NCBI RefSeq assembly: GCF_018596315.1
Contig: NZ_JAHEAG010000018.1
Span: forward strand, 62,001 to 126,000
Direction: 5' to 3'
Origin: Bradyrhizobium sp. SRL28
Lineage (GTDB): Bacteria; Pseudomonadota; Alphaproteobacteria; Rhizobiales; Xanthobacteraceae
Length of the DNA stretch: 64,000 nucleotides
Below the pieces are notes generated by a model. It saw only the letters and a program-made list of their open reading frames with translations. It did not search any database and was not told the origin of the DNA. Below, in pieces: positions 1 to 64,000 of this stretch. The stretch's first letter is position 1, and every line of letters starts with the position of its first letter. The translations under genes were made by a program, and so were the position numbers.

Positions 1-2
1 CT

Positions 3-152
3 TGCTTTTTCTTGACATGCGTCTTTTGCACAATAACGAAACGTGTCGCGCTGACGATCTTCTATCCGGATTCGGCTGGCTTCGCGGAGTTCATGAAGGC
101 GGACAACGAGGACAACGGCAAGGCGCTGAAGTCGCTCGGGCTGGCGAAGTAG
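3..152 (+). CDS. C-terminal tail of a TctC-like (Bug family) solute-binding protein, 5' end outside or lost
   Basis: The frame is open from the window edge to a TAG at 150-152. The last 35 or so residues (from VALTIFYPDSAGF to KSLGLAK) resemble the C-terminus of TctC/Bug periplasmic binding proteins of tripartite tricarboxylate transporters. The preceding residues (about positions 3-44) are Cys/Phe-rich and do not look like that family, so this may be a remnant joined to foreign DNA rather than the end of an intact gene. The window edge prevents a decision. A complete TctC gene lies at 31690-32667 and has a different C-terminus, so this is not a simple copy of it. Confidence 0.45.
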   Translation, partial: CFFLTCVFCTITKRVALTIFYPDSAGFAEFMKADNEDNGKALKSLGLAK

Positions 153-170
153 GTGAATGAAGTGAGTAAT

Positions 171-262
171 AGCGAGTAGGGCGGGGTAGCCAGGCGTAAC
201 CCGCCGACGCGGTCGCGCAGAACAGCGGATTACGCCTTCGGGTAATCCGCCCTACGCTTGCT
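171..262. repeat. Palindromic intergenic repeat, copy 1
   Basis: This 92-bp element begins AGCGAGTAGG and ends CCCTACGCTTGCT. It contains a strong hairpin with arms GCGGATTAC and GTAATCCGC. A second, more degraded copy lies at 762-853 in the same orientation. Such elements are frequent between genes in Bradyrhizobium relatives. This copy also supplies the stop codon and last residues of the small reading frame at 230-466. Confidence 0.8.
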
Positions 263-466
263 GATTTTCTCGAACAGCGTGAAAAATTTCAGTGCCGCCT
301 TGTGCAACGTCTCACTCTGACGGTCAAGAATGCGTGCCAGGTGGGGAGGTGGATTTCCGCCGTAGTAAGCACTCATGAGCGGTGGAAGAATGGTCCAGAC
401 CATCAGAGCGATGAAGCCTAGGATGAGAGCTGTTTTCAAGAACTGCGCCATCAATGCACTCTGCAT
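230..466 (-). CDS. Small single-pass membrane protein, hypothetical
   Basis: The product is 78 residues, starting MQSALMAQFLK. It has one clear hydrophobic helix (about residues 10-30, LKTALILGFIALMVW...) followed by a charged tail. The start at 466 is preceded by a GAAAGAAG purine run; a second ATG lies five codons on. The last ten or so residues (KRRADYPKA) are read out of the palindromic repeat at 171-262, so either the repeat inserted into the 3' end or the frame is fortuitous. I recognise no family. It lies in the AT-richer patch, downstream of the HAD gene on the same strand. Confidence 0.35.
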   Translation of the reverse strand: MQSALMAQFLKTALILGFIALMVWTILPPLMSAYYGGNPPPHLARILDRQSETLHKAALKFFTLFEKISKRRADYPKA

Positions 467-966
467 TTTTGGCTTCTTTCGCGGGAAAGCGGCTCTTGTG
501 TTGTCAAGGCACAGCAAACCCGGCTCGGAAGCCAGTAGTTTGAAGTGCTTGACGGCGCTCGTCCCCATCAAAACCGTAAGCGGGTGAACATAGCTAAAGG
601 TCGGGACACCTTACCCCGAGCCTCGGGGCGGCAGTCTAGACGAGCTTGGCCACAGCGTGTGGCCCACACCGCAATTAAGAACGGTTTTGCTATGTTCAAG
701 GATCGAACCGGAATTTTCGGCTGGTAAGACGTTCTCAACCCTCAGCCGGGCCATAGCCGGCAGCGAGTAGGGGCGGGTTAGCGAGGCGTGACCCGCCGAC
801 TTCGTCACTTAGAATGGCGGATTACGCCTTCGGCAAATCCCCTTACGCTTGCTCGCTGACAGTGCCTAACAGTGGGAACGAGCTACGGCGCCGACAAGAC
901 TCCGATCGGCCAGACATCGCTGCGCCAATCAGGATTACGCTCGCTAAGCAGCGCTATTGATGATGT
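467..966. other. Intergenic stretch between the small membrane protein and the HAD gene
   Basis: About 500 bp with no convincing gene. It holds the second palindromic repeat (762-853). Short frames here have no recognisable protein features. It covers the downstream side of the protease/membrane/HAD operon, and I see no strong terminator hairpin after the HAD stop at 967. Confidence 0.5.
762..853. repeat. Palindromic intergenic repeat, copy 2 (degraded)
   Basis: This is a direct copy of the 171-262 element, sharing AGCGAGTAGG at the start, ACCCGCCGAC in the middle, GGCGGATTACGCCTTCGG, and TTACGCTTGCT at the end. The second hairpin arm is eroded (AAATCCCC replaces the TAATCCGC arm), so pairing is weaker than in copy 1. 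Confidence 0.75.
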
Positions 967-1860
967 TTATGACGTCCGCTGTTGCCTCCTCGTCAAAGTG
1001 CCGGTTGGCCCATCGAGCACGGTTAGAATCTCGCCGATGGACCGCTCGCAGACGAAATCCGGTTTGATTTTCTCTGCTTCTGCGACGTAGTTCTTTTCCC
1101 TCTGAATGTCTTCAGTCGTCCAGTGCGAGATACGAACGAGCTTTTCATACATAGTACTATCTTTGTGAACCCCGTACTTTGCCCAGATTGCAAAACAGTC
1201 TGCCTTCTTAGCCATCAAAACATCTCTTGATATGCTGTCACCAATGTACGCGATGGATGACGTAATCTTATTTTCGACTCTGGCGATCTCAAACAACACC
1301 CGGGGGTCCGGTTTCGTTTCATCGGCAGGTAGCTCAGTGGTTATGTGAATCAAATTATCTTCGGGTGGCGGTCGCACTGGAAAAGGTGAATCGTTCTTGC
1401 TTTTGGCGCGGCAGAAGATGTGTTGGAATACGTTTGCTAGCCCTAATTGACGGATTCGATGGAGCGTTGCGAAGTAACTGCTATCTGTAAAAGCTATCAA
1501 GGTAATATCGCGCGTTCTAAGCTCATCGAGCGTCGTTCGTACATCCGGAAATAAAGCCAGGTTTTCTTTTCGCGTCTTATTGAACGCATGAAAGGCTGGG
1601 TCGAGGACCTGCAGAGCTTGGGAGGATCTTTCTTGAGATACGAACTCTTGTACAGTTTTCGTTTCAAGCAGACTAAATGGATGCTCCACGTCGTGATGCT
1701 TGACGTGCACGGATCGAAGCTCGTCTAGCAATGCATCTCGGTCGCACTTCAGGATCGATGTCGCGACATCTACCATCGCATAGAATGCAGGTAGAAATGA
1801 TGCGTACCAATCGTACAGAGTATTGTCTAAATCGAAGACTGCCAACTCGACCCGTTTCAT
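967..1860 (-). CDS. HAD-superfamily hydrolase, third gene of the protease/membrane/HAD operon
   Basis: The 297-residue protein has all four HAD motifs. Motif I is FDLDNTL with nucleophile Asp10 and acid Asp12. Motif II is FTDSS near residue 125. Motif III is KPDP with Lys183. Motif IV is YIGDSISRD with Asp208 and Asp213. It should therefore be a competent phosphatase-type enzyme (or dehalogenase/phosphotransferase) in the cytoplasm. The cap lies between motifs I and II (residues 15-120). Its ATG overlaps the stop of the upstream membrane-protein gene (ATGA at 1857-1860), implying translational coupling. The substrate is unknown. Base composition is lower in G+C than nrdJ (24 and 30 G/C in two 60-base lines I counted, against 38 in an nrdJ line), suggesting acquisition by transfer. 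Confidence 0.85.
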   Translation of the reverse strand: MKRVELAVFDLDNTLYDWYASFLPAFYAMVDVATSILKCDRDALLDELRSVHVKHHDVEHPFSLLETKTVQEFVSQERSSQALQVLDPAFHAFNKTRKENLALFPDVRTTLDELRTRDITLIAFTDSSYFATLHRIRQLGLANVFQHIFCRAKSKNDSPFPVRPPPEDNLIHITTELPADETKPDPRVLFEIARVENKITSSIAYIGDSISRDVLMAKKADCFAIWAKYGVHKDSTMYEKLVRISHWTTEDIQREKNYVAEAEKIKPDFVCERSIGEILTVLDGPTGTLTRRQQRTS

Positions 1861-2525
1861 CCGACCGCCTTCAAGAAATTGGTTGCAACGAAGATAAGAA
1901 GCGCAAGAAATGCCAAGAAGAAAAAGATGAAATCATAGAACCATCGGAGCTTGTCGCCAGCATTGCGTTTATCGCGACCCACATAGTTGTAAGAGTGTTC
2001 CGGGCCGAGCTCTACAGCGGCATCCGAATGTCGGCTGAAGTGAGAGATCGCTTCGGTCATTCCCTTCGTGAGCCCGACAATATGCACGATGTGTCTCTGT
2101 TCGAGGTCTTCGCCAAAGCTAACGGCTCCGCGAAGCATTTGATGATAGACGCCGAGATCGAGCCGTCGAACTGCATAGACTGCTGCAGCCGCGGCAACAA
2201 TAATTGCCAGGGATACATGTAGAACTATCGCGTGGCCGCAAACTGAGAAGGAGTATGCATAGACTGATCGTGCTGCGTCGGATTCACTCGATCCTCCTGG
2301 GGATCGTATGAATAAATAAAGAGCTGCGCCCAAGCTCGCTGCAACGAATGTTAGACCTAGTTGTCTGGACTTTACGCACATGTCGTTGAAGTGTTTTTGA
2401 GTGTCGACCGCTTGCTTCCAAATTTCGACCAGTAGCTTGTTGTGTGCCTCGGTGCCGTCATCGGCGGACGTTGTCGGATGGGATTTGGATGATTGATTGT
2501 CATCGTCATCAGGAATTTCCGGCAT
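1857..2525 (-). CDS. Three-helix membrane protein with an N-terminal QKHFND motif, second gene of the operon
   Basis: The 222-residue protein begins with an acidic, Ser/Thr-rich tail of about 28 residues. An amphipathic segment follows, ending in TQKHFNDMCVKSRQLGL, and then three likely membrane helices at about 57-74, 99-119 and 198-216. A cytoplasmic-looking linker of about 75 residues separates helices 2 and 3. The layout recalls small helical membrane effectors of the SLATT type found beside sensors in bacterial conflict systems, but I cannot prove membership. It starts 23 nt after the protease stop and overlaps the HAD start by 4 nt, so the three proteins are probably made together in a fixed ratio. 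Function is unknown; a pore or membrane anchor for its partners is an inference. Confidence 0.8.
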   Translation of the reverse strand: MPEIPDDDDNQSSKSHPTTSADDGTEAHNKLLVEIWKQAVDTQKHFNDMCVKSRQLGLTFVAASLGAALYLFIRSPGGSSESDAARSVYAYSFSVCGHAIVLHVSLAIIVAAAAAVYAVRRLDLGVYHQMLRGAVSFGEDLEQRHIVHIVGLTKGMTEAISHFSRHSDAAVELGPEHSYNYVGRDKRNAGDKLRWFYDFIFFFLAFLALLIFVATNFLKAVG

Positions 2526-2548
2526 ATTTACCCTCTATTGGCTCAGCG

Positions 2549-3397
2549 TTAGTTGGTCTCTTTCTTTCCAATCGCTATCCAAGGCAACGGGTCGATGCCG
2601 AGGATCTTCTTATGGTGCTGTCGTTGAAAATCGGGGTATAGATCGTTTATCGCTAGGCAATGAATGATTGCCTCAATCGAAAGAACGGCAAAGAATCCGA
2701 TCTGCTCCGGAAGGTCGCCGTCGAGAAATGATGATGTAATCACACCAAGGGCATCGCCGTCCTCATGTATTGCGACTCCTCCGCTAAAGCCTCCTCTTGG
2801 CGTGGCGGATAGTATGAAGTGAATGAATGGCGCATGTCGCGGAACGACAAAGGCGTTGATCTCAGCTCTGGCTGCAATAAGTGCAGGAGAATTCGTCAAT
2901 GGAATCGGCGGGTATCCGAGGACAATTGCATCAGACAGCTGCCAGTTGCCGCGATAGACCCAATCGTCGAAATGAACACCTAGCTTAATCGCGCCAACGT
3001 TGGCATGCGTCTTCTCCACTCGAAATACGGCTACATCGACGTCAGGATGATCGTGATACTTGGGGCCCTCAATGATCTTGAGGGGTTCCAACCAATGACT
3101 CATAAGGGTGGTGCGTTCTGCGCCCCAAGCCTTCTTATGTTGCTCCGCTCGCTCGTCCGGATTTTCTAACTTAAGAACATCGCGGAAGTATTCTTCGGCA
3201 GAAATACCTATCGGTTCTGTAATCTTGATTTCAAGAATCTCGTTATTTTCGACCACATGTCGGGCAGTTACAAACACATTGTTGCCGACGTGGAAAGCTG
3301 AACCAATTCCACGCGAGCCATCCGGTTTGCAAATATCGATGTACGCCATGGCGTCTGCATGTCGTGCGAAGAGAATTCTTGCAGCTCGACTATCCAA
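2549..3397 (-). CDS. Trypsin-like serine protease (chymotrypsin fold), first gene of the operon
   Basis: The protein is about 282 residues. The catalytic triad is visible: His in TARHVV (residue 47 from this start), Asp in DVDVAVF (about 121) and Ser in GGFSGG (about 205). No signal peptide is seen, so it is probably cytoplasmic, unlike DegP/HtrA proteases, and there is no PDZ domain. A helical insert of about 45 residues, Glu/Lys-rich, sits between the His and Asp motifs. I chose a TTG at 3397 because GGAGGA stands just upstream; a TTG at 3412 lacks such a site and an ATG at 3349 would cut into the fold. A promoter at 3510-3539 drives the operon. Likely role: a sensor-activated protease acting on or with the membrane protein encoded next (inference). 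Confidence 0.85.
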   Translation of the reverse strand: MDSRAARILFARHADAMAYIDICKPDGSRGIGSAFHVGNNVFVTARHVVENNEILEIKITEPIGISAEEYFRDVLKLENPDERAEQHKKAWGAERTTLMSHWLEPLKIIEGPKYHDHPDVDVAVFRVEKTHANVGAIKLGVHFDDWVYRGNWQLSDAIVLGYPPIPLTNSPALIAARAEINAFVVPRHAPFIHFILSATPRGGFSGGVAIHEDGDALGVITSSFLDGDLPEQIGFFAVLSIEAIIHCLAINDLYPDFQRQHHKKILGIDPLPWIAIGKKETN

Positions 3398-3509
3398 TGC
3401 TCCTCCGAGCAAATGTTTGCGGGATAGATGGTAAGCTCATAGCGCCAATGTACGAATTGCGCTTGATCTGGCGACTGACGACTTCCGATGTTGGTTGTTC
3501 GGTAGTACA

Positions 3510-3539
3510 ATTATAGGTTCTCAAAGCACTCCATGTAAA
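3510..3539 (-). promoter_or_regulatory. Near-consensus sigma-70 promoter of the protease operon
   Basis: On the minus strand TTTACA (3539-3534), an 18-nt spacer and a perfect TATAAT (3515-3510) point toward the protease. Transcription would start near 3503, giving a leader of about 105 nt. Such a consensus promoter is unusual in this GC-rich genome and fits an acquired cassette carrying its own expression signals. Confidence 0.6.
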
Positions 3540-3553
3540 TCGGTACTATGCAG

Positions 3554-3577
3554 AAGGGCGGCTTCGCAGCCGCCCTT
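3554..3577. terminator. Strong hairpin between nrdJ and the protease operon
   Basis: The arms AAGGGCGGCT and AGCCGCCCTT (10 bp, 4-nt loop) lie 40 bp after the nrdJ stop. A short T-run follows only on the plus strand, so it is an imperfect intrinsic terminator for nrdJ. It would still separate nrdJ transcription from the operon promoter just beyond it. Confidence 0.6.
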
Positions 3578-3616
3578 TGCTTCGTGTATTAATCCAAGCT
3601 CGGTAGAACGATTAGC

Positions 3617-6600
3617 TCAAGAGCACCCCGTCGTGCTGCCACACGTATCGCACTTCATGCACGTCCCATTCCGCACCAGCGTGAAGTTGCCGCACTCCGA
3701 GCACATCTCGCCTTCGTAGCCCTTGGCCTTGGCTTCCGCCCGGCGTTCGGCCTTGGATGGTGCGACGGCCACCGCCGCGCTGCCGGACTTGCTCCATTGC
3801 AGGGCTTCCAGCTTTTCTGTCGGCGACAGGTCGTGCTGGGTTTCCTGCTTTAGCGCGACCGCGCCTTCATGCGCGTCGGAGGCGCGGGCGCTGGGGCCGT
3901 GTCCGCCGATCGCGGTGACGTTGCCGGAGCCGCGGGCGTCGACGTCGACGCCGCGCATGACCACCAGATTATCCGTGCGCGAGCGGGTCAGGCCCTTGGA
4001 CAGATACTTGTTGGCCTGGTGGCCGCCGTCGGACGGCTCCTTGCCTTCCTCGACGCCTTTGCCCATCGCGTCGAAGTTGGACTCAGAGGGATCGACATGG
4101 GCGAGATCGAAGCGCGACATGTAGCTGACCGCGAGTTCGCGGAACACATAGTCGAGGATCGAGGTCGCGTACTTGATCGAGTCGTTGCCCTGCACGGGCC
4201 CCGCCGGCTCGAAGCGGGTGAAGGTGAAGGCGTCGACATACTCTTCCAGCGGCACGCCGTATTGCAGGCCGAGCGAGACGGCGATGGCAAAGTTGTTGAT
4301 GAAGGAGCGGAGTGCGGCGCCTTCCTTGTGCATGTCGATGAAGATCTCGCCGAGACGGCCGTCGTCATACTCGCCGGTGCGGAGATAAACCTTATGCCCG
4401 CCGACGACCGCCTTCTGGGTGTAACCCTTGCGTCGGTCAGGCATCTTCTCGCGCTCGCGCATCACGACGATACGCTCGACCAGTTTTTCGACGATCTTTT
4501 CCGAGACCTGCGCGGCGCGCGCCGCCATCGGCTTGTCGTAATACGCCTCGGTCGCATCTTCCTCGTCGTCATCATCGCTGATGAGCTGCGAGTTCAAGGG
4601 CTGGCTCAGCTTCGAGCCGTCGCGGTAGAGCGCGTTGGCCTTCAGCGCGAGCTTCCAGGACAGCAAATAAGCCGCCTTGCAATCCTCGACGGTGGCGTCG
4701 TTCGGCATGTTGATGGTCTTGGAGATCGCACCCGAGATGAACGGCTGCGACGCCGCCATCATGCGGATGTGGCTCTCGACCGAGAGATAGCGCTTGCCGA
4801 TCTTGCCGCAGGGGTTGGCGCAGTCGAACACTGGATAGTGCTCGGCCTTCAGATGCGGCGCGCCTTCGACCGTCATCGCGCCGCAGATATGCACGTTGGC
4901 GGCCTCGATCTCGCGCTTGCTGAATCCAACAGCTGAGAGCAGGTCGAAGCCGGGGGCTGCGATGGCTTCCGGGGCGATGTTGAGCGTCTCGCGCAGAAAG
5001 TCTTCGCCAAAGGTCCACTTGTTGAAGGCGAACTTGATGTCGAACGCGGTCGGCAGCGCCTTTTCGACCTTGGCCAGCGCTTCGTCGGTGAAGCCTTTGG
5101 CCTTCAGCGTGGAGACGTTGATGCCGGGCGAATTGGAGAGCGAGCCGTGGCCGACGGCGTAGGCCTCGATCTCCGCGATATCAGCCTCGCTGTAGCCGAG
5201 CGTCCGCAGCGCCACGGGGACTGCCTGGTTGATGATCTTCCAGTAGCCGCCGCCGGCAAGCTTCTTGAATTTCACCAGCGCGAAGTCAGGCTCGATGCCT
5301 GTGGTGTCGCAATCCATCACGAGACCGATGGTGCCGGTCGGCGCCACCACCGTGGTCTGCGCGTTGCGGTAGCCGTTGAGCTCGCCGAGTTCGAGCGCCT
5401 GGTCCCAGGCGGCCTTGGCGTGGGCGATGACGTCGGCTTGCGGGCAGGAGGCGTGATCGAGCGGCACGGGATTGACGGCCAGCGCCTCGTAGCCACGGCT
5501 CTCGCCATGCGCCGCGCGGCGATGGTTGCGGATCACGCGCAGCATGTGCGCCGCGTTCTTCTTGTAGCCGGGGAAGGGGCCGAGCTCCTTCGCCATTTCG
5601 GCCGAGGTGGCATACGAGACGCCGGTCATGACCGCGGTCAGCGCGCCACACAGCGAGCGGCCTTCCTTGGAGTCGTAGGGAAGACCCATGGTCATCAGCA
5701 GGCCGCCGATGTTGGCAAAGCCGAGGCCCAGCGTGCGGAACTCGTAGGAGAGTTCGGCGATCGCCTTCGACGGGAATTGCGCCATCATCACGGAGATTTC
5801 GAGCACGATGGTCCAGAGCCGGCAGAGATGCTCGTAGGATTCGACGTCGAACCGCTTGGTGGTGGTCGAATAGAAGGTGATGAGGTTGGCGGAGGCGAGG
5901 TTACACGCCGTGTCGTCCAGGAACATGTATTCCGAGCACGGATTCGACGCGCGGATGTCGCCGGACGACTTGCAGGTGTGCCAGTCGTTCATGGTGGTGT
6001 TGAAGTGCAGGCCGGGATCGGCCGAGGCCCAGGCGGCGTGGCCGATCTTTTCCCAGAGCTCGCGGGCCTTCAGCGTCTTGGTGATCTTCTTGTTGGTGCG
6101 GCCGATCAGGTTCCAGTCGCCATCGGTCTCGACGGCGCGGAGGAAATCGTCCTTCAGCGAGACCGAGTTGTTGGAGTTCTGGCCTGATACCGTGAGATAG
6201 GCTTCCGAATCCCAATCGGTGTCGTAGGTCGGGAAGTCGATGTCCTTGTAGCCTTGTTTGGCGAACTGGATGACGCGCTTGATGACGTTGTCGGACACCA
6301 GCGCACGGCGCGCGAGCTTGATCTCGCGGCGCAGGGCAGGGTTCTTTTCGGGATCAAAACAGTCGTCGCCGGAGCCTTCGCAATTGACGCAGGCCTTCAG
6401 CACGGCTTTCAGGTGTTTTTGGTTGATCTTGGAGCCGGTGACGAGAGCTGCAACCTTCTGCTCCTCCTTCACCTTCCAGTCGATATAGGTCTCGATGTCA
6501 GGATGATCGGCGTCGACCACGACCATCTTGGCCGCGCGGCGCGTGGTGCCGCCGCTCTTGATGGCGCCGGCGGCGCGGTCGCCGATCTTCAGAAAGCTCA

Positions 6601-7363
6601 TCAGGCCGGACGAGCGGCCGCCGCCGGACAGCTTTTCGCCTTCGCCGCGCAGGCGGGAGAAGTTCGAGCCGGTGCCGGAGCCGTATTTGAACAGGCGCGC
6701 CTCACGCACCCAGAGGTCCATGATGCCGCCCTCGTTGACGAGGTCGTCACCCACGCCCTGGATGAAGCAGGCGTGCGGCTGCGGATGCTCGTAGGCCGAC
6801 TTCGACTTGGTCAGCTTCCCCGTGAACGGATCGACGTAATAGTGGCCCTGGCCGGGGCCATCGACGCCGTAGGCCCAATGAAGCCCGGTGTTGAACCACT
6901 GCGGCGAGTTCGGCGCGACCATCTGTTTTGCGAGCATGAAACGCAGCTCGTCGAAGAACGCCTGCGCGTCTTCTTCGGTGGAGAAATACTTGCCCTTCCA
7001 GCCCCAATAGGTCCAGCAGCCGGCCAGGCGGTCGAACACCTGCTTGGCGCTGAGCTCGCTTACGAAACGTTCGGATTCGGGGAGAAGCGCCAAGGCCTCG
7101 GTGTCGGGCACCGAGCGCCACAGCCAGGACGGCACGGTCTCTTCCTCGACCTTCTTCAGGCGCGCGGCGACGCCCGCTTTACGGAAATACTTCTGGGCCA
7201 GCACGTCGGAGGCGACCTGCGACCAGAACTGGGGCACTTCGACATTTTCCAGACGGAACACGATCGAACCGTCGGGGTTCCGGATCTCGGATGTCGTCAG
7301 CCTGAAATCAATCCCTGCATAGGGTGACTGGCCGGAAGTGGTGTTGCGCCGTTCGATTCGCAT
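3617..7363 (-). CDS. nrdJ: Class II (adenosylcobalamin-dependent) ribonucleoside-diphosphate reductase
   Basis: The 1248-residue enzyme reduces ribonucleotides to deoxyribonucleotides for DNA synthesis, using coenzyme B12 to make the thiyl radical, without oxygen dependence. Visible features are the early motif [19 protein letters not shown], the loop [18 protein letters not shown] with catalytic residues, the [15 protein letters not shown] segment, and a C-terminal cysteine-rich ribbon (CSECGNF...[14 protein letters not shown]) that regenerates the active-site thiols. Length matches rhizobial NrdJ proteins. The reading frame is open further upstream, but the Met at 7363 (MRIERRNTT) is the start typical of the family. 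An upstream start would add about 116 residues of Arg/Pro-rich sequence drawn from a structured leader. Confidence 0.96.
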
Positions 7364-7722
7364 AGGTCGTGCCCCGTCTTCTGCCCGGTCCGCTTTTTCG
7401 CGGTTGCCGGATGTTATCAATGAGCGAACCTTCGGCACCAAGGTTGAGACAACCTTGGGCCTGAGATCCGCTAGCTCTACCGGTGGACCCGGCCCTGTTT
7501 TCTGTCTTCGCCACCCCAAGGGTTCGTCCCGCCGCCGGCGAGGCCAACCCCTTCCACTCAACTCGTCACCTGAGCCATTCGGCTCGTTTTTTTCAGCGCC
7601 CGGGTCGCCCCCATTTTTGGGCAGACGAACCCTCGATCCGTGCCTCGACCGGCTGACGGAGTGCGCGTTCAGGAACCCGTTTGGGAGCGACCGGCGGGAC
7701 CCAAAACTCACTCGCGCCGAAC
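7364..7722 (-). promoter_or_regulatory. Long structured 5' leader of nrdJ, candidate cis-regulatory RNA
   Basis: About 360 nt lie between a plausible start site (near 7722) and the nrdJ start. Strong pairings include a perfect 9-bp hairpin with a 3-nt loop (7438-7446 with 7450-7458) and a perfect 10-bp long-range helix (7519-7528 with 7624-7633) enclosing 95 nt. Further pairings are a 5-bp hairpin (7573-7576 region with 7581-7585) and a small GC hairpin near 7391-7404. I searched by eye for the conserved B12-riboswitch core (CCCCGCAACTGT and the B12 box) and did not find it. A riboswitch or another regulator of B12-dependent reductase synthesis remains possible. Confidence 0.5.
7572..7593 (+). 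terminator. Hairpin followed by seven T on the plus strand, inside the nrdJ leader
   Basis: GAGCC ATTC GGCTC is followed by G and TTTTTTT. On the plus strand this is a textbook intrinsic terminator, yet no plus-strand gene precedes it. Either it ends a small antisense RNA or the T-run simply forms an A-rich linker within the minus-strand leader. Confidence 0.4.
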
Positions 7723-7729
7723 AGGAAGA

Positions 7730-7759
7730 AAGCTAGGCCAAACCCGTCGCGCCCGTCAA
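7730..7759 (-). promoter_or_regulatory. Candidate nrdJ promoter
   Basis: On the minus strand TTGACG (7759-7754) is followed, after 18 nt, by TAGCTT (7735-7730). The -35 is good and the -10 weak. If used, it gives the leader of about 360 nt described above. Confidence 0.35.
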
Positions 7760-8074
7760 GGACTAGTACGAGTTCCTGAATCAAATACTAAATATGGTGG
7801 AAAGTGAGGGATAACAGGGGGTGATGCCGCCCCTGTGATGGGCCCAAGTATCAGTGAGTCCTCAGGGATTCCCAAGGGAAAAAAATTATCCCCACCCTGT
7901 GGAGCAAGGCTTCGCCCGCTGTTCACAGGGCAGGTATTTTTTCAGCCATCGGGATTGCGCTTGCGAGACTCACGTAAGCCTACGGAGCGGGGAGGGCTGG
8001 CATGTCGGCGCACCCGTGGTCGGAGAGGCAGATAAGCGGCAAGGTGAGGGCCGATTCCACCCTTGCCGGGCTCC
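7760..8074. other. Divergent intergenic region between nrdJ and a DMT transporter
   Basis: No gene is seen. A hairpin ACAGGGG/CCCCTGT (7814-7820 with 7830-7836) and a purine tract followed by TTATCCCCA (7886-7894) are the only notable marks. Short reading frames here lack protein-like features. Confidence 0.4.
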
Positions 8075-8974
8075 ATGACAGAATCAAAACCCACCAGCGC
8101 GGGTGCGCGGATCGCGCCCGCAGGCCTGATGTTCCTCGCCATCACCTCGGTGGGCTGGGGCTTTAACTGGCCGGTCACAAAATACCTCCTGAGCGAGCTG
8201 CCGCCGCTGACCTTGCGCGGCTCGACCGGCATGATCGGCGCAGCGCTCCTGGCCGTGCTGGCGCTGGCGCGCTCCCAGAGCCTGAGGGTCGAGCGGCATT
8301 TGTGGCCGCGGCTGATGCTGGCGGCGCTGCTCAACGTCACCGGCTGGATGGTGCTGATGGGGCTGGCGCTGCTCTGGCTGCCGGCGAGCGAGGCAGCGCT
8401 GATCGCCTACACCATGCCGGTATGGGCCTCGCTTTTGGCCTGGCCGGTGCTCGGCGAGCGGCCGACGGTGCTGCGCACAGTGGCGCTGGTGATGGCGTTT
8501 GCAGGATTGGCCGCCATCATGGGCGGCAACGGCATCACGGCCACGACCGAAAAACTGCCGGGCATGATCATGGCGCTCGCCGGCGCGATGGGCTTTGCAC
8601 TCGGCACGGTGCTGGCCAAGAAGCTGCCGGTGCCGCTGCCGCCGATCCCGGCCGCCGCCTGGCAGATCGGGCTCGGATGTTTCCCGATCGTCATCATCGG
8701 TTTCGCCATCGAGACCACGCATATCGAGCAGGTGAGCCAGCTCGGCTGGTGGCTGCTGGTCTATTCCACCGCGATCCAGTTCTGCATCGCCTATGTCAGC
8801 TGGTTTGCGGCACTCGCCCGCCTGCCGGCCTCGGTGGCGGCGATCGGCACCATGGCGGTGCCTGTCATCGGCGTCGTGGCGTCGGCGATTGCGCTCGGCG
8901 AGCCGCTCGGCCTGACGCAGATCGTGGCGCTGGTTTTCACGCTGGCCGGCGTGGTGCTGGCAACGCGGTCTTAA
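8075..8974 (+). CDS. DMT/EamA-family transporter
   Basis: The 299-residue inner-membrane protein has ten predicted helices in two EamA repeats, with the first repeat beginning GLMFLAITSVGWGFNWPVTK. The family exports or exchanges small metabolites; the substrate cannot be told. I start at ATG 8075 (MTESKP); a TTG four codons earlier is possible. It is clearly paralogous to the transporter at 14198-15088: the stretches LWLPASEAALIAY and LWLNASEAAVLGT occupy the same place, as do LLAWPVLGER and LLAWPILGER. It stands alone between divergent nrdJ and the reductase-like gene downstream. Confidence 0.88.
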   Translation: MTESKPTSAGARIAPAGLMFLAITSVGWGFNWPVTKYLLSELPPLTLRGSTGMIGAALLAVLALARSQSLRVERHLWPRLMLAALLNVTGWMVLMGLALLWLPASEAALIAYTMPVWASLLAWPVLGERPTVLRTVALVMAFAGLAAIMGGNGITATTEKLPGMIMALAGAMGFALGTVLAKKLPVPLPPIPAAAWQIGLGCFPIVIIGFAIETTHIEQVSQLGWWLLVYSTAIQFCIAYVSWFAALARLPASVAAIGTMAVPVIGVVASAIALGEPLGLTQIVALVFTLAGVVLATRS

Positions 8975-9139
8975 GGCAACTCTCTCCCTTTCAGTCCCGT
9001 CCTGGCCGCCGCAGGGGGCGAAATTGCGCCCTGCTATGTGATTGTAACGCCTATCAATTCGTTGTATGCCACGGACGAAATTTCGGCCCCACCTGCCTGG
9101 ATCGGGGCATCAGAGACATCATCCCTGGAAAGAGAGAAT

Positions 9140-10201
9140 ATGGCGCGCAACATTTTGATCCTTGGGGCTTCGTATGGCTCCTTGCTGGCGACGAAGCTTT
9201 TGATGGCGGGTCACAACGTGACCCTGGTTTGCCGGAAGAAGACGGCCGACCTCATCAATCGCGACGGCACTGAAGTCCGCATCAAGCTGCGCGACGAGGC
9301 GGTGCACCGAGCGATCTTCTCGCGCGATCTGCCCGGCAAGCTGGACGCGACCACGCCCGCCGAGGTCAACCTCTCCCGTTACGACCTGGTCGGTCTTGCG
9401 ATGCAGGAGCCGCAATACACCAACCACACGATCCGCGTTCTGATGATCAAGATCGCCGCCGCAGAGCTTCCTTGCCTTTCGATCATGAACATGCCGCCGC
9501 TGCCCTATCTGAAGCGCATCCCGGCGCTGGCGGACATGGACCTGGAGGAGGCCTATACCAATGCATCGGTATGGGAGCGGTTCAAGCCGGGACTGGTGTC
9601 GCTCTGTTCGCCCGATCCGCAGGCCTTCCGTCCGCCCGAAGAGGCGGCGAACGTCCTCCATGTTGGCCTGCCCACCAACTTCAAGGCCGCGGCATTTGCC
9701 GATGAGAAACACAACAAACTGCTTCGCGAGCTGGAAGCGGACATCGATGCGGTGAAGCTGGATGGCCAGGACGTTCCGGTGAAGCTCAAGGTGTTCGATT
9801 CGCTGTTTGTCCCACTGGCGAAATGGTCGATGCTGCTGACCGGCAATTACCGCTGCATCACGCCGAACGAGCCGCAATCGATCCGCGACGCCGTGCACGG
9901 CGATCTAAAACTCTCGCAGTCGATCTATGACCATGTCGACGGCATCGCGCGGCGACTGGGGGCGGACCCGACGGATCAGGTGCCGTTCGCGAAATATGCC
10001 AAGGCGGCAGAAAGCCTTCTCAAGCCCTCATCGGCCGCTCGCGCGGTTGCCGCTGGAGCGCCTTTCATCGAGCGCGTCGACCTCCTGGTGAAGCTGATCT
10101 CGCATCAGCTCGGCGCGCCCAGTGCCGAGATCGACCGCACGGTCGAGACCGTGGATCAGAAGCTGAACGAGAAGATCGTGGCGGGCGGATCCGGCTCGTA
10201 G
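9140..10201 (+). CDS. Ketopantoate reductase-like / Rossmann-fold NAD(P) oxidoreductase
   Basis: The 353-residue protein has an N-terminal Rossmann segment, ILILGASYGSLLATKLL, and a helical C-terminal half as in the PanE/ApbA family. The nucleotide loop reads GASYGS instead of the usual GxGxxG, and the protein is longer than classical PanE (about 300), so pantothenate synthesis is not assured. The start at ATG 9140 is supported by GGAAAGAGAG upstream; the frame is open 34 codons further up without a better signal. No clear operon partner. Confidence 0.65.
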   Translation: MARNILILGASYGSLLATKLLMAGHNVTLVCRKKTADLINRDGTEVRIKLRDEAVHRAIFSRDLPGKLDATTPAEVNLSRYDLVGLAMQEPQYTNHTIRVLMIKIAAAELPCLSIMNMPPLPYLKRIPALADMDLEEAYTNASVWERFKPGLVSLCSPDPQAFRPPEEAANVLHVGLPTNFKAAAFADEKHNKLLRELEADIDAVKLDGQDVPVKLKVFDSLFVPLAKWSMLLTGNYRCITPNEPQSIRDAVHGDLKLSQSIYDHVDGIARRLGADPTDQVPFAKYAKAAESLLKPSSAARAVAAGAPFIERVDLLVKLISHQLGAPSAEIDRTVETVDQKLNEKIVAGGSGS

Positions 10202-10318
10202 TGACGGGCGCGTAAGCGCTGCTCGGGAAGGGCGCCACGGCGGATGGAGATAGGCACTACCCATTCGCCGCGGTGCCAGACGCTACGTCAAGTTCTGGGC
10301 CAGCACGCTTGACCGAAC

Positions 10319-10612
10319 TCACTCCGATCGTATCTTGTCGGAAGGATCGCGCGCACCGTGACGCACCGCGTGAATGATGATTTCAGCGTCGGTCGTCTCG
10401 TAGAAGATGAGATATGGATAAGGTGCCGTTGCGACGCGCCGAATGGTAGGGTCGTCGGTTACGGCGCCAGCCAGCGGATACTGCAGGACCAGATCGGTGA
10501 CGGCGCGAATTCAGGTATGGATGCGCGCAGCTCCCTGCGGGGAACGATCAGCGATGTAGTCCAGAATCGATGTAAGATCGGCGAGCGCGGGAAGCGTATG
10601 GCGCAGCCTCAT
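10319..10612 (-). pseudogene. ParE/RelE-family toxin interrupted by a nonsense codon
   Basis: Reading from ATG 10612 gives MRLRHTLPALADLTSILDY..., then a TGA at 10513-10511 (codon 34), then continues in the same frame with IRAVTDLVLQYPL, the TIRRVATAPYPYLIFYE core and the IIHAVRHGARDP end typical of ParE toxins. The full frame would be 97 residues, the normal length. A single C-to-T change in a CGA arginine codon would explain the stop. Its start overlaps the antitoxin stop (ATGA), the usual coupling. The toxin should be inactive unless the stop is read through or is a sequencing error. Confidence 0.8.
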
Positions 10613-10839
10613 AGGCCGTGCTTCGCCCATACGGCGCGCACCTGTTCATCTGTTGCGAATTCACCGCGCTCAGCAGCAGCCTTGGAGCGCGCAATCGCCT
10701 CGCGCTCGTCGGGGGAAAGCACAACCGGCGCAGCAAGATCGGAGCCCGCAAGCTGCATGATGGCACGTGCGATGTCGTCCTGGTCAGCCGACGGCAGGCG
10801 ACGCACCGCTTCCACGGCTTCATCGAGGAGCTTTGTCAT
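10609..10839 (-). CDS. Antitoxin of a ParE-type toxin-antitoxin module
   Basis: The 76-residue protein starts MTKLLDEAVEAVRRLP and ends FATDEQVRAVWAKHGL. The N-terminal part resembles small DNA-binding/dimerisation domains of addiction-module antitoxins; the acidic, Ala-rich C-terminus would wrap the toxin. It precedes and overlaps the toxin gene by 4 nt. A GTG two codons earlier (10845) is an alternative start. With the toxin interrupted it is now an orphan antitoxin. Confidence 0.75.
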   Translation of the reverse strand: MTKLLDEAVEAVRRLPSADQDDIARAIMQLAGSDLAAPVVLSPDEREAIARSKAAAERGEFATDEQVRAVWAKHGL

Positions 10840-10915
10840 GGCCACAATATAAGGTCGCGAAACGTCGAAGTCGAGGAGTTGGCCGCGGGCGGGCTCCCGC
10901 TCGCAGTGACAGGCC

Positions 10916-11254
10916 CTAGACGTAAACTTGCTTCACCAATTCGGGCAGGATTTCTTTGAGCCGCCGGTGACTGATGAGCGGGGTGGCGGCGATCTCGGCT
11001 AGCCGCCGTTCAATATGGGGCCATTGATTTGTCTCGCGCGGGTCGGTGTCGTCCTTGGCGAGATTGCAGGGGTAACAGGAGAGCACGCGATTGCCCCGGA
11101 TATTCTGACCTCCCTTTGAGAGCGGGATGAAATGGTCGATGCCGGCTCTGACTTTGCCGTCCCATTTGATTCTTGGGAGTCCAATGTTGCAGTAGGCGCA
11201 TCGTCCACCCCAATCCACGTAGCAGCGCTTGTAGTTCAAATTGGGCACGGTCAT
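10916..11254 (-). CDS. HNH endonuclease family protein
   Basis: The 112-residue protein has a zinc-binding CAYC pair, the HNH core around GIDHFIPLSKGG (His in the DH pair), the asparagine in RGNR, and a second SCYPCN pair. This arrangement is typical of small free-standing McrA-like HNH nucleases. Its start is supported by GGAAGAG six bases upstream. It could be a homing, restriction or phage-derived nuclease; nothing adjacent decides this, although the toxin-antitoxin remnant next to it hints at an accessory patch. Confidence 0.8.
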   Translation of the reverse strand: MTVPNLNYKRCYVDWGGRCAYCNIGLPRIKWDGKVRAGIDHFIPLSKGGQNIRGNRVLSCYPCNLAKDDTDPRETNQWPHIERRLAEIAATPLISHRRLKEILPELVKQVYV

Positions 11255-11359
11255 TGGCTCTTCCGAGAATCCTTATATCCAAGGTTTTCCTTCACCATAG
11301 ACTAACTCGGCACTCAAAACGACGCTGCTGGCGCGGAGAAGCTTGCGCCTTGTGCCGAT

Positions 11360-13594
11360 TCACCCCGTCAGCGCGCGGCGGATCATGTTGGCCAATTGAG
11401 ACTTGCGATACGGCTTGGTCAGCAGCAGCACGCCGGGATCGAGGCGGCCCTGATGCACGATGGCGTTGTCGGTATAGCCTGACGTGTAGAGCACCTTGAT
11501 GCCGGGCCGGAGCTTCAACACCTTCTCCGCCAGTTCGCGGCCGGACATGCCGCCGGGCATGATGACATCGGTGAACAGCAGATCGAACGCCTGGCCGCCT
11601 TCGATCAGGTTCAGCGCCGCTGGTCCGTTGGCGGCGCCCACCGTGCGGTAGCCGAGGCTCTGCAATTGCGCGGTGACGAAATTGCGCACCAGCGCGTCGT
11701 CTTCCACCACCATGATGGTTTCGTTGCCATGCGGCAGCGGCGCCGCCACGGCTGGTGCTGCCTCGATCTGGCCGCGGGCAGGCGGCAGATAGAGCTTGAT
11801 CGTGGTGCCGTGGCCGATCTCGCTGTAGATCCGGATGTGTCCGCCCGATTGCTTGACGAAGCCGTAGACCATGCTCAGGCCGAGGCCCGAGCCCTTGCCG
11901 ACCTCCTTGGTGGTGAAGAACGGCTCGAACACCTTGTCCAGCACCTCCTGCGACATGCCGGCGCCGTTGTCGCTGACCGCGAGCATCACATAGGGGCCGG
12001 GCTTCGAGTCCGGATTGGCCTGCGCATAGGCTTCGTCGAGTACGACGTTGCGCGTCTCCAGCAGCAGCTTGCCGCCGTTCGGCATCGCGTCGCGGGCGTT
12101 GATCGCCATGTTGAGCAGGGAGTTGGCGAGCTGCGAGGCGTCGATATGGGCGGTCGCCACTTCCTGCTCGAGGATCGAGTCGACCTCGATCTGCTCGCCG
12201 AGCGTCGGCCGAAGCAGTTTTGCGATGTCGAGCACGGTGGCGTTGATGTCGACATTGCGCGGCTGCAGCGGCTGGCGGCGGGCGAAGGCGAGCAGATGCT
12301 GGATCAGCTCGCTGCAGCGTTCCGCCGCCTGGTCGATCAATTCGGCCGTCTTCTGCAGCGCCGGTTCATGCGTGAGGCCCGCAACCAGCGTTTCGGTGGT
12401 GCCGGTGATCACCGTCAGCATGTTGTTGAAATCGTGCGCGACGCCGCCGGTGAGCTTGCCGATAGCGTCAAGTTTCTGCGATTGCAGCAGCTTGTGCTCG
12501 GTTTCGCGCGAGGCGGTGGCGTCGTGATAAACCAGCGCCGCGCCGCTGATGGCGCCCGAGCCATCGCGCAAGGGCCGGCCGCTGATCATGAGATGAACGG
12601 GCGGATTGCCGCTGACGGGGCGCACCACGATTTCGGTGGCGTCGAACGCTTCGCCGCGCAATGCCCGCGAGGCGGGCATGTCATGGACAAGCACCGGGGT
12701 GACGCCGTCGGCATGAAAAACCGTGCTGAGCGAGCGCAGCAGCTCGACCGTCATCCCCGGCCGGTAGCGCAGCATCTTCTCTGCGGCCGGGTTGGAGAGC
12801 AAAATCTCCCCCTTGGGGTCGATGACGAGCACCGCCTCCGCCATGCTGTGAAAGGTGCTCCGCAGCACGGCGGCCGAAAGCCTGAGTTCGTCATGCGCGG
12901 CGACCAGATGCTCGGTGCGCTCGGCGACCGCTGCCTCCAGCGCCTCGTTGGTGGCCTGGGTGGCGCTCAGCGAATCCTGCAGTTCCTGCCGCGAACGGCG
13001 GGTCGACACCGTCAGAACGGTGGCGAGGATCAGAATCAGCGCGACGCCGGCGAGATCGATCGCCAGCAGGATGCTTCCGTTGGTTTCGGATTCGGCGCGC
13101 CTGGCGAACAGCAGCCTGCGCTCTTCCGCCACCGCCTTTTCGAGATTGCCCGCGATCGCGGCCGTCGCCGCACGGTCCTCTTGGCTGACAAGTGCTGATA
13201 TCGCGGCGCCGTCTCCCGCTGTCCGGAGTCTGATCAACTCGCCATTGACGGCAATCTGTCGCTCCATCAGCGCCTTGGTCTCTTCGATCAGCCGCTTTTC
13301 GGTCGGGTTGTCCTTGACGGCATCGATCAGTGCGTCCAGGGCCGGCAGGATCGCGTCGCTGGCGGCGCGATATTCCGTGGCAAATACCTGATCGCCGCTG
13401 AGCGCAAAGCCCCGCGCCGCGCTTTCAGCCCGGCGCAGCAGCGGCCGCATGTCCGAGGCCTTCCCGAGTATCCCGAGCGCACGGTCGACGGAGGCCGAAT
13501 CGGACCGCGACTTGAGATCGAGACCAATCGAGGCAGCACCGATAATGAGGAGGATAGCGAGGCCAATTCCAAGGATGATACGCTGCGAGGGCAT
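11360..13594 (-). CDS. CHASE3-PAS hybrid sensor histidine kinase
   Basis: The 744-residue membrane kinase has a first helix at about 6-26 and a periplasmic CHASE3-type helical sensor to about 175. A second helix lies at about 176-197, then a coiled linker and a PAS domain from about 245. The HisKA box (KLTGGVAHDFNNMLTVI, phospho-His in AHD) is followed by an HATPase with DNGAGM and GSGLGLSMVYG boxes. A C-terminal receiver begins VVEDDALVRN, with its phospho-Asp in FTDVIMPGG. The soluble response regulator gene ends 15 nt upstream, so the two form an operon and probably a relay. The signal is unknown. Confidence 0.92.
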   Translation of the reverse strand: MPSQRIILGIGLAILLIIGAASIGLDLKSRSDSASVDRALGILGKASDMRPLLRRAESAARGFALSGDQVFATEYRAASDAILPALDALIDAVKDNPTEKRLIEETKALMERQIAVNGELIRLRTAGDGAAISALVSQEDRAATAAIAGNLEKAVAEERRLLFARRAESETNGSILLAIDLAGVALILILATVLTVSTRRSRQELQDSLSATQATNEALEAAVAERTEHLVAAHDELRLSAAVLRSTFHSMAEAVLVIDPKGEILLSNPAAEKMLRYRPGMTVELLRSLSTVFHADGVTPVLVHDMPASRALRGEAFDATEIVVRPVSGNPPVHLMISGRPLRDGSGAISGAALVYHDATASRETEHKLLQSQKLDAIGKLTGGVAHDFNNMLTVITGTTETLVAGLTHEPALQKTAELIDQAAERCSELIQHLLAFARRQPLQPRNVDINATVLDIAKLLRPTLGEQIEVDSILEQEVATAHIDASQLANSLLNMAINARDAMPNGGKLLLETRNVVLDEAYAQANPDSKPGPYVMLAVSDNGAGMSQEVLDKVFEPFFTTKEVGKGSGLGLSMVYGFVKQSGGHIRIYSEIGHGTTIKLYLPPARGQIEAAPAVAAPLPHGNETIMVVEDDALVRNFVTAQLQSLGYRTVGAANGPAALNLIEGGQAFDLLFTDVIMPGGMSGRELAEKVLKLRPGIKVLYTSGYTDNAIVHQGRLDPGVLLLTKPYRKSQLANMIRRALTG

Positions 13595-13609
13595 TGCCAG
13601 TTGCTTACT

Positions 13610-14017
13610 TCACTTTTTCGAGTGGCGCGCGGTGGCTTTCGGTGTGGTGATGCACTGATTGACCGAGGTCAACAGCGCGTCCGGCGTGAAGGGCTTGCGC
13701 AGGCAGCATGCCGCGCCGAGTTCGATGGTCATCCGCAGGAAATCTGGCGCGCGTTCGGCGTTGGCGAAGGCGTAGCCCGACATCGCGATGATCGGTATGT
13801 GCGGCTTGCGCTCGTAAAACATCCGGATCGATTCGAAGCCGCGCATATGCGGCATGAATACGTCGATCAGCATGACGTCGAAATCGGAGGCTTCGAGTGC
13901 GCGCATTCCCGCTTCACCACCGTCGGCAACGGTGACCTCGAAACCCTTGCGCGTCAGACAGACCTCGATGGCAACGCTCACCATCGGGTCGTCATCGACC
14001 ACGAGAACGCGCGGCAC
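13610..14017 (-). CDS. Single-domain response regulator
   Basis: The 135-residue CheY-like receiver has the acidic pocket VVDDDP, phospho-acceptor Asp in MLIDVFMPH, the Thr/Ser switch in AMSGYA and the lysine in LRKPF. There is no output domain. I choose the GTG at 14017 because AGAAGGAA stands five bases upstream and the protein then begins directly with the receiver; a longer frame to 14116 has no such signal. It is cotranscribed with the hybrid kinase downstream. Confidence 0.85.
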   Translation of the reverse strand: MPRVLVVDDDPMVSVAIEVCLTRKGFEVTVADGGEAGMRALEASDFDVMLIDVFMPHMRGFESIRMFYERKPHIPIIAMSGYAFANAERAPDFLRMTIELGAACCLRKPFTPDALLTSVNQCITTPKATARHSKK

Positions 14018-14197
14018 GATGATTCCTTCTTCCTCGGGCGGCGGCCAGATGACCGGCACATCCCATGTGACGATTAAGTCGAAACGCCGACAGGTCGTCT
14101 GTATGCTAGAGTGCACATAAAAGTTGTTGAGGGCAATTCCGTTTCGCTATGTCAGAACGAGAGCAAATGTACCTCCGGTTCCGGATCTAAGCCTGCC

Positions 14198-15088
14198 ATG
14201 TCCCCGATCAATCGCGCGGGGCGGCTGTCGCCGCTCGGGCTTATCGTGCTTGCCGTTGCATCGGTCGGGTGGGGCCTCAACTTTCCCATCATGAAACACT
14301 TGCTGACGGAATGGCCGCCATTGTCCTCGCGCGGGCTGTGCGGTATCGCCGGCGCCGCGGCGCTGGCGCTGTTTGCGCTCGCGCGGCGGCAGAAATTGAG
14401 CGTGCCGCGGCCGATGTGGCTGCGGTTGCTGCTGGTCTCGATGCTGACGATCGGCGGCTGGGTCGCGTTCATGGGGCTGGCGCTGTTGTGGCTCAATGCC
14501 AGCGAGGCCGCGGTGCTCGGCACATCGATCCCGGTCTGGGTGGCGCTTCTGGCATGGCCGATCCTGGGGGAGCGGCTGTCGCCGCTGCGCGCCGTCGCGC
14601 TGACGGTCGCGCTCGCCGGCATCGCCGTGCTGATCGGCGGCAACGGCCTCGAGGCCAGCGTCGAGAAGTTGCCGGGCATCGCGTGTGCGCTGGCTGGCGC
14701 GGTATGCGTCGGCCTCGGCACCGTGCTGACCAAGCATTTCCCGCTGGCGATGCCGTCGCTGTCGCTGGCCGCTTGGCAGGTCGGGCTCGGCTGCCTGCCG
14801 ATCGCGATCGTTGGGCTTGCGGTCGAGCAGCCGCAACTGGCTGCGCTGTCACACGTCGGCTGGGTGTCGCTGCTCTATATGACGCTGATCGCGTTCTGCC
14901 TTTGCTACGTGTGCTGGTTTGCCGCGCTGGAACGGCTTCCGGCGGCGACGGCCTCGATCGGAACCTTGCTCGTTCCCGTCGTCGGGGTGCTTGCGGCCGC
15001 AGTGATGCTGCATGAGCCGCTCGGCCTGCGCGAGATCGCGGCGCTGGTGTTCACGCTGGGCGGCGTTGCGGTGGCGCTGCGCTCGTAA
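14198..15088 (+). CDS. DMT/EamA-family transporter, paralogue of the 8075 gene
   Basis: The 296-residue protein has ten hydrophobic helices in two EamA halves, starting near LGLIVLAVASVGWGLNFPIMK. Similarity to the transporter at 8075-8974 runs through the whole length, including GLALLWLNASEA and the C-terminal EPLGLREIAALVFTLGG. I use ATG 14198; the frame is open back to a GTG at 14111, but the added sequence is not membrane-like. It is divergent from the response regulator and ends at a strong shared terminator. Substrate unknown. Confidence 0.87.
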   Translation: MSPINRAGRLSPLGLIVLAVASVGWGLNFPIMKHLLTEWPPLSSRGLCGIAGAAALALFALARRQKLSVPRPMWLRLLLVSMLTIGGWVAFMGLALLWLNASEAAVLGTSIPVWVALLAWPILGERLSPLRAVALTVALAGIAVLIGGNGLEASVEKLPGIACALAGAVCVGLGTVLTKHFPLAMPSLSLAAWQVGLGCLPIAIVGLAVEQPQLAALSHVGWVSLLYMTLIAFCLCYVCWFAALERLPAATASIGTLLVPVVGVLAAAVMLHEPLGLREIAALVFTLGGVAVALRS

Positions 15089-15101
15089 TCTTGCAACGAA
15101 A

Positions 15102-15131
15102 AGGGGCGGCGCACCGTAATGCGCCGCCCCT
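15102..15131. terminator. Bidirectional terminator hairpin
   Basis: A 12-bp perfect stem, AGGGGCGGCGCA and TGCGCCGCCCCT with a 6-nt loop, stands between the convergent DMT transporter and BA14K genes. An AAAA run on its left gives a T-run for the minus-strand gene. Confidence 0.8.
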
Positions 15132-15149
15132 CGAACTTACGATATCATG

Positions 15150-15842
15150 TTATTGCGCGGGGCAGGGGTGCCGCTGGCCGTCATAGCCGAGATAGGTTCC
15201 TGACGCCGGATCGTAGGATTTGTACCGCTGCATGCAGTACGCCACGGCATCATCGCCGGCCGGGGGCGCTGCGGCGACCACGCTGTCGTCGTAATACCCA
15301 TACGAGTCGTCATAGTAGGGGCTGCCGTAATAGCCATAGGTCGAGCCGATGCCAACGCCGACCGCGACACCCGGCCAGAAGCCGCCGTGACGGTGCCGAT
15401 GATAATGGCGATAGCCGCCGCCCTGCCAGCCGCCGCCCGCGACGGCTCCTCCGCCGACGACGGGTCCGGGCCGGACTACGCCGGGTCTGCCTACACCAGG
15501 GGTGCCTGCAATGGCGCCAGGCCTAAAGCCGCCACCACCGCCGGGCGCAACGGCCATGCCGCCGCCTCTAACGCCGCCACCGCCGCCGGGTGCAACGGCC
15601 ATGCCGCCACCTCTAAAGCCGCCGCCACCGCCGCCGATAGCCGCGCCGCCACCACCGCCTCTAAAGCCACCGCCACCGCCCATAGCTGCGCCGCCACCGC
15701 CGCCGCCGCCGGCCCTGGCACCGCCGCCACCGGCCACCGCGCCGCCTCTATCCTGCGCCTGGACGGCGCTGATACCCGGCGCGACCAACGGCAACACAAG
15801 CGCAATCGCCGCCGCTGTACTCAAAACTTTCAGATTGATCAT
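15150..15842 (-). CDS. Secreted glycine-rich BA14K-family protein
   Basis: The 230-residue protein has a signal peptide (MINLKVLSTAAAIALVLPLV, likely cut near VQAQ). A long Gly-rich tract of repeated GGGGGFRGGG and GGGMAVAP units occupies about residues 35-125. A His-rich patch (RHYHRHRHGG), a membrane-like GVAVGVGIG segment and Tyr-rich SPYYDDSYGYYDD follow. The end carries a BA14K motif (YCMQRYKSYDPASGTYLGYD). It is probably an envelope protein; BA14K proteins have been linked to lectin-like or immunoreactive surface activity. Start at 15842 is set by GGAG six bases upstream. Confidence 0.85.
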   Translation of the reverse strand: MINLKVLSTAAAIALVLPLVAPGISAVQAQDRGGAVAGGGGARAGGGGGGGAAMGGGGGFRGGGGGAAIGGGGGGFRGGGMAVAPGGGGGVRGGGMAVAPGGGGGFRPGAIAGTPGVGRPGVVRPGPVVGGGAVAGGGWQGGGYRHYHRHRHGGFWPGVAVGVGIGSTYGYYGSPYYDDSYGYYDDSVVAAAPPAGDDAVAYCMQRYKSYDPASGTYLGYDGQRHPCPAQ

Positions 15843-16122
15843 TGTCGACTCCATTTACGGGATATAGGCCCTAACCCGTTCAGCGGGCGGACGTTCCCGA
15901 GCCCGCGTCTTGATTGCGCGCAGGCTGAACCTGTCAGGTCGGAACTGTACGCGGAATGAACGGATTGCGCCGATTCCGCGACCATGCGCGGGCGCGATCG
16001 GGCCGTGCAAAGGGCCGGTCCGGCAGGGCTGCAACAAGGCCTGCAATATCAGCCTTTGTCTGGACAATCCGGCGCTCCGGTGGCATCAGAGCGGCACGAC
16101 ATCTCGAACCGGCCGAGCCCTC

Positions 16123-16533
16123 ATGAAGCTGTTTCTGCTGAAATTTTTCACCTGGTGGAGCGGTCAGACGTTCGGCACGCAATTGTGGACGTGGCGATTC
16201 GGCGAACTGGTCGGCCAGGACGAGCAGGGCAACAGCTACTATCGCACCAAGGGCCGCAAGATCGATCCGACGCTCGGCTTCGAGCGGCGCTGGGTGATCT
16301 ATAACGGCTATGCCGAGGCGAGCCGGGTGCCGCCATCATGGCATGGCTGGCTGCATCACACCGTCGATGTCGCCCCGACCGAAGAGAGCTACACGCCGCG
16401 GGAATGGGAAAAGGCGCATGTTCCAAACATGACCGGCACGCCTGGGGCCTATCGTCCCTCCGGCTCGACGCTCGCCAGTGGCCGCCGTCCCAAGGCGACC
16501 GGCGACTACCAGGCCTGGACGCCGGGAAGCTGA
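16123..16533 (+). CDS. NDUFA12-family complex I accessory protein
   Basis: The 136-residue protein starts MKLFLLKFFTWWSGQTFGTQ and contains the family signature GRKIDPTLGFERRWVIYNG and the PSWHGWLHHTVD segment, followed by a low-complexity Pro/Thr tail. In alphaproteobacteria this protein (homologue of mitochondrial B17.2) is a supernumerary subunit or assembly factor of NADH:ubiquinone oxidoreductase at the inner membrane. It stands as a single gene, away from the nuo cluster, as usual for the family. Confidence 0.93.
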   Translation: MKLFLLKFFTWWSGQTFGTQLWTWRFGELVGQDEQGNSYYRTKGRKIDPTLGFERRWVIYNGYAEASRVPPSWHGWLHHTVDVAPTEESYTPREWEKAHVPNMTGTPGAYRPSGSTLASGRRPKATGDYQAWTPGS

Positions 16534-16587
16534 ACTCTCGATAAATTTACCCGTTTCTCGCCGCCACGGTCTTGCTGCACATTATAG

Positions 16588-16599
16588 GTGTATATACAC
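16588..16599. promoter_or_regulatory. MarR operator 1 (perfect palindrome)
   Basis: GTGTATATACAC is a perfect 12-bp palindrome within ATAGGTGTATATACAC, 7 bp before the MarR start codon. The same ATAGGTGTA-nn-TACAC pattern recurs at 17085-17099 before the next gene, so the site is probably the MarR protein's own operator, giving autoregulation. Confidence 0.65.
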
Positions 16600-16606
16600 T
16601 CATTGT

Positions 16607-17047
16607 ATGAAACAGCATTCCGATCGCGATACCGACTACATGGCCGCAGCCGGCTGTTTCTGTCTCGCGTCGCGGCAAGCCGCGCGGAAGATCACCCGGC
16701 TCTACGATTCCTATATGCAGGGTTCTGGCGTCCGTGCCACGCAGTTCACGATCCTGTCGCAACTGATGCTCCGCGGCGAAATGCCGATCGGCAAGTTGGC
16801 GAGCTTTCTCGGGATGGAGCGCACCACGCTCAGTCGCAACCTGACCCTGCTGGAAGGGAAGGGCTGGATTTCGATCAACGCCGGCGAAGATCCGCGCGCG
16901 CGCGTGATCGCCATTACCGCACCGGGGCGCGGTGTCGTTCGGCGCGGGTTTCCCTACTGGTCTAAGGCGCAGGCGCATATCGGAAAGATGCTGGGCGCGG
17001 ATGGCGAGGCCGCGTTGAAGCTTTTGAGTTCCCGAAATCTGGAGTGA
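16607..17047 (+). CDS. MarR-family transcriptional regulator
   Basis: The 146-residue protein has the winged-helix core (about residues 30-110), with recognition region LASFLGMERTTLSRNLTLLE and the wing ending in DPRARVIAITAPGR. It should be a dimeric repressor released by a small ligand. A cysteine pair near the N-terminus (GCFCLAS) could make it redox-sensitive, as in some MarR proteins; this is inference. Palindromic sites precede both this gene and the membrane-protein gene 67 nt downstream, which is probably its target. Confidence 0.88.
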   Translation: MKQHSDRDTDYMAAAGCFCLASRQAARKITRLYDSYMQGSGVRATQFTILSQLMLRGEMPIGKLASFLGMERTTLSRNLTLLEGKGWISINAGEDPRARVIAITAPGRGVVRRGFPYWSKAQAHIGKMLGADGEAALKLLSSRNLE

Positions 17048-17084
17048 GACGAACGGGACGTTGGCCGCGCTTCGTTCATCTCAA

Positions 17085-17099
17085 TAGGTGTAACTACAC
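17085..17099. promoter_or_regulatory. MarR operator 2, upstream of the membrane-protein gene
   Basis: ATAGGTGTAACTACAC matches operator 1 (16585-16599) except for the two central bases. It lies 15 bp before the start codon at 17115, overlapping the expected promoter or ribosome-binding region, as for a repressor. Confidence 0.65.
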
Positions 17100-17114
17100 A
17101 TAAAGAGGTGTGTC

Positions 17115-17810
17115 ATGCTGGACTTCATCGGGACCGTCGTTCTCGTTGCCGCGATCATCGTCAGCATCAATGCGCTCACCGGAGCGATGCCGATCAGCCC
17201 GTCGCAACGTCTCGCCCTTTCGGTCGGCGCCGGTCTATGGACGGGTCTGGCTGCCGCGCTCGCCGGCGCGAACCTGTTCCTCGGCACAAATCCGGTGGGG
17301 CCGCCGACGATCGGTGCGGTCATCGCATTTCCGCTGATAGCGACTGCCGTTGCGGCGTCGGTCTCGCCGGCTGTGCGCGCTGCGCTACTCGGGATGCCGA
17401 TGCCATTCCTGATCGGCTTGAACGTCTGGCGTGTGGCGGGAGGGTTCTTCCTCCTGCTTGCGGCCGAAGGCCGGCTTGCCGGACCGTTTCCAACTTCGGC
17501 GGGCTGGGGCGATATCATAACCGGCGTGTTGGCCTTGCCCGTGGCCTGGCTCGCGCTGCGCGGGCAAGGCAGGGCGCTGGTCTGGAGCTGGAATGCATTC
17601 GGCATGCTCGATCTTGTGGCCGCGCTTGCATTCGGAATTATCTCCGCGAATGGCTCGCCGCTGCAGATCATTCACGCCGGGGAAGGCTCGGAGGCGGTGC
17701 AGGTGCTGCCATGGGCGCTGATTCCGACCGTGCTGGTGCCGATGTTCCTGATTGTACACGGTATTATCTTTGCGCGGCTGGCGCAGGCCGGCCAGCGCGC
17801 GCCGGGGTGA
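17115..17810 (+). CDS. Multi-pass membrane protein, probable MarR target
   Basis: The 231-residue protein has about six or seven hydrophobic helices (near 3-20, 38-56, 66-84, 95-116, 130-146, 160-178, 196-216) and almost no soluble part. I do not recognise a transporter signature. A GAGGTGTGTC ribosome-binding stretch precedes ATG 17115. The shared operator with the MarR gene suggests it is induced by the MarR ligand, perhaps for efflux or membrane stress; the function is unproven. Confidence 0.75.
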   Translation: MLDFIGTVVLVAAIIVSINALTGAMPISPSQRLALSVGAGLWTGLAAALAGANLFLGTNPVGPPTIGAVIAFPLIATAVAASVSPAVRAALLGMPMPFLIGLNVWRVAGGFFLLLAAEGRLAGPFPTSAGWGDIITGVLALPVAWLALRGQGRALVWSWNAFGMLDLVAALAFGIISANGSPLQIIHAGEGSEAVQVLPWALIPTVLVPMFLIVHGIIFARLAQAGQRAPG

Positions 17811-18092
17811 AGCCTGGCGTTGCGCTGCCGTGCGTTCCGGTTTTGCACAGCCTCGCCTGTGGATAGCGGGATCAGCGGGTACAACCATCGCCACCGCCTT
17901 GTGCTCTCCGCGAGGCTGCGGCTCAATGGGGACATCTTACGGAGATGGGAAACCATCGCGTCGGTGCCGGGCTCCAGTTCGCGACTGCCCCGGCGAGCAG
18001 CGGCCACCGAGTAGGAAACGGCTGGGACATAGGCCCCCGGTGCAGATTTCCTGAAATCGCCCGCTAATGTGTGGCTGTCGTAGGAAAGGAAA

Positions 18093-18121
18093 GGCCGTCT
18101 GGGAAACCAGGCGGCCTTTTT
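18093..18121 (+). terminator. Strong intrinsic terminator
   Basis: GGCCGTCTGG GAAA CCAGGCGGCC is followed by TTTTT: a 10-bp stem with one G-T pair and a stable GNRA-type loop. It ends either a long transcript of the MarR-regulated gene or an unannotated small RNA. Confidence 0.8.
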
Positions 18122-18150
18122 CTATTTGTTGTTCTTTGTGGCGAGGCTGA

Positions 18151-18295
18151 CGTGTTCCGGACGCGGTGCAGCGTGCAACGGTGCACCGCAGAGCCGGGAC
18201 CCACGCCGCTCATCTGGGTCCCTGCGGAGCGTCACCATAGCGTGTCGAAGACGCGCGTAAACGCGCTGATGGTGCCGCACCGCGTCCGGGACACG
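18151..18295. repeat. Inverted-repeat intergenic element
   Basis: The ends CGTGTTCCGGACGCGGTGC (18151-18169) and GCACCGCGTCCGGGACACG (18277-18295) are complementary with one mismatch in 19. The interior includes CAACGGTGCACCGCAGAGCC and GGGACCCA, motifs I associate with a common Bradyrhizobium intergenic repeat family. No transposase is present. Confidence 0.65.
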
Positions 18296-18301
18296 TGATG
18301 C

Positions 18302-19006
18302 TTACGCCATCCGCGCGGCGGCGCGGTCGATCATTTCGCCGCGGCGGATTTGAGCCGGTGCAATCCTGTCTTTCATGATGGCGAGGACTTCCGGCGGCGC
18401 AGTGTCCGGCGAGCCGGAATTGAACGGTGGCGCGGGATTGTATTCGAGGCGGAGCTGGATCGCTTCCGCGGTCCGCCTGTCGTGCAACAGCGAGACCAGC
18501 GTCAGCGCGAAATCGATGCCTGCGGTGACGCCGCCGCCGGTGACGCGGTTTCGGTCGACACAGACGCGCGTCTTGGTTGGGATCGCGCCGAAAGCTGACA
18601 GGAAATCCATCGCCGTCCAGTGCGTCGCCGCGCGGTAGCCTTTGAGCAGGCCGGCGGCGCCGAGCACCAGTGAACCCGTGCAGACCGAGGTGATGTATTT
18701 CGCGCCCGGCGCCTGCTTGCGCAGGAAGGCCAGCATGTCCTCGTCGTTGATCATGTCGTCGGTGCCGAACCCGCCGGGCACGCAGATGACGTCGAGTTGC
18801 GGGCAGTCTGCAAAGGTCGTGGTCGGCGTCAGCACCAGCACGGAATCGCTCGTGACCGGTTCGATCCGCTTCCAGATCAGATGAATTTGTGCGCCGGGCA
18901 GGCTGGAGAACACCTGCAAGGGGCCGGTGAAATCGAGCTGGGTGACGCGCGGGAACAGCACGAGACCGATATGCAGTGGCGCAGGCGTGGGAGACGGTGC
19001 GGACAT
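18302..19006 (-). CDS. inhA: Isonitrile (cyclohexyl-isocyanide) hydratase, DJ-1/PfpI family
   Basis: The 234-residue protein has the DJ-1 fold, with nucleophile Cys in SVCTGSLVLGAAGLL. It also has the stretches LIWKRIEPV, TTTFADCPQLDVICVPGG and FNSGSPDTAPPEV that characterise Pseudomonas isonitrile hydratase (InhA), which converts isonitriles to N-formamides. The similarity I recall to InhA is strong over the full length. GGAGGT four bases before ATG 19006 sets the start. A GlxA-type regulator is transcribed divergently from the adjacent 109-bp gap and probably controls it. Confidence 0.8.
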   Translation of the reverse strand: MSAPSPTPAPLHIGLVLFPRVTQLDFTGPLQVFSSLPGAQIHLIWKRIEPVTSDSVLVLTPTTTFADCPQLDVICVPGGFGTDDMINDEDMLAFLRKQAPGAKYITSVCTGSLVLGAAGLLKGYRAATHWTAMDFLSAFGAIPTKTRVCVDRNRVTGGGVTAGIDFALTLVSLLHDRRTAEAIQLRLEYNPAPPFNSGSPDTAPPEVLAIMKDRIAPAQIRRGEMIDRAAARMA

Positions 19007-19115
19007 CGTGACCTCCGGAAAAATTGGCTTGACGGGAGGCACCCTGACATGGTCGCTTCATGTCAGAAATGGCATATTTCCCTCATTTCAGGACATCAGC
19101 CAAAAAGCGAGCTGC

Positions 19116-20057
19116 ATGATGATCGGCGTTCTCGTGTTTCCGGATTTCCAGTTGCTCGACGCCGCCGGCCCAATTTCGGTGTTCGAGATCGGGGCGCGCT
19201 ACGCCGAAAACGCACCCTCGATCAGGGTTGTCGCTGTGACGCCCGGACCGGTGCGCTCATCCTCGGGCGTCGAGATGCTCGCACGCGGGCTAAAGCCGTC
19301 GGGCGCGATCACGACGCTGATCGTCGCGGGCGGCGAGGGCGTGCGGCAGGCGGCGACCTGCGAGAAGACGCTTGGCTTCGTGCGCACGCTCGCCAGGCGC
19401 GGCGTCCGCATCGCCAGTGTCTGCTCCGGCGCCTATATCCTCGCCGAGGCCGGACTGCTCGACGGCCGCCGCGCCACCACGCATTGGCAGCGCACGCGGC
19501 ATTTTCTCAAAACCTATCCGCAGGTAAAGCTCGAGCCGGACCGCATCTTCGTCCGCGATGGCGACATCTGGACGTCGGCCGGGATATCGGCGGGCATCGA
19601 TCTGTCGCTGGCGATGATCGCTGAAGATTATGGCGACGAGATCGCGCAGAAGGCTGCCAAGCAACTCGTGCTCTATCACCGCCGCAGCGGCGGCCAGTCG
19701 CAATTCTCTTCGCTTCTGGAATTGAAGGCGCCGAACGGTCGGTTCGGACCGCTATTGGCCTGGGCCCGCGAGAATCTCGATGCGCCGCTCACGGTCGAGG
19801 ATCTCGCCGAGCAGGCCGGCATGAGTTCGCGGCATTTCACTCGCGCCTTCATGGCGGAGACCGGCACCACGCCGTCAAAGGCCGTGGAGCGGTTGCGCAT
19901 CGAAGTGGCGCGGCAGCGCGTGCAGTCCTCCAGCGAAGCGATCGAGCGTGTCGCGCAAACCACTGGTTTTCGCGATCCGGAACGGATGCGCCGCGCCTTC
20001 ATCCGCGCCTTCGGCCAGCCGCCGCAATCGCTGCGCCGCGCGGCGCGGGCAGGGTAG
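19116..20057 (+). CDS. GlxA-type transcriptional regulator (DJ-1 domain plus AraC HTH)
   Basis: The 313-residue protein starts MMIGVLVFPDFQLLDAAGP. Residues 1-180 form a DJ-1/PfpI-like sensor, with the Cys in SVCSGAYILAEAGLL. Residues about 215-313 form two AraC helix-turn-helix motifs (DLAEQAGMSSRHFTRAF and IERVAQTTGFRDPERMRRAF). It is divergent from the isonitrile hydratase gene, whose product has the same fold as its sensor domain, so it probably activates that gene in response to a related small molecule (inference). Confidence 0.88.
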   Translation: MMIGVLVFPDFQLLDAAGPISVFEIGARYAENAPSIRVVAVTPGPVRSSSGVEMLARGLKPSGAITTLIVAGGEGVRQAATCEKTLGFVRTLARRGVRIASVCSGAYILAEAGLLDGRRATTHWQRTRHFLKTYPQVKLEPDRIFVRDGDIWTSAGISAGIDLSLAMIAEDYGDEIAQKAAKQLVLYHRRSGGQSQFSSLLELKAPNGRFGPLLAWARENLDAPLTVEDLAEQAGMSSRHFTRAFMAETGTTPSKAVERLRIEVARQRVQSSSEAIERVAQTTGFRDPERMRRAFIRAFGQPPQSLRRAARAG

Positions 20058-20070
20058 ACGTGGAGAACCA

Positions 20071-20583
20071 CTATCGGCGGAAATCCACCCGGCCTTGCGC
20101 AAAGTAGCCGTCTATTCGCTGGTCGCTCACCACCAGGCCGACCCAGGGGACTGTGATCTCCGGGTTGTTCAGGTTGATATACTTGCCCACCAGCCGGTGC
20201 GGACCTTCGCGCCTGGCGTCGATGAGGCCCCTGCGCTTGCCGGAATCCCAGTCGAATAACAGGTACACGCGGTCTCCCACGATCCTTGCCTTGCCCTGGC
20301 CCTGTTTCCATTTGTCGGGGGCATCACCCGGTATGGTGGGATCCGCAGCACCCTTCCAGCGGCTCGACCACTGACCTTCGATCGTGCCGTGCGGGTAGCT
20401 GGTATCTTGAACGCTCCACGGCTTTGCATTCTCGTCGGTGGTAGATTCCTCCGGCACCGTGCTGTGGGCGTATTGCGTCACGTCATCGTCGTTGGGATGC
20501 GGAACGTCCATGACGCCGAACGGATTTCGGATTGCCGGATCGTTTTCGGATACGGCGTTTCGCTTTGTGCTTTCGGATTTCAC
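20071..20583 (-). CDS. Hypothetical protein with a C-terminal beta-rich domain
   Basis: The 170-residue protein begins at a GTG preceded by GGAG. The first 75 residues are polar and probably disordered (KSESTKRNAVSEND...). The rest forms a compact-looking domain: GTIEGQWSSRWKG, then ARIVGDRVYLLFDWDSGKRR, LIDARREGPHRLVGKYIN and IDGYFAQGRVDFRR. That pattern suggests a ligand- or polymer-binding beta sandwich. No signal peptide. I recognise no family and no clear functional neighbour. Confidence 0.6.
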   Translation of the reverse strand: MKSESTKRNAVSENDPAIRNPFGVMDVPHPNDDDVTQYAHSTVPEESTTDENAKPWSVQDTSYPHGTIEGQWSSRWKGAADPTIPGDAPDKWKQGQGKARIVGDRVYLLFDWDSGKRRGLIDARREGPHRLVGKYINLNNPEITVPWVGLVVSDQRIDGYFAQGRVDFRR

Positions 20584-20750
20584 TGATGTCTCCAACTGCA
20601 ATGGCCAAGCTTCGCTCCGAACGGCATGGCCGGCTTCGTGAACGTTGCGATCGCAGAATGGAGGCGTGGCGGCCACCCGGTTTCCGGGGGAACCTTGCTG
20701 GCTATGTCGAACGTTTCCGGCGCTCGATGATTCGGCGCCGTACGCCTAGT

Positions 20751-21647
20751 TTACGCAACGTCGGCTTGCGCGGTCTGCTGTTCTTCCGCGAGCAAGGCAT
20801 CGAGATCGACGAGCTGCGGATCGTCAGCATCGGGTTCGCCTAATCCTGCGCTGCCATGAAGATGCATCAGGGTCTGCACACGGCGGGCGTTGAGATGGTC
20901 CACGTGCTGATGCTGCAGCGCTACCGTCAGCAACGATTTGGGCAGCCCGACCAGGGTAAAGGCCGAAACCTTGCGCACCTCGCCGTCCTCGCGCCAGAGC
21001 AAAGGATGGAGCGTGTAAATCAATTGCCGTTCGATCTCCGGCGATGACGGCTGCTCCAACTCTGATAGCGTGAGGCTGGAGAGGTTGGCGTTGCCTGCAC
21101 GGGTTCGCACGGCGGCGGATCGCAGCTCCCAGCATATCAAGTCTGCTGCCGAGAGAACCTCGCGACGCACGGCATCCACGTTGCTCGAAAACCTGGTTGC
21201 GTCCGATATCGACAGCGCAGCTTTGGTGACAGCCTCGACCAGCGCCGTGGCATTTGCGTCAAATCCCGGCGCAGCGCGCTCGACGGCCGTAGCCATCGCT
21301 TCGATCTGGTCCGCCATCGTGTCGCGGTCGCGCTGTGCCTTGGCATCGGCCAGTGCGCGCTCGGCTGATGCTACCTGCTCGTCGTGTTCTACCAATGCGG
21401 CGCGCCACGTCTTGGTGCGCTCTTCGACAGCACGCATGTCGGCCTCTGCCCGATCGAGCCGGGCGGCGGCAGCTCCTGCCACCGCCAGCCGTTCGGCCGC
21501 GGCGCGTTTCTCAGCAAGTTCCGTTTCGGCAACGCTCAAGCGGTCGGCCAGCTTCTGCCGGGCCGCCAATTTCTCCTTCAGCGCGTTCTCGAAGCGCTCG
21601 ATCGGATCGAGTTCCCGCTTGAAAAATTCGCGCTTAAAAAATGCCAT
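20751..21647 (-). CDS. Hypothetical coiled-coil protein
   Basis: The 298-residue protein starts MAFFKREFFKREL. Residues about 15-120 are an Ala/Glu/Arg-rich long coiled coil (KLADRLSVAETELAEKRAAA...). A helical middle part contains an AADLICWELRSAA stretch, and an acidic C-terminus reads DADDPQLVDLDALLAEE. No enzyme motif or membrane helix. It could be a structural, phage-derived or filament protein, but nothing adjacent supports a choice. Start at ATG 21647, following a GGGGGT purine-rich stretch. Confidence 0.6.
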   Translation of the reverse strand: MAFFKREFFKRELDPIERFENALKEKLAARQKLADRLSVAETELAEKRAAAERLAVAGAAAARLDRAEADMRAVEERTKTWRAALVEHDEQVASAERALADAKAQRDRDTMADQIEAMATAVERAAPGFDANATALVEAVTKAALSISDATRFSSNVDAVRREVLSAADLICWELRSAAVRTRAGNANLSSLTLSELEQPSSPEIERQLIYTLHPLLWREDGEVRKVSAFTLVGLPKSLLTVALQHQHVDHLNARRVQTLMHLHGSAGLGEPDADDPQLVDLDALLAEEQQTAQADVA

Positions 21648-21805
21648 GGCAATACCCCCGCGCGTCACGATCATCTGCCGAATCAGCAAGCAGATTCGTT
21701 ATTTGCGAAGACTAGCCCGAAAATGGGAGAGATTGCGGCTTGATGACGCCGGTCAACAAGATGGTGCCCGGGAAGGGGCTTGCCATCACCTCCGGTGGGC
21801 CAAAG

Positions 21806-23023
21806 CTAATGCGGCGTGTCGGGGTTCCAGCCGAGCACGGCCAGCATCACGAAGAATCCGACCACATAGGCGACGGCCACCGGCCAGCCCTGGCTGACCC
21901 AGCGTCCGACGGATTTGGCTTCCGGATACATGTTCGACAAGGCGACGCCCGCTGACGATCCGAACCATATCATGGAACCGCCGAAGCCGACGGCATAGGC
22001 GAGATACCCCCAGTCGTAGCCGCCTTGCTTCAGCGCGAGCGCGGTGAGAGGGATGTTGTCGAACACGGCGGAGACGAAGCCGAGGCCGAGCGCGGTCGGC
22101 CACGAGGCAGCCGGCAGCTTCTCGACCGGCATCAACGATGCCGCGGTTACCAGCGCGAGCAGGAACATCGTACCCTTGAAGGTTTCGGGCATCACCTTCC
22201 AGTCCGGCGCGCGCCATCCCGCCGTCAGCAGAATGACCGCCCAGACGGCGATGCCGAGAACCGGGACGGCATCGAGCAGGGCGGGGAACTTCAAATTGGC
22301 GATGATGTTCGCAGCCAGCGCGGCAATCAGAATGGCGGCGACGATGCAAACCCGCGTCGGGTCGATCTTCGGACCTTTCGATGCGTCCTTCTGGATCGGC
22401 GAGTAGCGCTGCTGCTGAATGGAGCCGGGCACGGCGAAGACCAGCATGGCGACGACGGCCGCGACATAGGCTTCCACCACGGCGAGCGGGCTCACGCCGG
22501 CGATCCACATCATGGTCGTGGTGGTGTCGCCGACGACGCTGCCGGATCCGCCGGCATTGGAGGCTGCGACGATCGCGGCGAGATAGCCGATGTGAACCTT
22601 GCCCTGGAACACGTGCCGCGCAACGGTGCCGCCGATCAGTGCCGCCGCGATATTGTCGAGGAAGCTCGAGAGCACGAACACCAGGACGAGCAGCACCACG
22701 CCGCCCTTCCAGTCGTCCGGCAACAGCGCCGGCATCACATCCGGAATCCGGCTCTCCTCGAAATGCCGGGATAGCAGCGCAAACCCCATCAGCAGCAGAA
22801 ACAGATTGGCGAGCGTGACCCACTCATGCGCCATGTGGTGGCCGAGGCCGGCCACGCCCGCACCGTGCTTGAAGCCGGTGAAGATCAGTTTGTAGACGAT
22901 GATTGCGGCGAGACCGGCGAGCGCGACCTGGAACGTCTTGTGATGGAACAGCGCAACACCAAGCAGCGTCAGCGCGAACAGGATGAAGTCGACGGGTATT
23001 CCGAACACAAGTATCGGCTCCAT
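21806..23023 (-). CDS. Ion-transporter superfamily protein (citrate/arsenite/NhaD-like permease)
   Basis: The 405-residue integral membrane protein has about eleven helices. Two similar loop motifs, SFLDNIAAALIGGT (about 118-131) and AVFDNIPLTALALK (about 313-326), mark the inverted repeats of the IT superfamily (CitM, ArsB, NhaD). A Gly/Ser/Thr-rich NAGGSGSVVGDTTTTMM segment probably forms the ion site. It would exchange an anion or Na+ against H+, but the substrate is not determinable. Forty-three bases separate it from the esterase upstream on the same strand. Confidence 0.8.
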   Translation of the reverse strand: MEPILVFGIPVDFILFALTLLGVALFHHKTFQVALAGLAAIIVYKLIFTGFKHGAGVAGLGHHMAHEWVTLANLFLLLMGFALLSRHFEESRIPDVMPALLPDDWKGGVVLLVLVFVLSSFLDNIAAALIGGTVARHVFQGKVHIGYLAAIVAASNAGGSGSVVGDTTTTMMWIAGVSPLAVVEAYVAAVVAMLVFAVPGSIQQQRYSPIQKDASKGPKIDPTRVCIVAAILIAALAANIIANLKFPALLDAVPVLGIAVWAVILLTAGWRAPDWKVMPETFKGTMFLLALVTAASLMPVEKLPAASWPTALGLGFVSAVFDNIPLTALALKQGGYDWGYLAYAVGFGGSMIWFGSSAGVALSNMYPEAKSVGRWVSQGWPVAVAYVVGFFVMLAVLGWNPDTPH

Positions 23024-23066
23024 CGCTATGGCCTCAAACGCGCTGAAGGATGACCGCTACTCTGTG

Positions 23067-24014
23067 TTATTTCAGCGCCTTCATCCATGCGGCGATTTCG
23101 CTGACCGCGACGTTGGCCTGCTGCAGCAGCTTGCCCATGGTGAAGAAGCCGTGGAACTGGCCGGGGAATTGCCGATAGGTCATGGGCACGCCGGCTTCCT
23201 TCAGCCGCGCGGCATATTCGTCGCCCTCGTCGCGCAAGGGATCGGCGCCCGCGGTCAGCACATAGGCCGGCGGTAAGCCCGCGAGCGTTTTCGCGCGTGC
23301 GGGCGAGGCTTTCCAGTGGTCGATGTCGGCCGCGCCGTTCAGATAGTGGTTGCAGAACCATTTGATCACGGAGTGCGTCAGCAAGATGCTGGTCTCGGGC
23401 TCGCTGTGCGAGGGATGCTTCATCGCAAAATCGGTGGCGGGATAGATCAGCACCTGGCCCGCGAGTTTTGGGCCGTCGCCGTCGCGCGCGGCCAGTGCCA
23501 CGACGGCGGCGAGATTGCCGCCGGCGCTGTCGCCACCGACCAGCAAGTGCCCGGCGTCGATGCCGAGCTGGCTGGCGTTGGCGGCAACCCACTTGGTTGC
23601 GGTGATGGCGTCGTCGACAGCGGCAGGAAATTTGTGCTCCGGCGCCAGCCGATAGTCGACCGAGATGACGATCAACTCGCCTTCATGGGCAAGCTTCTGG
23701 CAGGCCACTTCATGGGTATCGAGATCGCCGATGACCCAGCCGCCGCCGTGAAAGAACACCAGGCACGGCGCAAGGCCGTTGTTCTTGCGCAGCGTCTTCG
23801 GGGTGTAGATGCGCGCCGGGATCGCGCCGTGCGGCGCGGGGATCGACAGCGGCTTGTTCGATTCGAGCGCGGGCGGCTCGGGGTTCATGACGACGCGGGC
23901 GTTCCGGTAATACTCGCGCGCTTCCGGTGCGGTCAGCGTTTCATAGGCGGGACGGCCAGCTTCCTGGAAAGCCTTGTAGACGGCGTCGGCATCGGGATCG
24001 AGCGTGACGGGCAT
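23067..24014 (-). CDS. Alpha/beta hydrolase, hormone-sensitive-lipase-type esterase
   Basis: The 315-residue protein shows the HSL oxyanion motif FFHGGGW, nucleophile Ser in VGGDSAGGNLA, acid in GADPLRDEG and catalytic His in GQFHGFF. It should hydrolyse short-chain carboxylic esters in the cytoplasm. Met at 24014 (MPVTLDPDADAV) gives the usual family length. It lies 32 nt after the SDR gene and before the permease, likely one transcript: dehydrogenase, esterase and permease could process an esterified substrate (inference). Confidence 0.9.
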   Translation of the reverse strand: MPVTLDPDADAVYKAFQEAGRPAYETLTAPEAREYYRNARVVMNPEPPALESNKPLSIPAPHGAIPARIYTPKTLRKNNGLAPCLVFFHGGGWVIGDLDTHEVACQKLAHEGELIVISVDYRLAPEHKFPAAVDDAITATKWVAANASQLGIDAGHLLVGGDSAGGNLAAVVALAARDGDGPKLAGQVLIYPATDFAMKHPSHSEPETSILLTHSVIKWFCNHYLNGAADIDHWKASPARAKTLAGLPPAYVLTAGADPLRDEGDEYAARLKEAGVPMTYRQFPGQFHGFFTMGKLLQQANVAVSEIAAWMKALK

Positions 24015-24046
24015 GGCGGCGAAGACCTCGTGCGTTGATTGAAAGC

Positions 24047-24826
24047 TCAGGCGGCGGTGCGGCCGCCGTCCACGGTATAGGCGGAGCCGGAAACATAGCT
24101 CGCCTCGTCGGAGGCGAGGAACGCCACGACGGAGGCGACTTCGGACGCCTGTCCGAGCCGCCGCGCCGGAATCCGGTCGACGATCTTCTCGTTCGGCGGG
24201 GGCGTATTGCCGGGATTGCGGCCCTGCAGGATCGTGCTCAGCATCCGGCTGTCGATCAGGCCGGGGCAGACGCAATTGACCCGCACGCCGGTGCCGGTGC
24301 ATTCCCAGGCGGCGGTCTTGGTGAGCCCGATCACTGCATGCTTGCTGGCGCTGTAGACCGCGATCATCGGCGATCCCATCAGGCCGGCGATCGATGCGGT
24401 GTTGATGATGCTGCCCTTGTTTTGTTTCAGCATCACCGGCAGCACGTGCTTCATGCCGAGAAAGACGCCGACCACGTTGACGTCGAGCACGCGCCGAAAA
24501 CTCTCCAGCGAATATTCCGGGATCGGCTTGACGTCGCCTTCGATGCCGGCGTTGTTGTAGAACGCGTCGATCGTGCCGAACCTGTCGACGGTGGCGCGGA
24601 CATAGTCCGCGACCTCGTCCTCCTGGGTGACATCAGCCGTCACCGCGAGCGCTTCGGCGGAGGCGGGCAGGTCCTTGATCGCGGCCTTGAGGTCGTCTTC
24701 CTTGCGGTCGATGGCGACGATACGGGCGCCGCGTTCCGCTAACAGGCGGATGGTTGCGGTTCCGATGACGCCGGCTGCGCCGGTCACGACGGCAACCCGG
24801 CCATCGAGGCGAATTCGATCGGGCAT
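24047..24826 (-). CDS. Short-chain dehydrogenase/reductase
   Basis: The 259-residue classical SDR has the nucleotide-binding TGAAGVIG (residues about 15-22), structural NNAG, and catalytic Ser with YSASK. The acidic residue after beta-2 (VAIDRKE) suggests NAD(H) preference. It oxidises or reduces an alcohol/ketone pair of unknown identity. It is the first gene of a likely three-gene transcript with the esterase and the permease. Confidence 0.92.
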   Translation of the reverse strand: MPDRIRLDGRVAVVTGAAGVIGTATIRLLAERGARIVAIDRKEDDLKAAIKDLPASAEALAVTADVTQEDEVADYVRATVDRFGTIDAFYNNAGIEGDVKPIPEYSLESFRRVLDVNVVGVFLGMKHVLPVMLKQNKGSIINTASIAGLMGSPMIAVYSASKHAVIGLTKTAAWECTGTGVRVNCVCPGLIDSRMLSTILQGRNPGNTPPPNEKIVDRIPARRLGQASEVASVVAFLASDEASYVSGSAYTVDGGRTAA

Positions 24827-25172
24827 GTCTGAGGTTTCCTCTCGCTCCTCCGGTTATCCCGGATTTTGGTGGTTTTCGCGCCAGGCGTGGGCACCCTCGC
24901 GCGAACGGAAGCGACTATTTCATCTGAAACGGCGCATGACTAGATCATGGCACAACTGTCGAACGCCGGTTTCCACGCTCCGGGGCCATGATCGGGATCA
25001 TGGCTCGACTATCGAAAGCCCGTTTCAGCCTTCCCGGGCCATGATCGAGTGCGGCGGGAAGGGGGCAAGCCGCCCTTTCCGCGCCGTATTCGCCGTGTTA
25101 ACCGGGAGGGACGCGAGCGGCGGACAAGTCTGTACTATGTCGCGAGCCCGATTCGCCTGTAAAAGCCGCGAG
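24827..25172. other. Divergent intergenic region before the DUF2155 gene
   Basis: About 345 bp. It contains the two 51-bp palindromic repeat units at 24943-25046 (described separately). The rest is GC-rich with no protein-like frame that would not belong to the DUF2155 N-terminus; an in-frame ATG at 25137 would extend that protein by 12 residues. Confidence 0.5.
24943..25046. repeat. Two tandem 51-bp units, each bounded by GATCATGGC and GCCATGATC
   Basis: Unit 1 is 24943-24993 and unit 2 is 24996-25046. Both start GATCATGGC and end GCCATGATC, so each can fold into a hairpin. Their interiors share ACT-TCGAA-GCC-GTTTC with scattered substitutions. This indicates either tandem insertion of a small palindromic element or an old duplication with divergence. 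Confidence 0.75.
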
Positions 25173-26162
25173 ATGTTTCGAACCATTGCCCTGACCGGTC
25201 TTGCGGCCCTGATTGCCGCCACCACGACCTCGCTTGTGCCGCCGGCGCAGGCGCAGATCGGCAATATCTTTTCCGATCCGCCGCTGCGGCCGCCAGGCGC
25301 CATTCCGCGCGGCAATCAGCAGCAGCAGCCATTCCCCGACGACGACGAGGAAGTGCCGGAACTGCCGCGTGGCCGCCTGTTGCCGACCCCGAACCGACCG
25401 CCGCCGGGGCAGGGCGCGCCGCCGCCGGGAAGCTTCCAGTCGCAGCCGCTGGCACCGCCGCCCGGAACGACCGTTGCTCCCCAGGGCACGCAGCCGGGTG
25501 TCGCCGTTCAGCCGCCGCAGCCGGGCCAGCCGGGCGTCGCCAACGCGCCGCCTGGCCAGCGCCAGCCCCCGGCCAAGGGCGTGCCGAGTTCGCCGGCGAC
25601 CCTGCAGCCGGGCGACGAGGTCGTTTCCGAGCCGCCGGCCACCAAGATCACCAACAAGAAGGCGAGCTTCTCCGGCCTCGACAAGATCACCGGCCGCATC
25701 ATCAATTTCGAAGAAGATATCGGCGAGACCGTGCAGTTCGGCGCGCTGCGCGTGAAGACCAGTGCCTGCTACACGCGGCCGTCGACCGAAGCTGCCAACA
25801 CCGATGCCTTTGTCGAGGTCGACGAGATCACGCTGCAGGGCGAGGTGAAGCGGATTTTCTCAGGCTGGATGTACGCTGCAAGCCCCGGCCTGCACGGCGT
25901 CGAGCATCCGGTCTACGACATCTGGCTGACCGACTGCAAAGGCCCCGACCAGACCATCGTCAGCGCGCAGCCCGATCCGCCGAAGGGGGCCGCGCCGCCA
26001 CCAGGCGCAAAGCGTCCGCCGCAGCCGAAGCAGGCGGCTCCGCGCCCGCCGGGACCGCCGCCGCAACCGCAATTCCAGCCGCAGCCGCAACAGGCTCCTC
26101 CACCGCCGCCTCCGCCGCAACAACGGCCGGGTGGACTGTTTGGCGGATTGTTCGGGAATTAA
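25173..26162 (+). CDS. Secreted Pro/Gln-rich DUF2155-domain protein
   Basis: The 329-residue protein has a signal peptide (MFRTIALTGLAALIAATTTS, cleaved near AQA). A long Pro/Gly/Gln-rich linker follows to about residue 150. The conserved DUF2155 domain (about 160-265) reads FSGLDKITGRIINFEEDIG, FGALRVKTSACYTRP, and GWMYAASPGLHGVEHPVYD with WLTDC. The tail is Pro/Gln-rich. The domain is widespread in alphaproteobacteria, its function is uncharacterised, and its cysteines suggest an oxidised periplasmic protein. It commonly neighbours aat, as here (convergent). An in-frame ATG at 25137 is possible but leaves an odd signal peptide. Confidence 0.88.
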   Translation: MFRTIALTGLAALIAATTTSLVPPAQAQIGNIFSDPPLRPPGAIPRGNQQQQPFPDDDEEVPELPRGRLLPTPNRPPPGQGAPPPGSFQSQPLAPPPGTTVAPQGTQPGVAVQPPQPGQPGVANAPPGQRQPPAKGVPSSPATLQPGDEVVSEPPATKITNKKASFSGLDKITGRIINFEEDIGETVQFGALRVKTSACYTRPSTEAANTDAFVEVDEITLQGEVKRIFSGWMYAASPGLHGVEHPVYDIWLTDCKGPDQTIVSAQPDPPKGAAPPPGAKRPPQPKQAAPRPPGPPPQPQFQPQPQQAPPPPPPPQQRPGGLFGGLFGN

Positions 26163-26172
26163 GCGCAAAGAA

Positions 26173-26257
26173 CGTAGCCCGGATGGAGCGAAGCGCAATC
26201 CGGGATCGATCTCGCACCGGTGAGTCCCGGATTTCGCTGCGCTCCATCCGGGCTACG
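26173..26257. repeat. REP-like palindrome between DUF2155 and aat
   Basis: CGTAGCCCGGATGGAGCG at the left and CGCTCCATCCGGGCTACG at the right are exact inverted copies around a short centre that includes AATCCGGG and CCCGGATT. This is a frequent alphaproteobacterial intergenic palindrome. Its right edge overlaps the last codon and TAG stop of aat. Confidence 0.8.
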
Positions 26258-26927
26258 GCCTCCGTGCGATAATCTCCAGCGCTTCCTCGCCGCTGACGCT
26301 GGCCTGTAACCGCATAAAATCCGCAGGCTCGCCCGCGATCGCCTTGTCGAGCAAGGCGCGATAGCGGCGCCGCGAAATTTCGACCGCGCCGAAGCTGCGC
26401 AGATGTTCGGTGACGTATTGGGTGTCGAGCAGTTCGAACCCGCCCGCGATCAGCCGCGCCACCAGATGTACCAGCGCCACTTTCGAGGCGTCGCGGGTAC
26501 GGTGAAACATGCTTTCGCCGAAGAAGGCGCGTCCCAGGCTGACGCCGTAGAGGCCGCCGACGAGGTCGCCGTCCTGCCAGACCTCGACGCTGTGGCAGTG
26601 CCCGAGCTCATAGAGCCCGACATAGAGATCGCGGATGCGCTTGTTGATCCAGGTGTCGTCGCGGCCCGGCTGCGGCGCCGCGCAGCCCGCGATGACCGCC
26701 TTGAAGGCGGTATCGACGGTAACGCTGAAGACGTCCGAGCGCACGGTGCGGGCCAGCCGCGAGGCGATGCGGAAGCCTTGAAGCGGAATCACGCCGCGCA
26801 TTTCCGGCTCGACCCAGAACAGCGTCGGGTCACCGGCGCTCTCGGCCATCGGGAAGATGCCGCAGGCATAGGCCCGCAGCAGCACTTCGGGGGTGATTTC
26901 GGAAACGGCTGACTCGCGCGATGTCAT
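26253..26927 (-). CDS. aat: Leucyl/phenylalanyl-tRNA--protein transferase
   Basis: The 224-residue enzyme attaches Leu or Phe to proteins with N-terminal Arg or Lys, marking them for ClpS/ClpAP degradation (N-end rule). The family signatures are YACGIFPMA, the [14 protein letters not shown] stretch, [22 protein letters not shown] and [14 protein letters not shown]. The TAG stop lies inside the adjacent palindromic repeat, so the very C-terminus may have been reset by repeat insertion. Confidence 0.96.
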
Positions 26928-27059
26928 GCGCTCATGATAGCAGGACGGATGGGGCCTATGCTACGCTCCGCAGCAACCGGTGCGCAGCCGTCGCCGCACG
27001 ATGCGAGGGGATGACGGACGGGCAATTCACCCGGCCGAATTCCCGCAGAAGAGTGCAGC

Positions 27060-28001
27060 ATGAGCGCAGTGTTGATCGTGGTTCCGGTGTTCGCGTTGAT
27101 CGCGGCCGGCTATGCGGCAGTTGCGCTACGCTTCATTTCCCCGACGGCGCACAAGGGTATTTCCGAGTTCGCCTTCAGCATCGCCATTCCCGCGCTGCTG
27201 TTCCGGATCGTGGTCGTCGCAGAATTTCCCGCCGTCAACGCCTTCGCGGTGTGGGGCGCCTATTATGGGGCAACGGCAGCGACATGGATCGTCGCGCTTC
27301 TGGCGTCATCGGTTCTTCGGCAATCCCGGCCCGATGGCGTGGTGCTCGCGATCGGCTCGATCTACGGCAACATCGTGATGCTCGGCCTTCCCCTGACGCT
27401 GTCGGCTCTGGGAAGTCAGGCGGCCGGCTCGATGGCATTGATCCTGTCGGTCAACACGCCGCTGCTTTGGCTTTGCGGCACGCTGCAGATGGCATGGGCT
27501 GAGCGAAAGTCTTCCGAGAGCGCGCCGCTCCTTGTGCTGCGGGCCGTTCGCGAGATCGCGCGCAATCCGATCATGCTCGCGCTCGGCTTCGGCTTCCTCT
27601 GGCGCCTCACCGGATTGGGACTGCATCCCGTCGCGGACAAGACGCTGGAGCTGCTGGCGCAGGCGGGCTCGCCCACGGCGCTGATCGCGCTCGGCATCAA
27701 TCTCTTTGGATTCAGGATCAAGGGCCAGGCGCTCGCGATGGCCGTGATGTGTGCGCTCAAGCTGCTGGCGATGCCGGCCATTGCCGCGATCCTCGCGTTC
27801 TACGTCCTCGCCCTGCCGCCCATTTCCGCGGCCGTGATTGTCCTCTTTGCAGCCATGCCGACCGGCGCCAATGCCTACATCTTCTCGGCCCAGTACGGAC
27901 GGCTCACCGAGGCCGTCTCGGGCGCCGTGGCGCTCGGGACGGTTTTGGCCGCGGTGACGTTGCCCGTCATCGTCGCATTCGTGACGGTCGCGCTGCGCTA
28001 G
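27060..28001 (+). CDS. AEC-family (auxin efflux carrier-like) transporter
   Basis: The 313-residue protein has about ten helices, beginning MSAVLIVVPVFALIAAGYAA. The family pattern shows in FAFSIAIPALLF, the YGNIVMLGLPL stretch (residues near 102-112), PTALIALGINL and PTGANAYIFSAQYG. Members export small organic acids such as malonate or malate. A GAAGAG stretch precedes the start. It is convergent with the catabolic operon, ending 23 bp from its last gene, and could move a pathway product (inference). Confidence 0.88.
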   Translation: MSAVLIVVPVFALIAAGYAAVALRFISPTAHKGISEFAFSIAIPALLFRIVVVAEFPAVNAFAVWGAYYGATAATWIVALLASSVLRQSRPDGVVLAIGSIYGNIVMLGLPLTLSALGSQAAGSMALILSVNTPLLWLCGTLQMAWAERKSSESAPLLVLRAVREIARNPIMLALGFGFLWRLTGLGLHPVADKTLELLAQAGSPTALIALGINLFGFRIKGQALAMAVMCALKLLAMPAIAAILAFYVLALPPISAAVIVLFAAMPTGANAYIFSAQYGRLTEAVSGAVALGTVLAAVTLPVIVAFVTVALR

Positions 28002-28023
28002 GCGTCCGACAACCGTCGCAATT

Positions 28024-28899
28024 CTAGTCCTCGTAGCCGAACAGCTTTGCGGGGTTGGTCACCAGGATCTTCCGCAGCTCGGCCTCATCGGGCGCGTAGC
28101 GATAGAGCAGCTCGAGCAGGTCGGCGTCGTTGGGCGGCTGCACCACCGAAACCGGGTGCGGCCAGTCGCTCGCCCACACGCAGCGGTCGGGGGCGGCTTC
28201 GATATAGGCGCGCGCGATCGGAATGACGTCGTCCCACGGCGGGCCCTTTTTCGACGTCTTCTCGCCGAGCGACAGCATCACCCAGAAATTGCCCTTCGAC
28301 AGAAGCTCCAGCATCTTCTGCAAGTTCGGATCTTCCTTGCCGCGCGCAGGATCAGGGCGGGCCATGTGGTCGATCAGCACGGGCACGTCGAGGTTTTCGT
28401 ACTTGGAGACGCTGGAGACGATGCCGTCCTTCTCCGGCTGGATTTTTGCGTACCAGCCGAGTTCGCGAATTCTGGCGATCGCGCGGGCAAAATCCTTGTC
28501 CGAGAGTACGGCGCCGAGTTCCTGCCGGAAACTGAAGCGGGCGCCGCGCACACCGGCATCGTGCAGTTTGGCGAGATAGGCGTCGTCGGCTTCGGCAAAC
28601 ACCAGCGCGTTGGCGCAGCCGCGATAGTTCGGTCCCATCGCGGCGAGGGCGTCGAGCACCACGGAATGATCGGCGCCATAGGTCGTGGTCTGCACGATGA
28701 TGCCGCGCTCGATGCCGAGCGCCTTGTGCACGCGCAACGCAGCCTCCCAGGTCGCGCTCGGCATCTGGTAGGCGGCGCCCGGCCGCACCGGATATTTGTC
28801 CAGCGGACCCAGCACATGAAACTGGCTGTCGATGCTCTTCGGCGGCGGCAGTTTTGAGGGGCGGCGCGGGTTCGGATCGAAGGGAAGATAGGTCGGCAT
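28024..28899 (-). CDS. Amidohydrolase-family lactonase/decarboxylase-like protein (2-pyrone-4,6-dicarboxylate lactonase type)
   Basis: The 291-residue TIM-barrel protein belongs to amidohydrolase_2. Its N-terminal motif is DSQFHVLGP, where lactonases such as LigI have D-x-H-x-H, so the first His is replaced by Gln. LigI-type enzymes do not need a divalent metal, so this may be tolerated. LIDHMARPDP and the ASDWPHP strand-end Asp are intact. It is the last gene of the catabolic operon, 24 nt after RidA, and would hydrolyse a lactone or related ring-derived acid. The substrate is inferred only. Confidence 0.85.
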   Translation of the reverse strand: MPTYLPFDPNPRRPSKLPPPKSIDSQFHVLGPLDKYPVRPGAAYQMPSATWEAALRVHKALGIERGIIVQTTTYGADHSVVLDALAAMGPNYRGCANALVFAEADDAYLAKLHDAGVRGARFSFRQELGAVLSDKDFARAIARIRELGWYAKIQPEKDGIVSSVSKYENLDVPVLIDHMARPDPARGKEDPNLQKMLELLSKGNFWVMLSLGEKTSKKGPPWDDVIPIARAYIEAAPDRCVWASDWPHPVSVVQPPNDADLLELLYRYAPDEAELRKILVTNPAKLFGYED

Positions 28900-28923
28900 G
28901 TCAGGTTCCTTGTTCGATCGCGG

Positions 28924-29307
28924 TCAGCCGATCACGGCCGTAAAGTCGCATTGCACGAGCGCGCCGTTGTCCATGTCCATCTGCAGCGCGTGACGGGCGG
29001 GGCGGGAATGCTCATCGGGAAACATCTTTAGCCACTCGGTATTGACAGGCGCGCGCTGGGTGCGATCCTGCAGCCACACCGTCATCTTGATGATGTCGGA
29101 GGTCGCCCCGCCGCCGGCCTCCACGATCGCCTTCATGTGGCCGAACATGTTGGCGCACTGATCCTCGATCTTTTCCGGCATCTTGCCGGTTGCTGGGTCG
29201 CGGCCGAGAATGACGCCGGACATCAGGAGATTGCCGATGCGGCAGGCGTTCGGAATGGGATTGGCGTGCTTGAACTCGCCGATATGAATGCTCTTGCGCC
29301 TTGTCAT
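28924..29307 (-). CDS. RidA/YjgF-family protein, possible enamine/imine deaminase
   Basis: The 127-residue protein starts MTRRKSIHIGEFKHANPIPN, with GGGATSDIIKMTVWLQD and RPARHALQMDMD as in the RidA trimer family. Members hydrolyse reactive enamines, and some are 2-aminomuconate deaminases in meta-cleavage pathways. Within an operon of 2-keto-acid hydratase and FAH-type enzymes, a pathway-specific deaminase is plausible. A GGGAGAGAAG ribosome site precedes the start. Confidence 0.87.
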   Translation of the reverse strand: MTRRKSIHIGEFKHANPIPNACRIGNLLMSGVILGRDPATGKMPEKIEDQCANMFGHMKAIVEAGGGATSDIIKMTVWLQDRTQRAPVNTEWLKMFPDEHSRPARHALQMDMDNGALVQCDFTAVIG

Positions 29308-29335
29308 CACTTCTCTCCCTGGGACGCTTTCTTGT

Positions 29336-30139
29336 TCAGACGAATTGGCAGGACACCGATCCGAACTGGCCGTAATCGGCGTGAAACGTGTCGCCCCTGA
29401 TGATGTCGACCGGGCGCGTAAACGATCCCGCCAGCACCACTTCGCCAACGTTGAGAAACTCGCCCTGGGCGGCCAGCCGGTTGGCCAGCCAGGCCACGCC
29501 GTTGGCGGGATGATTGAGAACGCCGGCGGCGATGCCGGTCTCCTCGATCTGGCCGTTGCGAAACAACAGCGCGCCAATCCAGCGCAGGTCGAAATCGAGC
29601 GGACGGATCGGCCGCCCGCCGACAACCAGCGCCGCATTCGCGGCATTGTCGGAAATCGTGTCCATCACCTTGCGCGGCGCCTTCGTCTCGGGGTCGACGC
29701 GATGCATCCGCGTCTCCAGGATTTCGAGCGCCGGCGTGACGTAATCGGTGGCATTGAGCACGTCGAACAGCGTGCACTCCGGACCTTCCAACGGCGTCTT
29801 CAGCACGAAGGCCAGTTCGACCTCGATACGGGGAGCGCGGAAGCGGTCGAACGGGATCGCCGACGCGTCCGGATAGAACATGTCGGCGAACAGCACGCCG
29901 TAGTCCGGCTCCGAAATCCCGACGGCGTTCTGCATCGCTTTCGATGTCAGGCCGATCTTGTGCCCCTTGACGATGCGGCCGCGGGAAAGCTGCAACTTCG
30001 TCCAGGCGCGCTGAATCGCGTAGGCGTCCTCGATCGTGAGATCGGGATATTCGAGCGTGAATGCCGATATCAGCGACTTGCTGCGTTCGGCGTCATCCAG
30101 GCGCTGCGCCAGCCGTTCGACGGTTTGTTGATCGAGCAT
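29336..30139 (-). CDS. hpaH: 2-oxo-hept-4-ene-1,7-dioate hydratase / 2-keto-4-pentenoate hydratase family
   Basis: The 267-residue protein matches the HpaH/MhpD family: [17 protein letters not shown] near residue 58, the metal-site [20 protein letters not shown] with its acidic ligands, and a C-terminal [15 protein letters not shown]. It would add water to a 2-hydroxy-dienoate produced after ring cleavage, yielding a 4-hydroxy-2-keto acid for an aldolase. It starts 3 nt after the FAH gene, whose last codons hold its GGAGGAG ribosome site, so the two are tightly coupled. The exact substrate (C5 or C7) is uncertain, so the symbol is tentative. Confidence 0.85.
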
Positions 30140-30142
30140 CGG

Positions 30143-31003
30143 CTATTTCTCCTCCGCCACGGTGTTGCGAAGGATGCCAATACTAGCGGATTCCACCTCG
30201 ACGACGTCGCCGGGCTTGAGCCAGCGCGGCGGTGTGAACCGGGCGCCGGCCCCGGTCGGGGTCCCCGTCGCGATCATGTCGCCGGGTTTCAGGGTGGCGA
30301 ACGTGGAGAGGTAGGCGATCAGGAAATCGAACGGGAACATCAGCCGCTCGGTGGAATCGTTCTGGCGCACCTCGCCATTGACGCGGGTAATAATGTCATG
30401 AGGTCCGCGCGGATCGCATTCGTCCGAGGTGGCGATCCACGGCCCGATGCTGCCCGAGCGATCGAAATTCTTGCCCTGGGTGACGTTGAACTTGCCGTGG
30501 TGCAGCCAGTCGCGAACACTGCCTTCGTTGCACAGCGTCATGCCGAAGATGTGCTCCCACGCGCGCTCGCGGGGAATGTGCCGGCCTTCCTTGCCGATCA
30601 CGATCACGAGCTCGCCCTCATAGTCGAGCTGTTCGGAGATCTTCGGCTTTTCGATCGGCTGACCGGAGCCAACGACGGAGGAGGGGTTGCGGACAAACAG
30701 GCTCGGATATTTCGGCAGGTCCGAATTATCCTTGTACTCGGCGTTGCGGTCTTTGTAGTTGACGCCGATGCACCAGAGTTTTTCCGGGTTCGGAATCGGC
30801 GGCAGCAGCACCAGATCGTCGAGGGCATGGCTCGGTTTGAGGCTGGCGACCATCTGGCGCGCAACTTCCAGGCCGTCCTTGGCGATCAGGGTCCGAAGGT
30901 CAGGACATTTCGGTCCGAGCCGCTGGGTGAGGTCGACCACGCCGCCGGCAACGGCCGCGCCGAAGCGCGGCTCACCGTTTGCGAGAAAACTTAAGAGATG
31001 CAT
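30143..31003 (-). CDS. Fumarylacetoacetate-hydrolase-family protein
   Basis: The 286-residue protein has the FAH C-terminal fold. Metal ligands lie in DYEGELVIVIGKEGRHIP, followed by FGMTLCNEGSVRDW, FDRSGSIGPWI and the TGTPTGAG loop near the end. Members are isomerase/decarboxylases of homoprotocatechuate-type pathways, 4-oxalocrotonate decarboxylase-like enzymes, or acylpyruvate hydrolases. Its position directly before the hydratase supports a lower meta-cleavage step. CCGGAGATCC precedes ATG 31003. Confidence 0.9.
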   Translation of the reverse strand: MHLLSFLANGEPRFGAAVAGGVVDLTQRLGPKCPDLRTLIAKDGLEVARQMVASLKPSHALDDLVLLPPIPNPEKLWCIGVNYKDRNAEYKDNSDLPKYPSLFVRNPSSVVGSGQPIEKPKISEQLDYEGELVIVIGKEGRHIPRERAWEHIFGMTLCNEGSVRDWLHHGKFNVTQGKNFDRSGSIGPWIATSDECDPRGPHDIITRVNGEVRQNDSTERLMFPFDFLIAYLSTFATLKPGDMIATGTPTGAGARFTPPRWLKPGDVVEVESASIGILRNTVAEEK

Positions 31004-31060
31004 GCGGTGGATCTCCGGATCAGCGCCGCGTTCACGCGGGCGTTAGCGCCTTGCGACGCT

Positions 31061-31678
31061 TCAGGATTCAGTTTTCGAGGTCTGGAATACGGGTTTCAGG
31101 GTGACGATCTCGCCCAACTTGGCGTAACGCGGACCGGCGATGCGGGCGATCGGATCGAGCGCCTCGGTTTCGATCTTGCCGTTGTGCACCAGCCCATCCC
31201 TGATATGGAAGACCAGCACTTCGCCGACGATCAGCCGGCTGCGGGTCTCGCCGAATTCGAGGCACTGCCGGAAGCGGCATTCCATCGCAATCGGAGCTGC
31301 GGCGAGACGGGGCACCTTGACGCGTTCGCCCGGCAGCGTTGAGAGTCGCAATTCCTCGACCTCGCTGACATCAGGCGGATGCTCGGTGGAACTCTCGTGC
31401 ACCGCCGTCATCAGGCTGGAATCCGCGATGTGAACGACATACTCCTCGTTGTTGAGGATGTTCTGCGCGGTATCCTTGTAGATTCCGCCCTTGCGGCCGA
31501 CGCTGATGGCCAGCATCGGCGGCTTCGGCGAAACGAAGGTAAAAGCGCTGAACGGGGCGAGGTTAAGTACCCCGCTGCCCGACAGGCTGGTCACCCAGGC
31601 GATCGGGCGGGGCACCACGACGCCGGTGATCAGCCGGTAGGCCGTTTCGGCGTCGAGATATGCAGGGTCGATCCGCAT
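31061..31678 (-). CDS. Flavin reductase-like FMN-binding split-barrel protein
   Basis: The 205-residue protein starts MRIDPAYLDAETAYRLITGV and carries the typical VVPRPIAWVTSLSGSG and FTFVSPKPPMLAISVGRK segments that hold FMN. It may reduce flavin for a two-component monooxygenase, or act itself as a flavin-dependent enzyme; no monooxygenase partner is found in this operon. It sits 11 nt after the solute-binding protein gene. Confidence 0.87.
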   Translation of the reverse strand: MRIDPAYLDAETAYRLITGVVVPRPIAWVTSLSGSGVLNLAPFSAFTFVSPKPPMLAISVGRKGGIYKDTAQNILNNEEYVVHIADSSLMTAVHESSTEHPPDVSEVEELRLSTLPGERVKVPRLAAAPIAMECRFRQCLEFGETRSRLIVGEVLVFHIRDGLVHNGKIETEALDPIARIAGPRYAKLGEIVTLKPVFQTSKTES

Positions 31679-31689
31679 CGGGATGCGCC

Positions 31690-32667
31690 TCAGTCAGCCT
31701 TGATGTTCGCCTTGCGGACCACGGGAATCCACTTGGCGTCCTCGCGTTCGAGGTAGCTCGTGAACTCTGCCGGCGTCATCGATACGGCCTCGGCGCCGAG
31801 CGCGTTGAACTTCTCGACGATGGCGGGATCCTTCAGGATCTCCGCGAGGGTCTCGTGCAGCTTGGTCACGACCTCGGCCGGCGTGCGCGCGGGCGCGAAC
31901 AGGCCGGTGAAGGTCTGGCCGTCAAATTCCTTGTGGCCGAGTTCGGTGAAGGTCGGGACGTCGGGAAGCCACGAGGCGCGGTGGGTGCCGGTGACGGCGA
32001 GCGCGCGCAGCATGCCGCTCTTGATGGACGGCAAACCGACCGAGATCTGGTCCAGCGCAAATTGCACCTGTCCGCCGATCAGATCGTTGAGAGCAGGCGC
32101 GTTGCCGCGGTAGTGCACCGTCAGCCATTCCAGGCCGAGCGTCGATTGCATCAGCTCACTGAGCAGATGGTTGGTGGTGCCCTGGCCGGGGGAGGCCATC
32201 GTCAGCTTGCCGGGATCGCGGCGGGCAAGCTCGATGAACTCCTTCAGATCCTTGGCCGGCACCGACGGATGCACTTCGAGCACCAGCGGGGTCATCGTGA
32301 TCGAGCTGATGGGTGCGAAATCCCGTTTCCAATTATAGGCGTCGCGCTTGGCGATTTCGGGAGCGAACAGCACCGGGCCGTTGGCGCCGACGAACAGGGC
32401 GTAGCCGTCGGGCGCCATTTTCGCGAACGCCTCGCCGGCGATCAGGCCGCCGGCACCGGCCTTGTTTTCGACGATGAAGGGCTGGCCCAGCTTGGCCTGG
32501 AGCCTGTCAGCGATGACGCGCGCCGCGCTGTCGACGTTGCCGCCCGCCGGATAGGGCACGATCAGGCGTACCTGCCGCGCCGGCCATTGCTGGGCGTCAG
32601 CCGGTGTACTCAACAAAGCCGCAAATAGTGCTGATACAGCGACGCCTGCGATCGCGAAAAATTTCAT
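31690..32667 (-). CDS. TctC/Bug-family periplasmic solute-binding protein, first gene of the catabolic operon
   Basis: The 325-residue protein has a signal peptide (MKFFAIAGVAVSALFAALLS, cut near ADAQ). Bug signatures follow: VRLIVPYPAGGNVDSAARVIA, the VENKAGAGGLIAGEA loop and a SPGQGTTNHL segment. It binds a carboxylated substrate in the periplasm for a tripartite tricarboxylate transporter; no TctA/TctB membrane genes are nearby, so it must share them. GGGAGAATGCG precedes ATG 32667. Transcription starts from the divergent region holding the IclR operator. Confidence 0.93.
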   Translation of the reverse strand: MKFFAIAGVAVSALFAALLSTPADAQQWPARQVRLIVPYPAGGNVDSAARVIADRLQAKLGQPFIVENKAGAGGLIAGEAFAKMAPDGYALFVGANGPVLFAPEIAKRDAYNWKRDFAPISSITMTPLVLEVHPSVPAKDLKEFIELARRDPGKLTMASPGQGTTNHLLSELMQSTLGLEWLTVHYRGNAPALNDLIGGQVQFALDQISVGLPSIKSGMLRALAVTGTHRASWLPDVPTFTELGHKEFDGQTFTGLFAPARTPAEVVTKLHETLAEILKDPAIVEKFNALGAEAVSMTPAEFTSYLEREDAKWIPVVRKANIKAD

Positions 32668-32805
32668 CGCATTCTCCCGAAAAGCGGCGCATCTGCCGCT
32701 ACCATTCTTGTTTTGCGCGAGCCCCGTCCCAGCGGCATGCGCATGTATTGTTCCGCGCCGCGATGTTGCGCGCGGCCCTTTCGCTGTCGACCAAATTGTG
32801 GTGTT

Positions 32806-32826
32806 TATGTCCACATTGTGGACATA
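32806..32826. promoter_or_regulatory. IclR operator: perfect 10-bp inverted repeat
   Basis: TATGTCCACA T TGTGGACATA is a perfect palindrome with a 1-bp centre. It ends 11 bp before the IclR start codon and lies 139 bp from the divergent solute-binding protein gene. This is where an IclR dimer would sit to control itself and the operon. Confidence 0.75.
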
Positions 32827-32837
32827 GGACAGTGCGT

Positions 32838-33632
32838 ATGACCAACAGTCGGTTAAAGGCGCGCAGGCGAGGGCCGCGGCAGGGCGGGCAGGTGATCCGC
32901 CGCGCGGTGGCCGTGCTGCGGACGCTCGCGATTGGCGGAGAAAAAGGCGTGCCTCTGGTCGATATCGTGCAAGCGACCTCGCTCGCTCGCCCTACGGTAC
33001 ATCGCATCGTGCATGTGCTGATCGAGGAGGGGATTGTCGAGCGCAGCGAGCGGACCGGAAATTACGTCGTCGGCCGCCAGGTGCCGGAACTGGCGCTGGC
33101 GCGTCCCTCGCGTTCACCGCTGATGGTTGCGGCCGAGCCGCATCTCGCGGCGGTGTCGGCGCAGCTCGGCGATACCCTGTTCCTGACGCTGCGCACCGGG
33201 CTCGATACGCTGTGCGTGGCGCGCCGCATCGGCAGCTATCCGATCCAGGTGTTATCGATCGAGGTGGGCGTGCGGCGTCCGCTGGGCGTCAGCAGCGCTG
33301 GGGTCGCGATCCTGGCCGCCATGCCTGCTCCGGAGGCGCGCAAGATCGTGCTCGCCAACGAAACGCGATTTGGTGCCTACCGGACCGACACGCCGACGGT
33401 GCTCGGACAGGTCCAGCTCGCGCGCCGCCGCGGCTACAATCTGCGCGACGTCGGCCTCGTGCAGGGCACAAAGTCGCTTTCGGCCTGGATACGAACGCCG
33501 GACGGCCAACCCGCCGCCGCGATCACACTCTCCGCCATCAGGAACAGATTGAGCCCGCGTCGCGCGATCGAGGTGGCGGACGTTCTCGTCGCGGCTGCAC
33601 GCGCGATCGAAGCGGCGACGCCGAGGGATTAG
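32838..33632 (+). CDS. IclR-family transcriptional regulator
   Basis: The 264-residue protein begins at ATG 32838 with a basic tail. A winged helix-turn-helix follows at about 18-85 (VIRRAVAVLRTLAIGGEKG and ATSLARPTVHRIVHVLIEEG). The IclR effector domain occupies about 100-260 (DTLFLTLRTGLDTLCVARRI, RPLGVSSAGVAILAAMP and LGQVQLARRRGYNLRD). It is divergent from the six-gene operon and is probably its repressor or activator, with a pathway acid as ligand. The perfect palindrome just upstream supports autoregulation. Confidence 0.93.
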   Translation: MTNSRLKARRRGPRQGGQVIRRAVAVLRTLAIGGEKGVPLVDIVQATSLARPTVHRIVHVLIEEGIVERSERTGNYVVGRQVPELALARPSRSPLMVAAEPHLAAVSAQLGDTLFLTLRTGLDTLCVARRIGSYPIQVLSIEVGVRRPLGVSSAGVAILAAMPAPEARKIVLANETRFGAYRTDTPTVLGQVQLARRRGYNLRDVGLVQGTKSLSAWIRTPDGQPAAAITLSAIRNRLSPRRAIEVADVLVAAARAIEAATPRD

Positions 33633-33636
33633 TGGC

Positions 33637-34728
33637 TTAGCTCGCCGCTGCTTTGGTCGATTTCGGCGCTACCACCGGAACGCGGCGGAAGCGCAGCACG
33701 ATCCTGGTGCCGTGATGGTCGGGATCGCGCTCGGCGCTGGCGTCCAGCTTGGCGGCCATCGCGCTCACGATGCGTTGCCCCATGCCGGTGGAGCGTGGGT
33801 CGGCCTTGGCGTTGAGGCCGACGCCGTCGTCGGCAATCGCGACCACGAGATCGTCGCTATCGGCCTTCAGCTCGACGTGAATGGGACCGGCGCCGTCGGG
33901 ATAGGCGTATTTGACGGCGTTCATCACCAGCTCGTTGACGATGATGCCGATCGCCACCGCGCGGTCCGGGTCGATCTCGATCGGTTCGGCCTTGAGCGTC
34001 AGGCGCGACATCCTGTTGCCTTCGGCCGAACGCCGGAGATCCTCCAGCAGGGCTTCGAGATACTGGTTCAACAACACGCTCTTCAGATCGTGCGACGTGT
34101 ACAGCCGGCGATGGACCTGTGCGACCGCGGCGACGCGGCCCATCGCATTGGTCAGCGCCGCCTTGACGTCGTCCTGGGTCGTCGAATTGGCCTGCAGATG
34201 CAGTAGCGAGGCGATGATCTGCAAGGAGTTGCCGACGCGGTGGTTGACTTCGCGCAGCAGCACTTCGCGCTCGGCGGCGAGCGCCGCATAGCGGTCGCGC
34301 GAGCGGTGAACCTCGGCTTCCGCCTCGTCGCGGGCCCGTTGAAGCTCGGCCTGCCGCAGCGCGCCGTCGATCGCGACCTGAAGCAGCGGAATGAAGTCGC
34401 CCTGCGTGTCCTTGACCAGATAGTCGGCGGCGCCGGCCTTCAACGCGGTGACGGCGATCGCCGAATCCTGCGAGGCCGTGACGAACACGACCGGCGGGGC
34501 GTTCGCTATCGCCATGATCTGTTCCAGCGTTTCGAGGCCGTCGAGGCCCGGCATGTACTGGTCGAGCGCAATGACATCGATGCCGCCTTGCGCCAGCCGC
34601 GCCAGCCCTTGCTCGCCGCTTGCCGCGAGGACGATCTTGAAGCCTGCCCGCGTCAGGCCGCGGTCGACCAGCCGGGCAAGGCCAGCGTCGTCATCGATAT
34701 ACAGCAGTGTCGGCGTCGCGGGTTTCAT
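33637..34728 (-). CDS. Receiver-HWE/HisKA_2 histidine kinase
   Basis: The 363-residue soluble protein has an N-terminal receiver (about 5-125; pocket YIDDD, phospho-Asp in ALDQYMPG, Lys in VKDTQG) and a coiled linker. A HisKA_2-type dimerisation domain carries the phospho-His in EVNHRVGNSLQIIASLL, and an ATPase domain has NELVMNAVKYAYP and DDGVGL. HWE/HisKA_2 kinases with a receiver commonly act downstream of a phosphorelay or in the general stress response. Its ATG overlaps the stop of the response-regulator gene (34725-34728). Confidence 0.9.
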   Translation of the reverse strand: MKPATPTLLYIDDDAGLARLVDRGLTRAGFKIVLAASGEQGLARLAQGGIDVIALDQYMPGLDGLETLEQIMAIANAPPVVFVTASQDSAIAVTALKAGAADYLVKDTQGDFIPLLQVAIDGALRQAELQRARDEAEAEVHRSRDRYAALAAEREVLLREVNHRVGNSLQIIASLLHLQANSTTQDDVKAALTNAMGRVAAVAQVHRRLYTSHDLKSVLLNQYLEALLEDLRRSAEGNRMSRLTLKAEPIEIDPDRAVAIGIIVNELVMNAVKYAYPDGAGPIHVELKADSDDLVVAIADDGVGLNAKADPRSTGMGQRIVSAMAAKLDASAERDPDHHGTRIVLRFRRVPVVAPKSTKAAAS

Positions 34729-35165
34729 GTGACGGCAGAGGGTACCTGGATGACGGAAAAGAACAGACCGAGCTGGCGAATCGCGTTGGCGAAGCTTTCG
34801 TAGTTCACGGGCTTGGTAATGTAGACGTTGCAACCGAGTTCGTAGCAGCGCTTGATCTCATGGGAATCGTCTGTCGTGGTCAACACCACGACCGGCGTAG
34901 TCTTGAGATATTTGTTTTCCTTGACCCGCTTCAGAATGTCGATGCCGGTCGTGTCGGGCAAATTGAGATCGAGCAGGATCAGGAGCGCGCTGCCCTTGTG
35001 GTCGAGACCCGTCCCGTCCTTGCCGAACAGATAGTTCAGGGCGGCTGTACCGCTGGTGAACGGCTTTATCTCATTGTTGACACCGGATCGGCGTATATTC
35101 CGCTCGATCAGGCGGGCATGACCCTCATCGTCCTCGATCATGATGATGGTGACTGGATTATTCAT
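34725..35165 (-). CDS. Single-domain response regulator, Rcp1-like
   Basis: The 146-residue receiver has acidic pocket MIEDDEGHARLIER, phospho-Asp in LLDLNLPD, Thr in VLTTTDD and Lys in ITKPV. The HARLIERNIRRSG start and the ENKYLKTTPVVVLT stretch are typical of the Rcp1 subgroup that serves phytochrome-like kinases. It overlaps both neighbours by 4 nt (ATGA at each end), so the three proteins are translated in a coupled way. Confidence 0.92.
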   Translation of the reverse strand: MNNPVTIIMIEDDEGHARLIERNIRRSGVNNEIKPFTSGTAALNYLFGKDGTGLDHKGSALLILLDLNLPDTTGIDILKRVKENKYLKTTPVVVLTTTDDSHEIKRCYELGCNVYITKPVNYESFANAIRQLGLFFSVIQVPSAVT

Positions 35166-36691
35166 GTCCGTGTATTCCGGTTGGCAGACCAATTAATGGG
35201 CAGCGTGATCGTGAACGTGCTGCCCTGGTGAAGTTCCGACGCGACCGACATGGTTCCTCCCAGGCGGCGCACCAAGGCGCGGACATGGGCAAGGCCGATG
35301 CCCTGTCCGGGCTTGTCCTGAGTTCCGGCGCGGCGGAACAGCTCGAAAATGCGCTGATGGTCCTTGGGATCGATACCACGCCCATTGTCCGATAACTCGA
35401 AAATCGCAAAACCGAGCTTGGTGCGGCCGCGCACGGTGATTTCGCCGGGGACGCCGGTCTTGAGGTATTTGAGCGCATTGTCGATCAGATTGGAGAAGAT
35501 CTGCTCCAGCGCAAGACGATCGCTGACGATATTCGGCAGCGCGTCGATCCGGATCTCGGCCTGGGCTTCGGCGGCCTGATGCGCCACGGTCTCCACGATG
35601 CCCTCGATCAGCTCCCTTGTATCGATCCAGACCGGCTCGAACTCGCGCCGTCCCTCGCGGGTGAGGTTGAGGATCGCCGATATCAGCCGGTCCATCTTGC
35701 CGATCGACGACTTGATGAAGCTGAGCGCCTCGGAGAAGTCTTCCGAGAGCTGCTTGTCGGAGCCTTCGAGCACGGGTTCGGCGGTATCGGTGGCGTTTTC
35801 CGGGGCTGCTGGTGCGGCGGACTGCTCGCGGGAAAGTGCTGCGATCCGTTTGAAGATGTCGCCGCGCAATTCCTCCAGTTCGCTGGTGAAGCCCATGATG
35901 TTCACCAGCGGCGAGCGCAGATCGTGGCTGACGATGTAGGCGAAGCGCTGGATCTCGTCATTGGCTTCGCGCAGGTCCGCGGTGCGCTCGTCGATCGTGG
36001 CCTCGAGGTTGAGATGACTGTCGCGCAGCCTGGTGTCGGCCTCGTCGCGTGCGTGAGACGAACGCCGGACCAGGAAGATCGCGATGCCGGCCAGCACGAC
36101 CACGAAGCCCGATCCGATGCCGGTGATCGAGGCCGCCAGCGTCTGGCTGCGATCGGCGTTGGTCGTGCGCTCGACAAACAGACGATCTTCCTCGGCCCGC
36201 ATTCGCACCGCGAGATCCTCGATATGTTTCATGGTGTCGCGACCGATGCCCTCGCGCACGATCTTGGCGGCGTCGCTCATGCGCTGTGACCGGGCCAGTT
36301 CGATCGTCGTACGGAATTCCTCGATCCGCTGTTCGTAGAGCGGCATGATCTCGTTGATGAGCTGCCTTTGCACCGGATTGTCGCTGATGAGCTGGCTCAA
36401 CCGCGTCAGCGCCGGCGTCAGCTCGGAGATGGCTTGCGCAAAATCGGTCTGAAAATCCGGCCGCAATGTCGCGAGGTAGCCGCGCTGTGCGCTTTCGGCA
36501 CGCCGCAACTGCAGTTGGACGAGCGATATCTGGTTTTCAACCTCAACGGTGTGCACAACCCTGCGCGCGTCCTCGCGCGCCTTGTTCACCAGATGGACCG
36601 AGCCCGCGCTGATGGCGGTCAACACCAGGAGCCCCGCCGCAAGCAGCAGGATGTGCCCCATCGCGCGCTTGCGCTGGGCCTCAGCGGTCAC
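35162..36691 (-). CDS. CHASE3-domain sensor histidine kinase
   Basis: The 509-residue kinase has a membrane helix at about 11-32 and a helical CHASE3 sensor to about 185. A second helix lies at 187-210, then a coiled coil and a HisKA of the phytochrome/bacteriophytochrome type (RFAYIVSHDLRSPLVNIMGF). A linker of about 45 residues, Ala/Glu-rich, follows, then the HATPase with DNALKYLKTG, ELSDNGRGIDP and GQGIGLAHV. It is the first gene of the three-gene relay. The signal is unknown. Confidence 0.92.
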   Translation of the reverse strand: MTAEAQRKRAMGHILLLAAGLLVLTAISAGSVHLVNKAREDARRVVHTVEVENQISLVQLQLRRAESAQRGYLATLRPDFQTDFAQAISELTPALTRLSQLISDNPVQRQLINEIMPLYEQRIEEFRTTIELARSQRMSDAAKIVREGIGRDTMKHIEDLAVRMRAEEDRLFVERTTNADRSQTLAASITGIGSGFVVVLAGIAIFLVRRSSHARDEADTRLRDSHLNLEATIDERTADLREANDEIQRFAYIVSHDLRSPLVNIMGFTSELEELRGDIFKRIAALSREQSAAPAAPENATDTAEPVLEGSDKQLSEDFSEALSFIKSSIGKMDRLISAILNLTREGRREFEPVWIDTRELIEGIVETVAHQAAEAQAEIRIDALPNIVSDRLALEQIFSNLIDNALKYLKTGVPGEITVRGRTKLGFAIFELSDNGRGIDPKDHQRIFELFRRAGTQDKPGQGIGLAHVRALVRRLGGTMSVASELHQGSTFTITLPINWSANRNTRT

Positions 36692-36757
36692 GGTGATCTC
36701 GCGTCATGGACAAACGGAACAAGCGCCCCTGGTCACCCCTACACACCCCAACGTGCG

Positions 36758-36777
36758 ATGGAACCCATTGGTTCCAT
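36758..36777. terminator. Perfect hairpin between accC and the sensor kinase gene
   Basis: ATGGAACC CATT GGTTCCAT forms an 8-bp stem 31 bp after the accC stop. No T-run follows, so it is at best a weak terminator or a regulator site; a protein-binding palindrome is equally possible. Confidence 0.4.
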
Positions 36778-36807
36778 GCGCCGTCGAATATTTCAGGAGG
36801 TTCTCGC

Positions 36808-38166
36808 TCAGGTCTTGCCGTCCACCGGCTGGCCGGCGAGGTACTGCTCGAGCCAGTGGATGTGGTAGTCGCCGTTGATGATGTCGGCCTCCCGGACCAG
36901 CGCCCGGAACAGCGGCAGGGTGGTTTCGATGCCGTCGACCACCATCTCGTCGAGCGCCCGGCGCAGCCGCATCAGACATTCGGCGCGGGTCTTGCCGTGC
37001 ACGATCAGCTTGCCGACCAGCGAATCATAATAAGGCGGGATGACGTAGCCCTGATAAACGGCGGAATCGATCCGCACACCGAGCCCGCCGGGCGGGTGGA
37101 ACTGCGTGATCTTGCCAGGTGAGGGGCGGAAGGTCTGCGGGTTTTCCGCATTGACGCGGCATTCGATGGCATGCCCGATGATGGCGATCTCTTCCTGCTT
37201 CGCGGGCAGGTCGCCGCCGGCGGCGATGCGGATCTGCTCCAGCACGAGGTCGATGTCGGTGATGCTCTCGGTGACGGGATGCTCCACCTGGATGCGGGTG
37301 TTCATTTCGATGAAATAAAACTCACCATCCTCGTAGAGAAATTCGATGGTGCCGACGCCGAGATATTTCATGTCCCGCATCGCCTTGGCACAGGTCTCGC
37401 CGATCCTGGCGCGGGCGGAGGCGGCGAGAACCGGCGAGGGGCCTTCCTCCCAGACCTTCTGGTGACGGCGCTGCAGCGAGCAATCGCGCTCGCCGAGATG
37501 GATCGCGCCGCCGCGGCCGTCGCCGAGAATCTGGATCTCGATGTGGCGCGGCTTCTGCAGGTATTTTTCGAGATAGACCGAGGCGTCGCCGAACGCCGAC
37601 TTGGCCTCGTTGGACGCGGTCGACAGCGCCATCATCAGATCGTCGGCGGAGTGCGCCACCTTCATGCCGCGTCCGCCGCCGCCGGCCGCCGCTTTCACCA
37701 GCACGGGGAAGCCGATCGCCTTGCCGATCGCCAGGGCGTCGTCGTCGGGCGAGACCGCGCCGTCGGAGCCGGGCACCACCGGAATGCCGAGCCGCTTGGC
37801 GGTCTTCTTGGCCTCGATCTTGTCGCCCATCAGGCGGATGTGCTCGGCCTTCGGGCCGATGAAATGCAGATTATGTTCGGCGAGGATTTCGGCGAAGCGG
37901 GCGTTCTCCGACAGGAAGCCGTAACCGGGATGCACGGCGTCGGCCCCCGTGATCTCGCAGGCCGCGAGCAACGCCGGGACGTTGAGATAGGAGTCCTTTG
38001 ACGGCGGCGGCCCGATGCAGACGCTCTCGTCGGCGAGCCGCACATGCATGGCGTCTGCGTCGGCGGTGGAATGCACCGCGACGGTAGAGATACCGAGCTC
38101 CTTGCACGCGCGCAGCACGCGGAGCGCGATCTCGCCGCGATTGGCTATTAGAATCTTATCGAACAT
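36808..38166 (-). CDS. accC: Acetyl-CoA carboxylase, biotin carboxylase subunit
   Basis: The 452-residue ATP-grasp enzyme carboxylates the biotin on AccB, the first step of fatty-acid synthesis. The features are the N-terminal [19 protein letters not shown], the glycine loop [30 protein letters not shown] with metal and bicarbonate residues, and [17 protein letters not shown]. It lies 23 nt after accB in the usual order. Housekeeping gene of full length. Confidence 0.98.
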
Positions 38167-38189
38167 CGCAGCGCCTGACGTTGACGAAC

Positions 38190-38678
38190 TTATTCAATGA
38201 TCACGAGCGGTTCGCCGAATTCGACCGGCTGGCCGTCCTCGACGAGAATTTGAGTCACCGTGCCCGCGCGTGGCGATGGGATCTGGTTCATCGTCTTCAT
38301 CGCTTCGATGATCAGGAGAGTTTGCCCGGCCGATACCTTGCTGCCGACATCGATGAACGGTTTGGCGCCGGGCTCGGGCGCCCAATAGGCGGTGCCGACC
38401 ATCGGCGAGGGGACCACGCCCGGATGCTTGGCCAGGTCGGCACCCGCCGCGGGGACTGCCGCCGCAGCAACCGGCGCCGGCTGGAATCCCGCCGGCATCG
38501 CCGCCGACACGGTGATGTTACGCGCGACCCGCACCCGCAGGCCGGAACGCTCGATTTCGATCTCGGTCAGGCTGGTCTCATCCAGCAATAGCGCGAGTTC
38601 GCGAATGAGCGCGCTGTCGTCGCTCTTCAGGTTTGCGGCTGATTTGTCCGCTGACTTGTTGTCGGGCTGGCGGGCCAT
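38190..38678 (-). CDS. accB: Acetyl-CoA carboxylase biotin carboxyl carrier protein
   Basis: The 162-residue protein has an N-terminal helical part, a Pro/Ala-rich flexible linker (about 60-85) and a biotinyl domain with the acceptor lysine in [10 protein letters not shown]. Common AccB sequences have EAMKMMN; the change of the residue after Lys to Thr is minor. The [15 protein letters not shown] thumb is present. It shuttles carboxylated biotin between AccC and AccAD. Confidence 0.97.
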
Positions 38679-38768
38679 GCTCTTGATCCGGAATTCTCGA
38701 TGTGGGTGACGGCTGAAGCGTCAGGCTTGGTGTCGTTCGACGTCAGGTTTGAAGTCAGGTTTTTGAAG

Positions 38769-39236
38769 TCAGGTTTTGGCCTTGGCGCCGAGTTTGGCGG
38801 CAAGGCCATTGATTGCGAGGCGGTAGCCATCGATGCCGAAGCCGCAGAGCGATGCAAAGGCGGCCATGGCCGTGTAGGAGTGATGACGGAAGCTCTCGCG
38901 GGCGTGGATGTTGCTGATATGGACTTCCACCGTCGGGATTTTCACCGCGACCAGCGCATCGTGCAACGCGATCGAGGTGTGCGAATAGCCGCCGGCGTTG
39001 ATGACGATGCCGACCACCTTCTTGGCATGCGCCTCGTGAATGAAGTCGATCAATTCGCCTTCACGGTTGGACTGGCGGCAATCGGCCTTCAGGCCGAATT
39101 GCGCCGCGGTTTCCACGCAAAGCTTTTCGACATCGGCGAGCGACGCATGGCCATACTTCTCCGGTTCCCGCACCCCCAGCATGTTGAGGTTCGGGCCGTT
39201 GAGCACATAGATCGTCGCGGCAGAGGCTTGGGCCAT
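38769..39236 (-). CDS. aroQ: 3-dehydroquinate dehydratase, type II
   Basis: The 155-residue enzyme of the shikimate pathway carries the type II signatures [21 protein letters not shown] (start), [36 protein letters not shown] and [19 protein letters not shown]. It forms a dodecamer. It precedes accB-accC on the same strand, the arrangement I recall as common in alphaproteobacteria. Confidence 0.97.
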
Positions 39237-39644
39237 CCAATTTCCAGCAAAAGGGGGGCGGGCAGGTCGCGGGGGGTTATAGGTAACAACGGGCCGAAGG
39301 GGAAGCCTCGTACCCTGCCGCAGTGTGCCCCAAATGCCTCATCCGGTTCGTAAAAAGCCCCGTGGAACCTACGGAAATCGCTCATTAACCAATGTTAAAG
39401 GGCGAGCCGTCGGGGAAACCGGCAGGCCGTTGTCCCCTTTACCAGCGACCCTGAAGCCGCAGGCTTTCGGCGAGGTCGCCGCGAAAGTTGTGCTGCCCGA
39501 GGTGGAGCAGCTTGCATTGCAGGTCGAACGGCGCGCCCGGTCTATTTAGGTTGCTGGTTGCCGGTTGGCTTGTTCTCCGGCGGCATGAGCTTGATTGCGG
39601 GCGCAGGCTTTGGTGATGCAGTCTGCTTGGCGTGGTTCGGTTGA

Positions 39645-39696
39645 GTGGAGCCTTGGAGTGGAATCTTGGCGTGGAGCCTTGGAGTGGAGTCTTGGC
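39645..39696. repeat. 26-bp tandem duplication
   Basis: GTGGAGCCTTGGAGTGG followed by AATCTTGGC occurs twice in a row (39645-39670 and 39671-39696), differing at one base. Each unit itself contains two near-copies of TGGAG(C/T)CTTGG, so slippage is the likely origin. Confidence 0.7.
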
Positions 39697-39704
39697 CGCA
39701 AAAA

Positions 39705-39726
39705 GGGCGGGCATTTCTGCCCGCCC
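39705..39726 (-). terminator. Terminator of the DUF1236 gene
   Basis: GGGCGGGCA TTTC TGCCCGCCC is preceded on the plus strand by AAAAA, giving a T-run for minus-strand transcripts that leave the gene at 39749. Confidence 0.85.
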
Positions 39727-39748
39727 TGATGCTTGCGAAAGCTCGCTG

Positions 39749-40480
39749 TTAGGATTCCAGAACCGCCACGATCTCGAAGGTGTCCGGATCAATGATCACG
39801 ATCTGCTCCTTGACGAGGATGTATTTGTAACTGCGCCATTCCGGATAGATCGTTACAACTCGCGGCGGCAGTGCGTGGAAGTGCACGTCGCGCGGCACGC
39901 GGGTGCCGACCGAAATCGAGAAGTTCACGTTCGTCACCGGCTGAACGCGGGTCTCCTTGATCACGGTGGTGATCTGGGTGCGCTGCTCGGTCGAGAGCTT
40001 CGCCCCGGCACCCGCCTGTCCGGTCGTCTGCGACTTGCTGTCGGCCGCGCCCTTCTGCTCGGCCTTCATGTCCTTGCTGGGGGCGCCCTTGTCCGTCGTC
40101 GTCTCCGTGCTCTTCGACTTTTCACCCTTCATGTTGTCCTGGGCTGACTTCTCACCCTTCACGTTGTCCTGGGCCGATTTCTCGCCCTTCGCGCCGGGCT
40201 TCACATCGTCCTGGGCGCGCTGGTTCTTGCCGCCCTGCGGCATCTTTTCGTCGGACTGGGTGGCCTTCATTCCCTTGTCGGTGCCCTTGGAATCGGAGGC
40301 GCTATCACGATTCATCGGGGCCGCGGATGGCGCACCTCGCTCGGAAGAAGGCGCGCCCTGCTGCGCCGTGGAACCTGCCGGCCCTGCGTCTCGGCCCATT
40401 CCGGTGCCCTGCGCATTGGCAAAACCGGTTCCGGCGATCAGGGCCGCCGCGGCGACCGAAATCAAAAAGCGATTAGTCAT
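39749..40480 (-). CDS. Secreted DUF1236-domain protein with Lys/Glu-rich repeats
   Basis: The 243-residue protein has a signal peptide (MTNRFLISVAAAALIAGTGF, cut at ANAQ). A long hydrophilic region includes three near-repeats of KGEKSAQDN (about residues 97-118). The C-terminal DUF1236 motif comprises SVGTRVPRDVHFHALPPRV, YPEWRSYKYILVKEQIVI and DPDTFEIVAVLE. Such proteins are abundant in Bradyrhizobium, periplasmic or surface-exposed, and of unknown function; the low-complexity region suggests an intrinsically disordered, stress-type protein. Confidence 0.88.
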   Translation of the reverse strand: MTNRFLISVAAAALIAGTGFANAQGTGMGRDAGPAGSTAQQGAPSSERGAPSAAPMNRDSASDSKGTDKGMKATQSDEKMPQGGKNQRAQDDVKPGAKGEKSAQDNVKGEKSAQDNMKGEKSKSTETTTDKGAPSKDMKAEQKGAADSKSQTTGQAGAGAKLSTEQRTQITTVIKETRVQPVTNVNFSISVGTRVPRDVHFHALPPRVVTIYPEWRSYKYILVKEQIVIIDPDTFEIVAVLES

Positions 40481-40620
40481 CTAGTGTCTCCTCACATGTC
40501 TCTGCATTGCCCAATCGACAACGAAGGGAATTGCGCGATGTTCCGGAACATTGGCGGTTCAGCCGACTTTGTTTTGTGAATGCGGGATGAATGGCCGCGC
40601 CGCAGAATGCCCAAAGAAAA

Positions 40621-40645
40621 AGGCCGGCTGTTGAGCCGGCCTTTT
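40621..40645 (-). terminator. Terminator of the DsbA-like gene
   Basis: AGGCCGGCT GTTG AGCCGGCCT with AAAA on the left side and TTTT on the right side can terminate in both directions; it lies 23 bp after the DsbA-like stop. Confidence 0.85.
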
Positions 40646-40667
40646 CATCGCAATGCTGCAGTTCGCC

Positions 40668-41435
40668 TCAGCACGTCGCCTTGCCGCAACGGGCGTTGCT
40701 TATCTTTTCGCGCAGGTTCTCGACGCCGACCGCGCCGATCACAACCTGTTTGCCGATCACGTAGCTCGGCGTGCCGTTCATGCCCATCGCTTCGGCGAGC
40801 TTGAAATTCTCCTCGAGCGTGTTGCGCACTTCGGCGCTCGAGAGATCCTTCTCCAGCTTCGCCATGTCGAGGCCGACTTCCTTGGCAACGGCCATTGCGC
40901 GCGCCTTGTCGGCGGCGCCGCGGCCGGTGAGCAGCTTCTGGTGGAAGTCGAGATATTTCTTGCCGGTCGGATCCTGCATGCGCACCGCGACGCCGACCTG
41001 GGCGGCTTCGACCGAGCCCGCGCTCAGCACCGGAAATTCCTTGAGCACGACCTTCAACTTCGGGTCGCTCTTCATCAGCTCCATCATGTCCAGCATCGCG
41101 CGCTTGCAGTAGCCGCAATTGTAATCGAAGAATTCGACGAAGGTGACGTCGCCGTCCTTGTTGCCGACCGTGACGTTGCGCGGCGAGTTGAAGATCGTGT
41201 CCGCATGCTTGGCGACGCCGGCTTCATGCTTGGCGGCTTCCGCCGTGGCCTGACGCTTGCTGAGTTCGGTCATTGCCTCTTCGAGCACTTCGGGATGTGC
41301 AATCAGGTAATTGCGGATGATGGTCTCGATGTCGCCGCGCTGGGTGTCGGTGAAGCTCTGCGCGGAGGCGGGCAGCGGCGCGCCGCAGAGCGCCAAAGCG
41401 AACAATGCGGGAATGAGAAGACGGAACGAGGGCAT
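40668..41435 (-). CDS. DsbA/DsbG-like periplasmic thiol-disulfide protein
   Basis: The 255-residue protein has a signal peptide (MPSFRLLIPALFALALCGAP, cut near ASAQ) and an N-terminal helical extension (DTQRGDIETIIRNYL...). The thioredoxin fold follows, with active site DYNCGYCKRAM and cis-proline in NGTPSYVIG. The CGYC centre suggests oxidase or isomerase activity in the periplasm. A C-terminal pair of cysteines (ARCGKATC) is an extra feature. AAGGAT precedes ATG 41435. Confidence 0.92.
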   Translation of the reverse strand: MPSFRLLIPALFALALCGAPLPASAQSFTDTQRGDIETIIRNYLIAHPEVLEEAMTELSKRQATAEAAKHEAGVAKHADTIFNSPRNVTVGNKDGDVTFVEFFDYNCGYCKRAMLDMMELMKSDPKLKVVLKEFPVLSAGSVEAAQVGVAVRMQDPTGKKYLDFHQKLLTGRGAADKARAMAVAKEVGLDMAKLEKDLSSAEVRNTLEENFKLAEAMGMNGTPSYVIGKQVVIGAVGVENLREKISNARCGKATC

Positions 41436-41542
41436 CGGTAAATCCTTATGCGGCGGGTTCCCGGTCAATTCTGCTGAAGGCCGGCTTCTGGGATAATGGT
41501 CCGTGGTGGTCAGGTCCGATTATAGCGGAACCCAGTACATTT

Positions 41543-42946
41543 CTAGTTGCTCTTCTGGCCCGGCAGCGGCTTGGCGCTCACAATGTCGTCAGCCTTGACC
41601 CATCCCGGCGTCCCGATCGCGAAGCGCGTTTTCGCGCGCGATGCGAGATCGCGCGCCGTCTTGCTGTCACCGCGAAGGTAGGCGGCCTGGGCCGACGCCA
41701 AATCGGCCTGCGCGTAGTCGCCCTTTCTTCCATAGGCCATGGCGAGCTGGGTGTAGCCGATCAGCGCCTCGGGCTCGCGCGCCGTCGCCGCGCGCAGGAT
41801 CGAGATGGCCTCGTCGGTGTAGGCGTTGTTGCCGGTTGCCACCAAGGCCTGCCCCAGCATCATCTCGATCAGCGGCGAGTTGTTGGAGAGCTGCACGGCC
41901 TTGCGCAGCGGTGCGATCGCCTCCTGCGGCTTGCCGCCCTCCAGCAGCGCTTGCCCGCGCACTTCATAAAAATAGGGATTGTTGGGCTGCTGCTGAAGCA
42001 AGGCGTCGATCTGGGCAAGTGCGCTGCGCAGATCGCCGTGCCGATAGGTCGCGATCGCGTGCGCATAGCGCGCGGGCAGGCTGTTGTTGGACATCGGATA
42101 GCGTCGGTACACGGTCTCCTGCCGCTCCATGAACGCCGAGATCTTGGCGCGCACCATGTCGTGACGCAGCTGCAGGGCAGGGTCGTCCTTCTTGTCCCAA
42201 TAAGGGCTCGACCTGGCCAGTTCTTCCAGCGCGGCGACGCGCTGAGCCGGCATCGGATGCGACTGAACGTAAGGGTCCGAGCCGCGCGCGGCGAACAGGC
42301 TCTCCTCGGTGAAGCGCTTGAAAGTTTCGTACATGCCCTTGGCGGACTGGCCGGTGGTGTTCAGAAATTTCACGCCGGCCTTGTCGGCGTTTTCCTCCTG
42401 CTGGCGCACGTAGGAGAGCAGGTTGCGTCGGATGATTTCTCCGGGAGCCGAGAACATTGCCGCGCCGGCGTTCGCCAGGCCGCTGTTGCCGCCGCCCCCC
42501 TGTGCGCCCGCCACCATCGCGCCGGCGCCAAGCAGCATGGCAATGATCATCTGCGTCTGGGCCTGCGCCATCTGCTCGCGCATCTTGGCGAGATGGCCGC
42601 CGGCAAGATGGCCGGTTTCGTGCGCCATGACGCCGATGATCTGGTTCGGTGTCTCCGACTGCATGATCGCGCCGTAGTTCACGAAGATGCGGCGGCCGTC
42701 GGCAACGAAGGCGTTGAAGACGCCCTGGTTGATGATGACCATCTGGATGTTCTGCTTTTCCAGACCGGCGGCGCGCAAGATCGGCCTTGTATATTCGCGC
42801 AGCAATTGTTCCGTCTCGGCGTCGCGGAGCACAGGCGGGCCCCTGTTCTCCTGCGCCGTCGCGGCCATCGGCGCAGCGACAAGCGCGACGGCTGTGGCCA
42901 GCGCAGTCAACTTCAGTGATTTCTTGCGTATGGCGATGCGGAGCAT
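41543..42946 (-). CDS. M48-family periplasmic metalloprotease with TPR repeats (BepA/LoiP type)
   Basis: The protein is about 467 residues. A signal peptide (LKLTALATAVALVAAPMAAT) is followed by the M48 domain, with zinc motif MAHETGHLAGGHLAKM and the downstream QQEENADKAGVKFLN glutamate ligand. From about residue 300, C-terminal TPR-like helices run to the end (YRHGDLRSALAQIDALLQQQ...). BepA-like proteins degrade or help fold outer-membrane proteins. The start is either ATG 42946 (better signal peptide) or ATG 42973; neither has a strong ribosome site. Confidence 0.92.
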   Translation of the reverse strand: MLRIAIRKKSLKLTALATAVALVAAPMAATAQENRGPPVLRDAETEQLLREYTRPILRAAGLEKQNIQMVIINQGVFNAFVADGRRIFVNYGAIMQSETPNQIIGVMAHETGHLAGGHLAKMREQMAQAQTQMIIAMLLGAGAMVAGAQGGGGNSGLANAGAAMFSAPGEIIRRNLLSYVRQQEENADKAGVKFLNTTGQSAKGMYETFKRFTEESLFAARGSDPYVQSHPMPAQRVAALEELARSSPYWDKKDDPALQLRHDMVRAKISAFMERQETVYRRYPMSNNSLPARYAHAIATYRHGDLRSALAQIDALLQQQPNNPYFYEVRGQALLEGGKPQEAIAPLRKAVQLSNNSPLIEMMLGQALVATGNNAYTDEAISILRAATAREPEALIGYTQLAMAYGRKGDYAQADLASAQAAYLRGDSKTARDLASRAKTRFAIGTPGWVKADDIVSAKPLPGQKSN

Positions 42947-43065
42947 GAGCGGTCTTTGGCGATTGGCTTTCATTCCGGATTTGGCCGGAAGCCGGTTCGG
43001 TCTCCGATTAGATCAGAAACGGGTCCCAGTCTGTTGTTTCAACGCGTTTCTTCACCCGAGCCGGG

Positions 43066-43117
43066 GTATCACTGCGTGAACCCGGGTATCACCACGTGAA
43101 CCCGGTATCACTTCGCT
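43066..43117. repeat. Short tandem repeat of about 20 bp
   Basis: GGTATCACtgCGTGAACCCG-type units start near 43065, 43085 and 43104; the third breaks off after CACTTCG. Spacing is 19-20 bp. The array lies in the divergent gap between the M48 and aminotransferase genes and could bind a regulator cooperatively or be a slippage product. Confidence 0.6.
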
Positions 43118-43216
43118 GGAAAAAGCTATAACAAGCCACCGAATACGGCCAGTCTGGGGCGGTAACCGGTTCGGGAACCTGAATTCGGCGCGCGCCCGTG
43201 CAAATAGCAGATATCG

Positions 43217-44404
43217 ATGCTGAAATCGACACTTGAAGACCGCGCGACGGCGCTGCTGACGCCCTCGGCACGAAGCGACGTCCCGCCCTTCATGGTGATG
43301 GACGTGATGGCGGCCGCGGCCCGCATCGAAGCGGCCGGCGGCCATGTCATTCACATGGAGGTGGGGCAGCCGGCGGCGCCGGCGCCCAAGGTCGCGATCG
43401 CGGCCGCGCATACAGCACTCGATGCGGCGCGGATCGATTACACGTCCGCGCTCGGCATTCCCACGCTGCGCACGCGGATTGCAAAACACTACCGCGATAC
43501 TTACGGCTGCGTGGTTGATCCCGAGCGCATCGTGATCACCACCGGCTCGTCCGGCGGTTTCATTCTGGCGTTTCTGTCGATGTTCGAGCCGGGCGACCGG
43601 GTGGCGGTCACGGTGCCGGGCTATCCGCCGTACCGGCATATCCTGACGGCGCTCGGCTGCGAGCCGGTGCTGATCGAGACGTCGAGCGCGACGCGTCATG
43701 CGTTGACGGGTGAGGCCTTGCTGGCCGCGCATCGCAAGACGCCGCTGAAGGGCGTGCTGGTCGGCAGCCCCGCCAATCCGACGGGGACGATGATGTCGCG
43801 CGAGGCGCTTACCGGCCTGATCAGTGCGGCGGAAGGCGCGGGCATCCGCTTCATTTCTGACGAGATCTATCATGGCCTCGACTATGCGTTTCCGGCGGTG
43901 ACGGCGGCGGAGCTTTCGCCGCATGCGCTCGTGATCAATTCGTTTTCGAAGTATTTCTGCATGACCGGCTGGCGGGTCGGCTGGATGGTGGTGCCGGAGC
44001 CATTGGTGCGGCCGATCGAGCGGCTGCAGCAGAACCTCTCGATCTCGGTGCCGACGCTGTCGCAGATTGCGGCCGAAGCGGCATTCGAAGGCCGCGAGGA
44101 GATGGAGGCGATCAAGCGCGGCTATCAGGAGAATCGTCAGATCCTGATCGAGGGACTGCCGAAGGCCGGCCTGACCAAATTCCTGCCGGCGGATGGCGCC
44201 TTCTACCTGTACGCCGATGTTTCCGATTTTACCTCCGACAGTTTCGAGTTTGCCGGCCGGATGCTGGAGAACGCGCATGTGGCAGCGACGCCGGGCGTCG
44301 ACTTCGATCCGATTCACGGCCGCAGTTTCATTCGCTTTTCCTACGCGCGCTCGGCCGATGAGATGCGTGAAGCGGTGACGCGCATCGCGCGTTGGCTTCG
44401 CTAG
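43217..44404 (+). CDS. PLP-dependent aminotransferase, class I/II
   Basis: The 395-residue protein carries the family marks: VGQPAAPAPK near residue 50, TTGSSGGFILAF for the phosphate pocket, VLVGSPANPTGTM with the conserved Asn, SDEIYHGLDY, the PLP lysine in NSFSKYFCMTGWRVGW and the C-terminal substrate arginine in FIRFSYARS. It transfers amino groups between an amino acid (often aspartate, alanine or a large hydrophobic one) and a keto acid. It is convergent with rne across a shared terminator. The 5' region carries a short repeat. Confidence 0.93.
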   Translation: MLKSTLEDRATALLTPSARSDVPPFMVMDVMAAAARIEAAGGHVIHMEVGQPAAPAPKVAIAAAHTALDAARIDYTSALGIPTLRTRIAKHYRDTYGCVVDPERIVITTGSSGGFILAFLSMFEPGDRVAVTVPGYPPYRHILTALGCEPVLIETSSATRHALTGEALLAAHRKTPLKGVLVGSPANPTGTMMSREALTGLISAAEGAGIRFISDEIYHGLDYAFPAVTAAELSPHALVINSFSKYFCMTGWRVGWMVVPEPLVRPIERLQQNLSISVPTLSQIAAEAAFEGREEMEAIKRGYQENRQILIEGLPKAGLTKFLPADGAFYLYADVSDFTSDSFEFAGRMLENAHVAATPGVDFDPIHGRSFIRFSYARSADEMREAVTRIARWLR

Positions 44405-44490
44405 CGCGCGTCCACTTCGTTCCATCATTTTGCGCCGGTGGAAAATTATTTTTCCGATAGCGGCATCGTTTCGCCTGTCGATGCAAAAAA

Positions 44491-44516
44491 AACCGCCCGG
44501 TTTTGGCCGGGCGGTT
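44491..44516. terminator. Bidirectional terminator between the aminotransferase and rne
   Basis: AACCGCCCGG TTTTGG CCGGGCGGTT forms a 10-bp stem. It is flanked by eight A on the left and TTTCTTTTT on the right, so it can stop both convergent genes. Confidence 0.9.
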
Positions 44517-44534
44517 TTCTTTTTGGTTCGATCC

Positions 44535-47500
44535 TTACTCGGCGCTGCCGAAGCGCCGCGACCACCAGCCCGCCTTGCGGGGGGCGGCTTCGCCGGTCGG
44601 AGCCGGCTCCGGCTCGGTCGGAGCAGGCGCGGGAGACTCGACCGGCTCCGGCGCGCTGTGGCTGACGGAAGGCGCCGGTTCGGCCGGAGCGCTGGTCATG
44701 AAGCTGACTTTCTCGCGTACGGTCGACCGCCGCCGCGCGGCCTCCTGCCTGGTTTCTTCAGCTGATGGCGCGGGTGCGCTCTCGACCGGCTCAGGCTGGG
44801 CATAGGCCGCCGGCTGCATCTCCGCCGGCTGCGAGACTGGTTCGGGCGGAATGTCGGCCTGCACCAGCGATGGCGCGGGCTCGGACGCGCCGCCGTCGAA
44901 ATCGGCAACCGCGCTGGTCACTTCGGGAGCCGGCGTCGGCCCGAGTTCGTCGGCGATCGATCCGGCAAGGCCGTCTTCCAGCTCGGTACCACGCCGGCGG
45001 CGTCCGCCGCGACGGCCGCGACGGCGCGGGCGCCGCTCACCACCGGCAGCCTGATCGCCACGGGCCATGCCGGGCTGTTCGTCGCCTTCGTCCTCGTCAG
45101 CGTCGCCGTCCTCGCTGGTCGCGCCTTCGACGGCCTCGCCCGCGACGCGCATCACGTCACCGTCCTCGCGCGGGGCGGCGCCGTCACGCGGCTCGCCACG
45201 GCCGCGTCGACGTCGGCGCCGCTTGCGGCGGTGCCCGTCTCCTTCGCCTTCGCCCGCCGCCGCTTCGGCGGCATCGTCGGTCAGTCCCTCGGTCTCCTCG
45301 GTTTCGACCTCGGATTCGGTTTCGAGGTCGAACGCCTCGTCGTCGTCATAGGCTTCCTCGATCTGCGGCGGGAAGGCGGCAGCCTGCGCCGCCAGCAACG
45401 CCTTGGCGGCTTCCAGCGTGTGCACCTGTTCGCCACGATCGATGATGAACGACTGCTGACCGGCGACGGTTGAATCGGCGCTGACGGCGAGCGACACCTT
45501 GAAGGCGTTTTCGAGATCGCGCAGATGGCCGCGCTTGTGGTTGAGCACATAGAGCGCGACGTCGGTGCGGGTGCGCACCACGAGATTGTGGGTCGCGCCC
45601 TTCATCAGTATTTCCTCGATGCCGCGCAGCAATTGCAGCGCCACCGACGAGACCGAACGGACGTGACCGCTGCCGCCGCATTGCGCGCAGGGCTCGGTCG
45701 AACTCTCCAGCACGCTGGCGCGGATGCGCTGGCGCGACATCTCCAGAAGGCCGAAATGCGAGATGCGGCCGACCTGGATACGCGCGCGATCCTGCCGCAG
45801 GCAGTCGGAGAGTTTTCGCTCGACCGCGCGGTTGTTGCGCTTCTCGTCCATGTCGATGAAGTCGATGACGATGAGGCCTGCGAGATCGCGCAGGCGCAAT
45901 TGCCGCGCGACTTCCTCGGCCGCCTCGAGATTGGTCTTGAGCGCGGTGTCCTCGATGTGATGTTCGCGGGTCGAGCGGCCGGAGTTGACGTCGATCGAGA
46001 CCAGCGCCTCGGTCTGGTTGATGACGATGTAGCCGCCGGAACGCAGCTGCACGGTCGGCGAGAACATCGCATCCAGTTGGCTCTCGACGCCCATCCGCGA
46101 AAACAGCGGCTGGCCGTCGCGATACTGCCGCACCGCCCGCACGTTCGAGGGCATCAGCATCTTCATGAAGTCGCGCGCTTCCTGGTAGCCGGCTTCGCCG
46201 GCGACCTGGATTTCGTCGATTTCCTTGTTGTAGAGATCGCGCAGCGACCGCTTGATCAGCGAGCCTTCCTCGTAGACGAGGGTAGGGGCCTGCGACTTCA
46301 GCGTCATGTCGCGCACGGTTTCCCACATGCGGATCAGATATTCGAAGTCGCGCTTGATCTCGGGTTTGGTCCGCGAGGCGCCGGCGGTGCGCAGGATGAT
46401 CCCCATGCCCTCGGGCACGTCGAGGTCCTGCACCACTTCCTTCAGCCGCGAGCGGTCCTGGGCCGAGGTGATCTTGCGGCTGATGCCGCCGCCGCGGGCG
46501 GTATTGGGCATCAGCACCGCATAGCGTCCGGCCAGTGACAGATAGGTCGTCAGCGCCGCGCCCTTGTTGCCGCGCTCTTCCTTGACGACCTGAACCAGCA
46601 TCACCTGGCGGCGCTTGATGACTTCCTGAATCTTGTACTGGCGGCGTGGGCGGAACGGGCGTTCCGGAACTTCCTCCAGCACGTCGTCGCCACCGACGGA
46701 TTCGACGATTTCCTCTTCGGCATCCTCGCCGTCGTCTTCATCATCATGGCCGTCGTCGCGTTCGGAAGTTGGGGCGAGTTCGTCGGTAGAAGCAACGGCA
46801 TACCCTTCACCGGCGTGCTCGATATGCGGCGCGTCGTCGGCATGGGCCGCGTTTTCGCGCGCCTGTTCCTCGTCATGATGTTCATCATGAGCGTGTTCAG
46901 TATGAGCATGTTCAGTCGTTGCCTCGGGGGCGGCCGCCTCGACCGGCGCCACGGCGGGCGTGCCGGATTCCAATTCCGCAACCGGTGCTTCGCCTGCGGC
47001 ATCTGTCCGTTGGTCAGGACCTGGGGCATCGTGATCGTGGGGACGATCGTGATCGTGGGGACGATCGGGGTCGTGGTGATCGTGAGAATGATCGTGACCA
47101 TGCGCCTCGTGACCATGCGCATCATGGTCGTGATGGGCGGTATCCTCATGATGCCCGGCATCACTCTCATGGTGCTCAGCGTCGTGCGGATGCACTTCGC
47201 CGGCATACGCGCCTTCGTGCTGGTGCGCCTCGCCTTCATAGGGCTGGGTCGCCTGCGCCGGATCCTGGGCGGCGTTCTCGACGACGTCGCTCTGGACACG
47301 GTCGCCATGGCCGCGGCGGCGCGCATTGCGGTGGCGCGAGCGGCCACGGTGGCGGTTAGAGGAGCGGTTCTCGCTCTCTTCCTCGGCCTCGCGATGGGCG
47401 CGCTCGTCGGCCTCGATCAGCGCCTGACGGTCGGCGACCGGGATCTGATAGTAATCCGGGTGGATTTCGCTGAACGCCAGGAAGCCGTGGCGGTTGCCGC

Positions 47501-47684
47501 CATACTCGATGAACGCCGCCTGCAGCGACGGCTCTACGCGCGTGACCTTGGCTAGATAGATATTGCCGCGCAGTTGCTTGCGTTGGGCGGTCTCGAAATC
47601 AAATTCTTCGACGCGGTTGCCACGGACCACAACGACCCGGGTCTCTTCCGGGTGGGTGGCGTCGATCAACATCTTGTTGGGCAT
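44535..47684 (-). CDS. rne: Ribonuclease E/G with a histidine-rich insert
   Basis: The protein is about 1049 residues. The start MPNKMLIDATHPEETRVVV is typical of alphaproteobacterial RNase E. The S1 domain is split by an insert of about 260 residues, which contains a basic patch and a His/Asp-rich segment (about residues 154-271, repeated DHDHxH-type strings). The catalytic DNase I-like part includes GGYIVINQTEALVSIDVNSG and VIDFIDMDEKRN with the magnesium-site acids, and the Zn-link is EPCAQCGGSGH. The C-terminal 330 residues are disordered, Arg- and Glu-rich, as in degradosome scaffolds. It processes and decays RNA and is essential. The Met at 47684 is preferred over an open frame 34 codons longer. 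Confidence 0.96.
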   Translation of the reverse strand: MPNKMLIDATHPEETRVVVVRGNRVEEFDFETAQRKQLRGNIYLAKVTRVEPSLQAAFIEYGGNRHGFLAFSEIHPDYYQIPVADRQALIEADERAHREAEEESENRSSNRHRGRSRHRNARRRGHGDRVQSDVVENAAQDPAQATQPYEGEAHQHEGAYAGEVHPHDAEHHESDAGHHEDTAHHDHDAHGHEAHGHDHSHDHHDPDRPHDHDRPHDHDAPGPDQRTDAAGEAPVAELESGTPAVAPVEAAAPEATTEHAHTEHAHDEHHDEEQARENAAHADDAPHIEHAGEGYAVASTDELAPTSERDDGHDDEDDGEDAEEEIVESVGGDDVLEEVPERPFRPRRQYKIQEVIKRRQVMLVQVVKEERGNKGAALTTYLSLAGRYAVLMPNTARGGGISRKITSAQDRSRLKEVVQDLDVPEGMGIILRTAGASRTKPEIKRDFEYLIRMWETVRDMTLKSQAPTLVYEEGSLIKRSLRDLYNKEIDEIQVAGEAGYQEARDFMKMLMPSNVRAVRQYRDGQPLFSRMGVESQLDAMFSPTVQLRSGGYIVINQTEALVSIDVNSGRSTREHHIEDTALKTNLEAAEEVARQLRLRDLAGLIVIDFIDMDEKRNNRAVERKLSDCLRQDRARIQVGRISHFGLLEMSRQRIRASVLESSTEPCAQCGGSGHVRSVSSVALQLLRGIEEILMKGATHNLVVRTRTDVALYVLNHKRGHLRDLENAFKVSLAVSADSTVAGQQSFIIDRGEQVHTLEAAKALLAAQAAAFPPQIEEAYDDDEAFDLETESEVETEETEGLTDDAAEAAAGEGEGDGHRRKRRRRRRGRGEPRDGAAPREDGDVMRVAGEAVEGATSEDGDADEDEGDEQPGMARGDQAAGGERRPRRRGRRGGRRRRGTELEDGLAGSIADELGPTPAPEVTSAVADFDGGASEPAPSLVQADIPPEPVSQPAEMQPAAYAQPEPVESAPAPSAEETRQEAARRRSTVREKVSFMTSAPAEPAPSVSHSAPEPVESPAPAPTEPEPAPTGEAAPRKAGWWSRRFGSAE

Positions 47685-48406
47685 TTTGGAACTCTTGACG
47701 GCGGCGGGCGCGGTGCATGGCGCGCGCAAATTGCGCGGCCCGGTGACGCGACGGTCCACCTGATTCGGGGGTGAGGGGAAGGCCAAAACGCACTTCTTGG
47801 CGCCGCGCCGAACGGGGAGCCACCTGAGCGAGGCGACGTGCGAAGCTTTCGCTTCGCGTCGACGCGATCGTTCCGTGGATCCTGGTCGGCAACACAGTCT
47901 GGCGCATCAAGCGTCGGCCCGTCTAAACATGTTGGCGGAAAGGATACCGCCGTATCTATCGCTGAAGGCCCGGTTCGGCGCCTAAACGCCCGCCGGCCAT
48001 CGCATATCGGACCGTTTTGGGTCCGGATAATCAGTTTTGCCGTGTCTCAAACCGTCCCTGGAAAAGGTACCTGGGACCGGACGCCGCTCGGGCTCGAAAC
48101 CGCCACTCCGTGTCAGCCGCGCGCAGCGCTGGCTGTGGAGGGATCGGGAAAGACGCAGGTTCCTCCGACTTGGAAGGCTCCAGCGCTGCACCGGGAGGCT
48201 GAACGCGACACAACCGGGAGTATTAGCCGTCAGCCCCTCGTACATACGTGGATTGGGGGCTGCGTGCAAGGGAAGCGCAAGGGAACCCGCTACCGAGCGT
48301 CGCACCGCGGCAACACTTGCTCCTTTTCACAGATTAGCCCTTAAGGTCCGATTAACCCTGTGGTCCTATTGCGGTAAGGGAGGGCCCCTCCGGAGGCACC
48401 GAATCG
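47685..48406. other. Divergent region between rne and the amidase gene
   Basis: About 720 bp with no convincing gene. It should hold the rne promoter and its long leader, through which RNase E often controls its own messenger in other bacteria, plus the amidase promoter. A hairpin with arms CGGACC and GGTCCG (48008-48025) is the clearest local structure. Short plus-strand frames are rich in Arg/Pro and look spurious. Confidence 0.5.
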
Positions 48407-49768
48407 TTGGCGAGCCGTGCAAATCACCTTGTTTTGCTGGGATGTGGCCGATTGTGCGCCGCAGCATTGCTGTGCGCCCAGATGGTCGGCCCCAGCGCGG
48501 CCCAGGCGCCGGCTTATCAAGCACCACCCGTCTATCAAACACCGCTTTATCAGGGACCGGCCGCCATTCCGAGCCCGGGGGCGGCATCGAATCTCCCGAT
48601 CGCGTCTGACGCTCGCCTGGCCGGCGATGCCAAACAGACCCGTTTCATCCTCGATCTCGACAAGGCGATCCAGTTTCGGGCCTTTGCCCTGGCGGACCCC
48701 TATCGCGTGATCGTCGATCTTCCCCAAGTCAGTTTTCAGCTTCCGGCCGGAGTCGGTGTTGCGGGACGGGGATTGGTCAAGGCGTTCCGCTACGGTCTCG
48801 TCATGCCGGGCGGATCGCGGATCGTGTTCGATCTGAACGGACCGGCCAAGATCGCCAAATCCTATGTGCTGGAGGCGGCCAACGGCCAGCCGCCGCGGCT
48901 GGTGCTCGAATTCGAAGAGGTGGACCGCACCGCCTTTGTCCAGTCGCTGCCCCCCGAAAACCGCCCCGAACTGCGGCCGGCGATCGCTGAGGCCAACGCC
49001 GCCGTTGCCAAACCAGATGCGACAGCCGCGCCGAAGCCTGCACCCGGGCCGCCGGACCCGAGGCCGGTCGTCGTGATCGATCCCGGCCATGGCGGCGCCG
49101 ATAACGGCACCGAGGCCGGCGGCAACGACATCATGGAAAAGAACCTGGTGCTCAGTTTCGGGCTGGCGCTGCGCGACCGGCTCGAGAAGTCGGGTAAGTA
49201 TCGCATCGTCATGACCCGGACGGACGACACCTTCGTTGCGCTCGGCGACCGCGTGAAGGTCGCGCGCAATGAGTCGGCCGCGTTGTTCATCTCGATCCAC
49301 GCCGACGCCTTGCGGCGCGGCGAGGGCGACGCCCAGGGCGCTACCATCTACACGCTGTCGGACAAGGCCACCGATAGTGAGGCCGAACGGCTGGCGGACG
49401 CGGAAAACAAGTCGGACGCGATCGGCGGGGTCAGTCTCGCCGACGAACCGACCGAAGTCGCCGACATCCTGATCGATCTGGTGCAGCGGGAGACCAAGAC
49501 CTTCTCGAACCGGTTCGCGCGGGTGCTGATGGGCGAAATGAAGACCACGGTGCGGATGCACAAGCACCCGTTGAAATCGGCCGGTTTCCGGGTGCTGAAG
49601 GCCCCCGACGTGCCCTCGGTCCTGGTCGAACTCGGCTATGTCTCCAACAAGGCCGACCTCGAACATCTGGTGTCGGAGAACTGGCGGAACCGGACGGTCG
49701 GGGCGATGGCGCAGGCAATTGATGCGTTTTTAGCCAAACGGCAGGCAACTGTCGGGCCGGGCAAGTGA
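48407..49768 (+). CDS. N-acetylmuramoyl-L-alanine amidase with AMIN domain
   Basis: The 453-residue protein has an N-terminal signal sequence (LLGCGRLCAAALLCAQMVG, cut near SAAQ) and a short Pro/Gln linker. The AMIN targeting domain (about 75-190) includes FILDLDKAIQFRAFAL. The Amidase_3 catalytic domain has zinc ligands in VVVIDPGHGGADNGT, glutamate in GGNDIMEKN, FISIHADA and VLVELGYVSN. It cleaves septal peptidoglycan for daughter-cell separation (AmiC-like). Start is a TTG at 48407 with GGAGG 10 bp upstream. Gene order amidase, PBP1A, prfB matches what I recall for alphaproteobacteria. Confidence 0.94.
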   Translation: MASRANHLVLLGCGRLCAAALLCAQMVGPSAAQAPAYQAPPVYQTPLYQGPAAIPSPGAASNLPIASDARLAGDAKQTRFILDLDKAIQFRAFALADPYRVIVDLPQVSFQLPAGVGVAGRGLVKAFRYGLVMPGGSRIVFDLNGPAKIAKSYVLEAANGQPPRLVLEFEEVDRTAFVQSLPPENRPELRPAIAEANAAVAKPDATAAPKPAPGPPDPRPVVVIDPGHGGADNGTEAGGNDIMEKNLVLSFGLALRDRLEKSGKYRIVMTRTDDTFVALGDRVKVARNESAALFISIHADALRRGEGDAQGATIYTLSDKATDSEAERLADAENKSDAIGGVSLADEPTEVADILIDLVQRETKTFSNRFARVLMGEMKTTVRMHKHPLKSAGFRVLKAPDVPSVLVELGYVSNKADLEHLVSENWRNRTVGAMAQAIDAFLAKRQATVGPGK

Positions 49769-50007
49769 AAAGTCCGGTGCCGGTGGCGTAAGAGCAGGGT
49801 GAAAAGCGTGCCCTCCAGTGGACCAAGCCCTAGTTTGGCCACAGCGGCAGCGGTATAGAAAATCGACTGCTGGTCTTCGGAATCGGTCAATTTGTCCGCC
49901 GGACCTTTTATTGTTCGACCGCGTGGCGGCAACTCGTTCGGCAGGATTGCCGTGGTAGGCTAGACGCCGCAGATTTGGCGCACAGGGTTGGAACGGAAAC
50001 TTCGATA

Positions 50008-52533
50008 ATGCGCTTGCTGGTCCGGTTTTTGGGTTTCCTGTTCGCGGCCGGGACCGTCGTGTTCCTGGTCGGCGTGGCCGGCGTCGCGGGCGCGATCTGG
50101 CATTTCTCCAAGGACTTGCCCGACTACTCACAGCTCCAGGATTACGAGCCGCCAGTGATGACGCGCGTGCATGCGTCTGACGGCGCGCTGCTCGGCGAGT
50201 ATTCCAAGGAGCGCCGCCTCTATCTGCCGATCCAGGCGGTGCCGAAGCTCGTCATCAACGCCTTCCTCGCGGCCGAGGACAAGAACTTCTACGAGCACGG
50301 CGGCATCGACTTCACCGGCATGGCGCGCGCGGCCGTGGTGTATGCGCAGAACTTTGGCTCCAACCGCCGGCCGCAGGGCGCTTCCACGATCACCCAGCAG
50401 GTCGCGAAGAACTTCCTTTTGACCAACGAGGTTTCCTTCACCCGCAAGATCAAGGAAGCCTTGCTGGCGATGCGCATCGAGCGCGCCTATTCGAAGGACC
50501 GCATCCTCGAACTCTATCTCAACGAAATCTATCTCGGCCTCGGCGCCTACGGCATCGCTGCGGCATCGCTGGTCTATTTCGACAAGTCGGTGAACGAACT
50601 CACGATTGCGGAAGCCTCCTATCTGGCGGCGTTGCCCAAGGCGCCTGCGGCGCTCCACCCGGTTCGTAACCGCGACCGCGCGGTCGAGCGGCGCAATTAC
50701 GTCGTGGATCGCCTGGTGGAAAACGGCTGGGTCAAGCAGGCCGACGCCGAGAAGGCCCGCAAGGAACAGCTCAACGTCACCAGCCGCGGCAACGGCGCGC
50801 ATATCTTCGCCGGCGAATATTTTGCCGAGGAAGTCCGGCGCGACATTTTCGAGCGCTACGGCGAAAAGAAGCTCTATGAAGGCGGACTGTCGGTCCGCGC
50901 CACGCTCGACCCGAAGATGCAGGTGATGGCGCGCAAGGCCATGGTCGCCGGTCTGGTCAAATATGACGAGGCGAGCGGTTGGCGCGGCGCACCGTCGAAG
51001 CTCGACATTTCCGGCGACTGGGGCGTCAAGCTCGTCGACGTCAAGGCGCTCAGCGACATCTCGCCGTGGCGGATGGCCGTGGTACTCGAGACTAGCGACC
51101 AGTCGGCGCGGATCGGCTTCCAGCCCGGCCGCGAACTCGGCGGCGCCGTCAGCAAGGTCAGGCAGACCGGCATCATCACGCTCGACGGCGTGCGTTGGGC
51201 CAAGGCGGCCTCGGGTCCTTCGAGGGGCAAGACACCGACCTCGGTGGCGCAAGTCGTGTCTGCCGGCGACGTGATTTATGCTGATCCGCTGTTCGACAAA
51301 GAGGGCAAGCAAGTCGAAGGTCAGTATCGGCTGCGCCAGTTGCCGGAAGTTTCCGGCGCGATGGTTGCCATGGATCCGTGGACCGGCCGCGTGCTGGCGA
51401 TGGTCGGCGGCTTCTCGTTCGACCAGAGCCAGTTCAACCGCGCTACGCAGGCCTATCGGCAGCCGGGTTCGTCGTTCAAGCCGCTGGTGTATTCGGCGGC
51501 AATGGACAACGGCTACACCCCGTCGACGGTCGTTGTCGACGCGCCCATTGAAATCGATCAGGGACAGGGCGTCGGTGTCTGGCGCCCGGAAAACTATTCG
51601 TCCGGAAAATACCAGGGACCGGTCACGCTGCGCAACGCGCTGAAGAATTCGCTGAATACGGTGACGGTGCGGCTGGCGCAGGACATCGGCATGCCCTTGA
51701 TCGGCGAGTATTCCAAGCGTTTCGGCGTCTACGACGAACTGCCGAACTATCTGTCGTATGCACTCGGCGCTGGTGAGACCACGGTCATGCGGATGGTGAC
51801 GGCCTATTCGATGTTCGCCAATGGCGGCCGCCGCGTGAAGCCGACGCTGATCGATCGTATTCAGGATCGCTACGGCCACACCATCTTCAAGCATGACGCC
51901 CGCGAGTGCCGCGGTTGCGACGCGCCCGGCGGCTGGAAGAATCAGCCCGAGCCGCAGCTCGTGGACCGCCGCGAGCAGGTGCTCGATCCGATGACGGCCT
52001 ACCAGATCACTTCGATGATGGAATATGTGGTGCAGGCCGGCACCGCCACCGTCGTTAAGGAAGTCGGCAAGCCGATCGCCGGCAAGACCGGCACCACCAA
52101 CGATGAAAAGGACGCCTGGTTCATCGGCTTCTCGCCGGACCTCGTGGTCGGCATCTATGTCGGCTTCGACAAGCCGCGCAATCTTGGCCGCGGCATGACC
52201 GGCGGTCATCTGGCCGCACCGATCGCCAAGGACTTCCTGAAGCTCGCGCTCGCCGACAAGCCCGCGGTTCCCTTCAAGGTGCCCGCCGGCATCAAGCTCG
52301 TCCGCGTCGACCCCAAGAGCGGCATGCGCGCCGGTCCGGGCAGTGGCGGCCTGCTGGAAGCCTTCAAGCCGGGCACCGCACCGCCGGATAACTACTCGGT
52401 CATCGGCGTGGCCGATGCGGACGGCCGGATGCCGCAAGGGTACCAGCAGGGATATCAGCAAGGATACCAGCAAGGGTACCAGCAGCCCGACGCCGGCAAT
52501 ATCATGCGCCCGGGAACCGGCGGGCTTTACTGA
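50008..52533 (+). CDS. mrcA: Penicillin-binding protein 1A, tandem copy 1
   Basis: The 841-residue bifunctional peptidoglycan synthase has a membrane anchor at about 5-32. The GT51 glycosyltransferase carries catalytic Glu in AAEDKNFYEHGG and the STITQQVAKN motif. An OB-like insert follows, then the transpeptidase with S488-S-F-K, S548-L-N and K693-T-G-T. All active sites are intact. The C-terminus carries four tandem GYQQ units (from about 52438) before PDAGNIMRPGTGGLY. The next gene is a close paralogue, with about 10 differences in the first 220 residues. ATG 50008 begins MRLLVRFLGFLF. Confidence 0.95.
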   Translation: MRLLVRFLGFLFAAGTVVFLVGVAGVAGAIWHFSKDLPDYSQLQDYEPPVMTRVHASDGALLGEYSKERRLYLPIQAVPKLVINAFLAAEDKNFYEHGGIDFTGMARAAVVYAQNFGSNRRPQGASTITQQVAKNFLLTNEVSFTRKIKEALLAMRIERAYSKDRILELYLNEIYLGLGAYGIAAASLVYFDKSVNELTIAEASYLAALPKAPAALHPVRNRDRAVERRNYVVDRLVENGWVKQADAEKARKEQLNVTSRGNGAHIFAGEYFAEEVRRDIFERYGEKKLYEGGLSVRATLDPKMQVMARKAMVAGLVKYDEASGWRGAPSKLDISGDWGVKLVDVKALSDISPWRMAVVLETSDQSARIGFQPGRELGGAVSKVRQTGIITLDGVRWAKAASGPSRGKTPTSVAQVVSAGDVIYADPLFDKEGKQVEGQYRLRQLPEVSGAMVAMDPWTGRVLAMVGGFSFDQSQFNRATQAYRQPGSSFKPLVYSAAMDNGYTPSTVVVDAPIEIDQGQGVGVWRPENYSSGKYQGPVTLRNALKNSLNTVTVRLAQDIGMPLIGEYSKRFGVYDELPNYLSYALGAGETTVMRMVTAYSMFANGGRRVKPTLIDRIQDRYGHTIFKHDARECRGCDAPGGWKNQPEPQLVDRREQVLDPMTAYQITSMMEYVVQAGTATVVKEVGKPIAGKTGTTNDEKDAWFIGFSPDLVVGIYVGFDKPRNLGRGMTGGHLAAPIAKDFLKLALADKPAVPFKVPAGIKLVRVDPKSGMRAGPGSGGLLEAFKPGTAPPDNYSVIGVADADGRMPQGYQQGYQQGYQQGYQQPDAGNIMRPGTGGLY

Positions 52534-52696
52534 TCCGCACGGAGTGTTCACAACCCCAAGAAGTATCTTCGGACATAGCGCTATAGGAAAGACCCGACGG
52601 ATCTGAGCGATCCGTGTTGCGGGAGAGGAAATGTCCGATGGACACGAGTACAAGCGCCGGCTGTTCCGGTGCAAGGGTTGGAATGGAACTTCGGTA

Positions 52697-55195
52697 ATGC
52701 GCTTTCTGGTCCGGTTTTTGGGTTTCCTGTTTACCGCCGGAACGGTGGTGTTTCTGGTGGGTGTGGCCGGCGTCGCGGGCGCGATCTGGCATTTCTCCAG
52801 GGACTTGCCCGACTATTCGCAGCTTCAGGATTACGAGCCGCCGGTGATGACGCGCGTGCATGCGTCTGACGGTGCGCTGCTCGGCGAGTATTCCAAGGAG
52901 CGGCGCCTCTATCTGCCGATCCAGGCAATGCCAAAACTCGTCACCAACGCGTTCCTCGCGGCCGAGGACAAGAACTTCTACGAGCACGGTGGCATTGACT
53001 TCACCGGCATGGCGCGCGCGGCCGTGGCGTATGCGCAGAACTTTGGCTCCAACAAGCGTCCGCAGGGCGCCTCGACGATCACCCAGCAGGTCGCGAAGAA
53101 CTTCCTTCTGACCAACGAGGTTTCCTTCACCCGCAAGATCAAGGAAGCCCTGCTGGCGATGCGCATCGAGCGCGCCTATTCCAAGGACCGCATCCTCGAG
53201 CTCTATCTCAATGAAATCTATCTTGGTCTCGGCGCCTACGGCATCGCCGCGGCGTCGCTGGTCTATTTCGACAAATCCGTAAACGAACTCACGATTGCGG
53301 AAGCCGCGTATCTGGCAGCGCTGCCGAAAGCACCGGGAACGTTGCATCCGGTACGCAACCGCGAGCGGTCGACCGAGCGGCGCAACTACGTGATCGATCG
53401 TCTGGTGGAAAACGGCTGGGTCAAGCAGGCCGACGCGGACAAGGCCCGCAAGGAACCGTTGGCCGTGACCAGCCGGTCCAACGCCGCGCATACTTTTGCC
53501 GGCGAGTATTTTGCCGAGGAAGTCCGGCGCGACATCTTCGAGCGCTACGGCGAAAAGAAGCTGTACGAAGGCGGATTGTCGGTCCGTACCACCCTCGATC
53601 CGAAGCTGCAGGTGATGGCGCGCAAGGCTGTGGCCGCCGGCCTCGTGAATTTCGACGAGGCACAAGGCTGGCGCGGCGCCATGAGCAAGCTGGACATTTC
53701 CGGCGACTGGGGCGTGAAGCTCGCCGAGATCAAATCGCTGAGCGACATCTCGCCCTGGCGGATGGCGGTGGTGCTGGAAACATCCGACCAGTCGGCACGG
53801 ATCGGTTTTCAGCCCGGCCGCGAACTGGGCGGCGCGGTCTCAAAGGATCGGCAAACCGGTCTTATCACGCTGGATGGTGTCCGATGGGCGAAGCCGGTCG
53901 CCGCCGCGGCGCGCGGCAAACCGGCGACGGCCTCGGTCTCGCAGATCCTGTCGCCGGGTGACGTGATCTACGCCGATCCGCTGTTCGACAAGGAAGGCAG
54001 GCAGATCGAGGGCCAGTATCGGCTGCGCCAGATACCGGAAGTGTCCGGCGCGATGGTCGCGATGGACCCGTTGACCGGCCGCGTGGTGGCGATGGTCGGC
54101 GGCTTCTCGTTCGACCAGAGCCAGTTCAACCGCGCGACCCAGGCCTATCGGCAGCCCGGCTCGACGTTCAAGCCGCTGGTCTATGCGGCGGCGATCGACA
54201 ATGGCTACACGCCGGCGACGATCATGATCGACGGCCCGATCGAGATCGACCAGGGACAGGGGCAAGGCGTCTGGCGGCCGGACAATTTTTCGGTGGGCAG
54301 CTACAAGGGTCCCATCACGCTGCGCGAGGCTTTGAAGCACTCGCTCAACACCGTCACGGTGCGGCTGGCGCAGGATGTCGGCATGCCCCTGATCGGCGAA
54401 TACGCCAAACGCTTCGGTGTGTACGAGGACCTGCCGAACTATCTTTCCTATTCGCTGGGCGCCGGCGAAACCACGGTCATGCGGATGGTGACGGCCTATT
54501 CGATGTTCGCCAATGGCGGCCGGCGGGTGAAGCCGACGCTGATCGACCGCATTCAGGATCGCTACGGACGCACGATCTTCAAGCATGATCAGCGCGAGTG
54601 CCGCGGGTGCGATGCGCCGGAGGGCTGGAAGAATCAGCCCGAGCCCCAGCTCGTCGATCGCCGGGAGCAGGTGCTCGATACGTTGACCGCCTACCAGACT
54701 ACGTCGATGCTCGAAAGCGTAGTGCAGGGTGGCACCGCGGCGATCCTGCGCGAACTCGGCAAGCCGATCGCCGGCAAGACCGGCACCACCAGCGACGCGA
54801 AAGACGTCTGGTTCGTCGGCTTTTCGCCCGATCTCGTCGTCGGTCTCTATCTCGGCTACGACAAGCCGCGCACGCTGGGCAGGGCCGCGCAGGGCGGCCG
54901 CATCGCCGCCCCGATCGCCAAGGATTTCCTGAAGCTCGCGCTCGCCAACAAGCCGGCGACCCCGTTCAAGATTCCCGCCGGCATCAGGCTGGTTCGCATC
55001 GATGCCAAGAGCGGCACGCGCCCCAACCCCGGCGGCGAGGGCGGCCGCACGATCCTGGAAGCGTTCAAGCCGGGCACCGTGCCGCCGGATAATTACTCCG
55101 TCGTTGGCGTTGCCGAAGGGGACGGACGGGTGCCGCAGGAAATCCCGCCCGACGCCGGCAATATCATGCGTCCCGGAACCGGCCGGCTTTATTAG
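52697..55195 (+). CDS. Penicillin-binding protein 1A, tandem copy 2
   Basis: The 832-residue paralogue of the preceding gene has the same domain order: anchor, GT51 with AAEDKNFYEHGG, OB insert, and transpeptidase with S489-T-F-K, S549-L-N and K694-T-G-T. It lacks the GYQQ repeats, ending VPQEIPPDAGNIMRPGTGRLY, and differs mostly in the linker parts and third codon positions. The 35 bp before the start also match those before copy 1 (GGGTTGGAA-GGAAACTTCG-TAATGCGC), so the duplication included the ribosome-binding region. Both copies look functional. Divergence suggests the duplication is not recent, or that both copies are under selection. Confidence 0.95.
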   Translation: MRFLVRFLGFLFTAGTVVFLVGVAGVAGAIWHFSRDLPDYSQLQDYEPPVMTRVHASDGALLGEYSKERRLYLPIQAMPKLVTNAFLAAEDKNFYEHGGIDFTGMARAAVAYAQNFGSNKRPQGASTITQQVAKNFLLTNEVSFTRKIKEALLAMRIERAYSKDRILELYLNEIYLGLGAYGIAAASLVYFDKSVNELTIAEAAYLAALPKAPGTLHPVRNRERSTERRNYVIDRLVENGWVKQADADKARKEPLAVTSRSNAAHTFAGEYFAEEVRRDIFERYGEKKLYEGGLSVRTTLDPKLQVMARKAVAAGLVNFDEAQGWRGAMSKLDISGDWGVKLAEIKSLSDISPWRMAVVLETSDQSARIGFQPGRELGGAVSKDRQTGLITLDGVRWAKPVAAAARGKPATASVSQILSPGDVIYADPLFDKEGRQIEGQYRLRQIPEVSGAMVAMDPLTGRVVAMVGGFSFDQSQFNRATQAYRQPGSTFKPLVYAAAIDNGYTPATIMIDGPIEIDQGQGQGVWRPDNFSVGSYKGPITLREALKHSLNTVTVRLAQDVGMPLIGEYAKRFGVYEDLPNYLSYSLGAGETTVMRMVTAYSMFANGGRRVKPTLIDRIQDRYGRTIFKHDQRECRGCDAPEGWKNQPEPQLVDRREQVLDTLTAYQTTSMLESVVQGGTAAILRELGKPIAGKTGTTSDAKDVWFVGFSPDLVVGLYLGYDKPRTLGRAAQGGRIAAPIAKDFLKLALANKPATPFKIPAGIRLVRIDAKSGTRPNPGGEGGRTILEAFKPGTVPPDNYSVVGVAEGDGRVPQEIPPDAGNIMRPGTGRLY

Positions 55196-55275
55196 CCGAT
55201 TGCGCTTTGCGGCGTCCGCCGCTACATCCGTCGGACATAATCCAGTAGCGGTTCCGACCGCAGACAGAAGAGACC

Positions 55276-56407
55276 ATGCGCGCCGAAGTCGAACGCCTCG
55301 TAGAAGAGATCAAGCAGTCAGTCGGGCTGCTGAGGAGGCATCTTTGACGTCGAGAAATCCACGGCTCGCCTCGCCGAGCTGAACAAACTCGCCGAAGATC
55401 CCAATCTCTGGAACGATCCCCAGAAGGCCCAGAAGCTGATGCAGGAGCGCACCTCGCTGGTGGATGCGCTCGAGGGCATCGGCAAGGTCGAGCGTGAGCT
55501 CGACGACAATGTCGAGATGATCGCGCTTGGCGAGGCCGAGAACGATGAAGGCGTGGTGGTCGAGGCCGAGAACGCGCTGAAGGCCCTGAAGAAGGAAGTC
55601 GCTCGCCGCGAGCTGGAAGCGCTGCTGTCCGGCGAGGCCGACCGGTTCGATTCCTATCTCGAAGTGCATGCCGGCGCCGGCGGCACCGAGAGCCAGGACT
55701 GGGCCGCTATGCTGCTGCGCATGTATACGCGCTGGGCCGAGGAGCACGGTTTCAAGATCGAGTATCTCGAAGAGACTCCCGGCGAAGAAGCCGGCATCAA
55801 ATCTGCGACCATCCAGATCAGCGGGCACAATGCCTATGGCTGGCTGAAGACGGAAGCGGGCGTGCACCGCCTGGTGCGGATCTCGCCGTTCGATTCCAAC
55901 GCGCGGCGACACACGTCGTTCTCGTCGGTGGCGATTTTTCCGGTGGTCGATAACAGCATCAAGATCGATATCGCCGAGTCCGACGTGCGCACCGACACCA
56001 TGCGCTCGGGCGGCGCCGGCGGGCAGCACGTCAACAAGACCGAATCCGCGGTGCGCCTTACCCATATTCCGACCGGTGTCGCGGTGGTCTGTCAGGCCGG
56101 CCGCTCGCAGCACAAGAACCGCGCCCAAGCCTGGGACATGCTGCGCGCGCGGCTCTACGAAATCGAGTTGAAGCGGCGCGAGGAACAGGCCGCCGCCGAT
56201 CAGGCCGCCAAGACCGATATCGGCTGGGGCCACCAGATCCGCTCCTACGTGCTGCAGCCCTACCAGATGGTGAAAGACCTGCGCACCGGCGTGCAGACCT
56301 CGGATACCTCGGGCGTGCTCGACGGAGACCTCGACGAGTTTATGGCGGCGACGCTGGCGCAGCGCGCCTTTGGCACCACGCCCGGCGCGGTCGAGGACGT
56401 GGATTAA
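55276..56407 (+). CDS. prfB: Peptide chain release factor 2, expressed by programmed +1 frameshift
   Basis: The first 23 codons (from ATG 55276) run into an in-frame TGA at 55345-55347. A +1 shift at CTT-T joins them to the frame read from GAC at 55346, giving about 376 residues. RF2 marks are the SPF anticodon-like tripeptide in [13 protein letters not shown] and the GGQ hydrolysis motif in [14 protein letters not shown]. It releases peptides at UGA and UAA. Because the shift occurs only when RF2 is scarce, the gene regulates itself. It follows the PBP1A pair, 80 bp apart. Starting at 55439 would miss the first 55 or so residues. Confidence 0.96.
55333..55348 (+). promoter_or_regulatory. prfB programmed frameshift signal
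   Basis: AGGAGG (55333-55338), CAT, CTT, TGA, C: a Shine-Dalgarno-like stretch three bases before the slippery CTT-TGA-C, the same geometry as the E. coli prfB site. The spacing and the stop codon read by RF2 itself show the autoregulatory switch is conserved here. Confidence 0.95.
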
Positions 56408-56410
56408 TCC

Positions 56411-57280
56411 ATGACCAAAGTGGCCTTCATCGGGCTCGGGCGGATGGGCCACGGCATGGCCGCCCGCTATCTCGATGCAGGTTTTCACGTTGCGGTGTGG
56501 AATCGCAGCAAGGCCAAGGCGGAAGACCTGATCGCGCGCGGCGCGCGGTGGGCCGCGTCTCCGGCGGAGGCTGCCGATGGCGCTGATGCCGTCGTGACCA
56601 TGGTCGCGGACGATGTGGCATCGCGTGCCGTCTGGCTCGGCAAGGACGGCGCGGCTGTAACGATGAAAGCGGGCAGCCTCGCGATCGAATGCTCGACTGT
56701 CTCGCATCAGCACGCGCTCGATATGGCACGCGAACTGCGCGGCCGCCGCCTGATCTATATCGATTGTCCCGTCACCGGCCTGCCGCAAGCGGCGGCTGCC
56801 GGAAAGCTGACTTTGCTGGTCGGCGCTGATGCGGCCGATCTCGATCGCGCAAGACCCTATCTGGCGCCGATCGGCGATGTGGTCAGACATTTCGGCGCGG
56901 TCGGCACCGGCACCGTCTTCAAGCTGATCAACAACCTCATGGGCGCAGTGCAGATAGCGAGTTTGGCCGAAGGCGTTGCGATGGCCGAGCAGGCCGGGCT
57001 CGACATGAACCTCGTGGCGGAGGCGTTGGCGACCGGCGCGGTGGCAAGTCCACAGGTGATCCGGCATTCAAAGCGCATGGTGACGCGCGATTTTTCCGGC
57101 GCGTCGTTCACGGCGGCGCTTCGCTACAAGGACGCGGCCTATGCCGTGGCGCTGGCCGAAACGCTGCTGCCCGGCGTGCCCGTCAGTCGCGCCGCGCTTG
57201 CCGCCTATGAGAAGGCGAAGGCAAGCGCGCCCGACGACGACGAAGGCAGGATGATCGAGATCGTGTCGCGTCCGAAATAG
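56411..57280 (+). CDS. NAD(P)-dependent beta-hydroxyacid dehydrogenase (3-hydroxyisobutyrate dehydrogenase family)
   Basis: The 289-residue protein has the N-terminal Rossmann loop IGLGRMGHGMAARYLDAG and the family signature region IDCPVTGLPQAAAAGKLTLLVG (substrate Ser replaced by Thr in the D-C-P-V-T-G stretch). The catalytic lysine lies in FKLINNLMGAVQIA. It oxidises a short beta-hydroxy acid, or acts as a glyoxylate/succinic semialdehyde reductase; these subfamilies cannot be separated by eye. It starts 3 nt after prfB, so it is cotranscribed with it. Confidence 0.88.
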   Translation: MTKVAFIGLGRMGHGMAARYLDAGFHVAVWNRSKAKAEDLIARGARWAASPAEAADGADAVVTMVADDVASRAVWLGKDGAAVTMKAGSLAIECSTVSHQHALDMARELRGRRLIYIDCPVTGLPQAAAAGKLTLLVGADAADLDRARPYLAPIGDVVRHFGAVGTGTVFKLINNLMGAVQIASLAEGVAMAEQAGLDMNLVAEALATGAVASPQVIRHSKRMVTRDFSGASFTAALRYKDAAYAVALAETLLPGVPVSRAALAAYEKAKASAPDDDEGRMIEIVSRPK

Positions 57281-57353
57281 CCTTCGGAAATCGGGTGGAC
57301 GACGGCGTACGTCCGGTCTAGCTGGTTGCGCGATTTCATCAGGTTCCTGTGAA

Positions 57354-58262
57354 ATGACAGTCAGCGACGGCCGGATCGATGCGCGCGACTGGGCGTTGCT
57401 AGCTGCATTGTCGGTGCTGTGGGGCGGATCGTTCTTCTTCAATGGTGTGGTGCTGCGTGAGCTGCCGCCGTTCACGCTCGTGCTGTTGCGCGTGCTGCTG
57501 GCCGCCATGATTCTGCTGCCGGTGCTTTGCGTGCAGCGACTGCCGTTTCCGAAGGGGTGGATGGGCTGGAGGCCGTTCTTCCTCATCGCCTTGTTCAACA
57601 ATGTGCTGCCGTTCTCGCTGATCGTCACCGGACAGGTGTACATCCCGAGCGGGTTGGCTTCGATCCTCAACGCCACCACGCCGCTGTTCACGGTGGCGGT
57701 GATGGCGGCGGCGGGCGAGGAGAAGCTCGTCATCAGGCGTGTGGCCGGTGTGATCGTCGGCCTTGTCGGCGTCGTGATCCTTCGCGGCGGCGGGCTCGAC
57801 TTTGCCAGCGGGCAGGGGCTCGGCGTTCTGCTGTGTCTCGCGGCGGCGCTGAGCTACGGCATCTCCGCGTTGATAGCCCGGCGCGCGCTATCGGATTCGC
57901 CGCCGCTTGCCACCGCCACGTTTCAATTAATGGCATCGAGCCTGATGATGGCTGTCGTCGCCGGCATTTTCGAGCGGCCGTGGCAACTGCCAATGCCTGA
58001 TGCGGTGACATGGTTCGCGGTGCTCGGTCTTGCCGGCTTGTCGACGGCGCTGGCCTATATCGTGTTCTTTCAGATCCTGCGGCGCTCCGGCGCCACCAAC
58101 GTCATGCTGGTGACGCTGCTCGTGCCGGTCACGGCCATCCTGCTCGGTTCGCTCGTGCTCGGTGAGCAGATTTCGTCGCGCGAAATCGCGGGCGCTCTGG
58201 TGATCGGCAGCGCGCTGCTGTTGATCGACGGCCGTGTGCTAAAATTTCTCGAACGTCGCTAG
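57354..58262 (+). CDS. DMT/EamA-family transporter
   Basis: The 302-residue protein has ten helices in two EamA repeats, with LSVLWGGSFFFNGVVLRELP in the first and GLAGLSTALAYIVFFQIL in the second. It is more distant from the DMT proteins at 8075 and 14198 than they are from each other. Substrate unknown. It lies 73 nt downstream of the dehydrogenase and before the regulator/cupin pair. Confidence 0.87.
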   Translation: MTVSDGRIDARDWALLAALSVLWGGSFFFNGVVLRELPPFTLVLLRVLLAAMILLPVLCVQRLPFPKGWMGWRPFFLIALFNNVLPFSLIVTGQVYIPSGLASILNATTPLFTVAVMAAAGEEKLVIRRVAGVIVGLVGVVILRGGGLDFASGQGLGVLLCLAAALSYGISALIARRALSDSPPLATATFQLMASSLMMAVVAGIFERPWQLPMPDAVTWFAVLGLAGLSTALAYIVFFQILRRSGATNVMLVTLLVPVTAILLGSLVLGEQISSREIAGALVIGSALLLIDGRVLKFLERR

Positions 58263-58290
58263 TTCGCTCACGCAGGCGACGCGAGCGCGC

Positions 58291-58334
58291 TTGACATTTG
58301 CCTATATAGCAATACGATTTGCTTTATAAGCAAA
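58291..58334 (+). promoter_or_regulatory. Promoter with twin palindromic operators of the XRE-cupin operon
   Basis: The -35 is TTGACA (58291-58296), then 16 nt and the -10 TACGAT (58313-58318). Two similar palindromes overlap this promoter: TTTGCCTATATAGCAAT (58297-58313) and the perfect TTTGCTTTATAAGCAAA (58318-58334), 21 bp (two helical turns) apart. This is the classic layout for autorepression by an HTH dimer. Confidence 0.75.
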
Positions 58335-58345
58335 AGGAGAGCAGG

Positions 58346-59029
58346 GTGGTTTCGGCAGAAGCTGATCGGCGCGCCCGCGAGGCGGCGCGCCTTGCCGCAA
58401 TTGGAGCCGTCATTCGCAGGGCCCGTTCGGCGCGCGGTTTGACGCTCGATGAACTTGCCGGAATGGTCGGCCTGTCCCTGACATTTCTCTCGCGGATCGA
58501 GCGCGGACTCATCGCGTGTTCGATCGGTAATCTCCTGGAAATTGCCGGCGTCCTTCAACTGCCGCCGGCCGAATTGTTTGCCGACATCGAAGGAGAGGAC
58601 CGAACGCGCGCGTATCGCGTGGTGCGGTCAATCGATGCCGTTCCATCGAAGGGCGCCGACGCAGATTATGCCTGGCGCAAGCTCGCTTCGGGCATCGGCG
58701 AGCAACGGCTGGAAACTTTTCTGCTCGAACTGTCGGCAAAACCGCGCAAGCCGACGCTGGTCGCGCATCCCGGCGAAGAAATGTGCTTTGTCCTCGAAGG
58801 CAGCGTCGAATTTCAGGTGGGCGACGAAACCATCGTGCTGGAGCGCGGGGATTCGATTCATTTGCGCTCAGACGTACCGCATATGGCATGGGCGCGCGGG
58901 TCCGGCAGTGCGCGCCTGCTCATGGTGACATCAATCGAAAATCAGTCGGCCATCGCGGTTGAGTGGTGGAGCAATATTGCGGGCAGGAAAAGCGAACGAG
59001 AGAGCACGGCAAAAGGGAGAGCAAAATGA
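58346..59029 (+). CDS. XRE-family regulator with C-terminal cupin domain
   Basis: The 227-residue protein begins at GTG 58346, with AGGAG six bases upstream. Residues about 20-75 form an XRE helix-turn-helix (RSARGLTLDELAGMVGLSLT and LSRIERGLIACSIGNLLEIA). Residues about 130-205 form a cupin (HPGEEMCFVLEGSVEFQVGD and LRSDVPHMAWARG). Such PuuR/SutR-like proteins sense a small metabolite. The palindromes covering its promoter imply autoregulation, and its stop overlaps the start of the cupin gene (ATGA). Confidence 0.9.
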   Translation: MVSAEADRRAREAARLAAIGAVIRRARSARGLTLDELAGMVGLSLTFLSRIERGLIACSIGNLLEIAGVLQLPPAELFADIEGEDRTRAYRVVRSIDAVPSKGADADYAWRKLASGIGEQRLETFLLELSAKPRKPTLVAHPGEEMCFVLEGSVEFQVGDETIVLERGDSIHLRSDVPHMAWARGSGSARLLMVTSIENQSAIAVEWWSNIAGRKSERESTAKGRAK

Positions 59030-59523
59030 GTGCTGTCAGCAGCAAGGAGATTCCCGATACGGCGGCCGCAAATGCGGAATTGACGACCGCGCGCGAAGCG
59101 TCGCGAAAGGACCACAAGCCTTACGAGGCGCGCCATTTCGAGGAAGTCGATTGGGAGACAATCCGGTGGCCGGGCGAGACAGGCAAAATGCTTTTTCATC
59201 CGCGGCCGGAACGTCCGACCGAACCGAACGCGGGAATTCTGCGGCTTGAGCCCGGCGCCTATCACCCCGAGCACTATCATGGCTTCGCGCAGGTCTGGCA
59301 TATCCTGAAAGGCGAGTTTTCAATCGACGGAACGCTGCATGGTCCGGGAACGGTGCTTTTCCATCCCGACCCGCACTTCGAGGGCGAATTCCGCACCGAA
59401 ACGGGCGGGGAGATATTCATCGTCCAATATCCTGGTCCGACGACCGGCGAGCGGCCGATCTATGGCGGCCGGTTCAACATGGCGGAACGCAAGGCGGTTG
59501 CGAGCGAACGCGTCGATCTCTGA
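59026..59523 (+). CDS. Cupin-domain protein
   Basis: The 165-residue single-domain cupin has metal ligands in HPEHYHGFAQVWHILKGEF (two His plus Glu-type positions) and HPDPHFEGEF. It could be a dioxygenase, isomerase or metabolite-binding protein. Translational coupling to the XRE-cupin regulator suggests the two respond to, or act on, the same small molecule. Confidence 0.82.
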   Translation: MSAVSSKEIPDTAAANAELTTAREASRKDHKPYEARHFEEVDWETIRWPGETGKMLFHPRPERPTEPNAGILRLEPGAYHPEHYHGFAQVWHILKGEFSIDGTLHGPGTVLFHPDPHFEGEFRTETGGEIFIVQYPGPTTGERPIYGGRFNMAERKAVASERVDL

Positions 59524-59558
59524 ACCGGCGGATCACCTGATCTCAGGGAAGAAGCCAA

Positions 59559-61727
59559 TTATCGCATAGGCTGGCTGGAAGCCGATGTCTTCTTCCAGTC
59601 GGCAAGCCAGTCTCTGAACCTTCCGCTGTTGCGCTCGCCGCCATGCCAGGCCGAGTGCACGGTGCCGTCGTCGGCGACCATGATGACGGCATCGAGCCCC
59701 TTGGAGCGGCGTAGCGTATCGATCGCCTGTTGCGGCGTCTGCGCGATCGGTCCCGCGACATTGAAGGACGTGTTGACGGACAGCTCGACGCCGATATGGC
59801 GGCCGAGCGCCTTGAGATAGGCATAGGTGAGGGGATCGTCTTCGGCACGCACGATCTGGATGCGGCCGGTGCCGTCGGCGTGAATGACGGCTGGAATTTT
59901 TTCGTGGGCATGCGGCTTCGAATGCGCCGTCAGCACCATGTAATTGTAGGCGTTGTAGTCGGCATCCGAGGCGCCCGGCAGCAGTTCGAAATATTCCTGT
60001 GCTGCTTCCAGCGTCGCCATCGGCGCCAGCGGGCGGATGGCCTCGCGGTATTTGACGCGCTCGTTGAGCCGCTCGCGCGCCTCCGCATCGCAGGGATTGG
60101 CGAGGATCGAGCGGTGGCCGAGCGCGCGCGGACCGGTCTCGGCCGCGCCCTGATAGAGTGCGATCACGCCGCTTTGCGCGACCATGAACGCCATTAGATC
60201 GGCGATGGCGTCGCGGCCCTCAGCCGTCGAGATATCGCCGATGCGTTGCGAGGCGATGTCGTCGGCTTCGAGTGCGCTGACGACGTCTTGCGGCGTCGGC
60301 GGCGTGCCGCAATAGAAGGCGTGCGTCATCGGCGCGCCGCGCGGGGCGCCCGCGAGATGCGCGAACAGCCAGGCGGCGCCGATGGTGACGCCGGGATCGC
60401 CGGGGACCGGCGGTACCCACAGATTCAGGTGCGAGTTGCGCTGCTGGGCTTTGGCGAACCAAGCTTCATCGAAATGTTCGAGCAATCGCATATTGCCGAC
60501 TGCGTTCAACGCCACGCCGCCGGTCAGCACCAGCCGGTTTGCACCTGACACGCGCAACAGATGATCGACGACATGGATCATCGCGTCCTCGAACACCAGT
60601 TGGGTCGCGGCCGCCTTGTCGAGGCGATCCTTGGTGTCGGGGCGGTGGTGGATGTCCTCGACACGCAGCACCGCATCCGGATTCCAGAGCTGGTCGGGTT
60701 TGAGCGGTTCGCCGAGGATCTCGGTGAGCGCTTGCTTGTAGGGATGATCGAAGGGGTCGCAATACCAGTTGGCCATTGCGCGGTTGAGCCGGACTTCGCC
60801 GTCTGCACCGAAATGCAGAACGTCTCGCAACCGCGCATAATAGGGATTGCTGGCACGGTCCATGTCGCCCCACGCGGCGGCGCCCATATACCGGCCCTCG
60901 CTGGAAAGCCAGGTCCAGCCGCCCTGCGTCGAGGAAAGGACGCTGTAGAACGCGCCGAGTGAATCGAACATGCTGTCGTTGCAGTAGAGCCGGCGCATCG
61001 CGCCGTTGTCGACCACGTAGAGCGAGATCGATCCCTGATCGCCGGTGCCGTCGAGCACCGCAATCGCCGTCGGCGCGCCATCATCGGCAAATGGCGAGGC
61101 GGCATAGGAAAACCAGGCATGGTTGTCGTGATGCGGCAGGCAGATCAGCGGCACGCGGTCGGCAAGACCGAGCTGGCGGGCGAGGATCTTTGGCGTCCGC
61201 GTCATCTGGTCGAGGCGGCGGCCGTCGAAGCCGGCGGCCTCGGTGGTGCGCACCAGCTTAAAACTCTGCGGCAGTTCCTCGATCACCGAGCGCGCCAGCG
61301 TGCCGGCGAGCGTTGGATAATCCCAGCTCGTGAGCCAGGCATCGATATCGCCGATATCGCGGCCCATCTTTCGCAGCGTCGCCACAACCGCGTCGACCGA
61401 CAGTTTTGGATACTCGGTGGTGTGCTTGTTGCCCGAGAAGCGCTCTTCCTCGTTGTTGACGATCAGCCGCGGCCCGTCCGCTTGCGTCACCTCGACCAGT
61501 GCCAGGCCTGAATTATGCGTGCCGGGTGCGCCGAGGCCCGCGACATAGACCGTTTCGCCTCGCGCAAGCTTGTCGCGTACATGCGCGATCCGCGCATCGG
61601 CGAATTCCGAGCCGAGCTGGTGAAATCCCGCAACTCCCATGGTTTTCGCCGCCAGCCAGCGCGCGAAGCGGAATCCGATGCCAGCGAGCCTGGGATGCCG
61701 CGGACCAATTCGTATGTTCGGTTTCAA
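59559..61727 (-). CDS. Carbamoyltransferase of the NodU/CmcH/TobZ family
   Basis: The protein is about 722 residues. The N-terminal Kae1-like domain (from about YVAGLGAPGTHNSGLALVE) holds PHHDNHAWFSY, the His ligands for iron and carbamoyladenylate chemistry. The C-terminal YrdC-like transfer part has GPRALGHRSILANP and the ending FNVAGPIAQTPQQAIDTL. Family members carbamoylate sugars, including Nod factors (NodU), or antibiotics. No nod genes or antibiotic cluster are visible nearby. The start is uncertain: a TTG at 61727 is my choice; frames to 61784 (GTG) or 61817 (ATG) are open. Divergent to the decayed fragments downstream of it on the map. Confidence 0.85.
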   Translation of the reverse strand: MKPNIRIGPRHPRLAGIGFRFARWLAAKTMGVAGFHQLGSEFADARIAHVRDKLARGETVYVAGLGAPGTHNSGLALVEVTQADGPRLIVNNEEERFSGNKHTTEYPKLSVDAVVATLRKMGRDIGDIDAWLTSWDYPTLAGTLARSVIEELPQSFKLVRTTEAAGFDGRRLDQMTRTPKILARQLGLADRVPLICLPHHDNHAWFSYAASPFADDGAPTAIAVLDGTGDQGSISLYVVDNGAMRRLYCNDSMFDSLGAFYSVLSSTQGGWTWLSSEGRYMGAAAWGDMDRASNPYYARLRDVLHFGADGEVRLNRAMANWYCDPFDHPYKQALTEILGEPLKPDQLWNPDAVLRVEDIHHRPDTKDRLDKAAATQLVFEDAMIHVVDHLLRVSGANRLVLTGGVALNAVGNMRLLEHFDEAWFAKAQQRNSHLNLWVPPVPGDPGVTIGAAWLFAHLAGAPRGAPMTHAFYCGTPPTPQDVVSALEADDIASQRIGDISTAEGRDAIADLMAFMVAQSGVIALYQGAAETGPRALGHRSILANPCDAEARERLNERVKYREAIRPLAPMATLEAAQEYFELLPGASDADYNAYNYMVLTAHSKPHAHEKIPAVIHADGTGRIQIVRAEDDPLTYAYLKALGRHIGVELSVNTSFNVAGPIAQTPQQAIDTLRRSKGLDAVIMVADDGTVHSAWHGGERNSGRFRDWLADWKKTSASSQPMR

Positions 61728-61945
61728 CCTGTCCAACCTCTGGGCCTTGCACGCATGGTAATGAAGCGAACCTGCATCAATCACAATTGGCGCCGGGCAA
61801 CAATGCCGTTTCGTCATACGGAATAAGCGCATGCTTGCAAGCGTTGATGCGACTTGCGAAACTTGGCTGCAACAAGACTGAAAAAAATGGAAGAAAACGA
61901 TGCCGGTTTGTCGCCCTGACAGTGTTCGTCGTCGCCGCAACGGTC

Positions 61946-62100
61946 GCGACCGCGGTTCAGGTGCTGAAGCAGTGCGGCGACAACCTCACGCGCGAGAACG
62001 TGATGAAGCAGGCCTGGAGCCTGAAGGATTTCACCAGCGAGGTGCTGCTGCCCGGTATCAAGATCAACACGGTCGCCAACGACTTCTTCCCGGGCGCCGC
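61946..62100 (+). pseudogene. Fragment of a branched-chain amino-acid-type ABC transporter binding protein
   Basis: One frame reads AVQVLKQCGDNLTRENVMKQ, then LLPGIKINTVANDFFP. This is the characteristic C-terminal part of LivK-like periplasmic binding proteins. Upstream the frame becomes a short hydrophobic run, and downstream it turns into unrelated sequence; the N-terminal 300 or so residues and the final 30 or so are missing. It is therefore a gene relic. Confidence 0.75.
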
Positions 62101-62184
62101 TGATGGCGATCTCTGCATTGCATTGCCGCGCCTGTGCGGAAGGCGCGGCGTATCCGTCTTTAGGGCTTAGGTGATGGGCTCTTG

Positions 62185-62252
62185 CCCCGAGCTGAGTCTG
62201 ACGTCCGCGCGCAAAACTTCTGCGGATCGACGGCATCGCCGTCGATCCGTGT
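62185..62252 (-). pseudogene. Frameshifted duplicate of the 3' end of the M23 peptidase gene
   Basis: This 68-bp stretch matches 62995-63063 (the end of the M23 gene) at most positions. Read on the minus strand it gives RIDGDAVDPQKF, then a one-base deletion in a T-run changes the frame. It is a direct-orientation relic about 811 bp from the intact gene. Confidence 0.75.
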
Positions 62253-62311
62253 CGGTGGGGTGGGGGCATTAGAGGTTAAGGCACCAAGCGTGGTGCTCTG
62301 CTCGACCGTCA

Positions 62312-62761
62312 CTATCCCGGAATATCCGGCTCCACGAGTGACGCGAGCTGGGCGAGCGACTGTTGCCAGCCGAGATAGCAGGCTTCGACCGGAATCACCG
62401 TCGGCAAGTTTGTCTGTTCGATGTTGATTTCGGTTCCGACCAAAACCGCTTTCAGGGTCACGGTGACCTCAATTACGCCAGGCAAATTGGGATCGTCGAA
62501 ACGATCGGTGTAGCGGATACGCTCGTTGGGCACGATCTCCAGATATTCTCCGCCGAACGAATGGCCCGCGTTCGTGGTGAAATTCGTGAACGACATCCTG
62601 AATGTGCCGCCAACCTTCGGTTCAAAATGGTGGACTTTGCAGGTGAAGCCGTAGGGCGGCAGCCACTTGGCCATGGCGTCCGCATCGAGGAAGGCGCGAA
62701 AAACCTTCTCCGGCTTGGTGGCGAGAACACGATGCAAACGAACGGTATTGCCTTGGGACAT
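62312..62761 (-). CDS. SRPBCC/AHSA1-family protein
   Basis: The 149-residue protein begins MSQGNTVRLHRVLATKPEKV. It shows the START-like AHSA1 pattern: RVLATKPEKVFRAFLDADAMAKWLPP, GGTFRMSFTN, and a final LGWQQSLAQLASLVEP. Members bind hydrophobic ligands or act as stress-related accessory proteins; a regulator often accompanies them, but none is here. TGGAGAAAATAACGTC before the ATG supplies the ribosome site. It lies between the M23 relic and the intact M23 gene. Confidence 0.9.
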   Translation of the reverse strand: MSQGNTVRLHRVLATKPEKVFRAFLDADAMAKWLPPYGFTCKVHHFEPKVGGTFRMSFTNFTTNAGHSFGGEYLEIVPNERIRYTDRFDDPNLPGVIEVTVTLKAVLVGTEINIEQTNLPTVIPVEACYLGWQQSLAQLASLVEPDIPG

Positions 62762-62991
62762 GACGTTATTTTCTCCATTACTGAGCGGAGTGTATCGCGG
62801 GATTTACTTGGGTTAGCTCAGTCTCTGCCACAAGGACGCCTGGCCTCCCTGCGAGCCGACACGGAGCCAAAAAAAATTCACCGACGCGGGCGCGCGCCGG
62901 TTCCATTTTATGTGACGGTGGAACGGCGAGGGTAGGGAGAGTATTTCGCGCGCGATCGACAAGCGAGCAAGCCAGTTCCGACGGCGCGATG

Positions 62992-64000
62992 CTAGCCCGA
63001 GCTCAGCCTCACGCCCGCGCGCAAAAACTTCTGCGGGTCGACGGCATCGCCGTCGATCCGTGTTTCGTAGTGCAGGTGTGGGCCGGTGGAGCGGCCGGTG
63101 GAGCCGACGGCGCCGATCACCTGCCCGATCTTGACGACGTCGCCGACCCTGACGTGAATTTCAGAGAGATGGCCGTAGCGGGTCGACAACCCGTTGCCGT
63201 GGTCGATCTCCACCATGCGGCCATAGCCGCCCATCCATCCCGATGACAACACCTTGCCGTTCGCGGTGGCGCGGACGGGGTCGCCGGTGGCGGCGCGGAA
63301 GTCCAGGCCGGTATGCATGGCGGGGCGGCCGAGGAAGGGATCGCTGCGGACACCGAAGCCCGAAGTGAATTCGACCTCGCCGACAACGGGTTTGCGATAG
63401 GGCACCAGCGCCAAGGTCGCATTGAGACGCTGCATCTGGGCGCGGGTGAGGTTGATCCGGTAGAGCTGGCGCTCGAACGCGCCGGCATCGGCCGAAAGCT
63501 TCACCGGCACGAACGGGCCGCCGATGGCCGAGCGGGGCGTCGCCGCTTCGAGCTGCGCCATGTCGAGGCCGAGATCGGTGAACACGCCGCGCATCCGGCG
63601 GAGGCGCGATTCCATGCCGTCCTCGACCGAGCTCAAGGCTGCAATCTGCCGCCGCTCGACCGAATCGAGCGAGGTCTGCAGGCGGACCAGAACGTTGTCG
63701 ACGCCTTGAACCTTGGCAAACTGATTTGGCTGCGGCTTGACGACGACGGGCGCGCGCGATTCCAGCCGCGCTTCGCGATCCGGCGGCGCCACGAAGATCA
63801 CGGTGTCGCTGATCGGGGAGGGTTTTGGCGTGCCGGAAGCCGGCGTCTCCACGGCCGCGCCGCGAGCCGGAGGCCTGATCGAACCGGTGGCCGCGCTATC
63901 CGGGATCGCGCCAAGCGCAGTGGCGCGCGATTCGAGTGCGGTCTGGCGGCGCATGATTTGGTCGAGCTTCTGGTCAAACTGTTCCTGATCGAGCAACTGG
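62992..64000 (-). CDS. M23-family murein endopeptidase, 5' end beyond the window
   Basis: The visible 335 or so residues comprise a coiled-coil and Pro-rich region (EQFDQKLDQIMRRQTALES...) and a second helical segment. The C-terminal lysostaphin-type M23 domain has FTSGFGVRSDPFLGRPAMHTGLDF with its zinc His and Asp, and the HxH motif in GPHLHYETRIDG. The frame remains open at the window end, so the N-terminus (probably a membrane anchor or signal peptide) lies outside. It should cut peptide cross-links in the cell wall or act as an EnvC/NlpD-like activator; the complete HxH favours an active enzyme. Confidence 0.92.
   Translation of the reverse strand, partial: QLLDQEQFDQKLDQIMRRQTALESRATALGAIPDSAATGSIRPPARGAAVETPASGTPKPSPISDTVIFVAPPDREARLESRAPVVVKPQPNQFAKVQGVDNVLVRLQTSLDSVERRQIAALSSVEDGMESRLRRMRGVFTDLGLDMAQLEAATPRSAIGGPFVPVKLSADAGAFERQLYRINLTRAQMQRLNATLALVPYRKPVVGEVEFTSGFGVRSDPFLGRPAMHTGLDFRAATGDPVRATANGKVLSSGWMGGYGRMVEIDHGNGLSTRYGHLSEIHVRVGDVVKIGQVIGAVGSTGRSTGPHLHYETRIDGDAVDPQKFLRAGVRLSSG

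Follow-up and report, generated by a model that had tools for sequence, protein, structure and literature searches.

The window is a stretch of 64,000 nt from Bradyrhizobium sp. SRL28 (contig NZ_JAHEAG010000018.1, positions 62,001 to 126,000), whose genome is assembled as 9.65 Mb in 262 contigs. By the penicillin-binding protein (PBP) gene, the nearest titled relatives are Bradyrhizobium AUGA SZCCT0283, CSA112, B. lablabi, sGM-13, B. australiense and B. archetypum (94-97%). Two class A PBP genes of the PBP1A family, termed copy 1 and copy 2, lie in line between an amidase gene and a prfB-like gene. The features of the locus are as follows; the alpha and beta types are those of the transpeptidase trees described below.

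48407..49768, + strand: N-acetylmuramoyl-L-alanine amidase gene (AMIN and Amidase_3; PF01520 150.6 bits, PF11741 36 bits), upstream synteny marker
49983..50007, + strand: conserved leader, presumed ribosome-binding region of copy 1, where the repeat starts (25-base comparison)
50008..52533, + strand: copy 1, PBP1A-family class A PBP, alpha type, 841 aa (TIGR02074, PF00912, PF17092, PF00905)
50125..50715, + strand: glycosyltransferase half of copy 1, codons 40-236, read from trees and site patterns as homogenised with copy 2
51469..51480, + strand: SxxK of copy 1, codons 488-491 (SSFK)
52051..52323, + strand: type island of copy 1, codons 682-772, with KTGTT at 693-697 and T731
52438..52485, + strand: tail linker of four GYQQ units in copy 1, codons 811-826 (tandem repeat 52427-52484)
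52534..52696, + strand: spacer of 163 bases, the last 25 of which resemble the copy 1 leader
52697..55195, + strand: copy 2, PBP1A-family class A PBP, beta type, 832 aa (TIGR02074 and domains)
54161..54172, + strand: SxxK of copy 2, codons 489-492 (STFK)
54743..55015, + strand: type island of copy 2, codons 683-773, with KTGTT at 694-698 and Gln at position 731 of copy 1 numbering
55439..56407, + strand: prfB-like peptide chain release factor gene (PF03462 168.5 bits, PF00472 143.5 bits), downstream synteny marker

An RNase E gene is found further upstream, on the strand opposite to the PBP pair. Both copies run uninterrupted from ATG to stop, and the flanking genes are identified by Pfam matches; thus the placement of two intact genes at an amidase-prfB locus, as given by an earlier sequence-only reading, is borne out. 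The two copies share the domain order glycosyltransferase (PF00912), OB (PF17092) and transpeptidase (PF00905), with the catalytic Glu motif in the first domain and SxxK, SxN (here SLN) and KTG (here KTGTT) in the last. Against TIGR02074, the model of the PBP1A family, copy 1 scores 616.7 bits and copy 2 616.5 bits, both above the curated cut-off of 508.75; the cut-off of the MrcA equivalog NF008643, 1263 bits, is missed by both (542.6 and 530.5). The genome has 7 matches in total to the glycosyltransferase family. Between 48300 and 55500 neither promoter-like sites (0 against 1.2 expected) nor terminator-like sites (6 against 5.9 expected) rise above chance.

A global alignment of the two copies, made on frames with longer upstream starts, shows 709 identities in 839 aligned residues. 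The homologous stretch begins roughly 25 bases upstream of each ATG and ends with the stop codon, so that the sequence-only reading was right to include the ribosome-binding region; its estimate of about 10 changes in the first 220 residues corresponds to exactly 10 amino-acid differences. That one of the copies is an assembly duplicate is unlikely, since 130 of the 839 aligned residues differ and the pair is also present in genomes assembled as one contig, among them G019, G054, G110, G114 and G125.

The same reading located the difference between the copies at the C-terminus. Copy 1 does carry four GYQQ units there, but the tail is not the main site of difference: in 17 genomes of the window's group, 36 positions have disjoint states in copies 1 and copies 2, of which the transpeptidase domain holds 24 and the tail 4. 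The GYQQ units were rejected as a functional difference, as copies 1 of the wider group have from none to five GYxQ-like units. GYPQAQ runs are present in some copies 2. The tail is a length-variable linker.

Distribution of the pair in the genus and the order

The genus was sampled with 146 genomes, including that of the window, and 145 have a match. Six candidates were scored per genome in a first scoring; the 54 genomes with at least two matches were rescored with nearly all candidates and gave unchanged numbers, and the other 91 genomes rest on the six-candidate scoring. A contiguous pair at this locus is found in 25 of the 145 other genomes of the genus (G001, G014, G015, G019, G022, G023, G024, G025, G031, G033, G035, G038, G039, G045, G050, G052, G054, G087, G088, G099, G102, G110, G114, G120 and G125). 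Two further genomes, G057 and G030, have what look like pairs split over contigs, and Bradyrhizobium sp. S69 (L076) adds a pair among the titled loci. The locus of B. lablabi (L014) has the two copies as well. Copy 2 of G031 looks frameshifted, with two overlapping frames; what looks like a break in G014 is a run of N left by the assembly, and L125 is one gene in two frames.

Outside the genus, none of 86 genomes from 46 other genera of the family has a second match at E 1e-180; in other families of the order 70 of 78 genomes have a match at E 1e-150, and two of these genomes have two matches. One of the two, G249, has a pair at the same locus, and the other, G246, has two dispersed copies. 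The G249 pair, taken as independent, lacks the beta signature, with T at 731 in both copies. The distribution in genus and order thus shows a minority feature that arose more than once. The statement of the sequence-only reading that most relatives have one copy holds for the contiguous pair, and the survey of the locus shows that some genomes of the genus lack tandem copies. The tandem duplication is real, with both copies intact; it is long established in a clade and is neither universal nor peculiar to this strain.

G028 and G103 are single-copy genomes within the pair-bearing core, and the single-copy G138 is the sister of G102; the pair seems to have been lost in all three. These losses, together with the apparent frameshift of G031, indicate that two copies are not required. 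For the early branching G012, G085 and G090, loss and never having had the pair are equally compatible.

Partition trees, site patterns and the type island

Trees were built from a start set of 140 loci, window included, with L001-L007 set aside. Pieces with at most 750 matched residues were dropped (the upstream copy of L111, which has a gap of 100 N, copy 2 of L091, and L122-L125), leaving 169 genes that represent 149 distinct copies. The careful trees use 71 of the 149, with 20 outgroup copies from other genera added later. In a quick tree of the 149 distinct copies, copies 1 and copies 2 of the window's group fall into separate clades. However, trees of the separate partitions conflict, on 149 rows as well as on 71. 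In the glycosyltransferase-domain tree the tandem copies cluster by lineage, whereas in the transpeptidase-domain tree they split into two types, alpha and beta. Alpha comprises the copies 1 except those of G022/G088, most single copies, and the copies that lie downstream in G022, G088 and G014. Beta takes in the copies 2 of three sets (the window's group, G025/G045 and G015/S69), the copies that lie upstream in G022 and G088, the dispersed copies, and what G003, G109 and L082 carry at the locus. With the 20 outgroup copies included the beta clade has support of 99/99, and its position relative to the other rows of the genus has weak support. The informative mosaic escaped the sequence-only reading because relatives are needed to see it.

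Approximately unbiased (AU) tests show that different parts of the gene support contradictory copy trees, the pattern taken as the mark of gene conversion. With glycosyltransferase data one beta clade is rejected (log-likelihood 295 lower, p-AU 5e-5; tandem copies alone, p 2e-4), and in the opposite direction transpeptidase data reject the pairing of the two G025 copies (p-AU 4e-5). A clade of 12 copies 2 from the window's wider group is not rejected by the glycosyltransferase data (p-AU 0.098), and third positions of the whole transpeptidase domain neither support nor reject one beta clade (p-AU 0.363). When site likelihoods are cumulated along the gene, the favoured tree changes at codon 236, where the glycosyltransferase domain ends, and changes back over the final 16 codons; as each compared tree was fitted to one part, these turning points mean more than the sizes. 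The elkanii-type dispersed copies group with japonicum-type rows in the glycosyltransferase tree, apart from the locus copy of their own genomes, so that the evidence for homogenisation does not extend to these elkanii-type copies.

Because type-specific amino acids could converge, four-taxon site patterns were counted, each scored as uniting copies of the same genome or copies of the same type. Between single pairs of genomes, the glycosyltransferase and transpeptidase domains contrast at Fisher p < 0.05 in 9 of 12 comparisons (7 of 12 at third positions), most strongly for the window and G102 (p 2.8e-6). No such contrast is found between the window and G019 (p 0.35) or G110 (p 0.32). Thus no recent conversion is seen within the window's group, and conversion there would predate its radiation.

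Between lineages, a strict synonymous count was then confined to third positions of codons with the same residue in all four sequences; for the window's group it used 16 genomes, with L091 and L103 left out. In six lineages copies were labelled by type where they are swapped (G022/G088) or dispersed (elkanii-type); in four lineages labels were by position only. The same-genome to same-type ratios below are to be read as counts that share the branches of one tree and are not independent.

Codons 40-200: 224.8:35.2 (six lineages); 88.2:11.0 (four lineages)
Codons 201-449: 196.4:77.4; 66.8:31.8
Codons 450-669: 149.9:69.1; 51.9:25.4
Island, codons 682-772: 28.9:49.6; 10.9:23.1
Codons 773-841: 33.6:15.0; 15.8:4.6

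The strongest same-type segment is codons 686-767; none of 3000 codon-order shuffles, which permute codons and not history, gave one as strong. The direction is kept when any one of the six lineages is left out and is weakest without G025/G045 (island 21.9:25.4). In the island of G022/G088 the ratio is 6.7:5.2 with labels by position and 6.7:18.6 with labels by type; thus it is the upstream copy that carries the beta island there. The tree of codons 670-745 has beta as one clade (100/99), and for codons 450-669 one beta clade is rejected (p-AU 0.028; third positions 0.017). Taken by themselves, the third positions of codons 670-745 leave one beta clade neither supported nor rejected (p-AU 0.62). 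Given the synonymous sites of the island, amino-acid convergence is unlikely as the sole cause of the beta group. Read together, the trees and site patterns suggest that the copies have been homogenised within lineages nearly everywhere save in the island of codons 682-772, and that island looks to be of one origin across lineages.

Type-marking residues, selection and cell-wall setting

Eight positions separate alpha from beta with less than 20% overlap: 489, 509, 703, 716, 725, 729, 731 and 735. All lie in the transpeptidase domain and six of them inside the island. L716 and Q731 occur together in 44 of the 149 distinct copies, which are the beta copies, whereas no copy among the remaining 105 has both. 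In the beta set as defined by the tree, each is present in 29/29. Dispersed copies found in the surveyed genomes are beta in 16 of 16 cases, including those of G070 and G004, which likewise have L716 and Q731. The locus copies of G003 and G109 are alpha-like at 489 and 509 and have beta residues from 703 on, a pattern that fits the island as a unit.

By sequence, the best matches with a solved structure are 4OON (PBP1A of Pseudomonas aeruginosa) and 3UDF (PBP1a of Acinetobacter baumannii). In the 3UDF alignment, the residue at 731, which is T in alpha and Q in beta, falls on the Tyr of YGG. By a hand count from the S434/K669 numbering of A. baumannii PBP1a, this sequence mapping places 731 at Y707, which a docking study puts within steric contact of imipenem (PMC11963609). 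By the same hand-counted mapping, position 698, which is N in copies 1 and S in copies 2 of the 17 genomes, would take the place of N674. Type-specific positions lie within 2 residues of active-site positions in 7 of 17 cases (p 0.003) and, under a stricter threshold, in 3 of 8 (p 0.09), the list of active-site positions having been drawn up after the type-specific residues were known. S489T is weak as a resistance mark, as STIK is already present in A. baumannii PBP1a and SSFK in 4 of the 44 beta copies.

The glycosyltransferase motifs EDKNFYEH and GASTITQQ are kept in all 149 distinct copies, and SxxK, SxN and KTG in 44/44 beta copies, with SLN changed to SVN, SIN or SRN in 13. In the 17 genomes the transpeptidase domain has an omega of 0.035 (copies 1) and 0.089 (copies 2), and the glycosyltransferase domain one of 0.034 and 0.054. 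Both copies are under purifying selection, copy 2 less strongly. In G003 and G109 the only copies among matches at E 1e-60 have the beta island, and so the beta form seems able to serve alone.

Agrobacterium tumefaciens and Sinorhizobium meliloti are described with one PBP1a, which is essential for polar growth and could not be deleted (PMC8546619). The genes described here resemble it in domain order, motifs and TIGR02074 family score. Of the Rod complex (PBP2, RodA and MreBCD), which would be absent from a genome with this kind of PBP1a, PBP2 and MreB were looked for in the window's own genome. As in those two species, no protein passes the curated PBP2 cut-off of 455 bits (best 113.9). The MreB model has one match above its cut-off of 27 bits, at 60.1 bits; the matching frame has 657 aa, which would fit an Hsp70-like protein, and the model also matches in two archaeal controls. 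Compared with the single PBP1a described in PMC8546619, there are two here, with two transpeptidase types. In two neighbourhoods of dispersed beta copies (L128, L084), an inspection of translated frames by eye gave no sign of symbiosis genes.

Explanations for the mosaic

The mosaic probably reflects an ancient duplication whose products gene conversion has kept alike, save in the stretch where selection maintains two transpeptidase forms. Both genes are predicted from their domains and motifs to be bifunctional PBP1A synthases, combining a lipid II polymerase with a DD-transpeptidase, and by analogy they may serve in polar cell-wall building of the kind seen in Agrobacterium and Sinorhizobium. 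Both copies would stem from an old duplication in Bradyrhizobium. Gene conversion between the neighbours would then have replaced the glycosyltransferase half, and much of the remainder, time and again, so that these parts track lineage and not copy. An island of about 270 bases would have been spared. It covers the KTG motif with the strands that follow and the rim loop as far as about residue 735, and would have one origin across lineages, regardless of whether the second copy lies on the downstream side, on the upstream side or at another place in the genome. The simplest cause may be selection for two transpeptidase sites per cell that differ at the rim and work with one common polymerase module. 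The division of labour could be one in which alpha is the conserved housekeeping form and beta an alternative form for some condition or inhibitor, with beta-lactam tolerance, stress and symbiosis as candidate roles.

The main rival is an island travelling between strains: several separate old tandem duplications, after which the beta segment spread horizontally between Bradyrhizobium strains and replaced part of one copy. We regard this as a serious alternative, though an unlikely one. Tandem pairs do occur in separate lineages with single-copy relatives between them, and another family has a pair at the same locus (G249); the dispersed beta copies could act as donors, and G003 and G109 appear as if the island alone had been exchanged. 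The grouping of copies by lineage fits copying of tracts within a genome as well as between strains. G087 bears on this directly. Its flanking amidase and prfB genes place it with G110 in one clade of five (100/100), and its copy 1 goes with G110 throughout (96-99% identity over codons 450-745). Its copy 2 goes with G110 in the glycosyltransferase part (91-98% over codons 40-236) and with the window's relatives in the transpeptidase part, where copies 2 of G087 and G110 are 85-89% identical over codons 450-745. Thus exchange between strains also occurs, and it is for this reason that the travelling island is the main rival. However, same-type patterns prevail over same-genome patterns across the transpeptidase domain in the four lineages with two genomes each: 48:10 for G025 and G045, 64:5 for G035 and G102, 53:12 for G015 and S69, and 80:7 for G022 and G088. 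The copies are therefore older than the species there, which excludes recent duplications and is compatible with old ones.

Relaxed redundancy should also be considered, with copy 2 as a slowly decaying spare and the island as a chance remnant of an old divergence; the glycosyltransferase half would stay alike through slow evolution and frequent conversion. The transpeptidase omega of copies 2, about 2.5 times that of copies 1, is in its favour, as are some losses and the one apparent frameshift. However, omega is far below 1 in both, the catalytic motifs and the marker residues L716 and Q731 are kept without exception in the beta sets given above, and in G003 and G109 the beta form seems able to serve alone. 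This explanation is quite improbable.

On the reading of conversion halted by selection, a more specific and speculative proposal is that beta is a long-kept second active site of an essential polar synthase, less sensitive to the beta-lactams made by soil organisms or fitted to another stem peptide. If so, polar growth could go on while the alpha form is blocked, and conversion would keep the polymerase module common while selection keeps a 90-codon rim segment apart.

Mosaic PBPs are known from penicillin-resistant Streptococcus pneumoniae and Neisseria. The likeness lies in a transpeptidase segment of foreign or other-copy origin within an otherwise native PBP; the difference is that a single Bradyrhizobium genome has both forms side by side, and drug selection is not known to be involved. 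A survey of long-lasting concerted evolution of paralogues in prokaryotes counts 26 genes and calls the phenomenon rare (PMC6053082); the word penicillin is absent from its main text. As in the cases described there, paralogues within a lineage are more alike than orthologues between lineages, but in the PBP pair homogenisation covers the gene incompletely and leaves out one functional island. No report of a PBP1A pair in Bradyrhizobium was found in the literature, judged on titles and abstract openings. The locus would be a clear bacterial case of homogenisation that stops at a functional island, and two kept forms that differ in a defined transpeptidase segment offer a natural experiment on selection at that site. 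The candidate residues are 489 and 509 outside the island and 703, 716, 725, 729, 731 and 735 inside it, together with the 270-base segment itself.

C-terminal ends and mosaic copies
The last ~16 residues are again lineage-specific, both in the window's two copies and in those of the tandem loci L106 (genome G025) and L110 (genome G015), and within each of these three genomes they are nearly or fully common to both copies. Thus the grouping by lineage resumes 3′ of the island, the codons around KTG that group by copy type.

The copies at loci L131 (genome G003), L141 (genome G109) and L082 combine a beta-type island with a glycosyltransferase half of lineage type. Their sequences look like the outcome of a deletion that joined two tandem copies, or of an exchange of the island alone. 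Copy 2 of L096 (genome G087) is a between-strain mosaic, with a transpeptidase part like that of the window's relatives and a glycosyltransferase part like that of G110.

Further PBP1A genes in other genomes
Dispersed beta-type PBP1A genes are found away from the amidase-prfB locus (L126-L130, L132-L136, L138, L140, L142, L146, L180, L181, L084 and L086). The neighbourhoods of two of these, L128 and L084, seem ordinary when translated frames are examined by eye. Genome G249, from a different family within the order, also has PBP1A genes in tandem at this rne-amidase-prfB locus (L173). Position 731 is T in both members of this pair, and position 489 is S in one and A in the other.

Genome G137, a draft assembly that is 83% complete, has two PBP1A genes (L178 and L179) that are 92% identical and lie on separate contigs, each adjoining its own amidase gene. 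These perhaps represent a second strain within the assembly.

Antisense frames and the RNase E gene
Two long open frames run antisense to the PBP genes, and the RNase E gene lies upstream of the pair:
50128-52674, minus strand, open frame of 848 aa
52502-53665, minus strand, open frame of 387 aa
44535-47786, minus strand, RNase E gene, RNase_E_G domain at residues 417-687

Both antisense frames are probably incidental to GC-rich codon use.

In the RNase E gene the RNase_E_G domain is preceded by a long stretch (window 46600-47350, minus strand) that is acidic, rich in histidine and contains short repeats. Translation of the window displays HDHD-type runs within this stretch, which also contains a tandem repeat at 47028-47076.
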